Below, piece after piece: positions 1-64,000 of a stretch of 64,000 nt of DNA (position 1 is the first letter of the stretch; every line of letters starts with the position of its first letter). The notes beneath the pieces are model-generated. The model did not search any database. It was not told the DNA's origin and saw only the letters and a list, made by a program, of their open reading frames with translations. Location of the stretch: the NCBI RefSeq assembly GCF_017743735.1, contig NZ_JAGHRO010000005.1, positions 124,001 through 188,000 of the forward strand, in the 5' to 3' direction. Source of the stretch: Shimia sp. R9_2. Its GTDB lineage: Bacteria > Pseudomonadota > Alphaproteobacteria > Rhodobacterales > Rhodobacteraceae. The translations under genes and the position numbers were made by a program.

Positions 1-1285
1 GCGGTCGCGCCTGAGGCGGGATCACCAAGGCGTTGCTTTCCAGCGCGAGCATGTTCGGGAACTGCGCCATCACCTTGGAGAACATCTCGTTCAGCGCGGC
101 GCGGGAGATATCAAACCGCTCGACGATTTCATCGGACTCTATGCGGAAGTCACACATCAGCGCTTCGATCATCCGGCCGCGCAGAAGGTCGTCCCCGGTG
201 AACTTATGGCCACGCGAGGTGGTGAAACGGCCCTCGCGGATGCCTGCGGTGTAAGCCGAGGTGGCCGGGGCGTTCTGCGCGTAGCCTTGTGGGAAACGCG
301 CGATCGAAGAGGCGCCGACCGCCAGCAAGACATCGGCCATATCGTCGGTGTAACCTTGGAAGTTGCGGCGCAGGGTGCCGTTGCGCTGTGCCACCGAAAG
401 ACTGTCGGTCTTGGTCGCGAAGTGGTCGATGCCAATTTCGTCGTAATTGTCCCAGAGGAAGAGCTGACGGGCTGTTTCAAACAGCGCAAGACGTTCCTGT
501 GGCGTTGGCAGCGCGTCAGATGGGATCATCTGCTGGCGCTTTGCCATCCAGGGCACATGGGCATAACCATAAAGCGCGACGCGGTCAGGAGACAGCGACA
601 GCAGCTTCTGCACGCTTTCGGTGATGCGCGCTTGTGTCTGATGGGGCAGGCCGAAGAGAATGTCGGCATTCACGCTTTTGACGCCATGCGCGCGGATCAT
701 GTCGACCGCTTCGCGGGTGATGTCATAACCTTGAATGCGGCCGATGGTTTTCTGGATATCGTCGTCAAAGTCTTGCACGCCGATGGAAGCGCGGTTCATC
801 CCGGCCTTTGCCAGAACAGCCAAACGGGCTTCGTCGATCTCATTGGGATCAATTTCGACAGAGAACTCACCGTCCTGTGCCATCGGGGCGACGTCGAAAA
901 TGGCACCCGCGAGATCTTCCATCATGCCGGGGTCAAGCAGGGTTGGCGTGCCGCCACCCCAGTGCAGGCGCGACAGGCGCACGCCCTCCGGTAAGATAGA
1001 TTTGAGAATCAACAATTCTTGCTTTAGGGTCTCGACGTAAGACGCCACCGGCGAAAGCGTGGAGGTGCCCTGTGTCCGACAGGCGCAAAACCAGCAGAGG
1101 CGGCGGCAAAAAGGCACATGCACGTATAGAGAGACCTCAGAACCTGACGGAATAGACTGAATCCACTCCTTGTAAGTGTCTGGGTTTACGTTATTTTCAA
1201 AATGCGGGGCGGTGGGGTAGCTGGTATAACGCGGTACTTTTGCGTCAAACAGCCCCAGTTTCGCCAATTGTTTTCCCGTTTCCAT
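1..1285 (-). CDS. hemN: Oxygen-independent coproporphyrinogen III oxidase (3' end cut by window edge)
   Basis: This cytoplasmic radical SAM enzyme converts coproporphyrinogen III to protoporphyrinogen IX without oxygen in heme synthesis. The reading frame opens at ATG 1285 and stays open to base 1, giving about 428 codons of a family near 450 residues, so only a short C-terminal piece is missing. The N-terminus carries the family pattern VPRYTSYPTAPHF, followed by the iron-sulfur motif CRRLCWFC (CX3CX2C) after YVHVPF, and the GGGTPT motif. No Shine-Dalgarno sequence precedes the ATG. An FNR box lies 38 bases upstream and is shared with divergent fnrL, which fits anaerobic induction. The aerobic counterpart hemF is at 17041. 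Confidence 0.95.
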   Translation of the reverse strand, partial: METGKQLAKLGLFDAKVPRYTSYPTAPHFENNVNPDTYKEWIQSIPSGSEVSLYVHVPFCRRLCWFCACRTQGTSTLSPVASYVETLKQELLILKSILPEGVRLSRLHWGGGTPTLLDPGMMEDLAGAIFDVAPMAQDGEFSVEIDPNEIDEARLAVLAKAGMNRASIGVQDFDDDIQKTIGRIQGYDITREAVDMIRAHGVKSVNADILFGLPHQTQARITESVQKLLSLSPDRVALYGYAHVPWMAKRQQMIPSDALPTPQERLALFETARQLFLWDNYDEIGIDHFATKTDSLSVAQRNGTLRRNFQGYTDDMADVLLAVGASSIARFPQGYAQNAPATSAYTAGIREGRFTTSRGHKFTGDDLLRGRMIEALMCDFRIESDEIVERFDISRAALNEMFSKVMAQFPNMLALESNALVIPPQARP

Positions 1286-1322
1286 GGGCGTAGGGGGTAC
1301 CTCAAAACACGACTCACTATCC

Positions 1323-1336
1323 TTGACCCAGATCAA
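1323..1336. promoter_or_regulatory. FNR box between hemN and fnrL
   Basis: TTGAC-CCAG-ATCAA matches the FNR consensus TTGAT-N4-ATCAA at 9 of 10 positions. Its centre is 44 bases from the hemN ATG and only about 15 bases from the fnrL ATG at 1345. That geometry fits activation of hemN and repression of fnrL by its own product; this is inference. Confidence 0.85.
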
Positions 1337-1344
1337 TTCCAGGT

Positions 1345-2097
1345 ATGGCTTATAAAATGACTGATCTTACCAAGTTTGTTGGCGGTTGTGAGAACTGCCC
1401 GATCCAGCACCGCGCAGTTTGCGCGCGCTGTGACACAGACGAGCTCGATCGGCTCGAGGAGATGAAATACTACCGCAGTTTTGAAGCGGGGCAGACCATC
1501 ATCTGGTCCGGTGACCGCATGGAGTTTGTGGGCTCTGTGGTGTCGGGGATCGCGTCCCTCACGCAGACCATGGAAGACGGCCGCACGCAGATGGTCGGGC
1601 TTTTGCTGCCGAGTGACTTTGTGGGGCGCCCGGGGCGGGAAGCTGCAACCTATGATGTTGTGGCAACCACGGATGTTGTCATGTGCTGTTTCCGCCGCAA
1701 GCCGTTTGAGACCATGATGGTGGAGACGCCACATGTTGCGCAGCGGCTTTTGGAAATGACGCTCGACGAATTGGATGCCGCGCGCGAATGGATGCTTGTG
1801 CTGGGTCGTAAGACCGCGCGTGAAAAAATCGCCAGCCTTCTGTCGATCATCGGGCGTCGCGATGCGGCGCTGAAGCTGTTGAACGGCCACGAAGAAATGG
1901 TGTTTGACCTGCCGCTGACCCGCGAAGCGATGGCGGATTATCTTGGCCTGACACTTGAGACGGTGAGCCGACAGATTTCCGCGCTCAAAAAGGACGGGGT
2001 GATTGTGTTGGAAGGCAAACGCCATGTCACCGTGCCGGACTTTCAGCGGCTTCTGGATGAGGCCGGAGATGACAGCGACGGCGGGATGATGGCCTAA
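1345..2097 (+). CDS. fnrL: Crp/Fnr-family oxygen-sensing transcription regulator
   Basis: FnrL binds a [4Fe-4S] cluster in the absence of oxygen, dimerises and binds FNR boxes. The 250-residue protein has an N-terminal cysteine cluster at C15, C18, C26 and C29, a central CC pair near residue 115 that would supply the fourth ligand, a cyclic-nucleotide-type beta roll, and a C-terminal helix-turn-helix with recognition helix ETVSRQ, whose E, S and R residues are those that read TTGAT. The most upstream ATG is only 8 bases after the FNR box; ATG 1357 (MTDLTKFVGG) has the same AGG at a better distance and is an alternative start. The gene sits next to two of its expected targets, hemN and ccoN. 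Confidence 0.93.
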   Translation: MAYKMTDLTKFVGGCENCPIQHRAVCARCDTDELDRLEEMKYYRSFEAGQTIIWSGDRMEFVGSVVSGIASLTQTMEDGRTQMVGLLLPSDFVGRPGREAATYDVVATTDVVMCCFRRKPFETMMVETPHVAQRLLEMTLDELDAAREWMLVLGRKTAREKIASLLSIIGRRDAALKLLNGHEEMVFDLPLTREAMADYLGLTLETVSRQISALKKDGVIVLEGKRHVTVPDFQRLLDEAGDDSDGGMMA

Positions 2098-2124
2098 GAT
2101 AAGAGCCAATTCTATCAGCAAAGA

Positions 2125-2158
2125 AAAAGGCGCCGGTTTGGGCGCCTTTTGTGTTTTT
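2125..2158. terminator. Bidirectional intrinsic terminator between fnrL and usp
   Basis: A perfect 10-bp stem AAAAGGCGCC/GGCGCCTTTT with a 6-base loop is followed by GTGTTTTT. The A-tract on the other side makes it usable for the convergent usp gene too. Confidence 0.85.
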
Positions 2159-2177
2159 GGGCATCAACCTGCGCAGG

Positions 2178-3017
2178 TTAGTGGGCAAGGAAGACAGGCA
2201 GGTGCGCGTGTTCCAGCATGTTGCGTGTTGCGCCGCCCAAGATGGCTTCGCGGAAGCGGGAGTGCCCATAGGCGCCCATGACCATCAGGTCGGCGTTGTT
2301 GTCCGTGGCGTGGCGCAGCAGCACATCTGAGACGCGAGGCTGCGTTTTGGAGAGTACATCCACCTGCGCATTCACGCCATGACGGGCCAGGAACTGTGAC
2401 AGCAGGCCGCCGGGATCAGAGCGGTTTGGACCATGGGTGGGAGGATCGATCACCACCACATGCACCACATCCGCGGATTTGAGGAACGGCAGCGCCGCGC
2501 GTGTAGCAACCAGCGCTTCGGCGCTTTCGTTCCAGCCGATGCAGACGGTTTTGGGCGTTTTGATGGGGGGCGCTGATTCTGGCACCATCAAAACCGGAGC
2601 CTGCCCCTCAAAGAGCGCGGCCTCAAGCGTGGGTTCCAGCTCGTTGCCGTGGTTTTTGCCGTAAGGTTTCGGGAGCACAACAAGATCTGCAAAGCGCGCG
2701 CGTGATGCGACATGGCGTCCCAGGTCCGCGATCTGAGCAACGCCCATATCGCTGGCCCAACGCACGGTGCTGCTGTTGAGTTTCGCCTCTGCTTTGTCCT
2801 GAATTTCCTTGGCTTCGCCGTGGGCGCGGGCGAGCATTTCCTGCATCAGGATCGCGTCTGCTCCGGCATAAAAATAACCGGTCTGAGAGCGGTCTACACC
2901 AAGGGCAAGCACGTCCAGATGGGCGTCTTGCGCCTCGGTCAGGGCGATGGATTGCTCAAGCGCCGCGCGGGCAATGTCAGCGTCGGTCATGACGCAGAGA
3001 AGTGTTTTGTAGTCCAT
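2178..3017 (-). CDS. Tandem-domain universal stress protein
   Basis: A 279-residue protein made of two UspA folds. The N-terminal half (MDYKTLLCVM...) is the more diverged; the second starts near residue 155 (KTVCIGWNESAEALVA) and ends with the ATP-binding pattern MGAYGHSRFREAILGGATRN (G-2X-G-9X-G-S/T). Such proteins bind ATP and help survival under energy or oxygen limitation; the precise role is not predictable. It is divergent from ccoN, and the FNR box at 3132 lies between them. On the minus strand, TAATCA at 3106-3101 would be a -10 placing that box near -43, so FnrL control is likely. Confidence 0.88.
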   Translation of the reverse strand: MDYKTLLCVMTDADIARAALEQSIALTEAQDAHLDVLALGVDRSQTGYFYAGADAILMQEMLARAHGEAKEIQDKAEAKLNSSTVRWASDMGVAQIADLGRHVASRARFADLVVLPKPYGKNHGNELEPTLEAALFEGQAPVLMVPESAPPIKTPKTVCIGWNESAEALVATRAALPFLKSADVVHVVVIDPPTHGPNRSDPGGLLSQFLARHGVNAQVDVLSKTQPRVSDVLLRHATDNNADLMVMGAYGHSRFREAILGGATRNMLEHAHLPVFLAH

Positions 3018-3131
3018 TCGAACCTACCGTTGTTTGAAAATGAAGTCTGGACCGTGAGGGCTTTCCAATGTGTCGGCGAGAAAGATGCTGGCCTTGGATA
3101 TGATTAAGTCCTACACGCCGCGCGACTTTCC

Positions 3132-3145
3132 TTGATGCAGATCAA
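3132..3145. promoter_or_regulatory. Perfect FNR box shared by usp and ccoN
   Basis: TTGAT-GCAG-ATCAA is an exact match to the FNR consensus. Its centre is about 98 bases upstream of the ccoN ATG and 121 bases from the usp ATG, leaving room for class II promoters in both directions. An in-frame TTG inside the box could extend ccoN upstream but is not a credible start. Confidence 0.92.
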
Positions 3146-3236
3146 GGCGGCATTAACGCTGCACCCGCAAAACATGGACTGTCTAAATCCGCTAAGGCTC
3201 TGGAGACTCGGGCCAAGCAAGACGAAGGGACGCGAA

Positions 3237-4838
3237 ATGGTAAATTACTTCAAGCTGATCGCGCTTGGCCTCATCACATTTTTTGCGATGATTGCGGCCA
3301 ACTATGCGCGTGATCTGGCTTATATGGTACACGCCCTCATTATCGCGGGCGTGTCCTTTGGGCTGTTTATTTGGGTTTTGCGCGGTACCGGCACAAAAAC
3401 GGTGATCGCGCAGGACGAATATATGGACGACGTGATCCGCTACGGGGTCATTGCAACCGCATTCTGGGGCGTTGTTGGTTTCCTGGCAGGCGTATTTATC
3501 GCCTTTCAGCTGGCCTTCCCGGTCCTGAACTTTGATTGGGCACAGGGCTACGCCAACTTTGGCCGCCTGCGTCCGCTGCACACATCTGCTGTGATCTTTG
3601 CATTTGGCGGCAACGCCTTGCTGGCGACCTCCTTCTATGTTGTGCAGCGCACCAGCGCCGCGCGCCTCTGGGGCGGCAACCTGGCATGGTTTGTGTTCTG
3701 GGGCTATCAGCTGTTCATCGTACTGGCGGCCACCGGCTATGTTCTGGGCGGCACACAGTCCAAGGAATATGCCGAGCCGGAATGGTATGTTGACCTGTGG
3801 CTGACTATTGTCTGGGTTTGCTATCTGGCGATTTATCTGGGCACGATCATCAAGCGTAAAGAACCCCACATCTATGTGGCGAACTGGTTCTATCTCGCGT
3901 TTATCGTGACCATCGCGATGCTGCACGTGATCAACAACCTGACCATCCCTGTGTCGATCTTTGGCTCCAAATCCGTTATCGTCTGGGCCGGTGTTCAAGA
4001 CGCGATGGTGCAGTGGTGGTATGGCCACAACGCTGTGGGCTTCTTCCTGACTGCAGGCTTCCTGGGCATGATGTACTACTTCATCCCGAAGCAGGCCGAG
4101 CGTCCGGTGTTCTCCTACAAACTGTCGATCATCCACTTCTGGGCACTGATCTTCCTGTATATCTGGGCGGGTCCACACCACCTGCACTACACCGCGCTGC
4201 CTGACTGGGCGTCGACCCTTGGCATGGTGTTCTCCGTCATCCTGTGGATGCCGAGCTGGGGTGGCATGATCAACGGTCTGATGACCCTGTCCGGTGCCTG
4301 GGACAAGCTGCGCACAGACCCTGTGATCCGTATGATGGTGATCTCGGTTGGTTTTTACGGCATGTCCACCTTTGAAGGCCCGATGATGTCGATCCGTGCG
4401 GTGAACTCGCTGAGCCATTACACTGACTGGACCATTGGCCACGTGCACTCCGGTGCTCTGGGGTGGAACGGCATGATCACCTTTGGCGCGCTCTACTATC
4501 TGGTGCCTGCGCTGTGGAAACGTGATCGTCTGTATTCCCTCAGCCTCGTGAGCTGGCACTTCTGGCTCGCCACCATCGGCATCGTGCTCTACGCGGCGTC
4601 CATGTGGGTGACCGGTATCATGGAAGGTCTGATGTGGCGTGAAGTGGACGCAAACGGCTTCCTCGTGAACTCCTTTGCCGACACTGTGGCTGCGAAGTTC
4701 CCGATGTACGTGGTGCGCGGTCTGGGTGGGGTCATGTTCCTCGCTGGTGCCCTCATCATGTGCTACAACCTGTGGATGACTGTGCGTAAGGCACCGGCCA
4801 AAGAGGCCAGCCTGTCCGTCGCAGTCCCGGCTGAATAA
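3237..4838 (+). CDS. ccoN: Cytochrome c oxidase cbb3-type subunit I
   Basis: CcoN is the catalytic membrane subunit of the high-affinity cbb3 oxidase; it holds heme b, heme b3 and CuB and reduces oxygen while pumping protons. The 533-residue protein is almost wholly transmembrane helices, with conserved histidine segments such as [42 protein letters not shown] and [19 protein letters not shown]. The start is ATG 3237 ([10 protein letters not shown]) with GAAGGGA upstream, which matches the usual CcoN N-terminus and length. It begins the ccoNOQP operon under the FNR box at 3132. Confidence 0.98.
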
Positions 4839-4853
4839 GGAGGGCCGGCAGCT

Positions 4854-5585
4854 ATGGCTATTCTCGACAAACACAAGATCCTCGAGACCAACGCGACCCT
4901 CCTGCTTATTTGCAGCTTCCTGGTCGTAACCATTGGCGGCATCGTGCAGATTGCACCGCTGTTCTGGCTGGAAAACACCATTGAGGATGTAGAGGGCGTA
5001 CGCCCCTACACCCCGCTGGAAATGGCTGGACGTGAAATCTACATCCGCGAAGGGTGCTACGTCTGCCACAGCCAGATGATCCGCCCGATGCGCGACGAGG
5101 TTGAGCGTTATGGTCACTACTCACTGGCGGCGGAGTCCAAATACGACCACCCGTTCCAGTGGGGCTCCAAGCGTACCGGTCCTGATCTGGCACGTGTGGG
5201 CGGCCGTTACTCCGACGATTGGCACGTGGATCACCTGCGTGACCCGCAGGCTGTGGTGCCAGAGTCGGTGATGCCGAAATACGGCTTCCTTGAGAACCGT
5301 ATGATCGAGGGCGAATACATGGGCGATATCATGGCAGCCAATGCTGTGGTGGGCGTGCCTTACACCGAAGAGATGATCGAAAACGCGCAGTCCGACTTCC
5401 TCGCGCAAGCGGATCCGGACAGTGACTATGACGGCCTTCTCGAACGCTACGGCGAAGACAGCGTGAATGTGCGCAACTTCGACGGGCAGCCGGGTGTGTC
5501 TGAGGCTGATGCGCTGATCGCTTATCTGCAGATGCTGGGCACGTTGGTTGATTTCTCAGCCTTCACGCCTGACGCGTCCCGCTAA
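4854..5585 (+). CDS. ccoO: Cytochrome c oxidase cbb3-type subunit II
   Basis: CcoO is the membrane-anchored monoheme c-type cytochrome that passes electrons toward CcoN. The 243-residue protein has one N-terminal membrane helix ([20 protein letters not shown]) and a periplasmic domain with one heme attachment site, [14 protein letters not shown]; the distal methionine is probably in VMPKYGFL. It starts 15 bases after ccoN with an AAGGAGG ribosome site in the gap and is followed 10 bases later by ccoQ. Confidence 0.97.
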
Positions 5586-5595
5586 GGAGGAAAAC

Positions 5596-5781
5596 ATGGA
5601 AACATATTCATTCCTTCGCGAGTTCGCTGACAGCTGGATGTTGCTGGGCCTGTTCCTCTTCTTCGTCGGGATCATCTTTTGGGTGTTCCGTCCCGGCGCA
5701 AGCAAAGAGTATCGCGACAACGCCAACATCCCATTTCGCCACGCAGATAAACCCGCCACGCACAAGGAGGCGCGGCCATGA
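5596..5781 (+). CDS. ccoQ: cbb3-type cytochrome oxidase small subunit IV
   Basis: CcoQ is a small single-helix protein that stabilises the cbb3 complex. ATG 5596 follows a strong AAGGAGG site at 5584-5590 and gives 61 residues with one transmembrane segment ([18 protein letters not shown]) and a polar C-terminal tail. Its stop overlaps the start of ccoP by 4 bases (ATGA), indicating translational coupling. Confidence 0.95.
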
Positions 5782-6647
5782 CCAAGCAATCCAAAAAGTT
5801 TGAGGGCGATCCGAACACCACAGGCCACTCCTGGGATGGGATCGAAGAATTCGACAATCCGATGCCGCGCTGGTGGCTATGGGTTTTCTACGCCACCATC
5901 ATCTGGGGTGTGGGCTACACCATCGCTTATCCGGCCTGGCCGGGCATCAGCGGCGCGACCGCAGGTGTGATGGGGTGGTCCTCCCGTGGTGACGTGGTCG
6001 AAGAGATCCAAGTGGCTCAGGACAAGCTGGCGCCGATCAACGCAAAGCTGGAAGCCGCTGAGCTGACCCAGATTGCGGCGGATGACGAGCTGAACAGCTA
6101 TGCGACCTCTGCAGGCTCTGCCGTGTTCAAAACCTTCTGTGCCCAGTGCCACGGCTCTGGCGCGGCGGGCGGCGTTGGCTATCCGAACCTACTGGACAAC
6201 GATTGGCTGTGGGGCGGTGACATCGAGAACATCTATCTCACCGTCAAACACGGTATTCGCAACGAAGACGACGACGATGCGCGCTATTCCGAAATGCCTG
6301 CTTTCGGCGAAATTCTTGAAAAAGAAGAGGTCGAACAGGTTGTGAACTACGTGATGTCGCTGTCTGGTGATCCGGTTGATGCCTCCATGGTGGATGCGGG
6401 TGCGGTGGTCTTTGAAGACAACTGCTCTGCCTGTCACATGGAAGACGGCACCGGTGACCGCGATCAGGGTGCTCCTAACCTTGCGGATGCGATCTGGCTC
6501 TATGGTGGGGATTATGCCTCCATCAAGGAGACGGTCACTTACAGCCGCTATGGTGTGATGCCATCCTGGTCTTTCCGGGACCGCCTGAGCGAAGCGGAGA
6601 TCCGCGCGGTGTCTGCTTATGTGCACCAGCTGGGTGGTGGTGAGTAA
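5778..6647 (+). CDS. ccoP: Cytochrome c oxidase cbb3-type subunit III (diheme)
   Basis: CcoP is the diheme c-type cytochrome that accepts electrons from soluble or membrane cytochrome c. The 289-residue protein has a cytoplasmic N-terminus, one membrane helix ([20 protein letters not shown], about residues 33-52) and two heme sites, CAQCH near residue 120 and CSACH near residue 215. Methionine ligand candidates are in EMPAFG and VMPSW. It is the last gene of ccoNOQP and is followed by a strong terminator. Confidence 0.97.
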
Positions 6648-6674
6648 TCACCCGCTTCCGATAGAACTTTAGTG

Positions 6675-6708
6675 AGCCGCCCCGAGCAATCGGGGCGGCT
6701 TATTTTTT
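6675..6708 (+). terminator. Intrinsic terminator of ccoNOQP
   Basis: A perfect 10-bp GC-rich stem (AGCCGCCCCG/CGGGGCGGCT) with a 6-base loop is followed by TATTTTTT. Confidence 0.92.
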
Positions 6709-6726
6709 GACGAATTTTTTCGCTAT

Positions 6727-6740
6727 TTGACTAAGATCAA
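6727..6740. promoter_or_regulatory. FNR box upstream of the AraC-type regulator
   Basis: TTGAC-TAAG-ATCAA matches the FNR consensus at 9 of 10 positions. TACCTT at 6763-6768 would serve as a -10 that puts the box centre at -41.5, the class II activation position, with transcription starting near 6775. Confidence 0.8.
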
Positions 6741-6836
6741 ATTTTACCGGGCAAAGCGGTGCTACCTTAGGGTTGTAGGCAGCGCGCTGCATCCAGCGCC
6801 GCCTCATTCGCCCGGTACGGCTGAGGTCCGGGCATC

Positions 6837-6888
6837 GGGTGCCAGTCTTTTCGTCCTGTTCGCGCGTTTCCTGAAGAGACTGGCACCC
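6837..6888 (+). other. Long hairpin in the leader of the AraC-type regulator
   Basis: GGGTGCCAGTCTTTTC (6837-6852) pairs with GAAGAGACTGGCACCC (6873-6888): 16 bp with a single G-T wobble and a 20-base loop. No U-tract follows, so it is not an ordinary terminator. It lies in the roughly 200-base leader expected from the FNR-type promoter at 6727-6775. It may be a structured 5' leader or a small RNA; its function is unknown. Confidence 0.6.
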
Positions 6889-6980
6889 CAAATCTTCCAA
6901 GAAAGTTCTTGCAAATCACGCCACATGCTTGGTTCAAGCGATGGCGTCTCCTAAATTTGGAGAGACTGCAGGAGGTCAAG

Positions 6981-7976
6981 ATGAACACGCACACCCGCTA
7001 TCCCGTCCAGAAATCTGTGCCCGCGTTTTTGGAGGCAGCTGGTATTTCGACCTCTGAGATGCTGCGCACCTGCGGGCTGCCCAAGGACCTGTTTGCCCTT
7101 GAGGGGCGTGCGCTGTCGGCCAAGCAGGTGTTTGATCTGTGGGAGGCCATGCTGGCGCAGGCCAAAGAGCCGCGAATGATCCTGGAGATGGCACGCGCCA
7201 TGGCTCAGGGACCCATTGTGCCGGCGGTTTTTGCGTTTTCCTGCAGCCCCAATATCGCCACGGGGCTTGAGCGGCTTGCGGTCTTCAAGCCCCTTGTTGC
7301 GCCTGTGCGACTGATCACCAGCGAGACCGAGCGCACGGTGACGCTGGAGATTGAGGTGGCTGATCCCAAATTGCGCATGCCAGATGGGATGGCCGCCTTT
7401 GAGATGGTCTATTTTCTGGAGCTGGGGCGGACCTTTACAGGTGTGGACTTCCTGCCGGTCGAAGTTGGCATGCCTGCGTTTGTGAGCGATCAGGATGAGT
7501 TTGACCGCTTTTTCGGGCGCAAGGCTGTCCTGAGCCGCCGTCCGCGTTTGGTGATGACAAAAACGGATGCCTATCGCCCTTTGATTTCGGAAAGCCCGCA
7601 GCTCTGGGCCGGATTTGAGCGCGAGCTGACGCGCCAGCTTGCCGAGCAGCGCCGCAATACGGCGATGTCTGCGCGGGTGCGCAGCGCGCTTCTGGAGCTG
7701 TTGCCAGCCGGTCGGGCCTCTGTGGATGCGGTGAGCGAGAAGCTTGTGACAAGCCGTCGCAGCCTACAGCGGCACCTGAAGGCGGAAGGCATGACGTTCC
7801 AGCAGGTTCTGGATAAAACACGCTCTGATTTATCGCTGCACTATCTGCGCGATCAGGCCATGAGCGTTGAAGAAATCTCCTATTTGCTGGCCTATCAGGA
7901 CCCCAATTCCTTCTATCGCGCCTTTCACACCTGGACCGGTGCGACACCTGCGCAGATGCGGCATGAAATGGCTTAA
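6981..7976 (+). CDS. AraC-family transcriptional regulator
   Basis: A 331-residue regulator of the type with an N-terminal arabinose-binding-like domain (about 20-200) and a C-terminal AraC helix-turn-helix (about 230-331, with VSEKLVTSRRSLQRHLKAEG and the second helix region YLLAYQDPNSFYRAFHTWTG). ATG 6981 was chosen because of the strong GGAGG at 6971-6975; upstream non-ATG starts lack one. The gene stands between the cbb3 structural and assembly operons and has its own FNR box and a long structured leader. Its target and ligand are not evident. Confidence 0.88.
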   Translation: MNTHTRYPVQKSVPAFLEAAGISTSEMLRTCGLPKDLFALEGRALSAKQVFDLWEAMLAQAKEPRMILEMARAMAQGPIVPAVFAFSCSPNIATGLERLAVFKPLVAPVRLITSETERTVTLEIEVADPKLRMPDGMAAFEMVYFLELGRTFTGVDFLPVEVGMPAFVSDQDEFDRFFGRKAVLSRRPRLVMTKTDAYRPLISESPQLWAGFERELTRQLAEQRRNTAMSARVRSALLELLPAGRASVDAVSEKLVTSRRSLQRHLKAEGMTFQQVLDKTRSDLSLHYLRDQAMSVEEISYLLAYQDPNSFYRAFHTWTGATPAQMRHEMA

Positions 7977-8009
7977 GTCCCTGAAAAATATGTCTATCAG
8001 ATGCGCCAT

Positions 8010-8023
8010 TTGACACAGGTCAA
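8010..8023. promoter_or_regulatory. FNR box upstream of ccoGHIS
   Basis: TTGAC-ACAG-GTCAA is a symmetric FNR-type site (8 of 10 consensus bases), 62 bases before the ccoG GTG. TATGAT at 8037-8042 could be the -10, although that places the box a little closer to the start than the classical -41.5. Confidence 0.78.
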
Positions 8024-8085
8024 TGTCCTGAAGTGCTATGATAGGTGAAGACTGATTTTGCCTCCAATAGCCAGAGAGTGATTCC

Positions 8086-9510
8086 GTGAGCAACAGTCCT
8101 GCACCGTCACTTTACGCCAAACGCGAACCGATTTTCCCCAAGCGCGTCCATGGTATGTTCCGTAATCTTAAGTGGTGGATCATGGCGGTGACGCTTGGCA
8201 TCTACTACCTCACGCCGTTCCTGCGTTGGGACCGTGGGCCGAGCCTGCCGGATCAGGCGGTGCTGGTGGATATCGCGAACCGCCGCTTCTTCTTCTTCAT
8301 GATCGAGATCTGGCCGCACGAGTTTTACTTCGTGGCGGGGCTGTTGATTATGGCCGGGCTTGGCCTGTTTCTGTTCACCTCCGCGCTTGGTCGTGTGTGG
8401 TGTGGCTATGCCTGTCCGCAAACGGTTTGGACGGATCTGTTCATTCTTGTGGAACGCTGGATCGAAGGGGATCGCAACGCCCGTCTGCGTCTGCATCGGC
8501 AAGAGAAGCTGGATGCGCGCAAGATCCGTTTGCGTCTAACCAAATGGCTGGCGTGGTTGCTGATCGCGTTGGCAACAGGCGGGGCCTGGGTTTTCTACTT
8601 CGCAGATGCGCCCACGCTGGCGGTTGATCTTGTGACCGGCGCAGCACACCCGGTGGCCTACACAACGGTGGCGATCCTGACGGCGACAACCTTTGCCTTT
8701 GGTGGCTTTGCACGTGAGCAGATCTGTATCTATGCCTGCCCTTGGCCACGTATTCAGGCAGCAATGATGGATGAGGATACCCTCACCGTCGGTTATCGTG
8801 AATGGCGTGGCGAGCCGCGTGGCAAAGGCAAGCGGGATGCGGCAAGCGAGCAGGGGGACTGCATCGATTGTATGGCCTGCGTGAACGTATGCCCTGTGGG
8901 GATCGACATTCGTGATGGCCAGCAGATGGAATGTATCACCTGCGCGCTGTGCATCGATGCCTGTGACGACATCATGGACAAGATCGGCAAGCCTCGCGGG
9001 TTGATCGACTATCTGGCGCTGTCAGATGAAGGCCGTGAACGCGCAGGCGAGGCACCAAAGCCTGTGTGGCAGCATGCGCTGCGTCCGCGCACCATTATGT
9101 ACACCACCATGTGGGCGGCGGTTGGCATCGCCCTGATTGTGGCGCTGTTCCTGCGCTCCGATATTGAAGCCACGGTGGCGCCTGTGCGCAATCCGACCTA
9201 TGTGACCCTCTCTGACGGGTCGATCCGCAACACCTATGAGGTGCGGCTGCGCAACAAACACCATGAGCCGCGCATGTTCCGTATTTCTCTTAAGGGCGAT
9301 CCGGCGCTGCGGGTGCAGCTTGAAGGCACGCCTTATGAGGCGGTTCAGGTCGAAGCGGATGAAATGCGCATCCAACGTGTGTATGTTGTGGCTCCAAAAG
9401 GGTCCGTGCCAGCGGATGGCGAAAGCACGCCTTTCCGCTTCTGGTTTGAGGACACGGGCAACGGCGATCGGGTTTACAAAGACACGATCTTTAATGGAAA
9501 GGGCCAGTGA
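8086..9510 (+). CDS. ccoG: cbb3 oxidase assembly iron-sulfur membrane protein
   Basis: CcoG (RdxA/FixG) is a polyferredoxin-like membrane protein that supports copper delivery during cbb3 oxidase assembly. The 474-residue protein has several membrane helices, two CysX3Cys-type pairs in loops (CGYACPQ and CIYACPW), two ferredoxin motifs (CIDCMACVNVCPVG and CITCALCIDACDD) near residues 265-310, and an Ig-like C-terminal periplasmic domain. It begins with GTG 8086 preceded by AGAGAG, and starts the ccoGHIS operon. Confidence 0.96.
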   Translation: MSNSPAPSLYAKREPIFPKRVHGMFRNLKWWIMAVTLGIYYLTPFLRWDRGPSLPDQAVLVDIANRRFFFFMIEIWPHEFYFVAGLLIMAGLGLFLFTSALGRVWCGYACPQTVWTDLFILVERWIEGDRNARLRLHRQEKLDARKIRLRLTKWLAWLLIALATGGAWVFYFADAPTLAVDLVTGAAHPVAYTTVAILTATTFAFGGFAREQICIYACPWPRIQAAMMDEDTLTVGYREWRGEPRGKGKRDAASEQGDCIDCMACVNVCPVGIDIRDGQQMECITCALCIDACDDIMDKIGKPRGLIDYLALSDEGRERAGEAPKPVWQHALRPRTIMYTTMWAAVGIALIVALFLRSDIEATVAPVRNPTYVTLSDGSIRNTYEVRLRNKHHEPRMFRISLKGDPALRVQLEGTPYEAVQVEADEMRIQRVYVVAPKGSVPADGESTPFRFWFEDTGNGDRVYKDTIFNGKGQ

Positions 9511-9971
9511 TGGCTGAGAAGAAATTCACCGGGCGCCATGCGGCATTGGTTTTTGTCGGCGCATTCGGTGTGATCATTGCGGTCAATCTTGTGCTGGCTT
9601 TCAGCGCGGTGAAGACCTTTCCCGGGTTGGAGGTCAAAAACTCCTATGTCGCCAGTCAGGAGTTTGACGAACGCCGCACAGCGCAGGAAGCGCTTGGCTG
9701 GGATGTCACCGCGCGGGCAACAGGTGGCCTGCTGATCCTGACTGTTACCGACGAAAGCGGGCGCCCTGTGCAGGTTAGCAACCTGCAGGCGGTGCTTGGA
9801 CGGGCGACCCATGTGAAGGATGACCGCGAGCCTGAGTTTCAGTTTGATGGCACCGCTTATGTGGCGCGCGAAGAGCTGGCTCCGGGCAACTGGAACATCC
9901 GTATGAAAGCCAATGCCCTTGATGGCACCGCGTTTGAGCAACGCGTGGTGCTGATCGTCGAGAAGAGCTGA
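9510..9971 (+). CDS. ccoH: FixH/CcoH-family cbb3 assembly protein
   Basis: CcoH is a single-pass membrane protein that associates with cbb3 oxidase during maturation. The 153-residue product has an N-terminal helix (AALVFVGAFGVIIAVNLVLA) and a periplasmic beta domain. ATG 9510 overlaps the ccoG stop by one base (TGATG); a GTG one codon earlier is also in frame. ccoI follows 4 bases after the stop. Confidence 0.93.
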   Translation: MAEKKFTGRHAALVFVGAFGVIIAVNLVLAFSAVKTFPGLEVKNSYVASQEFDERRTAQEALGWDVTARATGGLLILTVTDESGRPVQVSNLQAVLGRATHVKDDREPEFQFDGTAYVAREELAPGNWNIRMKANALDGTAFEQRVVLIVEKS

Positions 9972-9975
9972 TCTG

Positions 9976-12165
9976 ATGACCGCAGTTGCGCGCCCCCACC
10001 TCTCTGCCTGTCCGGCCTGCGATGCAGCCCCGGCGGCGGAAGCCTTGGCCGAAGGGGCCATGGCAGAGGAAGGCGCGCGCATTGCCTTGTCTGTTCCCGG
10101 TGTGCACTGCGCGGCCTGCATTGCAACGGTTGAAGGGGCGCTTTCCAAGGTCGCGGGTGTCACCTCAGCACGGGTGAACCTCACACTCAAGCGCGCTTCC
10201 ATCGAGGCTGAGGCTGACGTCACGCCGGAAATGCTGACAGACGTTTTGGAACGCGTGGGCTATGAAGCGCATGAGCTGGATGCAGGCACCTTGAGTGCGA
10301 CCCAGACTGACAAGGCGGGGCGTGACCTGCTGATGCGGCTTGCGGTGGCGGGTTTTGCCTCCATGAATGTGATGCTGCTGTCTGTGTCTGTGTGGTCAGG
10401 GGCTGAGGCGGCAACGCGCGATCTGTTCCACTGGATCTCAGCAGCCATTGCGCTGCCGACCATCGTGTTTTCCGGCAAACCGTTTTTTGTCCATGCATGG
10501 AGCGCATTGAAGCACCGCCGCCTCAATATGGATGTGCCGATTGTTCTGGCGATCCTTCTGGCGGTTGTGACCTCGCTTTGGGAAACGTCTTTGTCCGGCG
10601 AGCATGCCTATTTTGATGCGGCGCTGACGCTGGTGTTTTTTCTGCTGGCGGGGCGCTATCTGGATCACCGCACACGGGCCGTGGCGCGCTCGGCCGCTGA
10701 GGAACTGGCGGCGCTTGAAGTGCCGCGGGCCATTCGTGTGCAGGATGGGCAGGAAGAGACCGTCGCCGTGCAGGAGTTGCGCGTTGGCGATCTGATATTG
10801 GTGCGGCCCGGCGGGCGCATGCCTGTGGACGGCGAGATTGTCGAAGGGCGTTCAGAGTTGGACCGCTCTTTGCTGACGGGTGAAACCGTACCGGTCTTTG
10901 CCGAGCCTGGTCTGGGTGTCAGCGCTGGTGAAGTGAACCTGACAGGGCCGCTGATGATCCGCGCCAGCGCGGTGGGGGATCAGACCAGCCTGCATCGCAT
11001 GGCGGATCTGGTGGCTGTAGCTGAGGCGGGCCGCTCCAACTACACCTCACTGGCGGATAAAGCGGCGAAGCTGTATGCGCCCGGTGTTCATATCCTTTCG
11101 GCTCTGAGCTTTCTGGGATGGTATCTTTACACCTTTGATATGCGCACAGCGCTCAATATCGCAGCGGCGGTGCTGATCATCACCTGTCCCTGTGCCTTGG
11201 GCCTCGCGGTGCCTGCCGTGACAACCGCCGCCTCCGGGCGCTTGTTCCGCAAAGGTATGCTGATCAAACACAGCACCGCCTTGGAACGTCTGGCGCAAGT
11301 TGACACGGTGGTTTTTGACAAGACCGGCACACTGACCGCCGGAACACCCGAGCTGACAAATCTTGACGCATTTAATGCAGATGAACTGTCAGTTGCTTTG
11401 GCACTGGCGCGGGGCTCCGCCCATCCGCTGAGTGTCGCGCTGACCAAAGCGGCGCAGGCGGCTGGTGTTGCCCCGGCGGACGTGCGCGATATCGAAGAGG
11501 TGCCTGGTTATGGCACGCAAGGAACTCATGATGGTCAGTTGGTGCGCCTTGGCCGTGCAAGCTGGGTTGGTGCAGAAACGGGGGCGCAAACAGCGGCCTA
11601 TCTGAGCCTTGGCACAGGCGGTGCCCGCGCGTTTGTCTTTGCAGACGCTTTGCGTGAGGGTGCCGAAGGGGCCGTGGCCGCGCTGAAGAACGTTGGCAAA
11701 GAGATCATTCTGCTGTCGGGTGACTCCTCCGGCGCGGTGGAGAGCCTTGCGCAGCGTTTGGGCATTTCCGACTGGGTTGCAGAAGCTTTGCCGGAGGATA
11801 AGGCAAAGCGTGTGCAGGCTTTGGCCGCGGGCGGCAAAAACGTCCTGATGGTTGGCGATGGCCTGAACGACACCGCAGCTCTGGCGGCGGCGCATGTGTC
11901 GATCTCTCCGGCCACAGCGCTGGATGCGGCGCGTGTGGCCTCTGACATCGTGCTTTTGGGCGGTGATCTCGCGCCGATCCCACTGGCCATTGAAACGGCG
12001 CAATCCGCGACACGGCGCATTCGGGAGAATTTCCGTATTGCGACGGTTTACAATATCATCGCTGTGCCCTTGGCGGTTGCCGGTCTGGCGACCCCTTTGA
12101 TTGCCGCATTGGCGATGTCTTCCTCTTCCATTACAGTGTCGCTCAATGCGCTGCGCCTGAGGTGA
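9976..12165 (+). CDS. ccoI: Copper-translocating P1B-type ATPase for cbb3 biogenesis
   Basis: CcoI (FixI) exports Cu(I) to supply the CuB site of cbb3 oxidase. The 729-residue protein has an extra N-terminal cysteine pair (ACPACD), a heavy-metal-associated domain (VHCAACIATVE, about 38-105), membrane helices, the metal-site motif CPC within ITCPCALGLAVP, the phosphorylation motif DKTGTLT, the HP motif SAHPLS, and the hinge motif GDGLNDTAA. All catalytic motifs are intact. It lies directly between ccoH and ccoS. Confidence 0.97.
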   Translation: MTAVARPHLSACPACDAAPAAEALAEGAMAEEGARIALSVPGVHCAACIATVEGALSKVAGVTSARVNLTLKRASIEAEADVTPEMLTDVLERVGYEAHELDAGTLSATQTDKAGRDLLMRLAVAGFASMNVMLLSVSVWSGAEAATRDLFHWISAAIALPTIVFSGKPFFVHAWSALKHRRLNMDVPIVLAILLAVVTSLWETSLSGEHAYFDAALTLVFFLLAGRYLDHRTRAVARSAAEELAALEVPRAIRVQDGQEETVAVQELRVGDLILVRPGGRMPVDGEIVEGRSELDRSLLTGETVPVFAEPGLGVSAGEVNLTGPLMIRASAVGDQTSLHRMADLVAVAEAGRSNYTSLADKAAKLYAPGVHILSALSFLGWYLYTFDMRTALNIAAAVLIITCPCALGLAVPAVTTAASGRLFRKGMLIKHSTALERLAQVDTVVFDKTGTLTAGTPELTNLDAFNADELSVALALARGSAHPLSVALTKAAQAAGVAPADVRDIEEVPGYGTQGTHDGQLVRLGRASWVGAETGAQTAAYLSLGTGGARAFVFADALREGAEGAVAALKNVGKEIILLSGDSSGAVESLAQRLGISDWVAEALPEDKAKRVQALAAGGKNVLMVGDGLNDTAALAAAHVSISPATALDAARVASDIVLLGGDLAPIPLAIETAQSATRRIRENFRIATVYNIIAVPLAVAGLATPLIAALAMSSSSITVSLNALRLR

Positions 12166-12169
12166 TAAA

Positions 12170-12328
12170 ATGCAAGTTCTGTCTTACCTGATCCCAATCT
12201 CACTGTTGTTGGGGGGCGTCGGCCTTGTTGCCTTTCTCTATACCGTGCGTTCCGATCAATATGACGATCCGGAAGGCAATGCTCAGCGCATTCTGTCCGG
12301 GCAATATGACGATAAGCCCAAGGGCTGA
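12170..12328 (+). CDS. ccoS: cbb3-type cytochrome oxidase assembly protein CcoS
   Basis: CcoS is a small membrane protein needed for cofactor insertion into cbb3 oxidase. ATG 12170 lies 5 bases after the ccoI stop and gives 52 residues: one membrane helix (LIPISLLLGGVGLVAFLYTV) followed by the family pattern RSDQYDDPEGNAQRIL. It ends the ccoGHIS operon and is followed by a strong terminator. Confidence 0.95.
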   Translation: MQVLSYLIPISLLLGGVGLVAFLYTVRSDQYDDPEGNAQRILSGQYDDKPKG

Positions 12329-12350
12329 GCGCGGCTCGAAAGCTTTTCAC

Positions 12351-12396
12351 AAAAGAAAACGCCTTCCATCATGCTCAATGGAAGGCGTTTTCTTTT
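12351..12396. terminator. Bidirectional terminator between ccoS and the D,D-carboxypeptidase gene
   Basis: Two perfectly complementary 19-base arms (12351-12369 and 12378-12396) enclose an 8-base loop. The outer part is A/T-rich on both sides, so the structure can stop the two convergent genes. Confidence 0.93.
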
Positions 12397-12414
12397 GTTG
12401 GATGGTTCCGCGCG

Positions 12415-13806
12415 TTAGCTGGGGCCAAGCGTGTAGCAGGTGATCTGGCGGGCCTGCAGACGGCGGCAGGCTAGGTCTGCGGTTTCTTTGGACAGCCCCA
12501 TAAAGTTGGCCTCAAACCCGCGGGTGTTTTTGACAACTTTGCGGAGGCTGCCATCCAGTGTGGCCATTTCTGCCAGCGCGGTTTTGAGCAGCATTTTTTC
12601 CGCCGCATAGCGGCTGCCGTAACGGCCCACGTTGATGCCCCAATGTCTGCCGCCTGCGGTTGAGATACGGGTGACGACCTTGGGCTGAGGCGGTGGTGTC
12701 GGCTCCGGTTCAACGCTTGCCAAAGTTGCGCCGGTGGTTTCTTGGGCCTGCAGAAGTGCGGATTGAATGTCATGCTCGATCACATTCGCCGCAGCCACAA
12801 TGGTCGGATCCGGCGTTGCGGCCTTTGCAACCACGGCTGGCGCCTCTTCCGGTGTCGCGGCTGTCGGACGCAGCTTGGGGCGCAGCGACTTTTTCACAGC
12901 GGTTGCCACTCGGATGGTTTTGCCCGCGCCTTTGGAGGAGCCGATGTAATCCGGACGTCCCGGCTTTCTCAAGGCAACGCGGCTGGCGGAGCGGGTGAAG
13001 CCCAGGTCGAGCAGCTCAGCCACCTTTGCATTGCGGGTGGCTGTGGACCGGCCGCCAAACACGGTGGCAATTATGCGCTTGCTGCCGCGCTCTGCGGAGG
13101 CCACGAGGTTAAAGCCCGCCGCGCGGGTATAGCCGGTCTTGATCCCATCCGCGCCGCGATAGGCGTTCAGCAGGCGACGGTTGGTGTTGTTCACGGTCTT
13201 GATGCCCGCGCTTGTGGAGCGGCGGGAGAAGAGGTTGTAGTACTCCGGATAGTCATAGAGTACGTGGCGGCCCAGCGTGGTCATGTCCCGCGCAGTGGAC
13301 ATGTGGCCGGTCTCTGTCAGACCATGGGCGTTTTTGAATCTGGTGTTGGACATGCCAAGCGCCTTGGCGGTGCGGTTCATGCGGCGGGCAAACGCCGCCT
13401 CTGAGCCTTCGATAGCCTCGCCAATCGCGGTGGCCGCGTCATTGGCGGATTTCACAGCCGCCGCGCGGATCAGATAGCGGAGCGCGATTCTCTGACCGGA
13501 CTGCAGGCCAAGCTTAGAGGGCGGCTCTGCCGCTGCATTCCGGGAAATCTTGACCTTTGTGTCGAGGCTGATTTCGCCATTCTCCACCGCCTCAAAGGCG
13601 ATGTAGAGCGTCATCATCTTGGTCAAAGAGGCTGGGTGCAGACGGGTGTCTGCGTTGCGGCTGTGCAGGACTTTACCGTCGCGTGCATCAATCACCATGG
13701 CTGCATATGGCGCCGCAGAGGCCGCCAAAGTGGTCAGAGCAACACACACCACAAGTGCTGCCGAAAATAGCCCAAAACGGGCCGACTCAAAACGCCGCGC
13801 CTTCAC
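12415..13806 (-). CDS. D-alanyl-D-alanine carboxypeptidase with SPOR domain
   Basis: A penicillin-binding protein of the S11 peptidase family that trims peptidoglycan stem peptides in the periplasm. The 463-residue protein has a signal peptide (FGLFSAALVVCVALTTLAASAA), the serine motif SLTK near residue 62, SAN near 119, and KTG near 225. After a linker, the C-terminal 75 residues (HWGINVGRYGSRYAAEKML...) form a SPOR domain, which binds denuded glycan at division sites. The start codon is GTG 13806 with AAGGG upstream. It is convergent with ccoS. Confidence 0.93.
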   Translation of the reverse strand: MKARRFESARFGLFSAALVVCVALTTLAASAAPYAAMVIDARDGKVLHSRNADTRLHPASLTKMMTLYIAFEAVENGEISLDTKVKISRNAAAEPPSKLGLQSGQRIALRYLIRAAAVKSANDAATAIGEAIEGSEAAFARRMNRTAKALGMSNTRFKNAHGLTETGHMSTARDMTTLGRHVLYDYPEYYNLFSRRSTSAGIKTVNNTNRRLLNAYRGADGIKTGYTRAAGFNLVASAERGSKRIIATVFGGRSTATRNAKVAELLDLGFTRSASRVALRKPGRPDYIGSSKGAGKTIRVATAVKKSLRPKLRPTAATPEEAPAVVAKAATPDPTIVAAANVIEHDIQSALLQAQETTGATLASVEPEPTPPPQPKVVTRISTAGGRHWGINVGRYGSRYAAEKMLLKTALAEMATLDGSLRKVVKNTRGFEANFMGLSKETADLACRRLQARQITCYTLGPS

Positions 13807-13992
13807 GAGAACTGCCCTTTACTGCCTCTGATCGCCGGTTTTCCGGTCTGACCTTTATTGTTGAGAAGAGGCTAACACAGGCATCGGATTGAGGAAAGTG
13901 AATGTTTATTGAGGTTTTCAGCTATAGAGGCGATCTCTCGAAGATGTTGTGGCCGCATCAGCATCCACCCCAACACTTGCACAGATTCGGTA

Positions 13993-14694
13993 TCATTTGA
14001 TGATATTTATAACTTCCGGAAGGTCGGAGAGTTGTGAAAGCGCCACAAAGCGTGCGTTGTTTTTGGGCATTTCAGCCTGCTCCAGCGCCCAGGCGGGGCC
14101 GTTTGGCACGTGCACAGCCCAGCTTCCGGCCGCCAGTGCGGGCAGGATGTCGGATTTCATCGAGTCGCCCACCATCATCGCCTGCGCAGGACCGTCCGCA
14201 TGGCGCGCAAAAGTCTCCGCATAGACCTGCTCGGTTTTGTGGCTGACGATCTCGACCCAGGAGAACAGCTCGCCCAGACCGGATTGCGCCAGTTTGCGTT
14301 CTTGATCCAGCAGATCGCCTTTTGTGATCAGGATCAGCCGATGCGTGTCTGACAGGCCGCCGACCACGTCTGCCACATCGGGCAGAAGGTCAATTGGATG
14401 GGCCAGCATGTCGCGCCCGCAAGCCATCAGCTCTGCGATCACGGAGGCGGGCACTGTTTCTTCGGTGACTTCAATGGCTGTCTCTATCATCGACAGCACA
14501 AAGCCTTTCACCCCGAAACCATAGTGACCCACATTGCGCCGCTCGGCCTCAAGCAGGCGCTCATGCAGGTGCGCAGGCTCGGTGAAATCAGCCAGCAATT
14601 CGGCAAACCGCTCCTGTGTCAAACGAAAGAGCCGCTCTGTGTGCCAAAGAGTGTCGTCAGCGTCAAAGCCGATGGTGGTGAGCGTCCGGGGCAT
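13993..14694 (-). CDS. HAD-superfamily hydrolase
   Basis: A 233-residue cytoplasmic phosphatase-type protein. Motif I is FDADDTLWH (nucleophile Asp10 and acid Asp12), motif II is ITKGD, and motif IV is VGDSMKSDI, with an alpha-helical cap between motifs I and II. The substrate cannot be inferred. It is divergent from clpS with 81 bases between them. The 186 bases before the carboxypeptidase gene hold no further gene. Confidence 0.85.
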   Translation of the reverse strand: MPRTLTTIGFDADDTLWHTERLFRLTQERFAELLADFTEPAHLHERLLEAERRNVGHYGFGVKGFVLSMIETAIEVTEETVPASVIAELMACGRDMLAHPIDLLPDVADVVGGLSDTHRLILITKGDLLDQERKLAQSGLGELFSWVEIVSHKTEQVYAETFARHADGPAQAMMVGDSMKSDILPALAAGSWAVHVPNGPAWALEQAEMPKNNARFVALSQLSDLPEVINIIK

Positions 14695-14775
14695 GAATTC
14701 AGTCCGATTGAGTGAGACCTCTTTTCTTACACCATCGACAGGCTATATAAACAGCTAACCACAGACCGGATTCTT

Positions 14776-15120
14776 GTGAAAATGACCTTTCCGAACGTAC
14801 TCATGAGCATGGGCGACGATGACGGCGGTGACCTCGGGGTCGCGCTGGACACGCGCGTGCGCACTAAAAAGCCGCCGCTTTACAAAGTGTTGCTGCTGAA
14901 TGACGACTACACGCCGATGGAATTTGTGGTGCATGTGCTGGAGCGCTTTTTTGCGATGACCCACGCGCAGGCGTTTGAAATCATGTTGACCGTGCATAAG
15001 AAGGGTGTGGCGGTGGTTGGCGTGTTCAGCCACGAAATTGCCGAGACCAAAGTCACCCAAGTGATGGATCTGGCGCAACGTCACCAGCATCCGTTGCAAT
15101 GCACCATGGAGAAGGAGTGA
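14776..15120 (+). CDS. clpS: ATP-dependent Clp protease adaptor
   Basis: ClpS delivers N-end-rule substrates to ClpAP. The 114-residue protein contains the family core [17 protein letters not shown], the AVH-type pocket segment [11 protein letters not shown], and the C-terminal [10 protein letters not shown]. The N-terminal start is uncertain: GTG 14776, ATG 14782 and ATG 14803 are all in frame and none has a clear ribosome site. clpA lies 33 kb away at 48269 rather than adjacent. Confidence 0.93.
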
Positions 15121-15148
15121 CCGGCCCGCGCCGTGTCACCAAAGAGCA

Positions 15149-16132
15149 ATGTCTCACAGCAGATTGTCCCTGGCCGTTGATGAGCACGGTCTTGCCCTTC
15201 CGTTGGAAGGGCATATTGCCGTTTTTGCGCCGCGCGTTGGCTACGACCTCAGCGCTTTGCCGCGTGATCGCAGCACCATCATTCAGCCGCTGAAGCCGGA
15301 TCATGATGCCTTTGCACAGGTCGGCTATAGCGCCGAGGTGGTGGAGCAAGGTTCCTATGCCGCAGCTCTGGTTGTGCTGCCGCGCGCCAAAGCGCTGGCC
15401 CGCGATCTGATTGCCCGCGCCTGTACAGTTGCGCCGCTTGTTATTGTGGACGGGCAGAAAACCGATGGGGTCGACAGCCTTTTCAAAGAGTGCCGCAAAC
15501 GGGCAGATGTGCACGGGGCCTTCACCAAAGCCCATGGTCGGCTGTTCTGGTTTGAAGGCGGAGATTTCGCGGACTGGAAGGCTGGTGAGGCCACGGAGAT
15601 CGCAGGTGGGTTCACCACGCGTCCGGGCGTTTTCAGCGCAGATGCCGTGGATCCGGCCTCGGCCATGCTGGTTGAGGCGCTGCCAGCCAAACTTGGACGT
15701 GTTGTCGCCGATCTTGGGGCGGGCTGGGGCTTCCTGTCGTCACATATTCTGCGCCGTGATGGTGTTGAGGTTTTGCATCTTGTTGAAGCGGATCACACGG
15801 CGCTGGACTGTGCTAAAGCCAATGTGGTTGACGCGCGGGCGCAGTTTCATTGGGCCGATGCCACAAACTTCAAACCCGGACATCGCGTGGATACGGTGGT
15901 GATGAACCCGCCGTTTCATACCGGGCGGAAAGCGGAGCCGGATCTGGGCAAGTCTTTCATACATGCGGCTGCCAAGATGCTTGCGCCGTCTGGCCAGCTT
16001 TGGATGGTGGCAAATCGGCATCTGCCGTATGAAGCAACGCTGCGAGAGGCCTTCAAAGAGGTCGAAGACGTTGCCGGAGATACGCGTTTCAAGGTACTAA
16101 AGGCGCAGCGCCCCAGCCGCACACGCGGCTGA
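15149..16132 (+). CDS. RsmC/RlmG-like SAM-dependent rRNA methyltransferase
   Basis: A 327-residue protein with a degenerate N-terminal half and a C-terminal Rossmann methyltransferase domain. The SAM-binding loop is ADLGAGWGF (about residue 190), the acidic loop is VEADHTALD, and the catalytic motif NPPFHTGR is typical of guanine-N2 methyltransferases such as RsmC. The likely target is a 16S or 23S rRNA guanine. It starts 28 bases after clpS and could be co-transcribed with it. Confidence 0.85.
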   Translation: MSHSRLSLAVDEHGLALPLEGHIAVFAPRVGYDLSALPRDRSTIIQPLKPDHDAFAQVGYSAEVVEQGSYAAALVVLPRAKALARDLIARACTVAPLVIVDGQKTDGVDSLFKECRKRADVHGAFTKAHGRLFWFEGGDFADWKAGEATEIAGGFTTRPGVFSADAVDPASAMLVEALPAKLGRVVADLGAGWGFLSSHILRRDGVEVLHLVEADHTALDCAKANVVDARAQFHWADATNFKPGHRVDTVVMNPPFHTGRKAEPDLGKSFIHAAAKMLAPSGQLWMVANRHLPYEATLREAFKEVEDVAGDTRFKVLKAQRPSRTRG

Positions 16133-16178
16133 GGCAGGCTTTTGAGCCGACAACATGGCAGCGTGATGGGGATCGTAG

Positions 16179-16979
16179 ATGTCATTTTCAATTGCAGGTA
16201 AGACCGCGATTATCACCGGCTCGGCCAACGGGATCGGGCTGGCGGTGGGGCGGCATTTTGTGGAGCACGGCGCCAATGTCATGTTTGCCGACATGGACGA
16301 AGAGCGGCTCTGCACAGAGTTTGGCACGCGCCCTGAGGAAGGCAATGTGCGCACCTTCGCGGGCGATCTGCGCGAGAAGCTGACGATCAACAACCTGATC
16401 TCAGCCACCATTGATGCCTTTGATCAGATTGATATTTTGATCAATGGCTGCCGGCAGGTGACAACCAGTGACCCGCTCAATCCGGATGATGCATCTGTTG
16501 AGCTGATGCTGCAGCAAAACCTGATGACCTCGCTGAAGCTCAGCCAGATTGTGGCCAAGCGGATGATCAAACAGGCCGAAGGCAAGGAAGAAGGCTCTGC
16601 CGGGGCGATCGTGAACCTCTCCTCGATTGCCGCACAACGGTCACAGCCTGATCTGCTCGGTTATTCCATTGCCACAGCGGCGCTGGATCAGATGACGCGC
16701 GCGATGGCTGTGGCACTAGCGCCGGAACGGATTCGCGTGAATGCGGTTGCGATTGGCTCGGTGATGTCGGCAAGCCTGCAGACCGCGTTGAAGGACAATC
16801 GCGATTGCCGCAATGAGATTGAGCAGCACACACCCCTTGGCCGGATCGCGGCACCTGGGGAGCTGGCGGATGCGGTGCAGTTCCTGTCCTCAGAGGCTTC
16901 GGGCTTCATGACCGGCCAAATCGTGACGGTTGATGGCGGCCGCTCGCTTCTGGATACGGTCAGCACACCCGCGCATTAA
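16179..16979 (+). CDS. Short-chain dehydrogenase-like protein lacking the catalytic lysine
   Basis: A 266-residue SDR-fold protein. The cofactor loop TGSANGIG is intact, as is the serine segment NLSSIAA, but the catalytic YXXXK motif reads Y-S-I-A-T: the lysine is a threonine (TATTCCATTGCCACA). The NNAG motif is also replaced, by NGCR. The C-terminal GQIVTVDGGRS is normal. It is therefore probably a non-catalytic or altered dehydrogenase that may still bind a dinucleotide. It stands 46 bases after the methyltransferase gene and 61 before hemF. Confidence 0.85.
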   Translation: MSFSIAGKTAIITGSANGIGLAVGRHFVEHGANVMFADMDEERLCTEFGTRPEEGNVRTFAGDLREKLTINNLISATIDAFDQIDILINGCRQVTTSDPLNPDDASVELMLQQNLMTSLKLSQIVAKRMIKQAEGKEEGSAGAIVNLSSIAAQRSQPDLLGYSIATAALDQMTRAMAVALAPERIRVNAVAIGSVMSASLQTALKDNRDCRNEIEQHTPLGRIAAPGELADAVQFLSSEASGFMTGQIVTVDGGRSLLDTVSTPAH

Positions 16980-17040
16980 ACAAAATTGACGCCTGTCGGC
17001 ATTGGACCGTGGCGGCATCTGAACAGACAAAGAGGCGAGC

Positions 17041-17934
17041 ATGAGCGCATCGATGGAGACTGAAAAGCAAACCGCGAGCGCGTGGTTCCGCTCGTTGCGC
17101 GATGAAATTGTCGCGACTTTTGAAGGGCTTGAGGATACTCATGCCGAAGGTCCCTTTGCCGATCAAAATGCGGGGCGCTTTGAGGTGACCGAGACCAAAC
17201 GCGCCAGCGCGGATGGATCTGACGCGGGTGGCGGTCTGATGTCGGTGATGCGCGGCGGGCGCGTGTTTGAGAAAGTCGGCGTCAATGTCTCCACCGTTTA
17301 TGGCGAATTGGGAGAGCGTGCGCAGGCAGCAATGGCGGCGCGCAAAGGCTTCCCTGAAATGAAGACAGATCCGCGTTTCTGGGCCTCTGGCATCAGTCTT
17401 GTGGCTCATATGCAGAACCCGCATTGCCCGGCTGTCCACATGAACACGCGGATGTTCTGGACCCCGCACGGCTGGTGGTTTGGCGGTGGATCTGACCTTA
17501 ACCCCTGTCTTGAGTATGATGAGGATACAGCGCATTTTCACGCTGTCCAGAAGGCCCATTGCGACAAGCATGGCGATGCGCAGTATCCACGGCTAAAGGC
17601 TTGGGCGGACGAGTATTTTTACATTCCGCACCGCAATCGCGCGCGCGGGGTTGGCGGCATTTTTCTGGATGATCACAACACCGGTGATTGGGCCAAGGAT
17701 TTTGCGTTTATTCAGGACATTGGTCGTGCGTTTCTGCCAGCCTTCCTGCCGTTGATCGAAAAGCGCCGCGTGCAGGCATTTGGCGATGCGGAGAAAGATG
17801 CGCAGCTGGTGCACCGGGGGCTCTATGCTGAATACAACCTCGTCTATGATCGCGGCACCAAGTTCGGGCTGGAGACCGGCCATGATGCCAACGCGGTTTT
17901 GATGAGCCTGCCACCGCTGGCTAAGTGGGTCTGA
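17041..17934 (+). CDS. hemF: Oxygen-dependent coproporphyrinogen III oxidase
   Basis: HemF carries out the oxygen-dependent decarboxylation of coproporphyrinogen III. The 297-residue protein shows family segments VGVNVSTVYGE, HMQNPHCPAVHMNTRMF, WWFGGGSDLNPCLEY and RGVGGIFLDD, and matches the usual length. GGCGAG stands before ATG 17041. With hemN at the left edge, the cell can run this step with or without oxygen. Confidence 0.97.
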   Translation: MSASMETEKQTASAWFRSLRDEIVATFEGLEDTHAEGPFADQNAGRFEVTETKRASADGSDAGGGLMSVMRGGRVFEKVGVNVSTVYGELGERAQAAMAARKGFPEMKTDPRFWASGISLVAHMQNPHCPAVHMNTRMFWTPHGWWFGGGSDLNPCLEYDEDTAHFHAVQKAHCDKHGDAQYPRLKAWADEYFYIPHRNRARGVGGIFLDDHNTGDWAKDFAFIQDIGRAFLPAFLPLIEKRRVQAFGDAEKDAQLVHRGLYAEYNLVYDRGTKFGLETGHDANAVLMSLPPLAKWV

Positions 17935-17940
17935 CATAAG

Positions 17941-17970
17941 AAAAGCGCCGGTGAAGACCGGCGCTTTTTT
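17941..17970. terminator. Terminator between convergent hemF and hemC
   Basis: GCGCCGGT/ACCGGCGC forms an 8-bp stem with a GAAG tetraloop-like turn, preceded by AAAA and followed by six T residues, so it can act in both directions. Confidence 0.9.
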
Positions 17971-17994
17971 GTTTGCTCAGGCGGATATTGACGA

Positions 17995-18951
17995 TCAGCG
18001 CCAGTCAAAGAAACCGGGGCCGCCGCGCTCAAGCAATTGAGCAGCCATGGTTTTTCCGAGCTCTGCGCCATCTTCAATCGGAGCGAGCTGATCGTCGCTG
18101 AGGCTTTCAGAGCCATCAGGCCGCAAGACCTCACCGCGCAGGCGGAGCGTGTTGCCATCAAGCTCGGCAAGCGCCGCAATTGGGGTTTCACAAGAACCAT
18201 CGAGCGCGGCCAGGAAAGAGCGTTCCGCCGCAAGGCGTTGGCCGGTGGGCGTGTCATGGATGGCTTCCAGCATCGCGGCGGTGTTCATATCCTCGGCGCG
18301 GCGTTCGATGCCGATGGCGCCTTGGGCGACGGCAGGCAGCATGTCTTCGGGCTCAATGGCGCTGGTGGCGACGTGGGACATCTCCAAACGGTTGAGGCCC
18401 GCCATGGCGAGGAAGGTGCAATCCGCGACGTTGTCTGAGAGTTTTTTCAGGCGGGTCTGAACGTTGCCGCGGAACTCTACCACATTGAGATCATTGCGGT
18501 AATTCAAGAGTTGAGCGCGGCGGCGCAGGCTGGATGTGCCGACCGTTGCGCCCTCAGGCAGATCCGCCAGAGAGGCGTGGTTGGGCGACACAAATGCATC
18601 GCGGGTGTCTTCGCGGGGCAGATAGGTGTCAAGCAGCAGGCCGTCGGGCTGCAGGACAGGCATGTCTTTCATCGAGTGGACCGCGATGTCGATGCTGCCG
18701 GCAAGCATGGCCTCTTCGATTTCCTTGGTGAAAAGCCCTTTGCCACCCAGCTCTTTGAGCGGTTTGTCTTTGGCAATCAGCTGTGCGTTGTCACCGGATG
18801 TGGTGATCACCACAATCGCAAACGCGGCCTCAGGCAGATCGAAGGCAGCCATCAATCTGCGCCTAGTTTCATAGGCTTGCGCCAAGGCAAGGGGGGAGCC
18901 ACGGGTGCCGATTTTCAGCGTCGAGTCGGGGGAGGGCAATGTCACGGTCAT
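17995..18951 (-). CDS. hemC: Hydroxymethylbilane synthase (porphobilinogen deaminase)
   Basis: HemC polymerises four porphobilinogens into hydroxymethylbilane. ATG 18951 (MTVTLPSPD) gives 318 residues; family motifs are KIGTRGSPLALAQ, HSMKDMP, LPREDTRDAF, GTSSLRR and the cofactor-binding cysteine in LDGSCETPIAA. An in-frame opening extends further upstream but would overlap divergent hemE and is not needed. hemC and hemE are divergent with 103 bases between them, a shared control region for two consecutive parts of the heme pathway. Confidence 0.97.
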   Translation of the reverse strand: MTVTLPSPDSTLKIGTRGSPLALAQAYETRRRLMAAFDLPEAAFAIVVITTSGDNAQLIAKDKPLKELGGKGLFTKEIEEAMLAGSIDIAVHSMKDMPVLQPDGLLLDTYLPREDTRDAFVSPNHASLADLPEGATVGTSSLRRRAQLLNYRNDLNVVEFRGNVQTRLKKLSDNVADCTFLAMAGLNRLEMSHVATSAIEPEDMLPAVAQGAIGIERRAEDMNTAAMLEAIHDTPTGQRLAAERSFLAALDGSCETPIAALAELDGNTLRLRGEVLRPDGSESLSDDQLAPIEDGAELGKTMAAQLLERGGPGFFDWR

Positions 18952-19054
18952 GGCGCAGGGATAGCCGCGACAGGGTGTCCTGACAAGCGCTCTGGCCTTG
19001 ACATCTTGACGCTGGTGCCAGACGACGAAGGCGACACATTGGAAAGGGGAAACC

Positions 19055-20086
19055 ATGGCCGAGAAGACGATCCTGCGCGCATTGGCGGGTGAGACGCTGG
19101 ACACGCCGCCGATCTGGATGATGCGGCAGGCGGGGCGCTATCTGCCGGAGTATCGCGCCACAAGGGCGCAGGCGGGTGACTTTCTATCTCTTTGTTATAA
19201 CAGCAAATTGGCCGCTGAAGTGACGCTTCAACCGATCCGGCGTTATGGCTTTGATGCCTCTATCCTGTTTGCTGATATCCTGCTTCTGCCGCAGGCTTTG
19301 GGGGCGGATTTGTGGTTTGTCACGGGCGAAGGTCCACGGCTGTCGACCATTGAAAATCAGGCGGATTTTGACCGGCTGAAACCGGCCAGTGAAATCCACG
19401 AAACCCTTGATCCTGTTTATGAAACTGTTCGAATCCTGCGTCGGGAACTGCCCAAGGAGACCACGCTGATTGGCTTTGCCGGAGCGCCTTGGACGGTGGC
19501 GACCTATATGGTTGCGGGGCGGGGGACGCCGGATCAGGGGCCTGCGCATAAACTGAAGGATGAAAATCCTGATTTGTTTCAAGCGATTATCGATCGTTTG
19601 ACCGAAGGGACCATCGACTATCTGTCAAAGCAGATCGAGGCTGGGGCGGAGGTTGTGAAGCTGTTTGACAGCTGGGCGGGTTCTCTGAAGGGGGCGGATT
19701 TTGACCGCTATGCCCTTGAACCTGCTAAGAAAATCATTGCTGAGCTGAAGGCGAAGCATCCGGATGTGCCGATCATTGCCTTCCCGCGTGGCGCGGGAGA
19801 GCGCTATGTGGGCTTTGCCAAGGCGACGGGCGCGGATTGTGTGGCGCTGGATGATGGTGTGACGCCGGAGTGGGCTGCAGAGCATGTGCAGGTTGATGGC
19901 TGTGTGCAGGGAAATCTCAAGTCTTCCCATATGGTTACAGGCGGTCAGGCGCTGGTGGATGAGACCCGGAAGATTGTTGATGCCTTCAGCAAAGGGCCGC
20001 ATATCTTCAACCTTGGCCATGGCATCACACCGGATGCAGACCCTGAGAATGTACAGCTGATGATCGACGCGTTGCGTGGGCGCTGA
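19055..20086 (+). CDS. hemE: Uroporphyrinogen decarboxylase
   Basis: HemE converts uroporphyrinogen III to coproporphyrinogen III. The 343-residue protein has the substrate-binding motif [12 protein letters not shown], the [12 protein letters not shown] segment, [13 protein letters not shown] and the C-terminal FNLGHGI. ATG 19055 follows GAAAGGGGAAACC. TTGACA-like hexamers at 18998 may belong to its promoter, but I could not see a good -10. Confidence 0.97.
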
Positions 20087-20145
20087 GCCCGCGTTAACCA
20101 CGTTTTTTAACGTCGGTATTGCGTCTGTATCGCGACTGTATTGCG

Positions 20146-20173
20146 GAGGTGCGTTTTTTTGCGCCTCTTTTTT
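20146..20173 (+). terminator. Probable terminator of hemE
   Basis: GAGGTGC/GCGCCTC forms a 7-bp stem with one wobble and a T-rich 8-base loop, followed by six T residues. Confidence 0.65.
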
Positions 20174-20203
20174 ATGACCTGACCGTGCGTTGCGGCAGGT
20201 CGA

Positions 20204-21298
20204 TCAGCGCTCTTGACGCGGGGATTGTGCCAATTCGGCAAGAATCTCCGCCGTGTGTTCGCCACGTTTGGGGGCAGGGTTGATCGGCGCCACCTTCCCG
20301 TCAAAGCGCGGGGCAGGGGCGGCCTGCAGATTGCCGTCCGGATGATGCCAGACCTGACGCGCGGCCATGTGGGGAGACTGCGCGCTTTCCTCAGGCGAAA
20401 GCACCACGGCGACGCAGGCGTCGGAGCCGGAAAACAGGCTGTCCCAACGCAGGCGCGGCTCTGACAGGAAGATTTCAGACAGGCGCGCGGTGAGCTTGGG
20501 CCAGAGGGTAGCGTCGTGCTGGTGGGCAAATTCCGGATCGTCGCTGAGGCCGAGCTTATCCAGAAATTCGGCGTAGAACTGGGGCTCCAGACATTGCACG
20601 GAGACATGGCCGCCATCGGCGCAGAGATAGCTGCGCGACCAATGTGGGCCGTCCAGCAGGCTGTGGCCGCGCTCCATTGACAGGCCGCCACCCTGACGCA
20701 GCGCCATGAGCAGGGTCATCATGTGGGCGGAGCCGTCCACAATGGCGGCGTCCACCACGGTGCCCTGTCCGGTGGTGCGTGCGTTGAGAATGCCGGAGAG
20801 GATGCCGATCACCAGATAAAGCGCGCCGCCGCCAATATCCCCGACCAGTGTGGCGGGGGTGATGGGTGGGCTGCCTGGCTCTGAGGCATACCAAAGCGCG
20901 CCGGATTGGGCGATGTAGTTGAGATCGTGTCCGGCACTCTGGGCGCGCGGGCCGGCCTGGCCCCAGCCGGTCATGCGGCCATAGACCAGCGCGGGATTGT
21001 CGGCGTGGCATTCGGAGGGGCCAAGCCCCAAGCGCTCCATCACGCCGGGGCGGAAGCCTTCGATGAGCGCGTCCGCGGAGACGATGAGGCGCTTGGCGGT
21101 GGTAAGATCCTCGGGATCTTTCAGGTCAAGCGCGATGGAGCGTTTGCCCCGGTCGAGCACGGATTGATCCGCGGTGATCGCGGCGGCGGTTTTGCGGTGG
21201 ATGGTGATCACATCCGCGCCAAGGTCCGCCAGCAGCATGGCGGCGAAGGGGCCGGGGCCGAGGCCTTCGATTTCGATGATGCGGGTGCCTTGGAGCAT
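20204..21298 (-). CDS. CaiB/BaiF CoA-transferase family protein, alpha-methylacyl-CoA racemase type
   Basis: A family III CoA-transferase-fold enzyme. The N-terminus LQGTRIIEIEGLGPGPFAAM and LADLGADVI are typical of alpha-methylacyl-CoA racemase, which inverts 2-methyl branches so that they can be beta-oxidised. The active-site aspartate is probably in SAGHDLNYIAQSGAL. ATG 21298 gives 364 residues; upstream ATGs at 21313 and 21331 are also in frame. It belongs to the acyl-CoA cluster but is separated from the next gene by 135 bases containing two inverted repeats. Confidence 0.87.
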   Translation of the reverse strand: MLQGTRIIEIEGLGPGPFAAMLLADLGADVITIHRKTAAAITADQSVLDRGKRSIALDLKDPEDLTTAKRLIVSADALIEGFRPGVMERLGLGPSECHADNPALVYGRMTGWGQAGPRAQSAGHDLNYIAQSGALWYASEPGSPPITPATLVGDIGGGALYLVIGILSGILNARTTGQGTVVDAAIVDGSAHMMTLLMALRQGGGLSMERGHSLLDGPHWSRSYLCADGGHVSVQCLEPQFYAEFLDKLGLSDDPEFAHQHDATLWPKLTARLSEIFLSEPRLRWDSLFSGSDACVAVVLSPEESAQSPHMAARQVWHHPDGNLQAAPAPRFDGKVAPINPAPKRGEHTAEILAELAQSPRQER

Positions 21299-21365
21299 GT
21301 GTGGTCCAATCATGAGAGCCGAGGGCTGCATAGTCCCGCGGGGTGGTGCGAATGCGCCGCCCCAC

Positions 21366-21434
21366 CAAACCTAAGGTTTGTCTCCGACAAAACGGGGCGG
21401 GACGGCGCAGCCCGACTTGCAGTCGGGCCTTTTT
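21366..21434. repeat. Two inverted repeats between the CoA-transferase and SDR genes
   Basis: CAAACCT-A-AGGTTTG (21366-21380) is a near-continuous palindrome with 7-base arms. GCCCGACT-TGC-AGTCGGGC (21410-21428) has 8-base arms and is followed on the plus strand by CTTTTTTA. The T-tract lies on the strand opposite to both neighbouring genes. The structures may be an attenuator, an mRNA stabiliser or a remnant of a mobile repeat. Confidence 0.6.
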
Positions 21435-22273
21435 TAGGTGCCGTTCAGACCACCGCCAACCGTCAGAGTCTGGCCGCTGACATAGTTGCTTTCGGGGCAG
21501 CAGAAGAGATAGACGCCATCGGCGGCTTCTTCTGGTGTGCCGGGGCGGCCCAGCGGCACCATGGAAGCAAAGCCTGTGGCGACTTTTTCGGGGATGCCGA
21601 TGCCGACGGTGTTGCCATCCACGGTGATGGATTTCTTCTCATTGGTGGCCTCGGTGAGGCGGGTTTCGATATAGCCAAAGGCGACGCAGTTCACATTCAC
21701 CTTAAAGCGGCCCCATTCTTTGGCCAGTGTTTTGGTGAGGCCGAGCACAGCGGATTTGGCCGAAGCATAGTTGGCCTGACCCACATTGCCGCCGGTGCCT
21801 GCGATGGAAGAGATGTTCACCACCTTGCGGAAGACTTCCTGTCCGGCCTCAGCCTCTTGGGTGGCCGCGCCTTTGATGAAGCCGGAAGCGGCGCGCAGAA
21901 TGCGGAAGGGCGCTTTGACGTGCACATCCATCATGGCGTCAAACTGATCGTCGGTCATATGGCCGATGAGGCTGTCCCATGTGTAGCCCGCGTTGTTGAC
22001 GATGATGTCAATCGCGTTCCACTCAGACACACCTGCGCCGATGAAGCGTTCGGCAAAGCCGTCCTCGGTCACGGAGCCGGGCACGGCAATGGCCTTGCCA
22101 CCGGCTGCGGTGATTTCATCGACCACAGCTTGCGCAGGAGCCTCCTCGAGATCGTTGACGACGATATTGGCGCCTTCGCGGGCGAGTTTCAGGGCGACGG
22201 CGCGGCCGATGCCATTGCCTGCGCCGGTGATATAGGCGGTTTTGCCTGTCAGCTTTCCGGTGAGTTTGCTCAT
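21434..22273 (-). CDS. Short-chain dehydrogenase/reductase of the acyl-CoA cluster
   Basis: A 279-residue SDR with all catalytic parts: TGAGNGIG for NAD(P), NNAG in DIIVNNAGYTW, serine in VNISSIAG, and YASAK. An insertion between about residues 205 and 245 lengthens the substrate loop, and the C-terminus ends GQTLTVGGGLNGT. By context it is a 3-hydroxyacyl-CoA dehydrogenase, the third step of beta-oxidation. It starts 11 bases after the acyl-CoA dehydrogenase stop. Confidence 0.9.
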   Translation of the reverse strand: MSKLTGKLTGKTAYITGAGNGIGRAVALKLAREGANIVVNDLEEAPAQAVVDEITAAGGKAIAVPGSVTEDGFAERFIGAGVSEWNAIDIIVNNAGYTWDSLIGHMTDDQFDAMMDVHVKAPFRILRAASGFIKGAATQEAEAGQEVFRKVVNISSIAGTGGNVGQANYASAKSAVLGLTKTLAKEWGRFKVNVNCVAFGYIETRLTEATNEKKSITVDGNTVGIGIPEKVATGFASMVPLGRPGTPEEAADGVYLFCCPESNYVSGQTLTVGGGLNGT

Positions 22274-22284
22274 TTGGGTGGTCC

Positions 22285-23433
22285 TTAGTCGAGATCCAGA
22301 GATCGGGCGATCACCTCTTTCATGATTTCATTGGTGCCGCCATAGATCTTTTGCACGCGTGCATCGGTGTAGAGTTCGCTGATCGGATACTCTGACATGT
22401 AGCCGTAGCCACCGTGCAGCTGCAGGCATTCATCGACGATTTCACATTGGGTCTGTGTGCCCCACCACTTGGCCATGGCGGCTTTTTCAGCAGTGAGCTG
22501 GCCTGCGTCGAGCTCGGTCAGACATTGATCGCAGAAGGCGGCGAGCAGTTCGATCTTGGTGGCGCATTCAGCAAGCTTGAAGCGGGTGTTCTGAAAATCC
22601 ATGACGCGCTGGCCAAAGGCTTTGCGCTCTTTCACATAAGCCAGCGTGTGGTCGAGCGCGCATTGGGAGGCCCCAAGCGCCATATAGCCAAGGATCAGGC
22701 GCTCCCATGGGAGCTGTTTCATCAACTGGATGAAACCCTGGCCTTCCTCGGGGCCAAGCAGGTTGGTCAGCGGGACGCGCACATCCTGAAAGGAAAGCTC
22801 GGCAGTGTCGTTGCGCTTCATGCCCATCTTCTTGAGGCGGCGGCCGACGGTGAAGCCCTCAAGCCCTTCGGTTTCCACGATGATCAGCGACACGCCCCGG
22901 CCTTTGGCGGTTGGGTCGGTCTTGGCGACCAGCACGATCAGATCGGCGGTGGCGCCATTGGTGATGAAGGTTTTGGAGCCGTTGATCAGATATTCATTGC
23001 CATCGCGGATGGCGGTGGTTTTGACCGCCTGCAGGTCAGAGCCGGTGCCCGGTTCGGTCATGGCGATGGCGGCGACTTTGCGCCCTGCGGCGAGATCGGG
23101 CAGCCAGCGGGCCTGTTGTTCCTCAGAGCCAAAGGCGGTGATGTAATGCGCGGCGATGTTGTGGACCGAGACGCCCCAGCCGCTGTCTCCGGCTTTGGTC
23201 TGTTCCAGAAAGGTGATGGCGTCAAAGTGGCGCGACAGGCCAAGGCCGCCGTGGGCTTCGGGGAAGGTCGCGCCAAGGATGCCAAGGTCACCGGCTTTGT
23301 GCCAGAGGTCTTTGGGCACCACGCCGGCCTCGGACCATGCGGCGTTGTTGGGGATGACCTCTTCGGCCATGAAACGGCTGACGCTGTTTGCAAAGGCGGT
23401 GTGATCCGCCGTCATCCACATGTGGTTGGGCAT
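22285..23433 (-). CDS. Acyl-CoA dehydrogenase, long-chain (LCAD)-like
   Basis: A 382-residue flavoprotein that introduces the 2,3-double bond into acyl-CoA. Seen motifs are AMTEPGTGSDLQAVKT for FAD/substrate contacts, NGSKTFITNGATADL, and the C-terminal VQKIYGGTNEIMKEVIARSL. The reading YGGT rather than YEGT means the catalytic glutamate is not at the medium-chain position; LCAD and isovaleryl-CoA dehydrogenases place it in a helix near residue 250 instead. This suggests long or branched substrates. Confidence 0.92.
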   Translation of the reverse strand: MPNHMWMTADHTAFANSVSRFMAEEVIPNNAAWSEAGVVPKDLWHKAGDLGILGATFPEAHGGLGLSRHFDAITFLEQTKAGDSGWGVSVHNIAAHYITAFGSEEQQARWLPDLAAGRKVAAIAMTEPGTGSDLQAVKTTAIRDGNEYLINGSKTFITNGATADLIVLVAKTDPTAKGRGVSLIIVETEGLEGFTVGRRLKKMGMKRNDTAELSFQDVRVPLTNLLGPEEGQGFIQLMKQLPWERLILGYMALGASQCALDHTLAYVKERKAFGQRVMDFQNTRFKLAECATKIELLAAFCDQCLTELDAGQLTAEKAAMAKWWGTQTQCEIVDECLQLHGGYGYMSEYPISELYTDARVQKIYGGTNEIMKEVIARSLDLD

Positions 23434-23486
23434 TTGAGGTCCTTGTTGTCTGTCAGGAGGGGGCGCGCAGCGTGGCGTGCGCGGGA

Positions 23487-23924
23487 TCAGGGGGTGCCGC
23501 AGACCTTGGCTTCGCCGCGCAGGGTTCTGGTGCCGTCATCAATATGTGCGGCGAGCGCGAGGGTCAGCAGCACGCGGCCGTGTTGCTCAAGCCGGTCGCT
23601 GACGGTGCCTGTACAGGTGACGGTTGCGCCCACCGGGGTGATCGCGGTGAAGCGGCTGGAGAGGCCGCGCAGGCGGCTTTGCCCGGCCCAGCCGGTCACG
23701 AGGCGGCCGAGTTGGGCCATGGAGAGCATGCCATGGGCAAAGACATCGTCCATGCCAGCCTCGCGGGCAAAATCCAGATCGATGTGGATCGGATTGTGAT
23801 CTGCGGATGCTCCGGCATAGAGCGCGAGGGTTTTGCGGCTGATCGGGCCGAATGTGAGTGGGGGCAGGTGGTCGCCGACCTGAGCGGTGTCCGGGGTGCG
23901 GGCGATTGTGATCGTCGTGGTCAT
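23487..23924 (-). CDS. MaoC-family hot-dog dehydratase
   Basis: A 145-residue single hot-dog-fold protein. The hydratase 2 motif is clear: YAGASADHNPIHIDLDFARE followed by AHGM, with the catalytic Asp and His in ADHNPIH. It hydrates trans-2-enoyl-CoA, probably as a heterodimer with the 155-residue hot-dog protein encoded 12 bases upstream, as in steroid and other bulky acyl-CoA pathways. That pairing is inferred from the gene order. Confidence 0.88.
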   Translation of the reverse strand: MTTTITIARTPDTAQVGDHLPPLTFGPISRKTLALYAGASADHNPIHIDLDFAREAGMDDVFAHGMLSMAQLGRLVTGWAGQSRLRGLSSRFTAITPVGATVTCTGTVSDRLEQHGRVLLTLALAAHIDDGTRTLRGEAKVCGTP

Positions 23925-23936
23925 GATGTCTCTCCC

Positions 23937-24404
23937 TTAGCTCAGGCGGTGGATCAGAGCGCGATTGGCCTCAACCAGCAGGCCACGTTGGGGGTGGCTG
24001 ATGCGGGTGGTGATATGGGCGATCTCAAGTTTGCCGCCTTTGGGGTCGCTGAAGCCGGTGATCTCGTTTTCGACCTGCACCGTGTCTCCGGCGTAGAGCG
24101 GCCCGTGGTAGGTGTAGTCTTCTGCGCCATGCAGGAGCACGCGCAGATCGCCGTTGATCAACTCCAGAATGTCGGGCTGCCCGCGGCGTTTGGCCTTTTG
24201 TCCGGCCAATGTGCCCACCACCACGGCGTAGGTGGCAGGGGCGAGAATGTCGGGATGGTCAGCGGCGCGGGCGGCGCAGGTGTCGAGGTGGACCGGGTTG
24301 GTCTCGCCGATGGTTTCGGCAAAGAAGATCAGCGCCCCGCGTTCGATGGTGATCTCGATGACGGGGGTAATGTGACCCTTGGCGCTGCGATCAAAGATGC
24401 CCAT
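23937..24404 (-). CDS. FAS1-like MaoC N-terminal-type dehydratase
   Basis: A 155-residue hot-dog protein starting at ATG 24404 (MGIFDRSAKG), 10 bases after the thiolase stop. It keeps ETNPVHLD but lacks the full hydratase motif, as is usual for the structural half of two-gene enoyl-CoA hydratases. The segment TYHGPLYAGDTV is typical of this family. It probably forms a heteromer with the following MaoC protein. Confidence 0.85.
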   Translation of the reverse strand: MGIFDRSAKGHITPVIEITIERGALIFFAETIGETNPVHLDTCAARAADHPDILAPATYAVVVGTLAGQKAKRRGQPDILELINGDLRVLLHGAEDYTYHGPLYAGDTVQVENEITGFSDPKGGKLEIAHITTRISHPQRGLLVEANRALIHRLS

Positions 24405-24414
24405 CCGCCCTGCC

Positions 24415-25599
24415 TCACGCCGCCTGATAAAGCGTGACCACGCAGGCGCCGCCAAGGCCAAGGTTGTGCTGAAGCGCGGTGCGGGCACCTTCGACCTGCC
24501 GCGCCTCTGCGGTGCCGCGCAGCTGGTGGGTCAGCTCATAACATTGCGCCAGACCGGTGGCCCCCAGCGGGTGGCCCTTGGACAGCAGGCCGCCGGAGGG
24601 GTTGGTGACATATTTACCGCCATAGGTGTTGTCGCCATCTGCGATGAATTTCTGCGCGGTGCCTTCCGGCGTGAGGCCAAGCCCCTCGTAGGTGATGAGC
24701 TCGTTGTGGGCAAAGCAGTCATGCAGCTCGACCACATCCACATCCTCGATCGCGATGCCGGAGGCTTCCTGCACCTGCAGCGCTGCTGCTGCGGTCATGT
24801 CATAGCCCACCACCTGCATCATGTCCTGTGCCTCAAAGGTGGAGGCGTAGTCGGTGGTCATGGCCTGCGCCTTGATCCGGACGGTGGTGTCCAGACCGTG
24901 TTTGGCGGCAAAACGCTCCGAACAGAGAATGGCGGCAGCACCGCCGCAGGTTGGCGGGCAGGCCATAAGACGGGTCATGACGCCATCCCACATCACGGGG
25001 GCGGCGAGCACCTCTTCCTCAGAAAGCTCCTGTGAGAACAGGGCAAGCGGATTGCGCGCCGCGTGGCGGGAGGCCTTGGCGCGGATCCTGGCAAAGTCTG
25101 CCAGCTCGGTGCCGTATTTCTGCATATGTGATTGCCCCGCGCCGCCAAAATAGCGCAGCGCCAGCGGCACTTCGGCGTGGCCGACCAGCGTGTCGCAGGC
25201 TGCGTCAAAGTCATCAAAGGGCGTGGGCCGGTCGGTCCAATGGCTGCCCAGAGCGCCAGGACGCATCTGCTCAAAGCCCACAGCGAGCACGCAGTCTGCC
25301 ATGCCGCTCTCCACGGCCTGCCGCGCCATATAGAGCGCGGTGGAGCCTGTGGAGCAGTTGTTGTTGACGTTGATGATCGGGATGCCGGACATGCCAACCT
25401 GATAAAGCGCCTTCTGCCCGCATGTGCTGTCGCCGTAGACGTAGCCCGCAAAGGCCTGCTGAATATCTGCGTAGCTGAGACCCGCATCTTTCAGCGCGGC
25501 CCGCACGGCGGCGGCACCCATTTGGTCATAGCTTTCAGATGCACCGGGTTTGGCAAATTTGATCATGCCAACACCCGCCACGATGGCGGCTGCGCTCAT
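24415..25599 (-). CDS. SCP-x-type thiolase (lipid-transfer-protein thiolase)
   Basis: A 394-residue thiolase-fold enzyme that would cleave 3-ketoacyl-CoA. The nucleophilic cysteine is in NVNNNCSTGSTAL, the histidine motif in VELHDCFAHNE, and GGLLSKGHPLGATGLA supplies the second histidine. The C-terminal cysteine is in GGACVVTLY. SCP-x thiolases act on branched or sterol side-chain substrates. ATG 25599 is preceded by GGAGGAG; it is the first gene of the cluster next to the divergent LysR gene. Confidence 0.9.
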   Translation of the reverse strand: MSAAAIVAGVGMIKFAKPGASESYDQMGAAAVRAALKDAGLSYADIQQAFAGYVYGDSTCGQKALYQVGMSGIPIINVNNNCSTGSTALYMARQAVESGMADCVLAVGFEQMRPGALGSHWTDRPTPFDDFDAACDTLVGHAEVPLALRYFGGAGQSHMQKYGTELADFARIRAKASRHAARNPLALFSQELSEEEVLAAPVMWDGVMTRLMACPPTCGGAAAILCSERFAAKHGLDTTVRIKAQAMTTDYASTFEAQDMMQVVGYDMTAAAALQVQEASGIAIEDVDVVELHDCFAHNELITYEGLGLTPEGTAQKFIADGDNTYGGKYVTNPSGGLLSKGHPLGATGLAQCYELTHQLRGTAEARQVEGARTALQHNLGLGGACVVTLYQAA

Positions 25600-25733
25600 G
25601 GTAGTCTCCTCCAATCCGGTCTCTGGCCAGCCTCTGCGGCCCCGGATCCTGCGCCAGTATCGGGTTGACGTAGATATCTGGCAAATTCAATGTTGTCGCA
25701 AGCTATTCATTTTTGGAATGGCAGGGAGAGGCC

Positions 25734-26642
25734 ATGAATCTGACCAAATTGCGCTATGTGGTGGCGGTGGATCGGCAGGGGGCAATCTCGGCTGCGGCGC
25801 GGGCGCTGAATGTGACCCAGTCGGCGGTGACAAAGGCGGTGGCCGATGTCGAGCAAGAGGTTGGAACCGCTCTGTTTTACCGCCATGCGCGCGGGGTTGC
25901 GGCCACCGCGCAGGGCCGACAGTTTGTGGACCGCGCCGCCCGCATTCTGGCGGATGTGGATCAGCTGACATCAGATGTGGATGCGGCGCGGCAAACGCGC
26001 GAGCAGGTGCTGCGGATCGGTATTGCGCCAAGCTCCATGGAAGGGTTGATGAGCCGTGCCGTGTGGTCTCTGGTGAATGCGCATCCGGATGTGCGCGTGC
26101 ATGTGCGGGGCACTTCGTTTGAGGCGGGGCTGCAGCTCTTTCGTCAGGGAGATCTGGATGCGTTTGTCGGGCCTTCGCGCCCGCTGATGGCGGAGCCGGG
26201 GGCGCGTGCCGAGGCTTTGGCGCCGCTGCAAGTGCGGTTGTTTGTGCGCCACGGGCATCCCTTGCTTGGGCGGCAGGTCACGGCGCAGGATTTGGTGGGC
26301 TTGCCGCTGATCGTGCCTGAGACCAGCGGACCTTATGCGGAACAGATGCAAAATGTGATGCCGCAGATGGAGGGCGACCTGCTAAGGCGGCTGCACATCA
26401 TGCAGAACTTCGCGATGGCCGCAGGCGTTGTCGAGCGCAGCGATGCGGTGGGGATGGTGGCGGCCAGCTATGCGGAGAGCCGCCATTTCCGCGCTCGCTT
26501 TGATGTGTTGGATTTTCCAGACCAAGGCCCCGTCTCGATGGCTGTGGTGTTTCGCAGCGGCCCGCGACGCGGACAGGCGCTGGGCTGGTTTTTGGAAGCG
26601 TTGCAGAGCTTTCCGCCCACAACGGGTGCGGAGATGCCTTAG
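25734..26642 (+). CDS. LysR-family regulator of the acyl-CoA cluster
   Basis: A 302-residue LysR protein with an N-terminal winged helix-turn-helix (LRYVVAVDRQGAISAAARAL, NVTQSAVTKAVADVEQEVG) and a C-terminal ligand-binding domain (from about residue 90). ATG 25734 follows GGGAGAGG. It is divergent from the thiolase gene with 134 bases between, the usual arrangement for a LysR regulator and its operon; the inducer is unknown. Confidence 0.9.
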   Translation: MNLTKLRYVVAVDRQGAISAAARALNVTQSAVTKAVADVEQEVGTALFYRHARGVAATAQGRQFVDRAARILADVDQLTSDVDAARQTREQVLRIGIAPSSMEGLMSRAVWSLVNAHPDVRVHVRGTSFEAGLQLFRQGDLDAFVGPSRPLMAEPGARAEALAPLQVRLFVRHGHPLLGRQVTAQDLVGLPLIVPETSGPYAEQMQNVMPQMEGDLLRRLHIMQNFAMAAGVVERSDAVGMVAASYAESRHFRARFDVLDFPDQGPVSMAVVFRSGPRRGQALGWFLEALQSFPPTTGAEMP

Positions 26643-26649
26643 CGCGGTT

Positions 26650-29277
26650 TTACTCGGCGGCGTCTGAGGGCAGGTGATCCATAAGCGCGGCGCGGGTTTC
26701 GCTCCAGATCGCAGGGAAGGCGGTCAAGGCGCGGTCAAACCCGCTGTCGTCTTGCATTTTGGCGGCGGTGTCGGCTTCGACCAGCTGTGCGTGCAGGCTG
26801 CGCGCGCCAAAGACCGCTGCGGCCCCCGCCAGATTGTGGCACATTTTGGCGATGATGGCGGGGTCACTGTCGGGCGCGGCGATCGCGTCGCGCAGCGTGT
26901 CGCCTTCGTTGAGGAAGCGGGTAAGCAGCCGGGCAAACGTGTCGGCTGGCAGGCCGGACCGGTTGTTGGTCAGCGTTTTGATGTCGACAGCCACGGAGGC
27001 TGTTTTTGCGCCGTCTTCTTCGCCCGAGGTTTTGGCGGTGCTCAGGGTTTGCAACGTGTTCTGCAGGGCCTCGCGATCCAGCGGTTTGGCGAGGAAGCCG
27101 TTCATGCCGGCTTCTTTCAGGCGCAGGCGTTCGGTTGGCAGGATGTTGGCGGAGACCGCAATGATCGGCGTGTGTTTGTTGGGGCCGTTGCCGCCGCGAA
27201 TGGCGAGGGTGGCCATCAGCCCGTCCATCACCGGCATGGCAATGTCCATCAGGATCACATCAAAGGCGGCCACGCTGGCCTGTTCCAGACCTTGTTCGCC
27301 ATCAGCGGCAACGATCACCTCATGGCCGGCATTGCGGAGCATTTCTTCGGCTAGTTCGCGGTTGATGGCGTTGTCTTCGACCACCAGAACGCGGCGTTTG
27401 ATGGCGGGAGCGGGCGTGCTTTCCTCCGCGTGCTGGGGCGGGCGGCGGCCCGGGGCCATGGGCAGGCGCACCCAGAACACACTGCCTTGGCCTTCGGTGC
27501 TTTCAACCCCAAGGGTGCCACCCATGGCGGTGACGATGCGGCGGGCGATGCCAAGGCCGAGGCCGGTGCCACCGGGCACTTGCCCAAGGCCGGTGTCATT
27601 GGTGACAAAATCCTCAAACACCTTGTCCAGACGGTCTTCGGCGATGCCGATGCCGGTGTCACAGACGCGCAGTTCGATCACCGGCGTGTCGTCGATGGTT
27701 TCGGGCAGCGCCTCAACCTCAACCGTGATGGCACCTTTGTTGGTAAATTTGATGGCATTGCCGATCAGATTGAGCAGCACCTGTTCCAAGGCGGCGCGGT
27801 CGGTGCGGACCCAGGCGCGCGGGACGCCTTCCCAGCGCCAGCTGAGGGCGTTGCCGCGCGCGGAGGCTGCGCTCAGTTGGCTGTCGACCAGCTCCTGAAG
27901 CAGAACCGAGAGATCTGTGCAGGCCAGAGAGATATTGAGCACACCGGCCTCATGGCGGGCGATATCAAGCACCGTGTCCACATGGCGCATGAGCACCCGG
28001 CCCGAGATTTCCATATTGCGGATGTAGCGGGTTTGCGCGGTGGTCAGGGCGGTGTCGTTGAGCAGGCTGAGATTGCCGAGCATGCCGTTGAGCGGCGTGC
28101 GGATTTCGTGGCTCATCACGGTGAGGAACTCTGCCTTGGCGCGTTCGCCCGCAAGCGCCTGATCGCGGGTTTTGACCAGCTCCTGCTCGGCGGCGACGCG
28201 ATCCGAGATGTCATGCATGAAGCCCAAAAGGATCGGGCGGCCGTCTTCTTCGGCAACCTCGACGGAGATTTCGCCGGGGAACAATGTGCCGTCGGCGCGC
28301 CGCAAATCCGAGCGGATGCGGCCGCGGCCCGCGAAATGGTCGGATTGGCCGTTGCGGATGCGCTCCATCGCGGCCTTGTGGATGGCGTCGGTCCCCGGCG
28401 GGGCGATCAGGTCGATCACATTCTGGCCGCGAATGTCCTCAAACTTGTATTGGAACATGTCTTCGCAGGCTTTGTTGAACTCCAGCAGGCGGCCTTCGCC
28501 GTCGGTCACCAGCACGCCGTCCAGCGAGGTGGTGAGGATGGTGCTCATACGGTTGTTGGCTTCGGTCAGGGCCTGGCCGTGCTGGCGTGCGAGCCGGTAG
28601 TTGTTGAAGGCGTGGATGACCAGCGCAAGCAGGGCGACCAGGAGCAGGGCGATCAGGCCGGTCAGACGCAGCAGCGTGTCTGCCACTTGCGCGCGCTGGC
28701 GGTCTGCCTGTTCGGCGAAGAAGGTCAGCCCTTTCAGGGACAGGGTGCGGGTGTCGTTGCGCAGATGCGCTGAGTCCTTGGTAAGCTGCGGCAGGGCGGC
28801 GCGCAGTTCGGCATCGGGCGCGTCAATGATCGGCACCGTGTTGATGACAAAGCTGTGCACGCGCTCCAGCGCCGCATCAAACTCCGGCACGGAGGTCAGG
28901 CGCAGATAGACGGGGGAGGTCGCCAGTGTGGTGACGCGGCTGTAGAGAATGTCATAGCGCAGCCGCAGGCGGGCGAGGCCGCCTTCGGGGTCCAGAATGG
29001 CGGTTTCCAGCGCGGTGGTGAAATCGCGGCTTTCGAGCTCGACCTGATTGAGGGACCAGTCCACGTCATCGGAGGCTTTGGCGCGCACCTCGCGGAAGTT
29101 AGAGGTCACCTCATAGGCGGCGTAAGCGGAGAAGACCGTCAGCACGCAGACAAGCACGATGAGGCCGATGCTGAGGCGGCGGCGCCAGGGGGAGCGATCT
29201 GGTGAAAGGGACGCCCGCGTCGCGTGGCGGCGTTGCGTGGCGTGATCCTGCGCGGTTTGTCCGGAGCGCGCGCTCAC
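26650..29277 (-). CDS. Hybrid sensor histidine kinase (TM-periplasmic-TM-PAS-HisKA-HATPase-REC-HPt)
   Basis: An 875-residue membrane kinase. Two helices (about 34-56 and 203-225) flank a 145-residue helical periplasmic domain. Then follow PAS (about 241-355), HisKA with MSHEIRTPLNG, HATPase with LIGNAIKF, DTGIGI and GTGLGLGI, a receiver domain with VVEDNAINR and phospho-acceptor DVILMDIAMPVMDG, and a C-terminal HPt domain with MCHNLAGAAAV. GTG 29277 was chosen because GGAGG lies 7 bases upstream; an ATG at 29349 lacks a site. A single chain thus holds the full phosphorelay up to the output regulator, probably the LuxR-type protein at 30230. Confidence 0.92.
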   Translation of the reverse strand: MSARSGQTAQDHATQRRHATRASLSPDRSPWRRRLSIGLIVLVCVLTVFSAYAAYEVTSNFREVRAKASDDVDWSLNQVELESRDFTTALETAILDPEGGLARLRLRYDILYSRVTTLATSPVYLRLTSVPEFDAALERVHSFVINTVPIIDAPDAELRAALPQLTKDSAHLRNDTRTLSLKGLTFFAEQADRQRAQVADTLLRLTGLIALLLVALLALVIHAFNNYRLARQHGQALTEANNRMSTILTTSLDGVLVTDGEGRLLEFNKACEDMFQYKFEDIRGQNVIDLIAPPGTDAIHKAAMERIRNGQSDHFAGRGRIRSDLRRADGTLFPGEISVEVAEEDGRPILLGFMHDISDRVAAEQELVKTRDQALAGERAKAEFLTVMSHEIRTPLNGMLGNLSLLNDTALTTAQTRYIRNMEISGRVLMRHVDTVLDIARHEAGVLNISLACTDLSVLLQELVDSQLSAASARGNALSWRWEGVPRAWVRTDRAALEQVLLNLIGNAIKFTNKGAITVEVEALPETIDDTPVIELRVCDTGIGIAEDRLDKVFEDFVTNDTGLGQVPGGTGLGLGIARRIVTAMGGTLGVESTEGQGSVFWVRLPMAPGRRPPQHAEESTPAPAIKRRVLVVEDNAINRELAEEMLRNAGHEVIVAADGEQGLEQASVAAFDVILMDIAMPVMDGLMATLAIRGGNGPNKHTPIIAVSANILPTERLRLKEAGMNGFLAKPLDREALQNTLQTLSTAKTSGEEDGAKTASVAVDIKTLTNNRSGLPADTFARLLTRFLNEGDTLRDAIAAPDSDPAIIAKMCHNLAGAAAVFGARSLHAQLVEADTAAKMQDDSGFDRALTAFPAIWSETRAALMDHLPSDAAE

Positions 29278-29432
29278 GGCTTTGCCTCCGGTGCCGGACA
29301 GGGACCCGTCATGCTGCGTTCGCGCGAATATACCAAAACCAACCCACATACTTAAACATACGCTTGCGGCGCGCTGAGGAGCCCTTGGGCTCGTGGAAAG
29401 ACTTGTGACAGGCTTTGCGACATGCGCAAAAG

Positions 29433-29954
29433 CTAGTCGATGACTTCAATTCTGTCGAGTTGCCAAATGCTGCGCGAGTAGATTTGCGATGTGCGATATT
29501 TCTCATCGGAATCAAACGGGTAGATCACCCAGAGCGGGCCTTTTTCACGGCGGTGCATGGTGTCACCGTTCATTTCATAGGCCAGAATGGGCGCGTCGCC
29601 TTCAAGCGAAGCAACCGGGATCTCGATCGTGTAGTCGTTAATCGCGGAGGCCCGAAGCGTGTTGCCAGAATTCCCCAATTCTTCAAGCAACAACGCTATC
29701 GGTACACCCGTGAACATAAGAACCCCTTCGGTCCATATGGTCGAAGTTGAAATGGAGGCTGCCGGTAATTCGCGCAGCATCTCCAAATCGAACTGAGCTG
29801 TGTCGTCGACATTGGTTTTGTCGATCGTGCCCGACACAGTCAGGATGACGCTTCCGGATGGCGTGTCCATGGCGTCGGCAGCCCGAAGGGCTGTCGTGAG
29901 TGGTAGCAAAAAGCTGAGTGCAAGCGCGAAAGTCGCGGATGTTTTTGGTCGCAT
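29433..29954 (-). CDS. Secreted sulfite-oxidase-fold (molybdopterin-binding-domain-like) protein without cysteine
   Basis: A 173-residue protein with a cleavable signal peptide (TFALALSFLLPLTTALRAADA). The mature part resembles the molybdopterin-binding domain of the sulfite oxidase family: VSGTID near the start, MLRELPAAS, and W-X5-FTGVPIALLLEELG, then YEMNGDTMHRREKGPLWVIYPFD. The cysteine that ligates molybdenum is absent; the mature chain has no cysteine at all. ATG 29954 has AGGCGG upstream. It is oriented like the hybrid kinase 155 bases downstream, so it may be a periplasmic partner of the kinase rather than an enzyme. The family call is from motifs only. Confidence 0.75.
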   Translation of the reverse strand: MRPKTSATFALALSFLLPLTTALRAADAMDTPSGSVILTVSGTIDKTNVDDTAQFDLEMLRELPAASISTSTIWTEGVLMFTGVPIALLLEELGNSGNTLRASAINDYTIEIPVASLEGDAPILAYEMNGDTMHRREKGPLWVIYPFDSDEKYRTSQIYSRSIWQLDRIEVID

Positions 29955-30229
29955 TTTTCTGCCGCCTCGTTTGCTTGACGTTAGTGTTAACTGCTTGGAT
30001 TCGATGGTGCACGTGAGCATGAGGATAAACCTCCTATACAAAGGGGTAGGTTTTCGATTTAACCTCGCGTAAGGTGGCGAGGGATGGTCACATATTCGCT
30101 AAGGTTGAAAAACAGTGGTGGTGTTTCGCGGAAGTAAATGCTTCACTTTTCTCGGCTTAAATGGGGATATCAAACCCTTGCAGTTTCCGGGGCTGGGCGA
30201 GATATGTCCAGTACGAAGCGCGGAGTGAG

Positions 30230-30850
30230 TTGTTGAAGATACTAATCGCTGATGATCATGATCTCTTGAGAGATACCGTGGTGGCGTTTGTGGAAGCGGC
30301 CGGTGCGATGTCGACCGTCGGGGTTTCCGATCTGGATGGTGCGCTTGCCGCATTGGATGAAACGGCTGATTTTGATCTTGTGCTTCTGGATTACAATATG
30401 CCGGGCATGCGTGGTCTGGACGGGTTGAAGCAGGTGCTTGCGCATAAGGTGGCCCCGCGGGTGGCGCTGATTTCCGGAGAGGCCTCACGTGAGGTGGTGC
30501 ATCGGGCGATGGCGGCAGGCGCTGCCGGATTTGTCCCCAAAACCCTGCCAGCCAAATCTCTGGTCAATGCCATTCGGTTTATGGCGGCAGGGGAGCAATT
30601 TGTGCCCGCTGACCTGCTGACCGAAGAGGCGATAAGCACAGAGCGCCATCCGATTGCGCAAAAGCTCACCAAACGCGAAATGGAAGTTCTGCAGGGGCTT
30701 GCGGAGGGCAAAGCCAACAAAGAGATCGCGCGTGATCTTGATCTGTCAGAGCCGACCATCAAGCTGCATGTGAAAAATCTCTACCGCAAGATTGGGGCCG
30801 CGAACCGGACGCAAGCGGCGCTGATTGCGCGTGAGGCGGAGCTGTTCTGA
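30230..30850 (+). CDS. LuxR/NarL-family response regulator
   Basis: A 206-residue response regulator. The receiver domain has ILIADDHDLLRD, phospho-acceptor DLVLLDYNMPGM, VALISGEAS and the lysine in GFVPKTLP. The C-terminal DNA-binding domain has LTKREMEVLQGLAEGKANKE and SEPTIKLHVKNLYRKIG. The likely start is TTG 30230 or 30233, since GGAG at 30222-30225 precedes them and no ATG fits the domain start. It is divergent from the SUOX-like gene; the 275 bases between hold only a small CCTCGC/GCGAGG hairpin at 30063-30082. The kinase with its own HPt domain is the natural partner. Confidence 0.9.
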   Translation: MLKILIADDHDLLRDTVVAFVEAAGAMSTVGVSDLDGALAALDETADFDLVLLDYNMPGMRGLDGLKQVLAHKVAPRVALISGEASREVVHRAMAAGAAGFVPKTLPAKSLVNAIRFMAAGEQFVPADLLTEEAISTERHPIAQKLTKREMEVLQGLAEGKANKEIARDLDLSEPTIKLHVKNLYRKIGAANRTQAALIAREAELF

Positions 30851-30991
30851 GCCGAGCCGAGCGCACCTCGCGGCTTTGATGCTATTTTGCCGCAAAGTTT
30901 CCTTAACTTCACCTGACTGCGGCGCTCAAAGGTTCTTTAAGTGCTTGTGTGCTTTATGCAGCGCCAAGGAAACTACCGCTGGAGATAAACC

Positions 30992-31918
30992 ATGTTGGCG
31001 CGCATTTTTGCGACTGTTGTTGCAATTGGGGTCACTGCCGGAATCACTGCGCATTCTGCGATGGCAGAGGGGCGCAGCTATCTTGGGTTTGGCAACCTTC
31101 TTGTGAATGATGCGATTGGCGACGGGTATGACCGCTGGCGCACCGGCTCTTATGGCACCAGCCGTGTCTGGGGCTATGACTGGGACGGCGCGTTGCCGGA
31201 AGCGGCGGGTGATATTTTGGAGCTGCGACTGGGGGGGGAGGTGATCGCGCCCAGAACGCTTGTGAACCCAAGTACCTCCGACCGTCCGTTTGCGGGGATG
31301 TTGAGTGCCGGTGTGCACACGCATTTTCAGCGCAGCGGTACGGAATTCGCGCTGGGTGGCGATTTGGTGGCCATTGGCCCAATGACCCATCTGGATGAGC
31401 TGCAAAACGCCATTCACGACTTGATCAATGTGTCCCAATCTTCACCTGAGGTGCGGGCCGCTCAAATTCCCAACACATGGCGTCTGCGCGGTGTGGCAGA
31501 GATTGGCCGCGAAGTGCAGATGGGCGGGCAGTCTCGCTTGCGCCCCTTTGTAGAGGCGCGTGCCGGTGACGAAAGCCTTGTGCGCGCCGGATTTGACCTG
31601 ACCATCGGCAAATTTGGGGAAGGTGAGCTTTTGGTGCGGGACTGGGTGACCGGTCATCGCTATCGCACGATTCGCAACCATCAGCCGGGCTGGAGCTTTG
31701 TGGCTGGTGCAGATGTGGCACATGTTTTTGACAGCGTGTTTCTGCCGGAAGACCGTGGCATCGCGCTTGAGGAGATGCGCAGCCGGGTGCGTGCCGGCGT
31801 GCATTGGCGTGGCCAGAAACACCATGTTTTTTATGGCCTGACTTGGCTTTCTGAAGAGTTCGAAGCGCAGGATGAGGCGCAGGTTGTCGGGGCCATCAAG
31901 CTCGATTTCAAATTCTAA
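30992..31918 (+). CDS. LpxR-like lipid A deacylase family outer membrane protein
   Basis: A 308-residue protein with a signal peptide (ATVVAIGVTAGITAHSAMA) and a beta-barrel-like pattern ending in a C-terminal aromatic residue (LDFKF). The region FGNLLVNDAIGDGYDRWRTG resembles the LpxR catalytic loop (END...TD..YTNG), and GPMTHLDELQNAIHDL resembles its histidine segment. LpxR removes the 3'-acyloxyacyl chain of lipid A in the outer membrane. Assignment to the DUF2219/LpxR family is by motif only; the first glutamate of the END motif is a valine. Confidence 0.72.
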   Translation: MLARIFATVVAIGVTAGITAHSAMAEGRSYLGFGNLLVNDAIGDGYDRWRTGSYGTSRVWGYDWDGALPEAAGDILELRLGGEVIAPRTLVNPSTSDRPFAGMLSAGVHTHFQRSGTEFALGGDLVAIGPMTHLDELQNAIHDLINVSQSSPEVRAAQIPNTWRLRGVAEIGREVQMGGQSRLRPFVEARAGDESLVRAGFDLTIGKFGEGELLVRDWVTGHRYRTIRNHQPGWSFVAGADVAHVFDSVFLPEDRGIALEEMRSRVRAGVHWRGQKHHVFYGLTWLSEEFEAQDEAQVVGAIKLDFKF

Positions 31919-32043
31919 AAGCGGCTGGCGCGGCACGGCCGCGCGGCGCCCTCCGCCGGATTTTGCGGAGAATCGGGTAGGCAATTCTGTCCGATTTTGT
32001 TAACCTGCCGTTAATAAAAAAAGACATGGCAGGTTATCGGGCA

Positions 32044-33111
32044 ATGAAGACGGGCTTTCGTGGCACGTTTGTCATCTCCTGGTCACAGACAGAAATAGAC
32101 GGTCAGAAGGCCGCACCGCTACAAGCGCTGGACACGGGCGTGGTGTGGTCCTGGTCACAGGAAGCCGTCCGTGTGGACGGCCCCACGGGGCTATTGCGTC
32201 TGGACCGAGGCGAAGAAGGTGCAAACATCCGCAAACGGGCGGCGCATATGGTGCGTCGGCTGGTTGGGGCTGCGGTGAATACGCAGACCCATGTGACATC
32301 TTTGGATGAAATCGAGGTTGAGGATCCGCTCATGGAGGGCGGGTTCGTGGTGACCGACGGCACCGACAGCTATACGGCGACGGTGATCGAAGTGGCGGGC
32401 AGTGCCCCGCTGTTGATGTTTTTGGATGAGCTGCCGCCGAAGAATCGGCAGCTTTGGGTGGTGCATCATGCGATGAGCGCGCTGCAGCGCCCCAAGGCGG
32501 AGGACAGCAGCGGTGTGATCTGTTTCACGCCGGGCACGCGGATTGCCACGCCGGAAGGGCCGCGCCTGATTGAGGAGCTGCGCGAGGGTGACCGGGTGCA
32601 GACCCGGGACAATGGCGCGCAGGAAGTTCAGTGGATTGGCAGCCGCCGCATGACCGGCGCGCGCCTTTTTGCGATGCCCAAGCTGCGCCCGATCCGCATC
32701 CGGCCCGGTGCGCTGGGCATTGAGCGCCCTGATCAGGAGCTGATTGTCAGCCCGGAGCACCGGATGCTGGTGCGCGGCGCGGCGGCACGGGCGCTGTTCA
32801 ATGTGCCTGAGGTTTTGGTGACCGCGCGCGATCTGGTGAACGGGCGCACGGTTGCGGTGGACAGTGCGCTGAAGGAAGTCACCTATGTGCATCTGCTGTT
32901 GCCAAGCCATGAGGTGATCTGGGCCAATGGCGTGGAAACCGAGAGCTTTCACCCCGCCAGTGCGGAGATGGACAGCCTTGCGCCGCAAGACCGCGCGCGT
33001 CTGGCCGCGCATCTGCCGGATGTGGCCGACGATCCGCACAGCTATGGCGCCTATGCGCGCCGCAATCTGACCACCAGCGAGGCGGCCATTCTGCTGCATG
33101 ACGCCGCCTGA
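32044..33111 (+). CDS. Hint-domain (Hedgehog/intein-type) protein
   Basis: A 355-residue protein. The C-terminal half from about residue 158 is a Hint domain: CFTPGTRIATPEGPRLIEEL with the splice-type cysteine, GDRVQTRDNGAQEVQWIG, SPEHRMLV, and the end segment HEVIWANGVETESFHP. Such domains self-cleave at the Cys. The N-terminal 155 residues (MKTGFRGTFVISWSQTEIDG) are a leader domain seen with such Hint proteins in roseobacters. ATG 32044 has AGG upstream; ATG 32026 is an alternative. The 125 bases before it hold short GC hairpins only. Confidence 0.85.
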   Translation: MKTGFRGTFVISWSQTEIDGQKAAPLQALDTGVVWSWSQEAVRVDGPTGLLRLDRGEEGANIRKRAAHMVRRLVGAAVNTQTHVTSLDEIEVEDPLMEGGFVVTDGTDSYTATVIEVAGSAPLLMFLDELPPKNRQLWVVHHAMSALQRPKAEDSSGVICFTPGTRIATPEGPRLIEELREGDRVQTRDNGAQEVQWIGSRRMTGARLFAMPKLRPIRIRPGALGIERPDQELIVSPEHRMLVRGAAARALFNVPEVLVTARDLVNGRTVAVDSALKEVTYVHLLLPSHEVIWANGVETESFHPASAEMDSLAPQDRARLAAHLPDVADDPHSYGAYARRNLTTSEAAILLHDAA

Positions 33112-33119
33112 CCTCTGTC

Positions 33120-33497
33120 TCAGCCGGTCTGGCTGAGATCCTGTGCAAGCATCAGGGCGTTTTCGTCCGGATCATAGAATGTGGCGAGTTTGACCATGCC
33201 CGGGACTTCCTGCGTGGGTCCGTCAAACCGCACATTGGCCCCTTCCAGGGCACTGCGGGCCGCGTCGATGTCGGCAACGCCAAAGACCGGCACACAGTTG
33301 CCCGGATTGGGCTCTGCCTGCTCGCCAAACCCCAGTGTGACGCCTTCGGTGTTGGTGGCCATTTCGCTCCAGCCCGCCTCATCAATGTGATAGCGCAGCT
33401 CAAATCCAAGCTTTTCCTGATACCACGCGGCGCTGGCGTGACGATCTTTGACCGAAAGGGCCAGGGTGATGCGGTTGTCGACGGGGGCAAGAGCCAT
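33120..33497 (-). CDS. VOC-family (glyoxalase/bleomycin resistance-type) protein
   Basis: A 125-residue protein with two beta-alpha-beta-beta-beta units typical of the vicinal oxygen chelate fold: ITLALSVKDRHASAAWYQEKLGFEL and VFGVADIDAARSAL, ending FYDPDENALMLAQDL with a metal-type glutamate. It binds a metal and a small substrate that cannot be predicted. It is divergent from the regulator at 33549, and a palindrome covers the shared promoter region. Confidence 0.85.
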   Translation of the reverse strand: MALAPVDNRITLALSVKDRHASAAWYQEKLGFELRYHIDEAGWSEMATNTEGVTLGFGEQAEPNPGNCVPVFGVADIDAARSALEGANVRFDGPTQEVPGMVKLATFYDPDENALMLAQDLSQTG

Positions 33498-33530
33498 GGG
33501 CGGGTCCTTATGTCTTGTGTGAAATAAAAA

Positions 33531-33550
33531 ATAAAGTAACTATACTTTAT
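33531..33550. promoter_or_regulatory. Palindromic operator overlapping the start codon of the tandem-HTH regulator
   Basis: ATAAAGTA-ACTA-TACTTTAT has perfect 8-base arms with a 4-base centre. The final AT is the first two bases of the regulator's ATG, so a bound protein would cover the start of that gene and the promoter of the divergent VOC gene. Autoregulation is inferred. Confidence 0.7.
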
Positions 33551-34085
33551 GGACATTCATTCTCTTGTCAAGCTGACCTCTCGCGCCTGGGCGCTGGACA
33601 TTCTGGCGCATATGCATGCCGGGGTGCCGGGGCGGCAGGCCGCTTTGCTGACCGCCACAGGGGCGGGGCGCACGGCATTTGCCGCGAGTCTGCAGCATCT
33701 GATGGGGCTGGGGCTGGTGGGGCGCAATTCGGGGCATGGGCATCCGATCCGGCCCGAGTTTCGGCTCACGCAGGAAGGCGTGGCAGCGGCGGCGCTGGCG
33801 CACCGCGTGTTGCAGGCGGTGCCTGATGGTGCGCAGCTGGGGGTGTTGCGCAAGAGCTGGACGGTGCCGGTGCTGGCCTTGGCGCAGCAGCCTCAGCGGT
33901 TTTCGGGGCTGCGGGCCGGGTTAGGCGCGATCACGGATCGGGCGCTTTCCGCATCGTTGCAGCGGCTGGAAGCGCAGGATTGGGTGACGCGGGAGATTGA
34001 TCTCTCTCAGCGGGTGCCGTTTCCGGTCTATCAGGCGGTGAACGCCGGTGGTGAGATCAGCCGGATTGTGGCGATGGCGGCGTGA
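33549..34085 (+). CDS. Tandem winged-helix transcriptional regulator (HxlR-like halves)
   Basis: A 178-residue protein made of two related winged-helix units. The first is about residues 5-78 (SRAWALDILAHMHAGVPGRQ ... LTQEG), the second about 95-170 (RKSWTVPVLALAQQPQRFSG ... YQAVNAGG). Each has the W-(T/A)-(V/L)-x-(V/I)-L start of HxlR-type domains. ATG 33549 has no ribosome-binding sequence; the upstream 20 bases are the palindrome, so translation may be leaderless. It probably controls the VOC gene and itself. Its 3' end overlaps the convergent interrupted gene by 29 bases. Confidence 0.78.
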   Translation: MDIHSLVKLTSRAWALDILAHMHAGVPGRQAALLTATGAGRTAFAASLQHLMGLGLVGRNSGHGHPIRPEFRLTQEGVAAAALAHRVLQAVPDGAQLGVLRKSWTVPVLALAQQPQRFSGLRAGLGAITDRALSASLQRLEAQDWVTREIDLSQRVPFPVYQAVNAGGEISRIVAMAA

Positions 34086-34695
34086 CTTCGGGTGCGGGGC
34101 AGACCTTCATCTTTTGCTTCGTGACGTTGAAGTGGGCGTGGTAATAGTAGGGGCTGTTGGGGTCGAGTTTTTTGAACGCCTCAAAGGTCTGATCAAAACC
34201 CATGCAGAACAGATTGTCGGTCATGTCAAAGAGGTGCTGGATGCCGTCATGGCAGCTGTATTCCTACTCCGGATACACCTCTTCGTACATCTGATGGGTC
34301 ACGGCGCGGCCCTCTTCTGAGAGGTTGAGGCATTTCACAAAGTCCAGACGCACCTGCGTGTGCGCGATGGTGTAGGGGCTGTGGTTCTCGGCCCTGTCAA
34401 AGCTCACGAAATGGGACACGAAATCAGCATTGGCCAGCGCAAGAACAAAGGGGCGGTGCAGCACGGCGTTGACCGCAAGCGACTTGCCTCGTTCGCGTGC
34501 GGCTTCCTGATCGTGATAGTGTTGGAGGTAGAGTGGCGGATCAAAAGCCTCCAGCGCGGCCCACTCAACGGGGCAAAATTCCTGCGCAAGCTCCGCGTAG
34601 CTTGGGTTGGCAGGACGAAGCGCTGCGAGCGCCAGCAGGAAAGTGACGTAGCCAATGAGGGCTGCAGCAATAAGGCGCTTCATAACGTGTACCAC
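34057..34695 (-). pseudogene. Small secreted or membrane-anchored protein interrupted by an in-frame amber codon
   Basis: The upstream part (34264-34695) encodes 143 residues with an N-terminal hydrophobic segment (LIAAALIGYVTFLLALAAL) and ends ...MYEEVYPE-TAG. Directly after the TAG (34264-34266) the same frame stays open for 68 codons to TGA at 34057. That part looks coding: it has GC-rich third positions and a composition like EYSCHDGIQHLFDMTDNLF, and it contains three of the five soluble cysteines. A single point change (such as CAG, GAG or AAG to TAG) would explain it. Function is not recognised. It could also be a sequencing error. Confidence 0.6.
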
Positions 34696-34835
34696 TCAAT
34701 CTATGCGGTCTTGTTCTGGAGGTGTGCTGCGGCGGGAATAGGGAGCAATTGCGGCGAATTGGGGGGCTCAGTTTGTTCCTTATCATCCTTAAGTGTGCGA
34801 GTTTTCGGAGCGTGATGTTTTGGTTGAGTTTGTGA

Positions 34836-35438
34836 GTGTCTCAATGCAATCTGAGGGTGTTTTCCCTAAGTCGAAGAGTTAGATCCTTGTTCAAATCAAA
34901 GCTTCTTTTGGTCGTATTCTCCCTGATTGCAACATCCGCGAGTGCTCAAGACATCCGCTGGAAATCCGATAAAGCGACGCCGGGGGACTATGTGTCAGTC
35001 GAGCAGTCGCAGGGTGGATTGATCCACCATGTTTATGCTGGTCGTAAGGGTAAGGATTTTGTCCTTAAGAGTTATCGTGGCGCGCAACCCGCAGGAGAGC
35101 CTGTCTTTGTCACTTATCTGGACAAAGACGGAAACTACCGGAAATGGGTGCGCGCGGATGGGTTCGAGATCAAATATCGGCCGCATGATTGCACGCGTAC
35201 GTTGGGACAATGCACCTATAAAGAAACCCACTCGGACGGGACGCGCAAGAAGCGTACACGTGTGACAGAGGCCACGAATGATGGCCTCGCCTTCAAGGAA
35301 TATGACGAGAAAGGGGCGTTTTTGTTTGGCGGTCGCATTGCGCTTGATGCTTGGGGCTGGGGAGGAGACGGCACTATTGATGGCAACCGTGGAAAGCAGA
35401 AATTTAGGCTTGTTGGGCGCAGTTTTGATCCAAAATAG
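34836..35438 (+). CDS. Hypothetical secreted protein
   Basis: A protein of up to 200 residues that I do not recognise. It has a signal peptide (LLLVVFSLIATSASAQD), then a basic, beta-rich mature part of about 160 residues with one cysteine pair (HDCTRTLGQCTY), aromatic-rich strands and a tail rich in glycine and tryptophan (ALDAWGWGGDGTIDGNRGKQ). The start is uncertain: GTG 34836 lacks a ribosome site and TTG 34887 would give a more compact signal peptide. Base composition is lower in GC than in its neighbours, a weak sign of transfer. Confidence 0.7.
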   Translation: MSQCNLRVFSLSRRVRSLFKSKLLLVVFSLIATSASAQDIRWKSDKATPGDYVSVEQSQGGLIHHVYAGRKGKDFVLKSYRGAQPAGEPVFVTYLDKDGNYRKWVRADGFEIKYRPHDCTRTLGQCTYKETHSDGTRKKRTRVTEATNDGLAFKEYDEKGAFLFGGRIALDAWGWGGDGTIDGNRGKQKFRLVGRSFDPK

Positions 35439-35560
35439 TGGGTGACCACCCGGTAAAAGTGCTGAGTGGACTGATTGGTTGTAGCGAAGTGTGCTGTGAC
35501 GGGATTACAAGCTACGCTTGGATTCGAAGCCTAACATGTATTTCCATTGGGCTCTTGCTG

Positions 35561-35591
35561 AAGCTGCCCCGCCATTTCGGCGGGGCAGCTT
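35561..35591. terminator. Strong hairpin between the hypothetical and quinone oxidoreductase genes
   Basis: AAGCTGCCCCGCC/GGCGGGGCAGCTT is a perfect 13-bp stem with a 5-base loop, 5 bases after the oxidoreductase stop. Only two terminal T residues follow, but the stability and place between convergent genes suggest termination. Confidence 0.7.
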
Positions 35592-35595
35592 GATG

Positions 35596-36591
35596 TCAGT
35601 CGATTGTGAGCACTAGTTTCCCGGTGGTGGCGCCGCTTTCCAATTGTCGTTGCGCCTCTGATGCCTCGGTGATTGGCAAGGTGGAAATTTGCGGGCGCAG
35701 GATGCCATTCTCCAAAAGCGCAATGACGCGAGCCATGTCTGTCTGGAAAGCCTCGGGCTGATTGAGGAAATACGTGTAGATGTCGCTGACACGCACGGCG
35801 ACGGACTTTTGGAAGTGTTTGGCGAGATCTTCGGCAAATGTCCCTGTGGGCGGGCCTGCGAGGAAGCCAAACAGAACCACAGTGCCCAAGGGGGCGAGGG
35901 CGTCCAAATCCGTGGCCAGTGTGGCGCCAGAGATTGGGTTCAGGCTGAGGTCGACACCGCGACCGCCGGTGATTTCTTTGACCCGTTCGGTGACGTTTTC
36001 CGTGCGGTAGTCGATCACATGGTCGGCGCCCTGAGCGCGCGCATAGTCCATCTTGTCAGTGCTGACCGAGGCGATGACTGTCATGCCGAGGTGCTTGGCG
36101 ATGTGCTGGGTCATGGTGCCAACACCGCCAGCGGCAGCATGTACGAGAACCGATTTTCCTGCCGCCGCACCGCCCAAGTTGACCAGCATGTGGTATGCGG
36201 TCATGGCGTTCACCGGCAGCGCAGCGGCCTTGGTGAACGGGATGCTGTCTGCAATTTTGGTCACGTAGGGCGCTGCCACAATAGAGTGGGTGCCATAGCC
36301 GCCGGCGCCAATCGGCCCCATCCAGGCAACGCGGTCGCCCTCGGCGAATTGGGTGACATCCTCGCCAACGGCTTCTACCACGCCCGCGCCTTCCACGCCC
36401 GGGACATGGGGCAGGTCGGGCATCATGCCCTCAGGCATCTCACCGCGCCGGATAATGGTGTCGATGAAATTCACAGCGGCGGCGTGGTTGCGGATCAGCA
36501 CTTCGTTTGGTTTTGGGGGCTGCGGCGCGTGGGCTACCTTTGTGAGGACGTCGGCGGCTCCGGTGTGGGGGATCTCGATAGCATAAGGCAT
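35596..36591 (-). CDS. Zinc-independent quinone oxidoreductase (MDR family)
   Basis: A 331-residue NADPH-dependent quinone oxidoreductase-type protein. It has a GroES-like N-terminal domain (GVEGAGVVEAVGEDVTQF, about 65-83) and a Rossmann domain whose loop AAAGGVGTMTQ matches the AXXGXXG pattern. The zinc ligands of alcohol dehydrogenases are absent. It would reduce quinones or enals in the cytoplasm. It is divergent from the LysR gene at 36645 with 53 bases between, and is likely its target. Confidence 0.92.
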   Translation of the reverse strand: MPYAIEIPHTGAADVLTKVAHAPQPPKPNEVLIRNHAAAVNFIDTIIRRGEMPEGMMPDLPHVPGVEGAGVVEAVGEDVTQFAEGDRVAWMGPIGAGGYGTHSIVAAPYVTKIADSIPFTKAAALPVNAMTAYHMLVNLGGAAAGKSVLVHAAAGGVGTMTQHIAKHLGMTVIASVSTDKMDYARAQGADHVIDYRTENVTERVKEITGGRGVDLSLNPISGATLATDLDALAPLGTVVLFGFLAGPPTGTFAEDLAKHFQKSVAVRVSDIYTYFLNQPEAFQTDMARVIALLENGILRPQISTLPITEASEAQRQLESGATTGKLVLTID

Positions 36592-36644
36592 GTGTTTTCT
36601 CCTGTGTCTGAGGGAGAAGTTAGGCGGTCACATCCGAGAAGATA

Positions 36645-37517
36645 ATGGTTGAAAATAAGAGTTATAATCTCAAAAATGAGATAATGATCTACAACGACCT
36701 TGCCTTATTTGTCGCTGTCGCGCGCCATCTCAGTTTTTCTGAGGCGGCAGAAAGTCTTGGCATACCTCTCAGTCGGGTGAGCCGCCGGATTGCAGGGTTG
36801 GAGACCCAACTGGGGGTGCGGCTTTTTGAGCGTACCACAAGACAGGTGCGGCTCACGGAGGAGGGGCGCCGGCTGTTTGATCAGAGCCAAGGCGCTGTTG
36901 AGGCACTTCAGAATGTGGCTGGAATTCTGGAGCTACCGGCACAGCAGACCATTCGCGTGACGGCATCGCCTTTGGCGGCGCGAGTCTCCATAGGGCCGCG
37001 GCTCCTGGCCTTTGCCGCAGATAATCCCACGGTCCGGTTTGATCTGATTGCTGCGAACGCCAATCTCGATTTCTTCCGCGACAATATTGATCTCGCCTTT
37101 CGGCTGGGGCCGCTGGAGGACTCCAATCTGATTGCCCGGCGGCTCTGGTCTGTGCCTTATCGGTTCTGCGCGACCGCTGGATTTTGCAAGGCGCATGGAG
37201 TGTCGGGTGTGGTGTCACGCGAGGTGCTGCTGGGACTGCCAGCGGTGTGCACGCAGCAGGCCTGGATTCTGAGCAATGGCGAGCGGTTGCAGCCTTCCAA
37301 CGTTGCGCATGTGCTCGATGATCTCAATCTGGTGGCTGACGCGGCGCGGATGGACTTTGGCGTGGCGCTGCTGCCTGAAGATCTGGTGAGGGACGGTCTG
37401 GTTCCGCTGGAGGTTTCGGATGTGCCGCCGGTGTCACGTGACATGTATGCGGTCTATCCCAGCCGTCGGCTCTTGCCAGATCGCATGCGCAGGCTTATCG
37501 ACTTTATCGCAGCTTAA
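36645..37517 (+). CDS. LysR-family regulator next to the quinone oxidoreductase
   Basis: A 290-residue LysR protein with an N-terminal helix-turn-helix (ARHLSFSEAAESLGIPLSRV) and an effector domain. The ATG used is 36645, after GAGAAGAT; ATG 36684 (MIYNDLALFV) is closer to the usual family start. An inverted repeat ATCTCA-AAAA-TGAGAT at 36667-36682 lies inside the first codons and could be its binding site. If so, the later start would make that repeat an upstream operator. Confidence 0.9.
   Translation: MVENKSYNLKNEIMIYNDLALFVAVARHLSFSEAAESLGIPLSRVSRRIAGLETQLGVRLFERTTRQVRLTEEGRRLFDQSQGAVEALQNVAGILELPAQQTIRVTASPLAARVSIGPRLLAFAADNPTVRFDLIAANANLDFFRDNIDLAFRLGPLEDSNLIARRLWSVPYRFCATAGFCKAHGVSGVVSREVLLGLPAVCTQQAWILSNGERLQPSNVAHVLDDLNLVADAARMDFGVALLPEDLVRDGLVPLEVSDVPPVSRDMYAVYPSRRLLPDRMRRLIDFIAA
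36667..36682. promoter_or_regulatory. Candidate LysR binding site
   Basis: ATCTCA-AAAA-TGAGAT has 6-base perfect arms and contains a T-N11-A core, the LysR site pattern. It lies just before ATG 36684 of the regulator and about 76 bases from the divergent oxidoreductase ATG. Confidence 0.45.
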
Positions 37518-37548
37518 GCGGCGCTGCCATTGATAGGGCACTCCCCGC

Positions 37549-37576
37549 TTGACTCCCCAAGAATCCCCCGTATAAG
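37549..37576 (+). promoter_or_regulatory. Sigma-70-type promoter of rpsD
   Basis: TTGACT (37549-37554) and TATAAG (37571-37576) with a 16-base spacer. Transcription from about 37583 leaves a leader near 100 bases with GC-rich imperfect stems. Confidence 0.65.
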
Positions 37577-37684
37577 CGCGCATTCATTGGTGTTGGTGGC
37601 CCTCGCAAGAGGAACCCTGTCACGTCGGCAAAATCCGGCGAGAGGACAACGCCCTTCGAAAACCTGAACGAAGGAGATCAGCAG

Positions 37685-38305
37685 ATGACAAAAAGAACTG
37701 CTGCCAAGTACAAAATTGACCGCCGGATGGGCGAAAACATCTGGGGTCGTCCTAAATCCCCAGTCAACCGTCGTGACTATGGCCCGGGCCAGCACGGTCA
37801 GCGCCGCAAAGGCAAACTGTCCGACTTCGGCACCCAGCTGCGCGCAAAGCAGAAGCTGAAAGGCTACTACGGCGACCTGACCGAGAAGCAGTTCCGTCGC
37901 ATCTACGCAGAAGCGGAACGTGTAAAAGGCGACACCGGTGAAAACCTGATCGGTCTGCTCGAGCGCCGACTGGACGCCGTTGTATACCGCGCGAAATTCG
38001 TTCCAACCGTCTTTGCTGCGCGTCAGTTCGTGAACCACGGCCACGTGCTGGTGAACGGCAAGCGCGTGAACATCGCGTCTTACCGCGTGAAAGAAGGCGA
38101 CGTGATCGAAGTGCGCGAGAAGTCCAAGCAACTCGCAGTGCTGCTGGAAGCTGTTCAGCTGGCAGAGCGCGATGTGCCTGACTACATCGAAGCAGATCAC
38201 TCCAAAATGACCGCAACTTTCGTGCGCGCACCTGGCCTGTCCGACGTGCCTTACCCGGTCATCATGGAGCCAAACCTGGTCGTGGAATTCTACGCGAAGA
38301 ACTAA
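37685..38305 (+). CDS. rpsD: 30S ribosomal protein S4
   Basis: S4 binds 16S rRNA early in small-subunit assembly. The 206-residue protein is full length and has the S4 RNA-binding domain ([40 protein letters not shown]). Codon use is strongly biased to C-ending codons, as for a highly expressed gene. GAAGGAG precedes ATG 37685. It is a single gene with its own promoter and terminator, as in many alphaproteobacteria. Confidence 0.98.
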
Positions 38306-38335
38306 TCTTCGCCGCGACATTTGGAAATTCTGGAG

Positions 38336-38359
38336 AACCCGCCCTTGTGGCGGGTTTTT
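38336..38359 (+). terminator. Intrinsic terminator of rpsD
   Basis: AACCCGCC/GGCGGGTT, an 8-bp stem with a 5-base loop, runs into TTT. Confidence 0.85.
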
Positions 38360-38572
38360 CTATGCTTGCAGTGCAGGCTTGGGTTGCGCTTGGGCGATGG
38401 GTCTAAAATCGGTGATTTGTCCAGCGATAAACCTGTTTAACGCCCTGATTTCTATTTACAATTTTAGCGGTTCGGTTGCCAGAATCTTAAAAAAGTGCAA
38501 GCGTATCAACAATATTAACGAGGCAGCATCGGGGGCTGCGCCGGATCGACATTGGTGCAAAGGAGTAAAGGC

Positions 38573-38929
38573 ATGGTCGAAGCGGTCGGAATATTGGGCG
38601 AGACCACAGGTTGGCATGGATTGAGCGCGACGCAGAATGCAATGCTGCACGCGGCACTGGCCAAATACAGTGGGCAGGCACCGCAGGTGCCAGTGGAAAG
38701 CCCTAAGACAGAAGTGGTTCAACCTGTGCAGCAGGCGGCGCAAACGCAGCGGCCGGCGCATGAGACGCAGCGCAACCGAGCCGTGGACGGTGCCGTGATG
38801 AGTGCGATCCGTTCGGCGGTGTCGAGCTATCAGAACGCGCAGAACGGCAACTTTGCCACCATCCTGAAAGACAAGCTGGATGCGGCGGGGATTGATACCA
38901 GCAAATCGGTGGTGGATTACTACACCTGA
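38573..38929 (+). CDS. Hypothetical protein
   Basis: A 118-residue soluble protein I do not recognise. ATG 38573 follows AAAGGAG, so it is very likely translated. The N-terminus (MVEAVGILGETTGWHGLSAT) is followed by a Gln/Pro-rich linker (about 38-70) and a helical C-terminal part (DGAVMSAIRSAVSSYQNAQN ... LDAAGIDTSKSVVDYYT). No signal peptide. The 267 bases between rpsD and this gene hold only the rpsD terminator and AT-rich sequence. Confidence 0.75.
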   Translation: MVEAVGILGETTGWHGLSATQNAMLHAALAKYSGQAPQVPVESPKTEVVQPVQQAAQTQRPAHETQRNRAVDGAVMSAIRSAVSSYQNAQNGNFATILKDKLDAAGIDTSKSVVDYYT

Positions 38930-39003
38930 TTGCGGGTTGGCCGAGCGCGGCAACTGACACAGACATCATAGGCAGGCGCTTCGTTTTGGGCGCGTGTGAT
39001 GAG

Positions 39004-39030
39004 GCGGCATCCTTGGGTGCCGCTTTTCTT
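39004..39030 (+). terminator. Terminator after the 118-residue hypothetical gene
   Basis: GCGGCATC/GGTGCCGC makes an imperfect 8-bp stem (one T-G pair) followed by TTTTCTTTT. Confidence 0.75.
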
Positions 39031-39197
39031 TTGTGGGCATTTGGTTTGGTCTTTGGGTGCGCGCTTTGGCAAGGCGATTGGGGTGGCTGGGCAACAGGCA
39101 GGCGTTCCGTTGAGGCAAAAGCGCCCCTTGCGGTTGTGATGTCTTTCCAAGCGGGCAGGGCGGAGCTAAACAGCAAGCCAGCGAAGGAGTGAAACGC

Positions 39198-40283
39198 ATG
39201 TCAGAAATTCAGCCGCAGCCGGGTGTGTTGGACATCGAGTTGTATGTTGGCGGGAAGGCCACAGTTGAGGGCGTGAAAGACGTTGTGAAACTGTCCTCCA
39301 ATGAGAACCCATTGGGGTGCAGTGACGCGGTCAGCGAGTTTCATGCCAAGACCGGGTTCAACCTGCATCGCTATCCTTCGACCGATCATGCGGAGCTGCG
39401 CCAGGCCATTGCCGAGGTGCACGGGCTGGATGTGAACCGCATCATCTGTGGTGTGGGCAGCGACGAGGTGCTGCAGTTCATCGCGCAGGCCTATGCCGGT
39501 GTGGGCGATGAGGTGGTCTATCCGGAGCACGGTTTCTCCATGTATCCGATCCTTGCCAAGATGGTGGGCGCAAAGCCTGTGCCGGTGGCGGAGCGTGAGC
39601 GGGTTGTGGATGTGGACGCCATTCTGGCGGCCTGCACCAAGCGCACCAAGATTGTCTTTATCGCAAACCCAGCCAACCCGACCGGCACGATGATTGGCGG
39701 CAATGACATGGCGCGGCTGGCGGATGGTCTGCCTAAAGGCTGCATTCTGGTGCATGACGGTGCCTACACCGAATATGTGCAGGGCTTTGACGGCGGCGCC
39801 GGGCTTGTTGAAGCGCGCAGCAACGTGGTGATGACCCGCACCTTCTCCAAGATTTACGGTCTGGGCGGATTGCGCGTGGGCTGGGGCTATGCCTCCAAAG
39901 AGATCATTGATGTGCTCAATCGGGTGCGTCAGCCGTTCAACCTCTCAAACATCCAGATGAAGCTGGCGGAAGCCGCCGTGCGTGATCAGGAGTGGGTGGC
40001 CAAATGCCGAGCGGAGAACACGCGCCTGCGGGCGTGGCTGGCAGAGGCGCTGATGGAGATTGGCGTGCCGTCTGACACCTCCTGCACCAACTTCATTCTG
40101 GCGCGGTTTGCCGATCAGGAAGAGGCGGAAGACTGCAACGCTTACCTCGCCTCTCAGGGGCTGATCGTGCGGCAGGTGGCGGGCTATGGCTTGCCCAACT
40201 GTCTGCGGATCACCGTGGGGGATGAGCCAAGCTGCCGCCGTGTGGCCCATGCCATCGGTCAGTTCAAGGCCGGTGCACGATGA
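39198..40283 (+). CDS. hisC: Histidinol-phosphate / aromatic aminotransferase
   Basis: A PLP-dependent class I/II aminotransferase of 361 residues. Seen are SSNENPLG near the start, [24 protein letters not shown], and the PLP lysine in [21 protein letters not shown] 39198 has AAGGAG upstream. The next gene, tyrA, overlaps by 4 bases (ATGA), so the enzyme may act both in histidine synthesis and in phenylalanine/tyrosine transamination. Confidence 0.93.
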
Positions 40284-41215
40284 GCGACGTGGTGTCCGCG
40301 CCGGTTTATAACCGTGTGGCCCTGATTGGCCTTGGGCTGATCGCCTCGTCGATGTTCTGGGCGATCAAACGCGCGGGGCTTGCGGGCGAGGTCACAGGCT
40401 TTGCCCGTTCCGAGGAAACCCGCGAGACCGCGCGGCGGATCGGCCTGTGTGACCGTGTGTGTGACAGCGCCAAAGAGGCGGTAGAGGGCGCGGACCTTGT
40501 GGTGCTCTGTGTGCCGGTGGGCGCGATGGGCGCTGTGGCCGCAGAGATTGCTCCGGCATTGGCGCAAGGCGCGACCGTGACGGATGTGGGCTCTGTGAAG
40601 CGCCATGTGATTGACGCGGTGGCCCCGCATCTGCCCGAAGGCGTGCATTTTGTCCCAGCCCACCCGTTGGCGGGCACCGAGCATTCCGGCCCTGAGAGCG
40701 GCTTTGCCGAGCTATTTGACAACCGCTGGTCTCTGCTGGTGCCGGTGGAGGGCAGCGCGCCTGAGGCGGTCGCCAAGCTGCGCGCGTTGTGGGAAGGCAT
40801 GGGCGCCAATGTGGATGAGATGGATGCAGATCACCATGATCTGGTGCTGGCTGTCACCAGTCACGCGCCGCACTTGATTGCCTACACCATGGTGGGTGTT
40901 GCCGATGATCTGCGCCGCGTCACAGACAGCGAAGTGATCAAATACTCCGCCGCCGGTTTCCGGGACTTCACGCGGATTGCGGCCTCTGATCCAACCATGT
41001 GGCGCGATGTCTTCCTGACCAACAAAGACGCGACGCTGGAGATTCTGGGGCGCTTCACCGAAGAGCTGTTTGCGCTGCAACGGGCGATCCGCACCGGCGA
41101 CGGCGATCATCTGCACGATTACTTCACCCGTACACGCGCCATTCGGCGCGGCATTATTGAAGCCGGACAGGACACCGCAGAGCCGAACTTTGGCCGGGGT
41201 GCGCCAAGCGCATGA
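40280..41215 (+). CDS. tyrA: Prephenate/arogenate dehydrogenase
   Basis: A 311-residue NAD(P)-dependent dehydrogenase for tyrosine synthesis. The N-terminal Rossmann loop is [20 protein letters not shown], followed by [10 protein letters not shown] and the catalytic-histidine region [19 protein letters not shown]. Whether prephenate or arogenate is preferred cannot be told. It overlaps hisC and the extensin gene by 4 bases on each side. Confidence 0.93.
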
Positions 41216-42063
41216 GGCGCGTTTCAGGATATCTGCTGGGTGTCCTGACGCTGGGCGCAGTTTTGACAGCGGCCACACCCATTGCGCAGGCCAATGCGCC
41301 CGAGCGCAGCCTGCGCCCTGTGACGCGGCTGATGGTGTTTCCGGTGGCGCTGCCAAGCTTTGCTCCGGATCGGTCCTTGCGCCCGGTGATCCGGCCCGGC
41401 TCGGGCGGTGCCGTGGCCAATATCGTGCCGGTGTCAGCCTCCGTGCAAAGCTCATTGGCTGCACTGGAGCCGGTGACGCAGCCAGTGCCCGTTCGGGTGA
41501 CGCGGGAAGAGAAGAAGGCGCGCAAGGCGGCCGGGATCGGAAAGATCTGTCGGGACCGCGATTTGATCGGCAAAGAGGTGCCTCCTGTGCCCGCGAAATT
41601 GCCCGGCTGTGGCATTCGTCGCGGGGCGGTCAAGCTTTATGAAGTGGATGGCGTTGCGCTGAGCACACCGGCGGTGATGACCTGTGACACCGCCAAAGCC
41701 CTGAAAAAATGGGTCAACAAAGGCGCAAAGAGAGCCGTGCGCAACTATGGTGGTGGCATCGACACGCTGAAGGTGGCAGCGGGCTATTCCTGCCGGACAC
41801 GCAACCACAAAAAAGGCGCCAAGATCAGCGAGCACGGCAAGGGCAAGGCGATCGATATTTCAGCGCTGGTTCTGGAAAACGGCGACACAATCTCTGTGCT
41901 GCGGGACTGGGGCAAAGGCAAACGTGGCCGGATGCTCAAGAAAATGCACAAAAGCGCCTGTGGGCCGTTTGGCACGGTGCTGGGGCCGAATTCGGACCGT
42001 TTCCACCGCGATCACTTCCACTTTGATACGGCGCGCCACCGTGGCGGACCTTACTGCCGGTAA
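41212..42063 (+). CDS. Extensin-like C-terminal domain protein
   Basis: A 283-residue secreted protein. A signal peptide (YLLGVLTLGAVLTAATPIAQA) is followed by a low-complexity part with the repeat A-P-(E/D)-RSLRPV-(T/I)-R twice (about residues 27 and 55), then the extensin-like domain from about 105 to the end: CGIRRGAVKLY, YSCRTRNHKKGAKISEHGKG, KAIDI, and FHRDHFHFD. The H/D-rich motifs suggest a D-Ala-D-Ala-peptidase-like metal fold, so a cell-wall role is plausible. It is the third gene of the hisC-tyrA operon. Confidence 0.88.
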   Translation: MRRVSGYLLGVLTLGAVLTAATPIAQANAPERSLRPVTRLMVFPVALPSFAPDRSLRPVIRPGSGGAVANIVPVSASVQSSLAALEPVTQPVPVRVTREEKKARKAAGIGKICRDRDLIGKEVPPVPAKLPGCGIRRGAVKLYEVDGVALSTPAVMTCDTAKALKKWVNKGAKRAVRNYGGGIDTLKVAAGYSCRTRNHKKGAKISEHGKGKAIDISALVLENGDTISVLRDWGKGKRGRMLKKMHKSACGPFGTVLGPNSDRFHRDHFHFDTARHRGGPYCR

Positions 42064-42072
42064 GCTGCGCGT

Positions 42073-43071
42073 TTACCGCAGCACGATTTTTGGCGCGGGG
42101 CCAATGGGCAGCGGGCCGAGATGGGTTGCGCCGCGTTTGAAGGTCAGCGGAATGTCGAGCGTGTCGGCGTTGCCCGAAAGCCCGGCGATAAAACCAAGCG
42201 CCTGCTCGATCGTGTCCACCACAGAGGCGGGCACCTGTTCAGATTGGCGGGCAACCTGCAGAATGTCGCGCCAGTTGACTGCGCGGATGGTGATTTCACC
42301 GGTCGGCACACCAAAGCGGTCGATGGTCACGGCGCCAGCGGCATTAAGCTCCAGATCGCCCCAGATGACCTCGGCCAGAGTGAGATCCAGCGCGACGGGC
42401 TGTGGCCGGTCCTGTTCAATGGCGGAGCGATCCCATGGACGACTGAATTCGGCGGTCATATCAGCCTGAAAGCTGGAGAAACTGCGCGGCAGGTCGAGAT
42501 CTGCAGGCAGGTTGAGCACCGCGGTTGGGGCAAATTCGTCGGCCTGAAACGCGAGACGGTAGCGCGCGGGATTATCCTCCTGCCGGTGCATGGCAATGTT
42601 CACCGCGTTGGCCAGAAGTTCCCAGCCCTGTGAGGAGCTGATGGCAAGCCCGTCGATCGCGAGATTGCTGCGGGCCAGTGTCAGATCGGTGCCCGGCTCC
42701 AAAATCAGGGAGGCGCGCATGTCTGTGGTGTTCACCGTCAGCTTTTCGGTTGGGGTCGAAATGGTCTGGGTGTTTGGCCAGACCGCAATCACGTGATGCG
42801 GACGGTAGGTGAGCGCAAAAATCTGAAAGAAGGGCGCATCCCAGGCAACGCTTGTGTCCGGATCTGCAAGGGTCACGTTGGTGAGCGTGCTGTCCAGACG
42901 GCTGGGGAAGCCGCGTAGGGAGAGGTCGCTATATTCGGCGACCCAGCCATCCTTCTGGCGTGCCTCAAACCATGCGGGGATGCCTTTGGAGAGGCCCCAG
43001 TATCCGGCGAGCCAGAAGCCGGACCATGCCATGGCCGCCAGTGCGATCAGAACTGTGAGACGTTTCATCAT
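42073..43071 (-). CDS. DUF2125 domain-containing protein
   Basis: A 332-residue protein with an N-terminal membrane anchor or signal (TVLIALAAMAWSGFWLAGYW) and a long beta-rich periplasmic domain: GFPSRLDSTLTNVTLADPD, then WDAPFFQIFALTYRPHHVIA. This matches the uncharacterised DUF2125 family common in Rhodobacterales. No function is known to me. It is convergent with the extensin gene (9 bases apart) and divergent from the ChaC-like gene. Confidence 0.85.
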   Translation of the reverse strand: MMKRLTVLIALAAMAWSGFWLAGYWGLSKGIPAWFEARQKDGWVAEYSDLSLRGFPSRLDSTLTNVTLADPDTSVAWDAPFFQIFALTYRPHHVIAVWPNTQTISTPTEKLTVNTTDMRASLILEPGTDLTLARSNLAIDGLAISSSQGWELLANAVNIAMHRQEDNPARYRLAFQADEFAPTAVLNLPADLDLPRSFSSFQADMTAEFSRPWDRSAIEQDRPQPVALDLTLAEVIWGDLELNAAGAVTIDRFGVPTGEITIRAVNWRDILQVARQSEQVPASVVDTIEQALGFIAGLSGNADTLDIPLTFKRGATHLGPLPIGPAPKIVLR

Positions 43072-43140
43072 GGCTGGCCCTTTCTCCCCGATCCAGTTTG
43101 GTGTTTAACGGCGCAAAGCCAGTAGGACCAGAGGCAGCAT

Positions 43141-43665
43141 ATGTGGGTATTTGGATATGGGTCCCTTTTGTGGAACCCCGGTTTTGAGGTCGCCGAACAG
43201 GCGGTGGCGCGGCTTGACGGCTGGCACCGCAGCTTCTGCATGCGCTCCATCCACCATCGCGGCACGGTTGAGCACCCCGGTTTGGTGTTGGCATTGGACG
43301 CCGAAGTGGGCGCGCATTGTCAGGGGCTGGCGCTGAAGGTGGCAGAGGGCCATGAGGCGCGCACGCTTGAGTATCTGCGCGAGCGGGAGCTGATCAGCTC
43401 GGCCTATCTGGAGCGAAACCTGCCGTTGACGCTGACCGATGGGCGCGTGGTGGAGGCGGTGACCTATGTGATCGACCCCGAACATGTGCAGTATTGCCAC
43501 CTGCCGCTGGCGGAGCAGGCGGCGATCATTTCCACGGCTGTGGGCGGGCGCGGGCCGAACACTGAATATCTGCACAACACCGCCAATCACCTGTTTGAGC
43601 TGGGCATTGAAGATGCGGATTTGGCCTGGTTGTCCCGCGAAGTAAGCAGAATGACCACAGCCTGA
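43141..43665 (+). CDS. Gamma-glutamylcyclotransferase (ChaC-like)
   Basis: A 174-residue enzyme that releases 5-oxoproline from gamma-glutamyl peptides, probably glutathione. The substrate loop is VFGYGSLLWNPGF at the N-terminus, and the catalytic glutamate is in YLRERE (about residue 82). AGAGGCAGC stands before ATG 43141. It stands alone. Confidence 0.9.
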   Translation: MWVFGYGSLLWNPGFEVAEQAVARLDGWHRSFCMRSIHHRGTVEHPGLVLALDAEVGAHCQGLALKVAEGHEARTLEYLRERELISSAYLERNLPLTLTDGRVVEAVTYVIDPEHVQYCHLPLAEQAAIISTAVGGRGPNTEYLHNTANHLFELGIEDADLAWLSREVSRMTTA

Positions 43666-43769
43666 GACCAGCGCGGGGCGGGGGCTGGAAATACCTTGGC
43701 ACATGAAGGACATGCCAGTAGGGTGAGCGCTGAATAACGCAGAATAAACAAGTGTCAGGATCCGTCCTC

Positions 43770-45008
43770 ATGGATCAGCCGGACCGCAAAGTCGAGCCGC
43801 ATTTCTCTAAGCCAACGCGCCAGATTTTCCTGATGGTGAGCGTTTTGGGAATGACCGGGGCTTTGGGCTATTTTGCCCTGCCGCGTGTCTTGCCTGTGTT
43901 TCAGGCAAACCCCTATCTGAACGGCTTTATCATCTTTGTCTTTTTGATCGGCGTGGCCGCGACCTTTGGTCAGGTGCTGTCGCTGATTTCCTCGGTGCGC
44001 TGGATCGAGGGGTTTGCGGGGCTGCGCGACGGCTATGACGCGCACAATCCGCCGACGTTGCTGGCACCGCTGGCGAGCCTGCTGAGGGAACGCGGGGCGC
44101 ATGGGCAGATCGCTTCTTCCTCTGCACGCTCCATTCTGGATTCGGTGGCCACCCGCGTGGATGAGGGGCGGGAAATCACCCGATACCTCGTCAATATGCT
44201 GATTTTCCTTGGCCTTTTGGGCACCTTCTACGGGCTTGCGACCACCGTGCCTGCGGTGGTGGACACGATCCGCAGCCTTGATGTGGGCGGTGGCGAAGGC
44301 GGTGTTGAGGTGTTCTCGCGTCTGATGACGGGGCTGGAAAGCCAGCTTGGTGGTATGGGCGTGGCCTTTGCTTCCTCGTTGCTGGGGCTTGCGGGCTCGC
44401 TGATTGTGGGCCTGCTGGAGCTGTTTGCCGGTCATGGCCAGAACCGGTTTTATCGCGAACTCGAAGAATGGCTGAGCTCGATCACGCGGGTGGGTTTTGC
44501 CACCAGCGATGGTGAAGGCGGCGATATTCAGGTGCTGGGGGCGGCGTTTGAGCATATGTCGGGCCAGCTTGATCAGCTGCGCGAAACCATGATCGAAACC
44601 GCTCAGATGCGCGGGCAGAACAGCGGCCAGATGGGCGAGCTGATCGAGGCGGTGAACCGGATGGCGGACCGCGTGGACACGCAAACGCCTGTGACCCAGG
44701 CATTGTTGCGGCTGGCGGAAGGGCAGGAAGCGCTGCTGGCCAAGATGGGCGAGGGGACTGTCGGGGACGGTGGCATTGATGCGGAAAGCCGGATGCGGCT
44801 GCGCTCGATCGATGTGCAGATGCTGCGCATTCTGGAAGAGATCTCCGCCGGGCGTCAGGAAAGCATGGCGGAGCTGCGCACCGAGCTGAGCGGGATTTCC
44901 CGTGTGCTGCGGCGGCTGGCCAAGGCGCAGGAAGCGGAAAACGCCGCGCCCAACACCAAGGTGCAGCTCAAGCGCTCGCCAATCTCAAAAGGTGGGCAGG
45001 AGGGCTAA
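43770..45008 (+). CDS. MotA/TolQ/ExbB-type proton-channel subunit with long cytoplasmic tail
   Basis: A 412-residue inner membrane protein. Two N-terminal helices (FLMVSVLGMTGALGYFALP, FIIFVFLIGVAATFGQVLSL), a cytoplasmic loop, then two helices that fit the MotA/ExbB family: LVNMLIFLGLLGTFYGLATT and MGVAFASSLLGLAGSLIVGL. A tail of about 180 residues with coiled-coil character follows. ATG 43770 has AGGA 10 bases upstream; GTG 43752 is an alternative. It ends 3 bases before the MotB-like partner gene. The two probably form a proton-driven motor complex. There are no flagellar or Ton genes nearby. Confidence 0.85.
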   Translation: MDQPDRKVEPHFSKPTRQIFLMVSVLGMTGALGYFALPRVLPVFQANPYLNGFIIFVFLIGVAATFGQVLSLISSVRWIEGFAGLRDGYDAHNPPTLLAPLASLLRERGAHGQIASSSARSILDSVATRVDEGREITRYLVNMLIFLGLLGTFYGLATTVPAVVDTIRSLDVGGGEGGVEVFSRLMTGLESQLGGMGVAFASSLLGLAGSLIVGLLELFAGHGQNRFYRELEEWLSSITRVGFATSDGEGGDIQVLGAAFEHMSGQLDQLRETMIETAQMRGQNSGQMGELIEAVNRMADRVDTQTPVTQALLRLAEGQEALLAKMGEGTVGDGGIDAESRMRLRSIDVQMLRILEEISAGRQESMAELRTELSGISRVLRRLAKAQEAENAAPNTKVQLKRSPISKGGQEG

Positions 45009-45011
45009 GCC

Positions 45012-47249
45012 ATGGCCCTCTCGCGGCGCACAGGACAACGGTTTCAAGGCTCGATCTGGCCCGGTTTCGTGGATGCGATGACCGGGCTTTTGCTGGTGCT
45101 GATGTTTGTGCTGACGATTTTCATGATCGTGCAGTTTGTGCTGAGCGAGACCATCACCGGACAGGAAAGCGAGCTTGATGCGCTACAGGGCGAAGTTGCG
45201 GCGCTGGCCGATGCGCTGGGGCTGGAGCGGACGCGCACGCGCGATCTGGAAGGTGAGCTGAGCGGTTTGACGGCAACGTTGACGGATCGGGACAGCCAGC
45301 TGCGCGAACAGGAAGCGCTGATCGCGGCTTTGACGGCAACACGGGATGCCCAAGGCGCAGCGCTGGAACGTGCGCGGGCGCAGATCACAAGCTTTGAGGC
45401 GCAGGTGGCGACACTGCTGGCGCAACGCGATGACGCACAGGCCAATGTGGCCGCGCTGGAAGTGGCACGCGATGCGCTGATTGATGAACGCGCGGCGCTC
45501 AATCTGGCGCTGGCGGCGGCGCGGGATGAAATTGATGCCGGTGCAGAGGCTGCCCGTCTGGTGGCCGCAGAAGCGGAGGCAATGGAAGCGCTGATTGCGA
45601 GCCTGCGCGAAGATGTGGCCGAAGGGCAGCTGCAGATTGATGAGCTGGGCGCGGAGGCGGATCAGTTGGACCGCGCGCTCACCGAGCAGGAACAGCAGCG
45701 CTTGCTTGAGGCAGCGGCGGCGGAAGAGCTGCGCAAGCGTTTGGAAAACGCCGATGCGGAGCTGACCGCCATGACTTTGGCGCTGGAAGAGCAGCGCAAA
45801 GAGGCTGAGGACACGCTGACGCTCTTGGCAGCGGCGGAGGCTGCGCGGGATGATCTGGACCTGAAACTGGCGGCGGCGCTGGTCGAAGGGCAGGACGTTG
45901 GCTCTGATCTGGCGGAGGCCGCGCTGCAGCTGGCCACGCTTCAGACGGAGCTGGACACACGCGATGGTCAGCTGGCTTCGGTGAAGGCGGAATTGGCAGC
46001 GACATTGCTGGGGTTGGAGGAGAACCGGCGCACCGTGAATGATTTGCAGGCGCAGCTGGTGCAGGAAGTGGCCGCGCGCGCCACAGCAGAGGCGCAGGTT
46101 TCTGAACGCTCTGACGATCTGGCGACGCTTGGGGCCCAATTGGCCGAGGCGCTGGCCGCAAAACTGGCAGCGGAAACCGAAGGCGCTGCCTCTGCTGCAC
46201 AGGTGGACGGGCTGACCGCGCGGGTTGCCACGCTTGAAGATCAACTGGCAGCGGCGGTGGCCGCGCAGGTGCAGGCGCAGGACAGCGGCAATGACCTGCG
46301 CGAGCGGCTTGCGGCGGCTCTGGCGGCGAAGCTTTCCGCAGAGCAGCAGTTGCGCGACGGTGGCGATGTGCAACAGGCCCTTGCCGCAGCACTGGCGGCC
46401 CAGCGGGCGGCGGAAGCGGCGCAGGCCGATGCGTTAAGCGAGGCGGAACGCCGGGACGTGTTGCTGTCAGAGGCCAACAAGGCACTGTCAGAAGAAGAGG
46501 CCAGATCGGCGGAGAGTCAGCGCCAGATCGCGGTGCTCAATCAGCAGATTGCCGCGCTGCGCGCGCAGTTGGGATCGCTGCAGGGCATTCTGGATGAATA
46601 TGCAGAGCGGGATGCGGCGGCGCAGGTCCAGCTTGAGGCGCTTGGCTCTGATCTCAACGCGGCTCTGGCGCGGGCTGCCGCAGAGGAACGCAGACGGCGG
46701 CAGCTGGAAGAGGCGGAGCGCAAGCGGCTGGAAGATGAGAAGCTGGCGCTTGAGGCCGAAGCTGCTGCGCTGGCGGCGGAGACGCGGGATCTGGCGCAGT
46801 ATCGCTCTGAGTTCTTTGGGCGTTTGCGCAATGTGCTTGGCGCGCAGGAAGGGGTGCAGATTGTCGGTGACCGCTTTGTGTTCTCCTCAGAAGTGCTGTT
46901 CCCGCCGGGTGGTGCGCAGCTGTCACCGGAAGGACAGAGTGAGGTCGCAAAGGTCGCGGGCATTCTGCAGGGTGTGGTGGATGACATTCCAGCTGAGATC
47001 AACTGGATCCTGCGGGTGGATGGCCACACCGATGATGTGCCGATTTCAGGTGGCGTTTTTGCCGATAACTGGGAGCTGAGCCAAGCACGGGCGCTGTCTG
47101 TGGTGCGCTATCTGATTGATGTGCTGGGCCTGCCGCCCACGCGCCTGTCTGCCAATGGCTTTGGCCAGTATCAGCCGGTGGATCCGGCAGACTCCGAGGA
47201 GGCGCGGGCGCGCAACCGGCGGATCGAGCTGAAATTCACCGAGAAATAA
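45012..47249 (+). CDS. MotB-like protein with very long periplasmic coiled coil and OmpA domain
   Basis: A 745-residue protein. The single N-terminal helix starts GFVDAMTGLLLVLMFVLTIF, with Asp21 at the position of the proton-accepting aspartate of MotB (ADFMTAMM). Residues about 45-600 are an Ala/Glu/Leu/Gln-rich coiled coil with many repeated heptads. The C-terminal 140 residues form a peptidoglycan-binding OmpA domain (VDGHTDDVPISGG, NWELSQARALSVVRYL, RARNRRIELKF). The layout is a stator-type anchor with a periplasmic rod that could reach about 80 nm if fully helical, far more than MotB; such a rod would more likely fold back. Its role is unknown. Confidence 0.88.
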   Translation: MALSRRTGQRFQGSIWPGFVDAMTGLLLVLMFVLTIFMIVQFVLSETITGQESELDALQGEVAALADALGLERTRTRDLEGELSGLTATLTDRDSQLREQEALIAALTATRDAQGAALERARAQITSFEAQVATLLAQRDDAQANVAALEVARDALIDERAALNLALAAARDEIDAGAEAARLVAAEAEAMEALIASLREDVAEGQLQIDELGAEADQLDRALTEQEQQRLLEAAAAEELRKRLENADAELTAMTLALEEQRKEAEDTLTLLAAAEAARDDLDLKLAAALVEGQDVGSDLAEAALQLATLQTELDTRDGQLASVKAELAATLLGLEENRRTVNDLQAQLVQEVAARATAEAQVSERSDDLATLGAQLAEALAAKLAAETEGAASAAQVDGLTARVATLEDQLAAAVAAQVQAQDSGNDLRERLAAALAAKLSAEQQLRDGGDVQQALAAALAAQRAAEAAQADALSEAERRDVLLSEANKALSEEEARSAESQRQIAVLNQQIAALRAQLGSLQGILDEYAERDAAAQVQLEALGSDLNAALARAAAEERRRRQLEEAERKRLEDEKLALEAEAAALAAETRDLAQYRSEFFGRLRNVLGAQEGVQIVGDRFVFSSEVLFPPGGAQLSPEGQSEVAKVAGILQGVVDDIPAEINWILRVDGHTDDVPISGGVFADNWELSQARALSVVRYLIDVLGLPPTRLSANGFGQYQPVDPADSEEARARNRRIELKFTEK

Positions 47250-47306
47250 GCGGTTTCAAAGGTGCTGTTTGTCCATTGGCTGCTCCCTACATGCGGGGCA
47301 GCCATC

Positions 47307-48269
47307 TCATTCTATCGTCAGGATCGTCGTTGACTGATCCAGAATGGCACCGTCTCGCTTGAGAAGAACCTCACCTGTGTAGGCGCCTTTGGGCCAGCCG
47401 CCCTGCGGTGTGCGGCGCCCGCCAGCGCGGAAATACTGTGCCTGCGCGCGGTCCAGCAGCATGGTCTGCGTGTAGACAGCGCCTTGCGGGCCATTGATCG
47501 TAAAGGACATCTGATCGCCCGGACGGCTGCCAAAAGCGTGCCCAAACAGCACCAGCGCCTTGGCCTGCGCAGGGATGCGCTCGCGCCCGGCCATGCCGTC
47601 TTTCACCCGGTCATATTCCGGAATGCCAACCTCAAATCCGATGCGGATCAAACCGCCCGCCACATAGGAAATAGGCTCTGCCCAAAGAGAGCTGTGTGCG
47701 CCGCCGCAGGTGCCGAGGGTGTCGGCTGAGAAGGGATCAACCACCTGATCATTGTGGCGCACAGAGATGTGCAGATGCGGAAACTGCGTGCGCCCGGAGA
47801 GGCCGATCTCGCCCAAGGGCTGGCCGCGTTTGACCTGATCTCCGGTCGCGACGCTGACGGTGTTGCGCTTCATATGGCAATATTGGGTGACCCAGCCGTC
47901 GCCGTGGTCAATCGCGACCCCATTGCCGCAGTCGCGCCCGTTGAGTTTCGGAATGTCTTCGGTGCGGATGATCTGATCGCGCATGCCGTCGCGCGCACCC
48001 AGAACCACGCCGCCCGCAGCGGCAAGCACATTGACCCCCTCAGCCATGGCCTTGGAGGTGGGCAGGGCAAAATCCGTGCCTTTGTGCCCGTCATAAGACA
48101 GCCCGCCGCAGGTGTGATCCTGTGTGCCGTCCGAGCTGTCCTGATCGACATAGTTCTGAATGAAGCAGGTTTCGCCCAGCTCACAGTCGACAGGCAGCGA
48201 AAACAATGGCGCGCCCGCAGCGGGGAAAGCTGCGAGCGCGCCAAGAAGTGCGATGCCTGTGAGGCGCAT
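47307..48269 (-). CDS. M23-family metallopeptidase (LytM-like)
   Basis: A 320-residue secreted protein with a signal peptide (LTGIALLGALAAFPAAG). The zinc motif HKGTDFA (H-x3-D) near residue 62 and HLHI near 170 are intact, and DGWVTQYCHMKR lies between, so it is probably an active peptidoglycan endopeptidase or a regulator of amidases. The start overlaps the clpA stop by one base (TGATG), so it is translated with clpA. A weak hairpin between it and the MotB-like gene may terminate both. Confidence 0.9.
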   Translation of the reverse strand: MRLTGIALLGALAAFPAAGAPLFSLPVDCELGETCFIQNYVDQDSSDGTQDHTCGGLSYDGHKGTDFALPTSKAMAEGVNVLAAAGGVVLGARDGMRDQIIRTEDIPKLNGRDCGNGVAIDHGDGWVTQYCHMKRNTVSVATGDQVKRGQPLGEIGLSGRTQFPHLHISVRHNDQVVDPFSADTLGTCGGAHSSLWAEPISYVAGGLIRIGFEVGIPEYDRVKDGMAGRERIPAQAKALVLFGHAFGSRPGDQMSFTINGPQGAVYTQTMLLDRAQAQYFRAGGRRTPQGGWPKGAYTGEVLLKRDGAILDQSTTILTIE

Positions 48270-50599
48270 CAGTCCGCCGTCAGCAGCGGCGGCTGTTTGT
48301 CGCCAGTGATGCGCGGCTTGTCCGGGCCGGACAGATCGAGCACCAGCTCGCCATCTCTGACCTTGACCTTGACCACGCCGCCTTTGGCAAGCTTGCCAAA
48401 GAGCAGCTCTTCGGCGAGCGGCTTCTTGATGTGCTCCTGGATCACACGGCCAAGCGGGCGGGCGCCCATCTTGTCGTCATAACCCTTATCCGCCAGCCAC
48501 TGCGCGGCCTTTGGTGTGAGCTCGATGGTCACGTTGCGGTCCATCAGCTGGGCCTCAAGCTGCAGTACGAATTTCTCGACAACCTGCAGGATGGTCTCTT
48601 TCGGCAGAGGCTGGAAGGAGATCACCGCGTCCAGACGGTTGCGGAATTCCGGTGTGAACGTGCGCTCGATCGCGGCGGTGTCTTCGCCCTCGCGACGGTC
48701 GCGGCCAAAGCCGATGGCGGCCTTTGCCTGCTCGGTGGCACCCGCGTTGGAGGTCATGATCAGAACCACGTTGCGGAAGCTCACGGTGCGGCCGTTGTGA
48801 TCGGTCAGCTCGCCGTTGTCCATCACCTGCAACAGGATGTTGTAGACATCGGGGTGGGCTTTCTCGATCTCATCAAGCAGCAGCACGCAATGCGGGTGCT
48901 GATCCACGCCATCGGTCAGAAGGCCGCCCTGATCAAAGCCGACATAGCCCGGAGGTGCGCCGATCAGGCGGGAGACCGCGTGTTTCTCCATGTACTCAGA
49001 CATGTCAAAGCGCAGAAGTTCCACACCCAGCGTGTCCGCCAGCTGTTTGGCGACTTCGGTTTTACCGACACCGGTTGGACCGGCGAAGAGGTAGTTGCCG
49101 ATGGGCTTTTCAGGCTCGCGCAGACCGGCGCGGGCCAGTTTGATGGCAGAGCTGAGCGCCTCGATGGCTTTGTCCTGACCAAACACCACGCGCTTGAGGG
49201 ATTTTTCCAGATCCTTGAGCACTTCGGCGTCGTCTTTGGAGACGTTTTTCGGGGGGATGCGCGCGATTTTGGCGACCACGCCTTCGATCTCTTTCACGCC
49301 GATGGTCTTGCGGCGTTTGGAGGCGGCCAGCAGATGCTGCGCGGCACCGGCCTCGTCAATCACGTCGATGGCTTTGTCCGGCAGTTTGCGGTCATTGATG
49401 TAGCGTGCAGAAAGTTCCACAGCGGTTTTGATCGCATCGGCGGTGTATTTCACGCCGTGATGCTCCTCAAAATACTCCTTGAGGCCTTTGAGAATTTTGA
49501 TGCTGTCCGGCACGGTTGGCTCGTTCACGTCGATCTTCTGGAAACGACGGGACAGGGCGCGGTCTTTCTCAAAGTGCTGGCGGAACTCTTTATAGGTGGT
49601 GGAACCCATGGTGCGCAGTTTGCCGCCCTGAAGCGCAGGCTTCAGCAGGTTGGAGGCATCCATTGCGCCGCCGGAGGTGGCACCAGCACCGATCACGGTG
49701 TGGATTTCATCGATGAACAGGACGGCGTCGGGGTGATCCTCAAGCTCGGTCACCACGGCCTTGAGGCGTTCCTCAAAGTCACCGCGGTAGCGGGTGCCGG
49801 CGAGAAGTGCGCCCATATCAAGGGAGTAGATCGTGGTCTGGGAGAGAACCTCGGGGATTTCGCCCTGCACGATTTTGCGCGCGAGACCTTCGGCGATGGC
49901 GGTTTTGCCGACGCCCGGGTCGCCCACCAGAAGCGGGTTGTTCTTGCGGCGGCGGCACAGCACCTGAATGCAGCGCTCGACCTCATGATCGCGGCCGATC
50001 AGAGGGTCTACGTCGCCTTTGTTGGCTTTGGCGTTCAGGTCGACGCAGTATTTGGCCAGCGCGCTTTCTTTGCCTTCGCCGCCCTCTGCGGTGCCTTCGA
50101 TGCGCTGTTCGCTCTCATCTTCGGCGCCAGAAACCGGACGCGCCTCGCCAAAGGCGGGGTTCTTGGCCACGCCATGGGCGATGAAGTTGACCGCGTCATA
50201 GCGGGTCATGTCCTGCTCCTGCAGGAAATAAGCGGCGTTGGATTCACGCTCCGCAAAGATCGCCACCAGCACATTGGCACCGGTGACTTCGGTGCGGCCT
50301 GAGCTTTGGACATGGATCGCGGCGCGCTGGATAACGCGTTGGAATGCGGCGGTCGGGACCGCCTCGCTGCCTTCGATGTCTGTGACCAGATTGGACAGGT
50401 CATCGTCAATAAATTCGATCAGGTCGCTGCGCAATTCGTCGATGTTCACGCCGCAGGCCTGCATCACGCGCAGGGCATCTGGCTCTTCCAGCAACGACAG
50501 GAGCAAATGCTCCAGTGTGGCAAACTCATGTTTGCGCTGGTTGGCCTGTGCAAGTGCGGCATGAATGGCTTGTTCGAGCGTGTTTGAAAATGACGGCAC
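48269..50599 (-). CDS. clpA: ATP-dependent Clp protease ATP-binding subunit
   Basis: ClpA is the hexameric AAA+ unfoldase of ClpAP. The 776-residue protein has the N-terminal ClpS-binding domain ([20 protein letters not shown]), a first AAA domain with Walker [14 protein letters not shown] and Walker [15 protein letters not shown], and a second with [13 protein letters not shown] and [13 protein letters not shown], then a D2-small domain with GARPLGR and the IGF-type loop [12 protein letters not shown] needed for ClpP docking. Upstream, the 268 bases to gloB hold no gene. Confidence 0.97.
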
Positions 50600-50867
50600 G
50601 GTGTGACTGCTCCCTCCGAGGTTAGATGAAGGCGGAACCTCCGCGTATCATCATAGGGTCTGTACTGTTAAAGTTTGGTCGATTGTCGGCGGTCTTCAAG
50701 GACTTTCTGTAAAATTTGACACAGATTGTCGCAGGATGCAGCCTAAGGTTGGGTCACTCTGTCGTGAAACGCTGAAGGAATGGACTGCAAAACGGCCAGT
50801 AAAGGCTGGATTTGAGGCGGCGCCATGCCTTTGCGCGGCACCGACCTGCATGATTTGGCAAAGCCGA

Positions 50868-51635
50868 TCAAAATTGATCTTTGCGCTTGCGAATTTCGGT
50901 GAACACCTCTTCAGCCGTGGCATCCGGCATGCCGATGGCGACCTGAAGGGCCGGATCGTCTCCGCGCAAGAAGGGATTCGTGGCCTTTTCCTGCCCGAGG
51001 CTGGAGGGCACAGTGAATTTCCCCTCGGCGCGCAAGGCATCCACCTCCAGAATACGGGCGGTCAAAGCCGGATTGTCTTCGCCCAGAGAGGCGGCAAAGG
51101 CGCAGTTGGAGGCGGTGTATTCGTGACCTGAGCAGACGGTTGTGGTGTCCGGAAGGGCGGCGAGCTTGCTGAGGCTCTTAAACATCTGCGACGGTGTGCC
51201 TTCAAAAAGACGGCCGCAGCCCATGGCCATCAGGCTGTCGCCGGTGAAGACGGCCTGTGTGTCGGGGAAGTGAAAGGCGATGTGGCCCACGGTGTGGCCT
51301 GACACATCAAGCACCACGACTTCTTCACCCGCGAAATCGAAGCTATCGCCCTCTGCCAGTGCGAGATCTAGCGCGGGCAGACGGTGGGCATCGGCGCTGG
51401 CGCCAATCACTTTGGCGGGATGTTCCGCAAGAATACCGGCGAGCCCGTCGATATGATCCCAATGGTGGTGGGTCAAAAGCACATGGCTGAGCTGCCAGTT
51501 GCGCTCGGAAAGGGCTGCGAGAATCGGGCCGGGCTCGGGCGCATCGACCAGAGCAGTGGCTCCGCTGGCCTCATCATGCACCAGAAAGGCGTAGTTGTCC
51601 GACAGGCAGGGAATGGTCACGATCTGATGGGGCAT
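50868..51635 (-). CDS. gloB: Hydroxyacylglutathione hydrolase (glyoxalase II)
   Basis: Glyoxalase II hydrolyses S-D-lactoylglutathione in methylglyoxal detoxification. ATG 51635 ([20 protein letters not shown]) follows AGAGGCGG and gives 255 residues. The binuclear metal motif [10 protein letters not shown] is intact, with later ligands in [26 protein letters not shown], and [10 protein letters not shown]. It is divergent from the methyltransferase gene at 51697, a common arrangement in this group. Confidence 0.96.
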
Positions 51636-51696
51636 GGAAATCCGCCTCTGCATGGTTATGTTAGCACTAGATTTGCCGATCAGAGAGCCAGGCGCA

Positions 51697-52437
51697 ATGC
51701 ATCTTGATGTGCAGGACCTACGCAATTTCTATTACCGCAGCACTTTGGGGCGTGCGGCCCAGAAAGCTGTGCGTGACGAATTGCTGGAACTTTGGCCCGA
51801 GGCCAAGGGACAAACGGTCGTTGGCTTTGGCTTTGCGGTGCCGCTGTTGCGGCCCTATCTGGCGGAAGCGCGGCGCGTTGTTGGCCTGATGCCCGGGCCG
51901 CAGGGGGTGATGCCCTGGCCTGCGGGGATGGCGAATGTTGCGACGCTCTGTGAGGAGACGCTTTGGCCGATTGCGACCGGACATGCGGACAAGCTGGTGA
52001 TCATGCACGGGCTTGAAACCAGCGAGCGGCCCGGAGATGTGCTGGCAGAGGCCAACCGCGTGCTGGGGCCAGGCGGGCGCGCGGTGTTCATTGTGCCGCA
52101 CCGTTCCGGCATGTGGTCGCGCAGCGATAAGACGCCTTTTGGCTTTGGCCGTCCTTATTCTACGGCGCAGCTGGAAGGCTTGCTGAAGCAGCACGGATTT
52201 ATGCCGGAGCGGCACCGCGCGACGCTTTATCAGCCGCCGAGTCACAAACGTTTCTGGCGCAAGACCGGCAACCTTCTGGAGAACTTTGGCAAGACGGTGT
52301 CGCCGGTGATGGCGGGGGGCGTGCTGATTGTGGAGGCCAGCAAACGGGTTCAGGCTCCAAGCGGGCCCGGGGTGCGCACACGGGTCACGCGGCAACTGGG
52401 CGTTCTGGCGCCCAGTCCGGAAGTGGCGCCAGCCTAG
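51697..52437 (+). CDS. Class I SAM-dependent methyltransferase-like protein
   Basis: A 246-residue protein with a methyltransferase fold: the SAM loop is [18 protein letters not shown] (the usual D/E-x-G-x-G is altered to GFGFAVP), followed by [35 protein letters not shown] and a C-terminal tail. ATG 51697 follows AGGCGCA. Its TAG stop is formed by the CTAG at 52434-52437, which is repeated at the other end of the 243-base element that follows. Confidence 0.82.
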
Positions 52438-52684
52438 GGTCTGCTGACATTCACCGCGCACCCCCGGTTTGAGACCCAAATCCACCAGCGCAAGGCATTT
52501 TGGTGATGTAAAGGTGGCCCCTTTTCGAACCAAAATAACGCGGCGATGGTGGATTTTGGCCAAATCCCACAGAGACGCGGCGAATTTTACCCATTGCGTC
52601 GTAATTTTTCCCTCGAGATCAACCAGATCAGAGCGGTCAAAATGCCTCGCGCCGGAGTGCGCGCTGAATGTCAACAGACCCTAG
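52434..52684. mobile_element. MITE-like element of about 243 bases with inverted ends and CTAG flanks
   Basis: The left end GGTCTGCTGACATTCACCGC (52438 on) and the reversed right end GGTCTGTTGACATTCAGCGC (from 52680) agree at 22 of the first 24 positions, and a further shared CGC(A/G)AGGCATTTTG lies about 50 bases in from the left end and 30 from the right. Both ends are flanked by CTAG (52434-52437 and 52681-52684), a likely target duplication. There is no open frame of note inside. It is a non-autonomous element of unassigned family. Confidence 0.78.
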
Positions 52685-54255
52685 GCCACATTGCGCAGGA
52701 TGGTGATGCGCGGATCGTCATCGGCGATGCCGACACCGCTTTCAAAGTCTTCTTCAAGTAGTTTGAGCACGGCCACATCGCCCACGTAGATTTCGGAATA
52801 GGCCACTTCAAAGCCATTGCCGTAGGTGTGGTTGACGATGTCGACCTCACCCTGAAGCTCGGGCGGGATGTTGATCGTCAGATGATTGCCCGTGAGGGTG
52901 CGCAGGACTGCGGGGCCCTGATCAAAGGCATCGGGCATCACGTTGAGCACCAGCGTGTCCTCGCCCGCGTTGCCATCCACATAGTGGCCAAGGCCAAAGG
53001 TGATGTGGTCATCCCCATCCCCGCCAAAGAGCGCGGTGTCGTTGTTTTTGACCAGATCAGCGGTGATCACATCGTCGCCTTCACCGCCAAAGAGGTGCAC
53101 TGGTCCGTCGCTAGCCTCGGTCACGGTGATTGTGTCATCGCCTTCACCGCCGTGTGCCAAGTGGCTGCCGCCCACAAGTGTCAGCGTATCGTTGCCTTCT
53201 TTCAGCGCGATCAGGCTGTTTTCCTCGGCGGTCAGAGTGTCATCGGAGGCGGTGCCGGCCAGATGGTTGAGGGCAAACATGCGATGGGCGCTGGCACCAT
53301 TGGTCTCGTCTTTGAAATAGCCGCTGTCGGGGTCAAAGACGCTGGTGAGCTCCACATCCTCGGCAGAGAAATCGGTGACGCCTTCAAGCCGCACAGTGCG
53401 GGTTTCGACATTGTCGGGGTTCAGCGGGTTTTGCCAGCTGATGTGCACATCCGTAAAGGCTCCATCCGGATCTGTGGTGGTGGTGATTTCCGGCGTCGGG
53501 ATCTGCGCGAGATCGGGCATATTGGCGCTGGCGCCGATATCGACCAGAAGCATGTCCTCTTCGGTGTCAAAATCGGTGATCCGCGCCACGATGAGCTCTT
53601 TGCTGTCCTCGCCATCGCGAATAGCCGTAGCAGCGTCCACATCCAATGCGTAGACATCGGCACCGGCACCGCCGGTCAGCACATGGGCAAGCGTGTCTTC
53701 CGGGAAGCCGGACAGGGGCCGCATCAGGAAGGTGTCGTCGCCGTCGCCGCCATCGGCGTGGGCTGCATCGCCCTCTGCCGACTGGGAGGCCTTAAGAAAG
53801 AAGGTGTCATCCCCGTCGCCGCCATAGCCGTGGGCGGCCTGAGAGATATGCATATAGTCTTCGCCGTCCCCGCCAAAGCCCTGCACAGAGCCGCCGATCT
53901 TTAAGGCGTCGTTGCCGTCTTCGCCGTGAATTTCGCCTGAGCCCCAGGAGATCAAGGTGTCCTCGCCGTCGCCCGCCATAATGTTGTCGCTCCCGCGGGC
54001 AATCAGGCTGTCGCCGTCATCGGTGCCCATGATCGCGTCTTCGAAAGCCGGGGCGGCTGTATCAGGCTCGGTGGGCGTGTCACCGGAGCTGTTGGGAGTT
54101 TCTTCAATCAGGTTGGAGGAGGTGTCCTCATCGGGCTGATCACCCTTTTCTGGCGGAGTGGTCCCATCTTGGTCGTCGTTTGAAGACCCCATCACATCCA
54201 CAACGGCGGTTGCTGCGCCGATGCCCAGCAGAGAGAGAATTACAAGCGGTCCCAT
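52681..54255 (-). CDS. RTX-type calcium-binding protein with N-terminal membrane segment
   Basis: A 524-residue acidic protein. A hydrophobic N-terminus (MGPLVILSLLGIGAATAVV) without an obvious cleavage site is followed by an Asp/Ser/Thr-rich linker, then several blocks of RTX-type repeats (GGDGEDYMHIS, GYGGDGDDTFFL, HADGGDGDDTFLM, LVGGSHLAHGGEGDDTITV, LFGGEGDDVITAD, LFGGDGDDHITFG). These nonapeptides bind calcium in beta rolls outside the cell. Its TAG stop falls in the right CTAG flank of the MITE-like element. No type I secretion genes are next to it. Confidence 0.85.
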   Translation of the reverse strand: MGPLVILSLLGIGAATAVVDVMGSSNDDQDGTTPPEKGDQPDEDTSSNLIEETPNSSGDTPTEPDTAAPAFEDAIMGTDDGDSLIARGSDNIMAGDGEDTLISWGSGEIHGEDGNDALKIGGSVQGFGGDGEDYMHISQAAHGYGGDGDDTFFLKASQSAEGDAAHADGGDGDDTFLMRPLSGFPEDTLAHVLTGGAGADVYALDVDAATAIRDGEDSKELIVARITDFDTEEDMLLVDIGASANMPDLAQIPTPEITTTTDPDGAFTDVHISWQNPLNPDNVETRTVRLEGVTDFSAEDVELTSVFDPDSGYFKDETNGASAHRMFALNHLAGTASDDTLTAEENSLIALKEGNDTLTLVGGSHLAHGGEGDDTITVTEASDGPVHLFGGEGDDVITADLVKNNDTALFGGDGDDHITFGLGHYVDGNAGEDTLVLNVMPDAFDQGPAVLRTLTGNHLTINIPPELQGEVDIVNHTYGNGFEVAYSEIYVGDVAVLKLLEEDFESGVGIADDDPRITILRNVA

Positions 54256-54694
54256 GACTACCTCAGAAATTTAGAATCGGACTCCGTCCGCCGAGGAAGT
54301 ATTGAGCGCGTAGTAGATTGAAATTTCGTTGATACATGCCGTGGGTGACCGAAACCGGATAAGGCTGGGCGTGCCGAATTGTCGCACTATGTGACGCAAC
54401 GCCACGAATGGTTTGGGTCAATATTTGGGAAACTCACGGGTTTCGCCTAAAAAACAGGTTCATAGGATATGTTTAGAGCCGCTTGCGCCAACGCCTTGAC
54501 AGCGGATGGTTCGATGGCTGTGGAGGCCATTTTCCAGACCTTCCTATTGCCGTGCAAACTTGTTGCTAGGCGAGCGTCCCTCTGCTACACCCGCGACGGA
54601 TTTTAACGCCTCGTTAGTCCCGGGGCCATAAACGCCCTCGTTTTTTGCATACAATTGTATGCGAGAGGTGAGGCCAGCAAGCGGAAGGGTGGAC
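54256..54694 (+). promoter_or_regulatory. Regulatory region before atpHAGDC with a perfect 16-base palindrome
   Basis: The 439 bases between the RTX gene and atpH hold no credible gene. At 54647-54662, GCATACAATTGTATGC is a perfect 16-base palindrome, 32 bases before the atpH GTG and preceded by TTTTTT. A possible promoter is CTTGTTGCTAGG...GCTACAC near 54558-54593. The palindrome could be an operator or a hairpin covering the leader. No known family is assigned. Confidence 0.55.
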
Positions 54695-55254
54695 GTGTCC
54701 GAACCAGCTTCGATCTCCTCCGGCATTGCAGAACGCTATGCCGCCGCGGTCTTTGAGATCGCACAAGAGAACAATGCGCTGAGCGAATTGGAAAGCAGCC
54801 TCGAAGGCCTGAGCGCGGCAGTCGCCGACAGCGCAGAGCTGCGTGATCTGATCAATTCGCCTTTGATCAGCCGCGATGAACAAGGTGCAGCCATCACGGC
54901 CGTTGCCCAAAAAATCGGTGTACAAGATGTACTGGTGAACGTGCTGGGCCTGATGGCGCAGAAACGTCGCCTGTTTGTGCTGCCGCAGCTTATTGAGCAC
55001 CTGCAAGCGATGCTTGCGGAGCACAAAGGCGAAGTGACTGCAGACGTCACCAGCGCCAAGGCATTGACCAAAACCCAGAGCGAAAAGCTGGCCAAGACCC
55101 TGGCCGCGCGCGTGGGCAAAGATGTCAAGATTAATGCGACCGTTGACGCGTCTCTCGTCGGCGGTCTTGTCGTTAAAGTGGGCTCGAAGATGATCGATAC
55201 CTCGATCCGCTCCAAGCTCGCATCCCTACAGAATGCAATGAAAGAGGTCGGATA

Positions 55255-55255
<1 letters not shown>
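54695..55255 (+). CDS. atpH: F1F0 ATP synthase subunit delta
   Basis: The delta subunit links F1 to the peripheral stalk. GTG 54695 ([20 protein letters not shown]) follows GGAAGG and gives 186 residues, the normal length; an ATG 12 codons upstream lies in the palindrome region. Family segments are [30 protein letters not shown] and the C-terminal [20 protein letters not shown]. Its stop overlaps atpA by one base. Confidence 0.95.
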
Positions 55256-56793
<1,538 letters not shown>

Positions 56794-56805
56794 GGGGTTC
56801 GGACA

Positions 56806-59119
<2,314 letters not shown>

Positions 59120-59130
59120 GGAGGCCCGAC

Positions 59131-59526
59131 ATGGCAAACGAACTGCAATTTGATCTGGTCAGCCCTGAGCGGAGCCTTGCTTCGCTCCAGGCGACCGCCG
59201 TGCAGATCCCTGGCGCTGATGGTGACCTCACCGCAATGCCAGGCCATGCGCCTTTGCTGACCTCGCTGCGCCCAGGTGTGGTGCGGGTTCAGACGGCGGA
59301 TGGTGAGAAGGATTTTGTGGTGACCCGCGGTTTCGCGGAAATCTCTGCAGAATCGATCTCGGTGATCGCGGAACACGCACATAGCGGTGACACCGTGACC
59401 AAGGCAGACCTTGAGGACGTCATCGCAGACGCCCGCAAGGCCGCAGCCGAAGCCGGTGAAGAGCACAAAGACGGTGCGGAGAAATTCCTCTCCGATCTGG
59501 AACAGCTCATGGAAGATATGGTCTGA
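59131..59526 (+). CDS. atpC: F1F0 ATP synthase subunit epsilon
   Basis: Epsilon couples and regulates rotation. The 131-residue protein has the N-terminal beta sandwich (LVSPERSLASLQATAVQIPG, GDLTAMPGHAPLLTSLRPG) and a short helical C-terminus. AAGGAGG is upstream of ATG 59131. It ends the operon; a terminator follows. The F0 genes are not in this window, as usual in this order. Confidence 0.97.
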   Translation: MANELQFDLVSPERSLASLQATAVQIPGADGDLTAMPGHAPLLTSLRPGVVRVQTADGEKDFVVTRGFAEISAESISVIAEHAHSGDTVTKADLEDVIADARKAAAEAGEEHKDGAEKFLSDLEQLMEDMV

Positions 59527-59551
59527 TCCCAACCGGGACATGACCAACATG

Positions 59552-59579
59552 AGGCCTCGCCACCACGGCGGGGCCTTTT
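59552..59579 (+). terminator. Intrinsic terminator of atpHAGDC
   Basis: AGGCCTCGCC pairs with GGCGGGGCCT (one T-G pair, 5-base loop) and is followed by TTT. Confidence 0.85.
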
Positions 59580-59633
59580 GCGTTTTCGTAACCATATTTT
59601 GGCTTGATGCTGCCTTTATTGGCTTGCACACAG

Positions 59634-59993
59634 ATGGCGATGAAACGGATACGAAATAGCTATGTCGGGGTGGATCAGGGGGATGTGGCCCTCTTCTCCG
59701 ACTTTGAAGAAAATGGACAGATGTGGACCGGGGATGGGCCACGGGAGCGGCGCAAACTGGTCAAGTTTCGGTCCAAGTACCGCGTGCCGCCGGCGGTGCA
59801 TGTGTCATTGTCGCTGTGGGATATGGACAGCGGCCCGAACATCCGTTCCGAAGTTGCGGCTGAAGAGATCACCAATCTCGGGTTTCAGCTCGTTTTCCGC
59901 ACCTGGGGTGACAGCCGCGTGGCCCGCGTGCGCATGTCCTGGATGGCGATCGGCGAGCTGGCTTACGTGGACGACTGGGTGATCGCGGATTGA
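59634..59993 (+). CDS. H-type lectin domain protein
   Basis: A protein of about 119 residues made of a single beta-sandwich domain resembling the H-type lectin (discoidin-I C-terminal) family: FSDFEENGQMWTGDGPRERR, VKFRSKYRVPPAVHVSLSLW, DMDSGPNIRSEVAAEEITNL, FQLVFRTWGDSRVARVRMSW. There is no signal peptide. Sugar binding is possible but not shown. ATG 59634 or 59640 could be the start; neither has a clear ribosome site. Confidence 0.78.
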   Translation: MAMKRIRNSYVGVDQGDVALFSDFEENGQMWTGDGPRERRKLVKFRSKYRVPPAVHVSLSLWDMDSGPNIRSEVAAEEITNLGFQLVFRTWGDSRVARVRMSWMAIGELAYVDDWVIAD

Positions 59994-59994
59994 A

Positions 59995-60021
59995 GCCTGC
60001 GGTGGGGCGCTGGGAGGTCGC
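59995..60021 (+). repeat. 27-base direct repeat, copy 1
   Basis: GCCTGCGGTGGGGCGCTGGG plus AGGTCGC. It matches the copy at 61907-61933 at 25 of 27 positions. The two copies flank the hydrolase and TetR genes in the same orientation. Confidence 0.8.
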
Positions 60022-60121
60022 TGGGGGGGAGCCAATAGCTATGGGCGCTGTTGGTCTACTGGTATCAGCTTAAGTGCAAGAGAAAGTGGAGACCATATTG
60101 CTATGACCTCCACCAATCATT

Positions 60122-61189
60122 TTACGCGTTGAAGAATTCTGCCACGGCATCGGTGGAGGCTTTGACGGCCTCTGGCTTGTGGTAGAAATCCACGTGTGTG
60201 AACTCGTCAAAGGCCAGCTCTTTGTGGTCGTTGGTCAGCTTCTCGACAAAGGCGGTTGAGCAAATCGCAGTTGCGGCGTTTGTGCCATAGATTGTCAACG
60301 ATGGTTGCACGATCTTGTCGGCATAGGCTTCGCAGATCGAGAACAAGGACTGCATGGGCTGATCACCGATGTGCATATTGGTGTAATTCGGTACGGCAAT
60401 CGGCCCTTTGGCGCCGTCGCGACCGTAGTAGTCGTAAGTTTCGCCAGCCATCTCCGGATAAGCAGCTGCAGAGGTGAACTCTTCACGGGACATCTCGTCG
60501 TTCAGACCAAAGGGTGCAACATAGTCTGGCGCGCCAGTTTCATATTGCGTCTGCATCGAGGCGTTGGCGGCGGCGATCATCTGATTGGCCATATCCCGGT
60601 CTGTCCACTGAAATGCGTCTGAGGCCATCATACCTGATACCATAGCGATCTTCTTGATGCGGTGGTCTGTGACCGCTGCTGAGGCGATCGTCTGACCGCC
60701 CTGACAAACGCCAAGACCGTAGATTTCGTCAACAAACGGCAGGGTGCCCAGATAGGACACGGCGTCCCATGTGTTTTCGATCAGGCGGAAATTGTAGCGT
60801 GATTGCATATGTTCGCCGGGAAGCGCCGGAGAGGAGCCCATGCCCATGTAGTCGAAACCAAGGTAGATAAAGCCGCGCGCGGCCATTTCGGGACCGTAGG
60901 TCGCGGGGATCTGGTCCTTGACCTGCGGGAAGGGGCTGGCACCGACAATGGCCTTGTACGTCTTGGCCGGGTCGAAGTCTTCGGGCAGATACAGATCGCC
61001 CACAAGATCGAGGCCGAAGGATTTGAAATTGACGGGGTTTGTACCGGGTTTGAAGGACATTTCAGAAGCTCCTGCGTTGATGGGAAGAGATGTCTGTTGC
61101 GCGCCTGCGCTCCAGCCCGCGAAGGACATCAGGGAGGCAAGCGAGGCGGTTTGGATGAGGTGGCGTCTTGAGAGGTTGGTCATTGTCAT
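60122..61189 (-). CDS. Tat-exported alpha/beta hydrolase (dienelactone-hydrolase-like)
   Basis: A 355-residue protein with a twin-arginine signal (SRRHLIQTASLASLMSFAG), so it is probably exported folded. The alpha/beta hydrolase fold shows PFPQVKDQIPATYGPEMAAR, YLGFDYMGMGSSPALPGEH, and the nucleophile elbow GLGVCQGGQTIAS, where cysteine occupies the nucleophile position as in dienelactone hydrolases (G-x-C-x-G-G). A late histidine in FTHVDFYHKPEAV would complete the triad. The substrate is unknown. It is divergent from the TetR gene with a palindrome between. Confidence 0.85.
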   Translation of the reverse strand: MTMTNLSRRHLIQTASLASLMSFAGWSAGAQQTSLPINAGASEMSFKPGTNPVNFKSFGLDLVGDLYLPEDFDPAKTYKAIVGASPFPQVKDQIPATYGPEMAARGFIYLGFDYMGMGSSPALPGEHMQSRYNFRLIENTWDAVSYLGTLPFVDEIYGLGVCQGGQTIASAAVTDHRIKKIAMVSGMMASDAFQWTDRDMANQMIAAANASMQTQYETGAPDYVAPFGLNDEMSREEFTSAAAYPEMAGETYDYYGRDGAKGPIAVPNYTNMHIGDQPMQSLFSICEAYADKIVQPSLTIYGTNAATAICSTAFVEKLTNDHKELAFDEFTHVDFYHKPEAVKASTDAVAEFFNA

Positions 61190-61226
61190 GGTCCACTTGT
61201 TTCCAGGATCGTGTTTCGCCTTGCTA

Positions 61227-61248
61227 AAGTAAATCGTTGTGTTTACTT
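61227..61248. promoter_or_regulatory. Palindromic TetR operator candidate
   Basis: AAGTAAA (61227-61233) and TTTACTT (61242-61248) are perfect 7-base arms with an 8-base spacer, 38 bases from the hydrolase ATG. A further TTTTACTTTT at 61281-61290 lies before the TetR start and may be a second half-site. Confidence 0.65.
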
Positions 61249-61303
61249 AGGTGGGGTGGGTGTCTCTTGTAAACAGATAATTTTACTTTTGAGGTCGAAA
61301 ATC

Positions 61304-61894
61304 GTGAAACGCACTGAAAAGAAAAGAAAAGATATTATCGATGCGGCGATCGATGAGTTCCGCGAGCAGGGGTTTCTGGGGGCCAAGACCACCTCAATCG
61401 CCAAAAAAGCGCAGGTTTCGAGTCGCACGCTCTACAATCACTTCGAGAGCAAAGAGGCGCTGTTTGAAGCCATCTCGGCGATCATGTTGGAGCAGAACCA
61501 GAGCATGGAGCCGGTGGTCTACGACCCAAGCGGGGATTTTGTGGAGCAGTTAAAGGACGCTTTGTGGCGCTATATCGCGGTCATAACAGAAGAGACGGCC
61601 ATTGGACTGAACCGCATGGTGCTGTCAGAGCTGATCCGCGATCTTGAGCGTTCCCGGAAATTCTTCACCGAGACGGAAACCCATGACTACCCGATGACGC
61701 GGTTGATTGGCGAGGCCATGGAGGCAGGCGTGCTGCGTAAGGCGGATCCGGTTTTTGCCACCAACCAGCTGTTGGCGCTCGTGAAGAATTTCTTCTTCTG
61801 GCCGGAATTTTTTCTCGGCGAGACACCGACGCCAAAGGATGCCTTGGATGATTGCGTCGTAATGTTTTTGGCGCACTACAAAGTGGACGGGTGA
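61304..61894 (+). CDS. TetR-family transcriptional regulator
   Basis: A 196-residue TetR protein. The helix-turn-helix is TTSIAKKAQVSSRTLYNHF (about residues 30-48), followed by an all-helical ligand-binding part. GTG 61304 follows GAGG at a good distance; upstream in-frame starts add a tail without a site. It is divergent from the hydrolase gene and likely represses it. Confidence 0.88.
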   Translation: MKRTEKKRKDIIDAAIDEFREQGFLGAKTTSIAKKAQVSSRTLYNHFESKEALFEAISAIMLEQNQSMEPVVYDPSGDFVEQLKDALWRYIAVITEETAIGLNRMVLSELIRDLERSRKFFTETETHDYPMTRLIGEAMEAGVLRKADPVFATNQLLALVKNFFFWPEFFLGETPTPKDALDDCVVMFLAHYKVDG

Positions 61895-61906
61895 TCGGGG
61901 GGTGAT

Positions 61907-61933
61907 GCCTGCAGTGAGGCGCTGGGAGGTCGC
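61907..61933 (+). repeat. 27-base direct repeat, copy 2
   Basis: GCCTGCAGTGAGGCGCTGGG plus AGGTCGC, differing from copy 1 (59995-60021) at two positions. A third degenerate piece, TGCGGTGGAGCGCT, follows at 61945-61958. Confidence 0.8.
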
Positions 61934-62102
61934 AGGTTGGTGCTTGCGGTGGAGCGCTTAGGCGCCTTTGGGGCGTTTGGCTGGATAGAGCCCAAATGTG
62001 CCGAATTTCTGTATTTTACCTGAGGTCTGCTTTGCAACTTCTTGAACATACCTCACTCTTTTTATGCGATGTTACCTCGACAACCACCAGTTAGGCTAAG
62101 AT

Positions 62103-62528
62103 GTGCTCAAGGTTTTCTTGTTAGTAGCTTTGTCTTCCATTGTCGCTGTGGCGTTGGCCATTTTAGGGCTATTGTCTTGGTCATCAGGCAATGCGTTCCG
62201 AGGGGCGACTTTCAGCAAATATGAATGGGCGGCAAATGGGGAATGTGGAGCAAACTCCCTCGATAGCTGTATTCAGCAACGCCCGCGGTGCCCTCGTGGC
62301 GCAATGGTTCAGGATCTGAGGCAAAGATTCCTGCGTAACCGCGAGACATCCAAATCCGAGGTTGCAGAATTAATCGGCAAGCAAGACGCCATCGTCGAGA
62401 TTGGTGGCGAGCAATGCGAAGCTCACTATTTGGGTATGTGTAGCGCGATGTCTTTTGATGGTGACAGCCTGTATGTTTGCTACGATCAGAACAACACGTT
62501 GGTTAGATCAGGCCTCTTTAGACACTGA
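62103..62528 (+). CDS. Hypothetical membrane-anchored protein
   Basis: A 141-residue protein with an N-terminal hydrophobic segment (VFLLVALSSIVAVALAILGLLSW), then a cysteine-rich domain with six cysteines (GECGANSLDSCIQQRPRCPR, GEQCEAHYLGMCSAMS, VCYDQNN). It starts with GTG 62103 without a clear ribosome site. The disulfide-ready pattern suggests a periplasmic domain. I do not recognise the family. GC content is lower than in the neighbours. Confidence 0.6.
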   Translation: MLKVFLLVALSSIVAVALAILGLLSWSSGNAFRGATFSKYEWAANGECGANSLDSCIQQRPRCPRGAMVQDLRQRFLRNRETSKSEVAELIGKQDAIVEIGGEQCEAHYLGMCSAMSFDGDSLYVCYDQNNTLVRSGLFRH

Positions 62529-62626
62529 TAGGCTGATCCTCAACTCGGACCGTCATATATGGTGCGCCATTCGCAGTAAGATCTACATTTTCCCCATAAA
62601 CCAAGCCAGTAAACTTCGATGCACAG

Positions 62627-62655
62627 AAAAACGCCCCGCTCAAAGAACGGGGCGT
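62627..62655 (-). terminator. Terminator of the ABC-ATPase gene
   Basis: ACGCCCCG and CGGGGCGT form an 8-bp perfect stem with a 9-base loop. On the minus strand the second arm runs into TTTTTCTG, 24 bases after the ABC gene stop. Confidence 0.85.
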
Positions 62656-62678
62656 ATGTTTGTTTCTTGTTCTGTCAC

Positions 62679-63733
<1,055 letters not shown>

Positions 63734-63737
<4 letters not shown>

Positions 63738-64000
63738 GTGGTCGCTACCTTTTGTTGTCTGGTTTCGGGGAAACGCCATGCCTGGGCTTCCCGGCCAATT
63801 TGAGCGGCGGTTTCCATCACGCGCGGCGCCCAGGTTTCAAGTTGATCAAGTGAGGTTCGGCTGGTCGGGCCAGTCACGGACAAAGCACCCAGCATGCGGC
63901 CGTTGGGTGTGAGAACTGGCGCTGCGATACAGACGATGCCGGGTTCATGTTCCTCCCGGTCAAAGCCGTAACCGCGCGCCCGGATGTTTTCGAGCTCGGC
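63734..64000 (-). CDS. IclR-family transcriptional regulator (5' part beyond window edge)
   Basis: The last 88 residues of an IclR-type regulator, open to base 64000. Residues such as RARGYGFDREEHEPGIVCIA, APVLTPNGRMLGALSVTGP and TSRTSLDQL fit the C-terminal effector-binding domain. The N-terminal helix-turn-helix lies outside the window. Its TGA overlaps the ATG of the ABC ATPase gene, so the two are translated together. Confidence 0.9.

Follow-up and report, generated by a model that had tools for sequence, protein, structure and literature searches.

The MotA-like and MotB-like proteins encoded at positions 43,770 to 47,249 of a 64,000-nucleotide window from Shimia sp. R9_2 belonged to a largely single-copy, class-wide family of Alphaproteobacteria, and the MotA-like subunits formed a clade of their own beside ZorA of the Zorya system. 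The predicted fold, the aligned pore residues, and the channel aspartate supported membership of the pair in the 5:2 ion-motor superfamily and partly bore out what had been proposed from the sequence. We favor, at slightly less than even confidence, the idea that the pair is an envelope ion motor with a housekeeping role, exerting force on peptidoglycan during envelope growth or division.

The two subunits and their locus

The MotA-like gene had two start candidates, an ATG at 43770 with AGGA located 9 bases upstream and a GTG at 43752 with no obvious ribosome site. Its stop codon is at 45006-45008, and the MotB-like ATG is located 3 bases past it. Residue numbers of the MotA-like protein refer to the 418-residue version from 43752 and are reduced by 6 in the ATG version. 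The features of the locus were as follows.

43141..43665, + strand: ChaC-like gamma-glutamylcyclotransferase gene, located beside the pair in 23 of 24 loci from the window's family
43770..45008, + strand: MotA/TolQ/ZorA-fold subunit (AlphaFold2 helices, fold matches), 412 residues from the ATG at 43770 or 418 residues from the GTG at 43752
44223..44225, + strand: Thr158 (418-residue numbering), placed by alignment in the polar ring of the pore, invariant in 60 of 60 sampled loci
44376..44378, + strand: Ser209, putative second polar pore residue, invariant in 60 of 60 sampled loci
44484..44945, + strand: predicted C-terminal cytoplasmic helical tail of the MotA-like protein (residues 245-398), which varies among family members and is almost missing from L122
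45012..47249, + strand: MotB-type subunit, 745 residues (NCBIfam PRK09039.1-1)
45072..45074, + strand: Asp21, channel aspartate, invariant in 59 of 59 sampled loci
45147..46838, + strand: periplasmic coiled coil of the MotB-like protein (about residues 46-609), heptad-periodic, with no proline in residues 49-590
46854..47243, + strand: predicted OmpA-type peptidoglycan-binding domain with GDRF, GHTD, and NWELSQARA motifs
47307..48269, - strand: convergent M23 peptidase gene, detected in at least 10 of those 24 loci

The open reading frames and AlphaFold2 models confirmed the gene pair: a MotA/TolQ-fold protein with four helices and, starting 3 bases after its stop codon, a MotB-type protein. 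Specifically, the model of the MotA-like protein (pLDDT 80.8; tail mostly 50-80) contained helices at residues 22-50, 54-90, 122-175, and 184-244, plus a helical tail to residue 398. The best fold matches were TolQ, ExbB, and ZorA (VIA Z 11.5 to 10.9, 182-193 residues aligned). VIA Z for the TolQ, ExbB, ZorA, and MotA chains ranged from 11.5 to 8.1, and an unrelated designed helix bundle reached 9.8, which was higher than MotA. The best Foldseek match had an E value of 4.9e-3 (probability 1.00), and no match had an E value of 0.001 or lower. The match of the MotA-like protein to Pfam MotA_ExbB (0.015) was under the family cut-off. A search of solved structures with the MotA-like sequence matched no motor chain, and a search with the family profile yielded no motor chain among the best 60 of 98 matches, where the profile matched coiled coils through its tail. 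Profile comparison of the family gave 92.7% for TolQ/ExbB and 97-99% for ZorA. At position 209, the aligned ZorA rows have Ser and the TolQ/ExbB and MotA rows have Thr. Residue 204, which is Val in the window and Thr in 53 of 60 loci, was considered as the pore threonine and dropped because the alignment with TolQ, ExbB, and MotA pointed to Ser209.

The MotB-like protein scored 782.9 bits to NCBIfam PRK09039.1-1 (NF006542; curated cut-off, 388), and its OmpA domain was detected with Pfam at 4e-18 and 66 bits (gathering cut-off, 27.2). Asp21 (in WPGFVDAMTG), the coiled coil of about 550 residues, and the OmpA domain were all as first described. The AlphaFold2 model was of modest quality (pLDDT 69.0, pTM 0.31, with values below 50 at residues 188-203, 318-338, and 535-549); its helical part ran from residue 17 to residue 609, briefly interrupted at 326-328 and at 449-453, and the OmpA domain occupied residues 615-744. 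Asp674 and Arg693 of this domain, which by comparison with OmpA structures are residues of the wall-binding site, were invariant in the 32 rows of A5. Because the MotB-like protein carries an OmpA domain, the wall is the likely target of the pair.

The proline-free stretch at residues 49-590 is 26% Ala and 16% Leu and has a hydrophobic period of 3.50 residues. Coil length in the family ranged from 171 to 898 residues, and the long versions are too long to cross the periplasm straight. Coil spacing was 0 modulo 7 in 44 of 79 cases and for 28 of 57 distinct values (p 4e-10), and the final stretch of the coil was 35, 56, 63, or 70 residues in 77 of 78 cases. Two variable control linkers were flat, with no heptad preference. 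A fixed-length span of the MotA-like protein was 77 residues in 34 of 51 cases, which is likewise a multiple of seven, but this span is no control for the coil because its length does not vary. The best reading of these lengths, which are mostly whole heptads, is that the coil may be a phase-locked rod.

Phylogeny, distribution, and genomic neighbors

In the tree of A subunits, the family was a distinct clade (support 99) next to ZorA (ZorA3, 100; ZorA1, 98, with 4 of the 12 type I rows passing the curated cut-off). The grouping of the family with group L130-L134 and ZorA3 had a support of 94, and the larger grouping with the ZorA1 rows had a support of 100. Approximately unbiased (AU) tests rejected the grouping of the family with MotA (p 0.0004) and with TolQ/ExbB (p 0.0047); these tests used 5000 replicates, which the program warned were too few, and constrained trees from a fast search. 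Because the family lay outside the MotA, TolQ/ExbB, and ZorA groups, the placement that would count against a further motor was not what the tree gave. ZorA was the nearest named kin of the MotA-like family. Hence, the proposal of a further motor held with regard to the known clades; it is not a lone motor, since the family is class-wide and the MotB is already in NCBIfam. There, PRK09039 (NF006542-NF006546) includes the window's MotB under "peptidoglycan -binding protein", a name without a function; the term occurred in 2 of the open-licence papers searched. We did not find the family named as a motor in its own right in the open-licence PMC literature, and a 2025 MotAB survey left ZorAB out of its tree (PMC12505986).

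Of 279 alphaproteobacterial genomes, 190 had a match to the profile of the MotA-like family. Of the 89 genomes with no match, 20 were listed, and at least 6 of these were 1.0-1.4 Mb in size; thus, some lineages can do without the family, and these include ones with small genomes. One genome (G010, family f11) had no match, yet it had four other PF01618 proteins. We also analyzed 12 reduced genomes (0.7-1.5 Mb) that were chosen for matching the MotA-like profile. All 12 contained MotB, which was adjacent in 4 and elsewhere in the genome in 8, all 12 contained TolQ with TolR, and 9 had no PF01618 protein except TolQ and the MotA-like family member. Because of the preselection, these results indicated that the MotA and MotB partners stay together rather than that small genomes keep the pair, and the use of small-genome retention as proof of a core role was weakened. 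In the window's genome, tolQ, exbB, and the flagellar motA are genes distinct from the pair, and the tolQ/R/A and exbB/D/tonB-like genes lie at other loci. In tblastn with the window's MotA, none of the 50,697 phage records matched, and the five plasmid matches were all rhizobial records of 3.5-4.6 Mb.

MotB directly followed MotA on the same strand in 59 of 60 sampled loci, which argues that the gene pairing is no chance event. The description of the pair as an orphan was correct for this neighborhood only, since the pair is a member of a widespread family. At 36-56 kb of the window, inspection of the open reading frames by eye and Pfam scans of nine neighboring proteins revealed no gene of a flagellar, Ton, Tol, or Zorya system, including the effectors ZorC/ZorD, ZorE, and the like. 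The M23 peptidase and ClpA, which had been put forward as neighbors whose conservation could be checked, were not general: in the window's family, 10 and 17 of 24 loci, respectively, had them, which are lower bounds because some stretches were short, and they were absent from the neighbor clusters common to at least 6 of the 60 class-wide loci. The usual neighbors in those 60 loci were a periplasmic OmpA-like gene, suhB, efp, and thiE. The ChaC-like gene is a lineage-specific neighbor outside the motor. The neighboring genes were mostly metabolic.

One neighbor, gene X, encodes a Pro-rich protein that is predicted to be exported and has a degenerate OmpA domain. It was located upstream of the pair in 48 of 60 sampled loci. 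The window's family had it in none of 5 loci and the Hyphomicrobiales in 1 of 80, so gene X is no universal partner. Its profile gave four matches in the window's genome, which by eye were OmpA-type proteins of other make-up, none like X. The 60 loci suggested that loss of gene X was tied to a longer coil, as the longest MotBs lacked X; this idea was abandoned, since the MotBs of 76 named Hyphomicrobiales loci are 328-416 residues long and X was present in only 1 of 80.

The literature provided several leads. In Komagataeibacter, overexpression of motA/motB was reported to produce long chained cells, an effect absent in Escherichia coli, and GFP fusions were polar (PMC6570709). The Komagataeibacter hansenii genes resemble the pair in being adjacent and encoding a predicted four-TM protein and an OmpA-type B subunit, and from the text of that paper they are probable orthologues. 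By published description, BOV_1655/BOV_1656 of Brucella ovis are probably a copy of the pair; a frameshift is reported for BOV_1655, described as the chromosome-I MotA, and an in-frame deletion for BOV_1656 (PMC7410920). In Sinorhizobium meliloti, a Sel1 gene two genes upstream of the pair fits the essential polar-growth factor RgsF. With regard to a link to the Rgs network, the words MotA, OmpA, and ExbB were absent from the main text of PMC7327166. The Rhodobacter sphaeroides "OmpA family protein" RSP_1033 co-precipitated with DalA (PMC10470522), and it could not be mapped onto the family's MotB.

Possible functions of the pair

The pair resembles flagellar MotAB in its four helices, channel aspartate, and OmpA-type B subunit, and the annotation in Brucella and Komagataeibacter, with COG1360 (PMC7410920, PMC9491525, and PMC6570709), would fit a flagellar stator of an alternative or accessory kind. 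This explanation is already contradicted and is extremely improbable: the AU test separated the pair from the flagellar MotA clade, Ala takes the place of Thr158 in 11 of 11 MotA rows, the flagellar-type MotA is a different gene of the same genome, no flagellar gene was seen near the pair, 9 of the 12 chosen reduced genomes have TolQ and the family member as their only PF01618 proteins, and Komagataeibacter is reported to lack flagella (PMC6570709). We also consider it improbable that the pair is a Tol/Ton-like energizer by which a periplasmic partner, for example gene X, is driven toward the outer membrane. The frequent presence of gene X upstream and the TolQ/ExbB-like fold of the three-helix core, together with the shared GLLGT motif and pore Thr, are consistent with such a role. 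However, the A subunit has four helices and was kept apart from TolQ/ExbB by the AU test, the B subunit has an OmpA domain and a long coil, gene X was not detected in the window's family (5 loci) or in 79 of 80 Hyphomicrobiales loci, and TolA, TonB, and Pal genes were not seen near the pair (36-56 kb).

In the case of Zorya, the likeness to ZorAB (types I, II, and PADLOC type III) extends to the Thr and Ser pore ring, the channel aspartate, the OmpA-type domain, and the C-terminal tail on the A subunit. ZorA is the nearest named clade, ZorB3 was the best PADLOC match of the MotB (1.2e-25), and Zorya is described as dependent on the wall domain of ZorB and the tail of ZorA (PMC11890865). These points would suit a sensor motor in which wall-bound MotB feels damage to the envelope, from phage entry or from wall stress, and the MotA tail passes the signal on in the cytoplasm. 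We nevertheless regard this as unlikely, since no effector gene was seen at 36-56 kb of the window, the spread is class-wide, unlike that of a defense island, there were no phage or ordinary plasmid matches, and the MotA tail is nearly absent in L122. Furthermore, the A subunit is in a separate clade and has an extra N-terminal helix compared to the aligned ZorA structures, P0001 scored 33.9 bits to ZorA1, whereas two ZorA3 proteins scored 815-1113 to their own model, and the long coil of the pair is in the periplasmic B subunit. A passive tether, that is, a structural rod from the inner membrane to the wall with a channel that no longer conducts, would be in keeping with a highly variable coil length next to invariant OmpA motifs, but it seems quite unlikely given that the pore Thr, Ser, and Asp are invariant and that MotB was kept with MotA in the 12 chosen reduced genomes, split operons included.

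For the housekeeping envelope motor that we favor, we infer the stoichiometry, ion, rotation, place, and purpose as follows. Five MotA-like subunits would surround two MotB helices, and protons would pass Asp21 and the Thr158/Ser209 ring, causing one part to turn against the other. The MotB dimer would exit the membrane as a single continuous, phase-locked coiled coil, and the OmpA domains at its end would hold peptidoglycan; the proposed outcome is that the wall is pulled, twisted, or scanned. Such a motor would most likely serve envelope growth and division at the pole and septum, with the periplasmic protein encoded just upstream in many lineages (gene X) as a possible partner. The motor would be widespread in Alphaproteobacteria and a sister of ZorAB. 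A bolder version, in which a second widespread envelope motor of the alphaproteobacterial cell, beside Tol-Pal, is driven by ions and reels a phase-locked coiled rod of tens of nanometers along the peptidoglycan or against it at growth zones and shares an envelope-surveying ancestor with Zorya, strikes us as rather unlikely.

In the growing Gram-negative envelope, Tol is commonly taken to be the main motor that transduces energy. A second motor, which some reduced alphaproteobacterial genomes retain alongside Tol, would, if real, change this Tol-centered view. It would have gone unnoticed as a "peptidoglycan -binding protein" or a "flagellar MotB", and it would account for "flagellar" matches in non-flagellated bacteria. 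Zorya would gain a housekeeping cousin for the study of a common mechanism, and the heptad-quantized coil offers a testable rule for how such motors may pass force across the periplasm.

The pair and its distribution

The sequence-only reading had described an orphan MotA/MotB-like pair, and both open reading frames were confirmed at the positions assigned to them:

43770-45008, plus strand: MotA-like gene (412 residues from ATG 43770; residue numbers here follow the 418-residue version from GTG 43752)
45012-47249, plus strand: MotB-like gene (745 residues)

As that reading had stated, the MotA-like protein was predicted to contain four long helices and a helical cytoplasmic tail, and Asp21, the long coil, and the OmpA domain were all present in the MotB-like protein (Pfam, with predicted structure for the helix). 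Asp21, in the motif WPGFVDAMTG, lay at the start of the sole membrane helix, and residues 17-609 were modeled, with modest confidence, as a helix with nearly no breaks. The MotA-like protein was barely recognized by sequence alone (Pfam match of 0.015, below the cut-off), which may be why its gene looked like an orphan. As an isolated oddity, however, the pair did not stand: a profile built from 60 relatives matched 190 of 279 alphaproteobacterial genomes. The single MotA-like sequence matched 200 of 289, with two matches per genome in 8 of the 200.

We then examined 60 loci, namely the window and 59 loci from the listed single-sequence matches, which were mostly strong, on long contigs, and spread over families. 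MotB directly followed MotA on the same strand in 59 of the 60 (intergenic distance, -32 to 74 bases), and it adjoined MotA in 76 of the 80 best-matching named loci (Hyphomicrobiales wherever the record title indicates the order). In a sample of 397 genomes from the phylum, strong matches (E <1e-90) also came from seven that are not alphaproteobacterial; four of these were fetched, and MotB adjoined in all four. A tblastn search with the window's MotA found no match in 50,697 phage records; the five "plasmid" records that matched were all rhizobial replicons of 3.5 to 4.6 Mb. One fetched stretch (CP090106.1, 3076331-3095101), on which rpmE and purE lie together with a gene for inositol monophosphatase, comes from a 3.72-Mb record labeled S. 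meliloti pSymB; this label looks doubtful.

Twelve reduced genomes (0.7-1.5 Mb) were chosen among those matching the MotA. MotB was adjacent in 4 and elsewhere in the genome in the other 8; thus, the partners stayed together even when the operon was split. TolQ and TolR were present in all 12, and 9 had no PF01618 protein besides TolQ and the MotA-like one. General retention by small genomes does not follow, because the 20 non-matching genomes listed include at least six, of 1.0-1.4 Mb, that lack MotA. In the reduced genomes of one family (L275, L276, and L278), a prfA-like gene came directly after the MotA-like gene, and the MotB gene was elsewhere.

Place among ion motors

The window's genome carried, away from the pair, ybgC-tolQ-tolR-tolA genes, a heme-type hmuV-exbB-exbD-tonB group, and a separate flagellar motA (all named by eye). 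A maximum-likelihood tree of 91 proteins and 250 columns, from an alignment in the twilight zone, grouped the 27 family members included as a separate clade (ultrafast bootstrap, 99) beside ZorA, in line with the proposal of a further motor outside the known clades. Nearest were five unnamed, non-monophyletic proteins (L130-L134; 96, 81, and 78). Five ZorA3 rows joined next (94), two of which were scanned and scored 815 and 1113 bits to PADLOC ZorA3, followed by 12 rows labeled ZorA1 (100), of which 4 passed the curated ZorA_1 cut-off and the others were weaker matches to ZorA models. The TolQ/ExbB (93) and MotA (100) groups were separate. Constrained trees, built by fast search, that grouped the family with flagellar MotA (p 0.0004) or with TolQ/ExbB (p 0.0047) were rejected, using 5000 resamplings (few, according to the program). 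Profile comparison agreed with the placement beside ZorA (ZorA3, 98.6%; ZorA1, 97.2%; TolQ/ExbB, 92.7%; MotA, 24%). Fold comparison of the predicted model would not decide the placement by itself: TolQ, ExbB, and ZorA tied (Z 11.5 to 10.9), with MotA at 9.5 or less, but a designed bundle of helices reached Z 9.8 and Foldseek returned no match at or under 0.001. ZorAB was not part of the tree in a 2025 survey of MotAB and its relatives (PMC12505986).

The pore residues Thr158 and Ser209 were invariant in 60 of 60 MotA-like proteins, as was Asp21 in 59 of 59 MotB-like proteins. ZorA shared Ser at position 209 in all 12 ZorA1 and 5 ZorA3 rows, whereas Thr occupied it in all 31 TolQ/ExbB and all 11 flagellar MotA rows. 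In published structures of ZorAB, a 5:2 complex, such Ser/Thr residues surround the Asp of ZorB (D24 or D21; PMC11890865). By analogy, the pair is predicted to form an ion-driven A5B2 motor. It is not a Tol, Ton, or flagellar stator, and the family is a distinct, uncharacterized clade of a known motor kind.

Two related sets were also observed. L130-L134 form a further ZorA-like/MotB-like set near the family, with the MotB-like gene upstream or downstream of the A gene. Five loci (L126:8806-11612, L127, L128, L129, and L135) encode a 675-958-aa A subunit with a long tail, paired with a MotB of 214-225 aa; the A subunits of two scored 815-1113 bits to PADLOC Zorya III ZorA, and the B subunit of one scored 376 to ZorB3 and also matched PRK09040. 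Similar weak profile matches come up in several of the phylum's families, and there are matches to 27 plasmid-collection records, one of the six shown being annotated DUF802. These pairs may be housekeeping rather than defense systems.

The coiled-coil rod

In the window's MotB, the analyzed stretch of the coil (49-590) contained no proline and had a period of 3.5 residues. We measured the spacing between the channel Asp and the OmpA-domain motif GDRF in 79 proteins (59 sampled and 20 more from the window's family). The spacing ranged from 171 to 898 residues; 44 of the 79 values were multiples of seven, and division by seven left 0, 3, or 4 in 69 of them. With each distinct spacing counted once, 28 of 57 were multiples of seven (p 4e-10); this and the other p values are indicative, since the rows are related. 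For moduli of 3, 4, 5, 6, 8, 9, and 11 the remainders did not differ from an even distribution (lowest p, 0.08), and no heptad preference was found in the Pro-rich linker of gene X, a frequent upstream neighbor (n 34, p 0.97), or in the tail of MotA (n 56, p 0.87). Whole MotB lengths were multiples of seven in 10 of 79, and 77 of 78 proteins had a last stretch before the OmpA domain of 35, 56, 63, or 70 residues. The effect was weaker in the window's family alone (10 of 25, p 0.013). The longest MotB had 1046 aa (L312:10004-13141); 898 residues was the largest spacing measured.

A coiled coil rises 0.15 nm per residue, so that straight rods would be about 25 to 130 nm long and the window's about 90 nm. 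At these lengths the shortest would roughly span a periplasm, and the longest, the window's included, have to run along the wall or double back on themselves. Heptad spacings over such a range point to strong pressure on register and none for a fixed length. A shaft or cable passing twist or pull fits these data better than a ruler; the same heptad signal would also arise if the rod, like any coiled coil, simply had to maintain its seam.

Gene neighborhood and possible role

Outside the window's family, the usual order was tkt, gapA, pgk, thiE, efp, suhB, X, motA, motB, with zapA sometimes farther upstream, and with an ABC exporter behind on the other strand (tkt, gapA, pgk, efp, and the exporter were named by eye). 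The neighbor counts behind this order are lower bounds, because gene calling was crude. Gene X reads as an exported, Pro-rich protein with an OmpA-like domain that lacks the GHTD motif and ends at profile position 81-82 of 98 (three proteins scanned). In 48 of the 60 loci X lay upstream at a distance of no more than 2 kb, but it was seen in 0 of 5 loci of the window's family and in only one of the 80 Hyphomicrobiales loci. Neighbors in the window's family (24 loci) were ChaC (23), DUF2125 (22), and an extensin-like wall protein (16), and the two neighbors singled out from the sequence were conserved in part (ClpA, 17; M23, 10). In the window, 52681-54255 (minus strand) encodes a 524-aa protein with DGDD/GGDG repeats, a calcium-binding look, and no Pfam match at 1e-3.

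The order in S. meliloti Ak57 was thiE-sel1-suhB-motA-motB-ABC exporter-rpmE, and a Sel1 homologue occurred in 38 of the 80 named loci (3-kb flank only) and in 4 of the 60 sampled loci. As a lead, the S. meliloti Sel1 neighbor may be RgsF (SMc03995), given its description and locus numbering. RgsF is reported to be an essential periplasmic Sel1/TPR protein found at the growing pole and septum (PMC7327166, PMC5929573), and an RgsA pull-down contains RgsF, TolQ, and TolR (PMC7327166).

Some published pairs are candidate members of the family. In K. hansenii, reportedly without flagella, motA and motB (348 and 321 aa) are adjacent, and overexpression of either gave longer, chained cells and colonies that spread more, and GFP fusions were at the poles (PMC6570709). 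In Brucella, neighboring "MotA/MotB" genes are reported on chromosome I (BAB1_1725/1726 in B. abortus, BMEI0325/0324 in B. melitensis), and the flagellar loci lie separately, on chromosome II (PMC9491525, PMC7410920); BAB1_1725 is noted as important for virulence, citing mutagenesis work (PMC9491525), and the B. ovis MotA copy is frameshifted (PMC7410920). From adjacency, size, and annotation rather than sequence, we think that these pairs are family members.

The family is missing from 89 of 279 genomes and its B. ovis copy has decayed, which argues against a role in growth or division. In favor of such a role are four points, none decisive: the end that binds the wall, the presence of Tol alongside the pair, the phenotype seen in Komagataeibacter, and the RgsF lead. 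The pair is likely an ion motor of the envelope, and our best guess is that it acts in growth or division at sites of wall synthesis.
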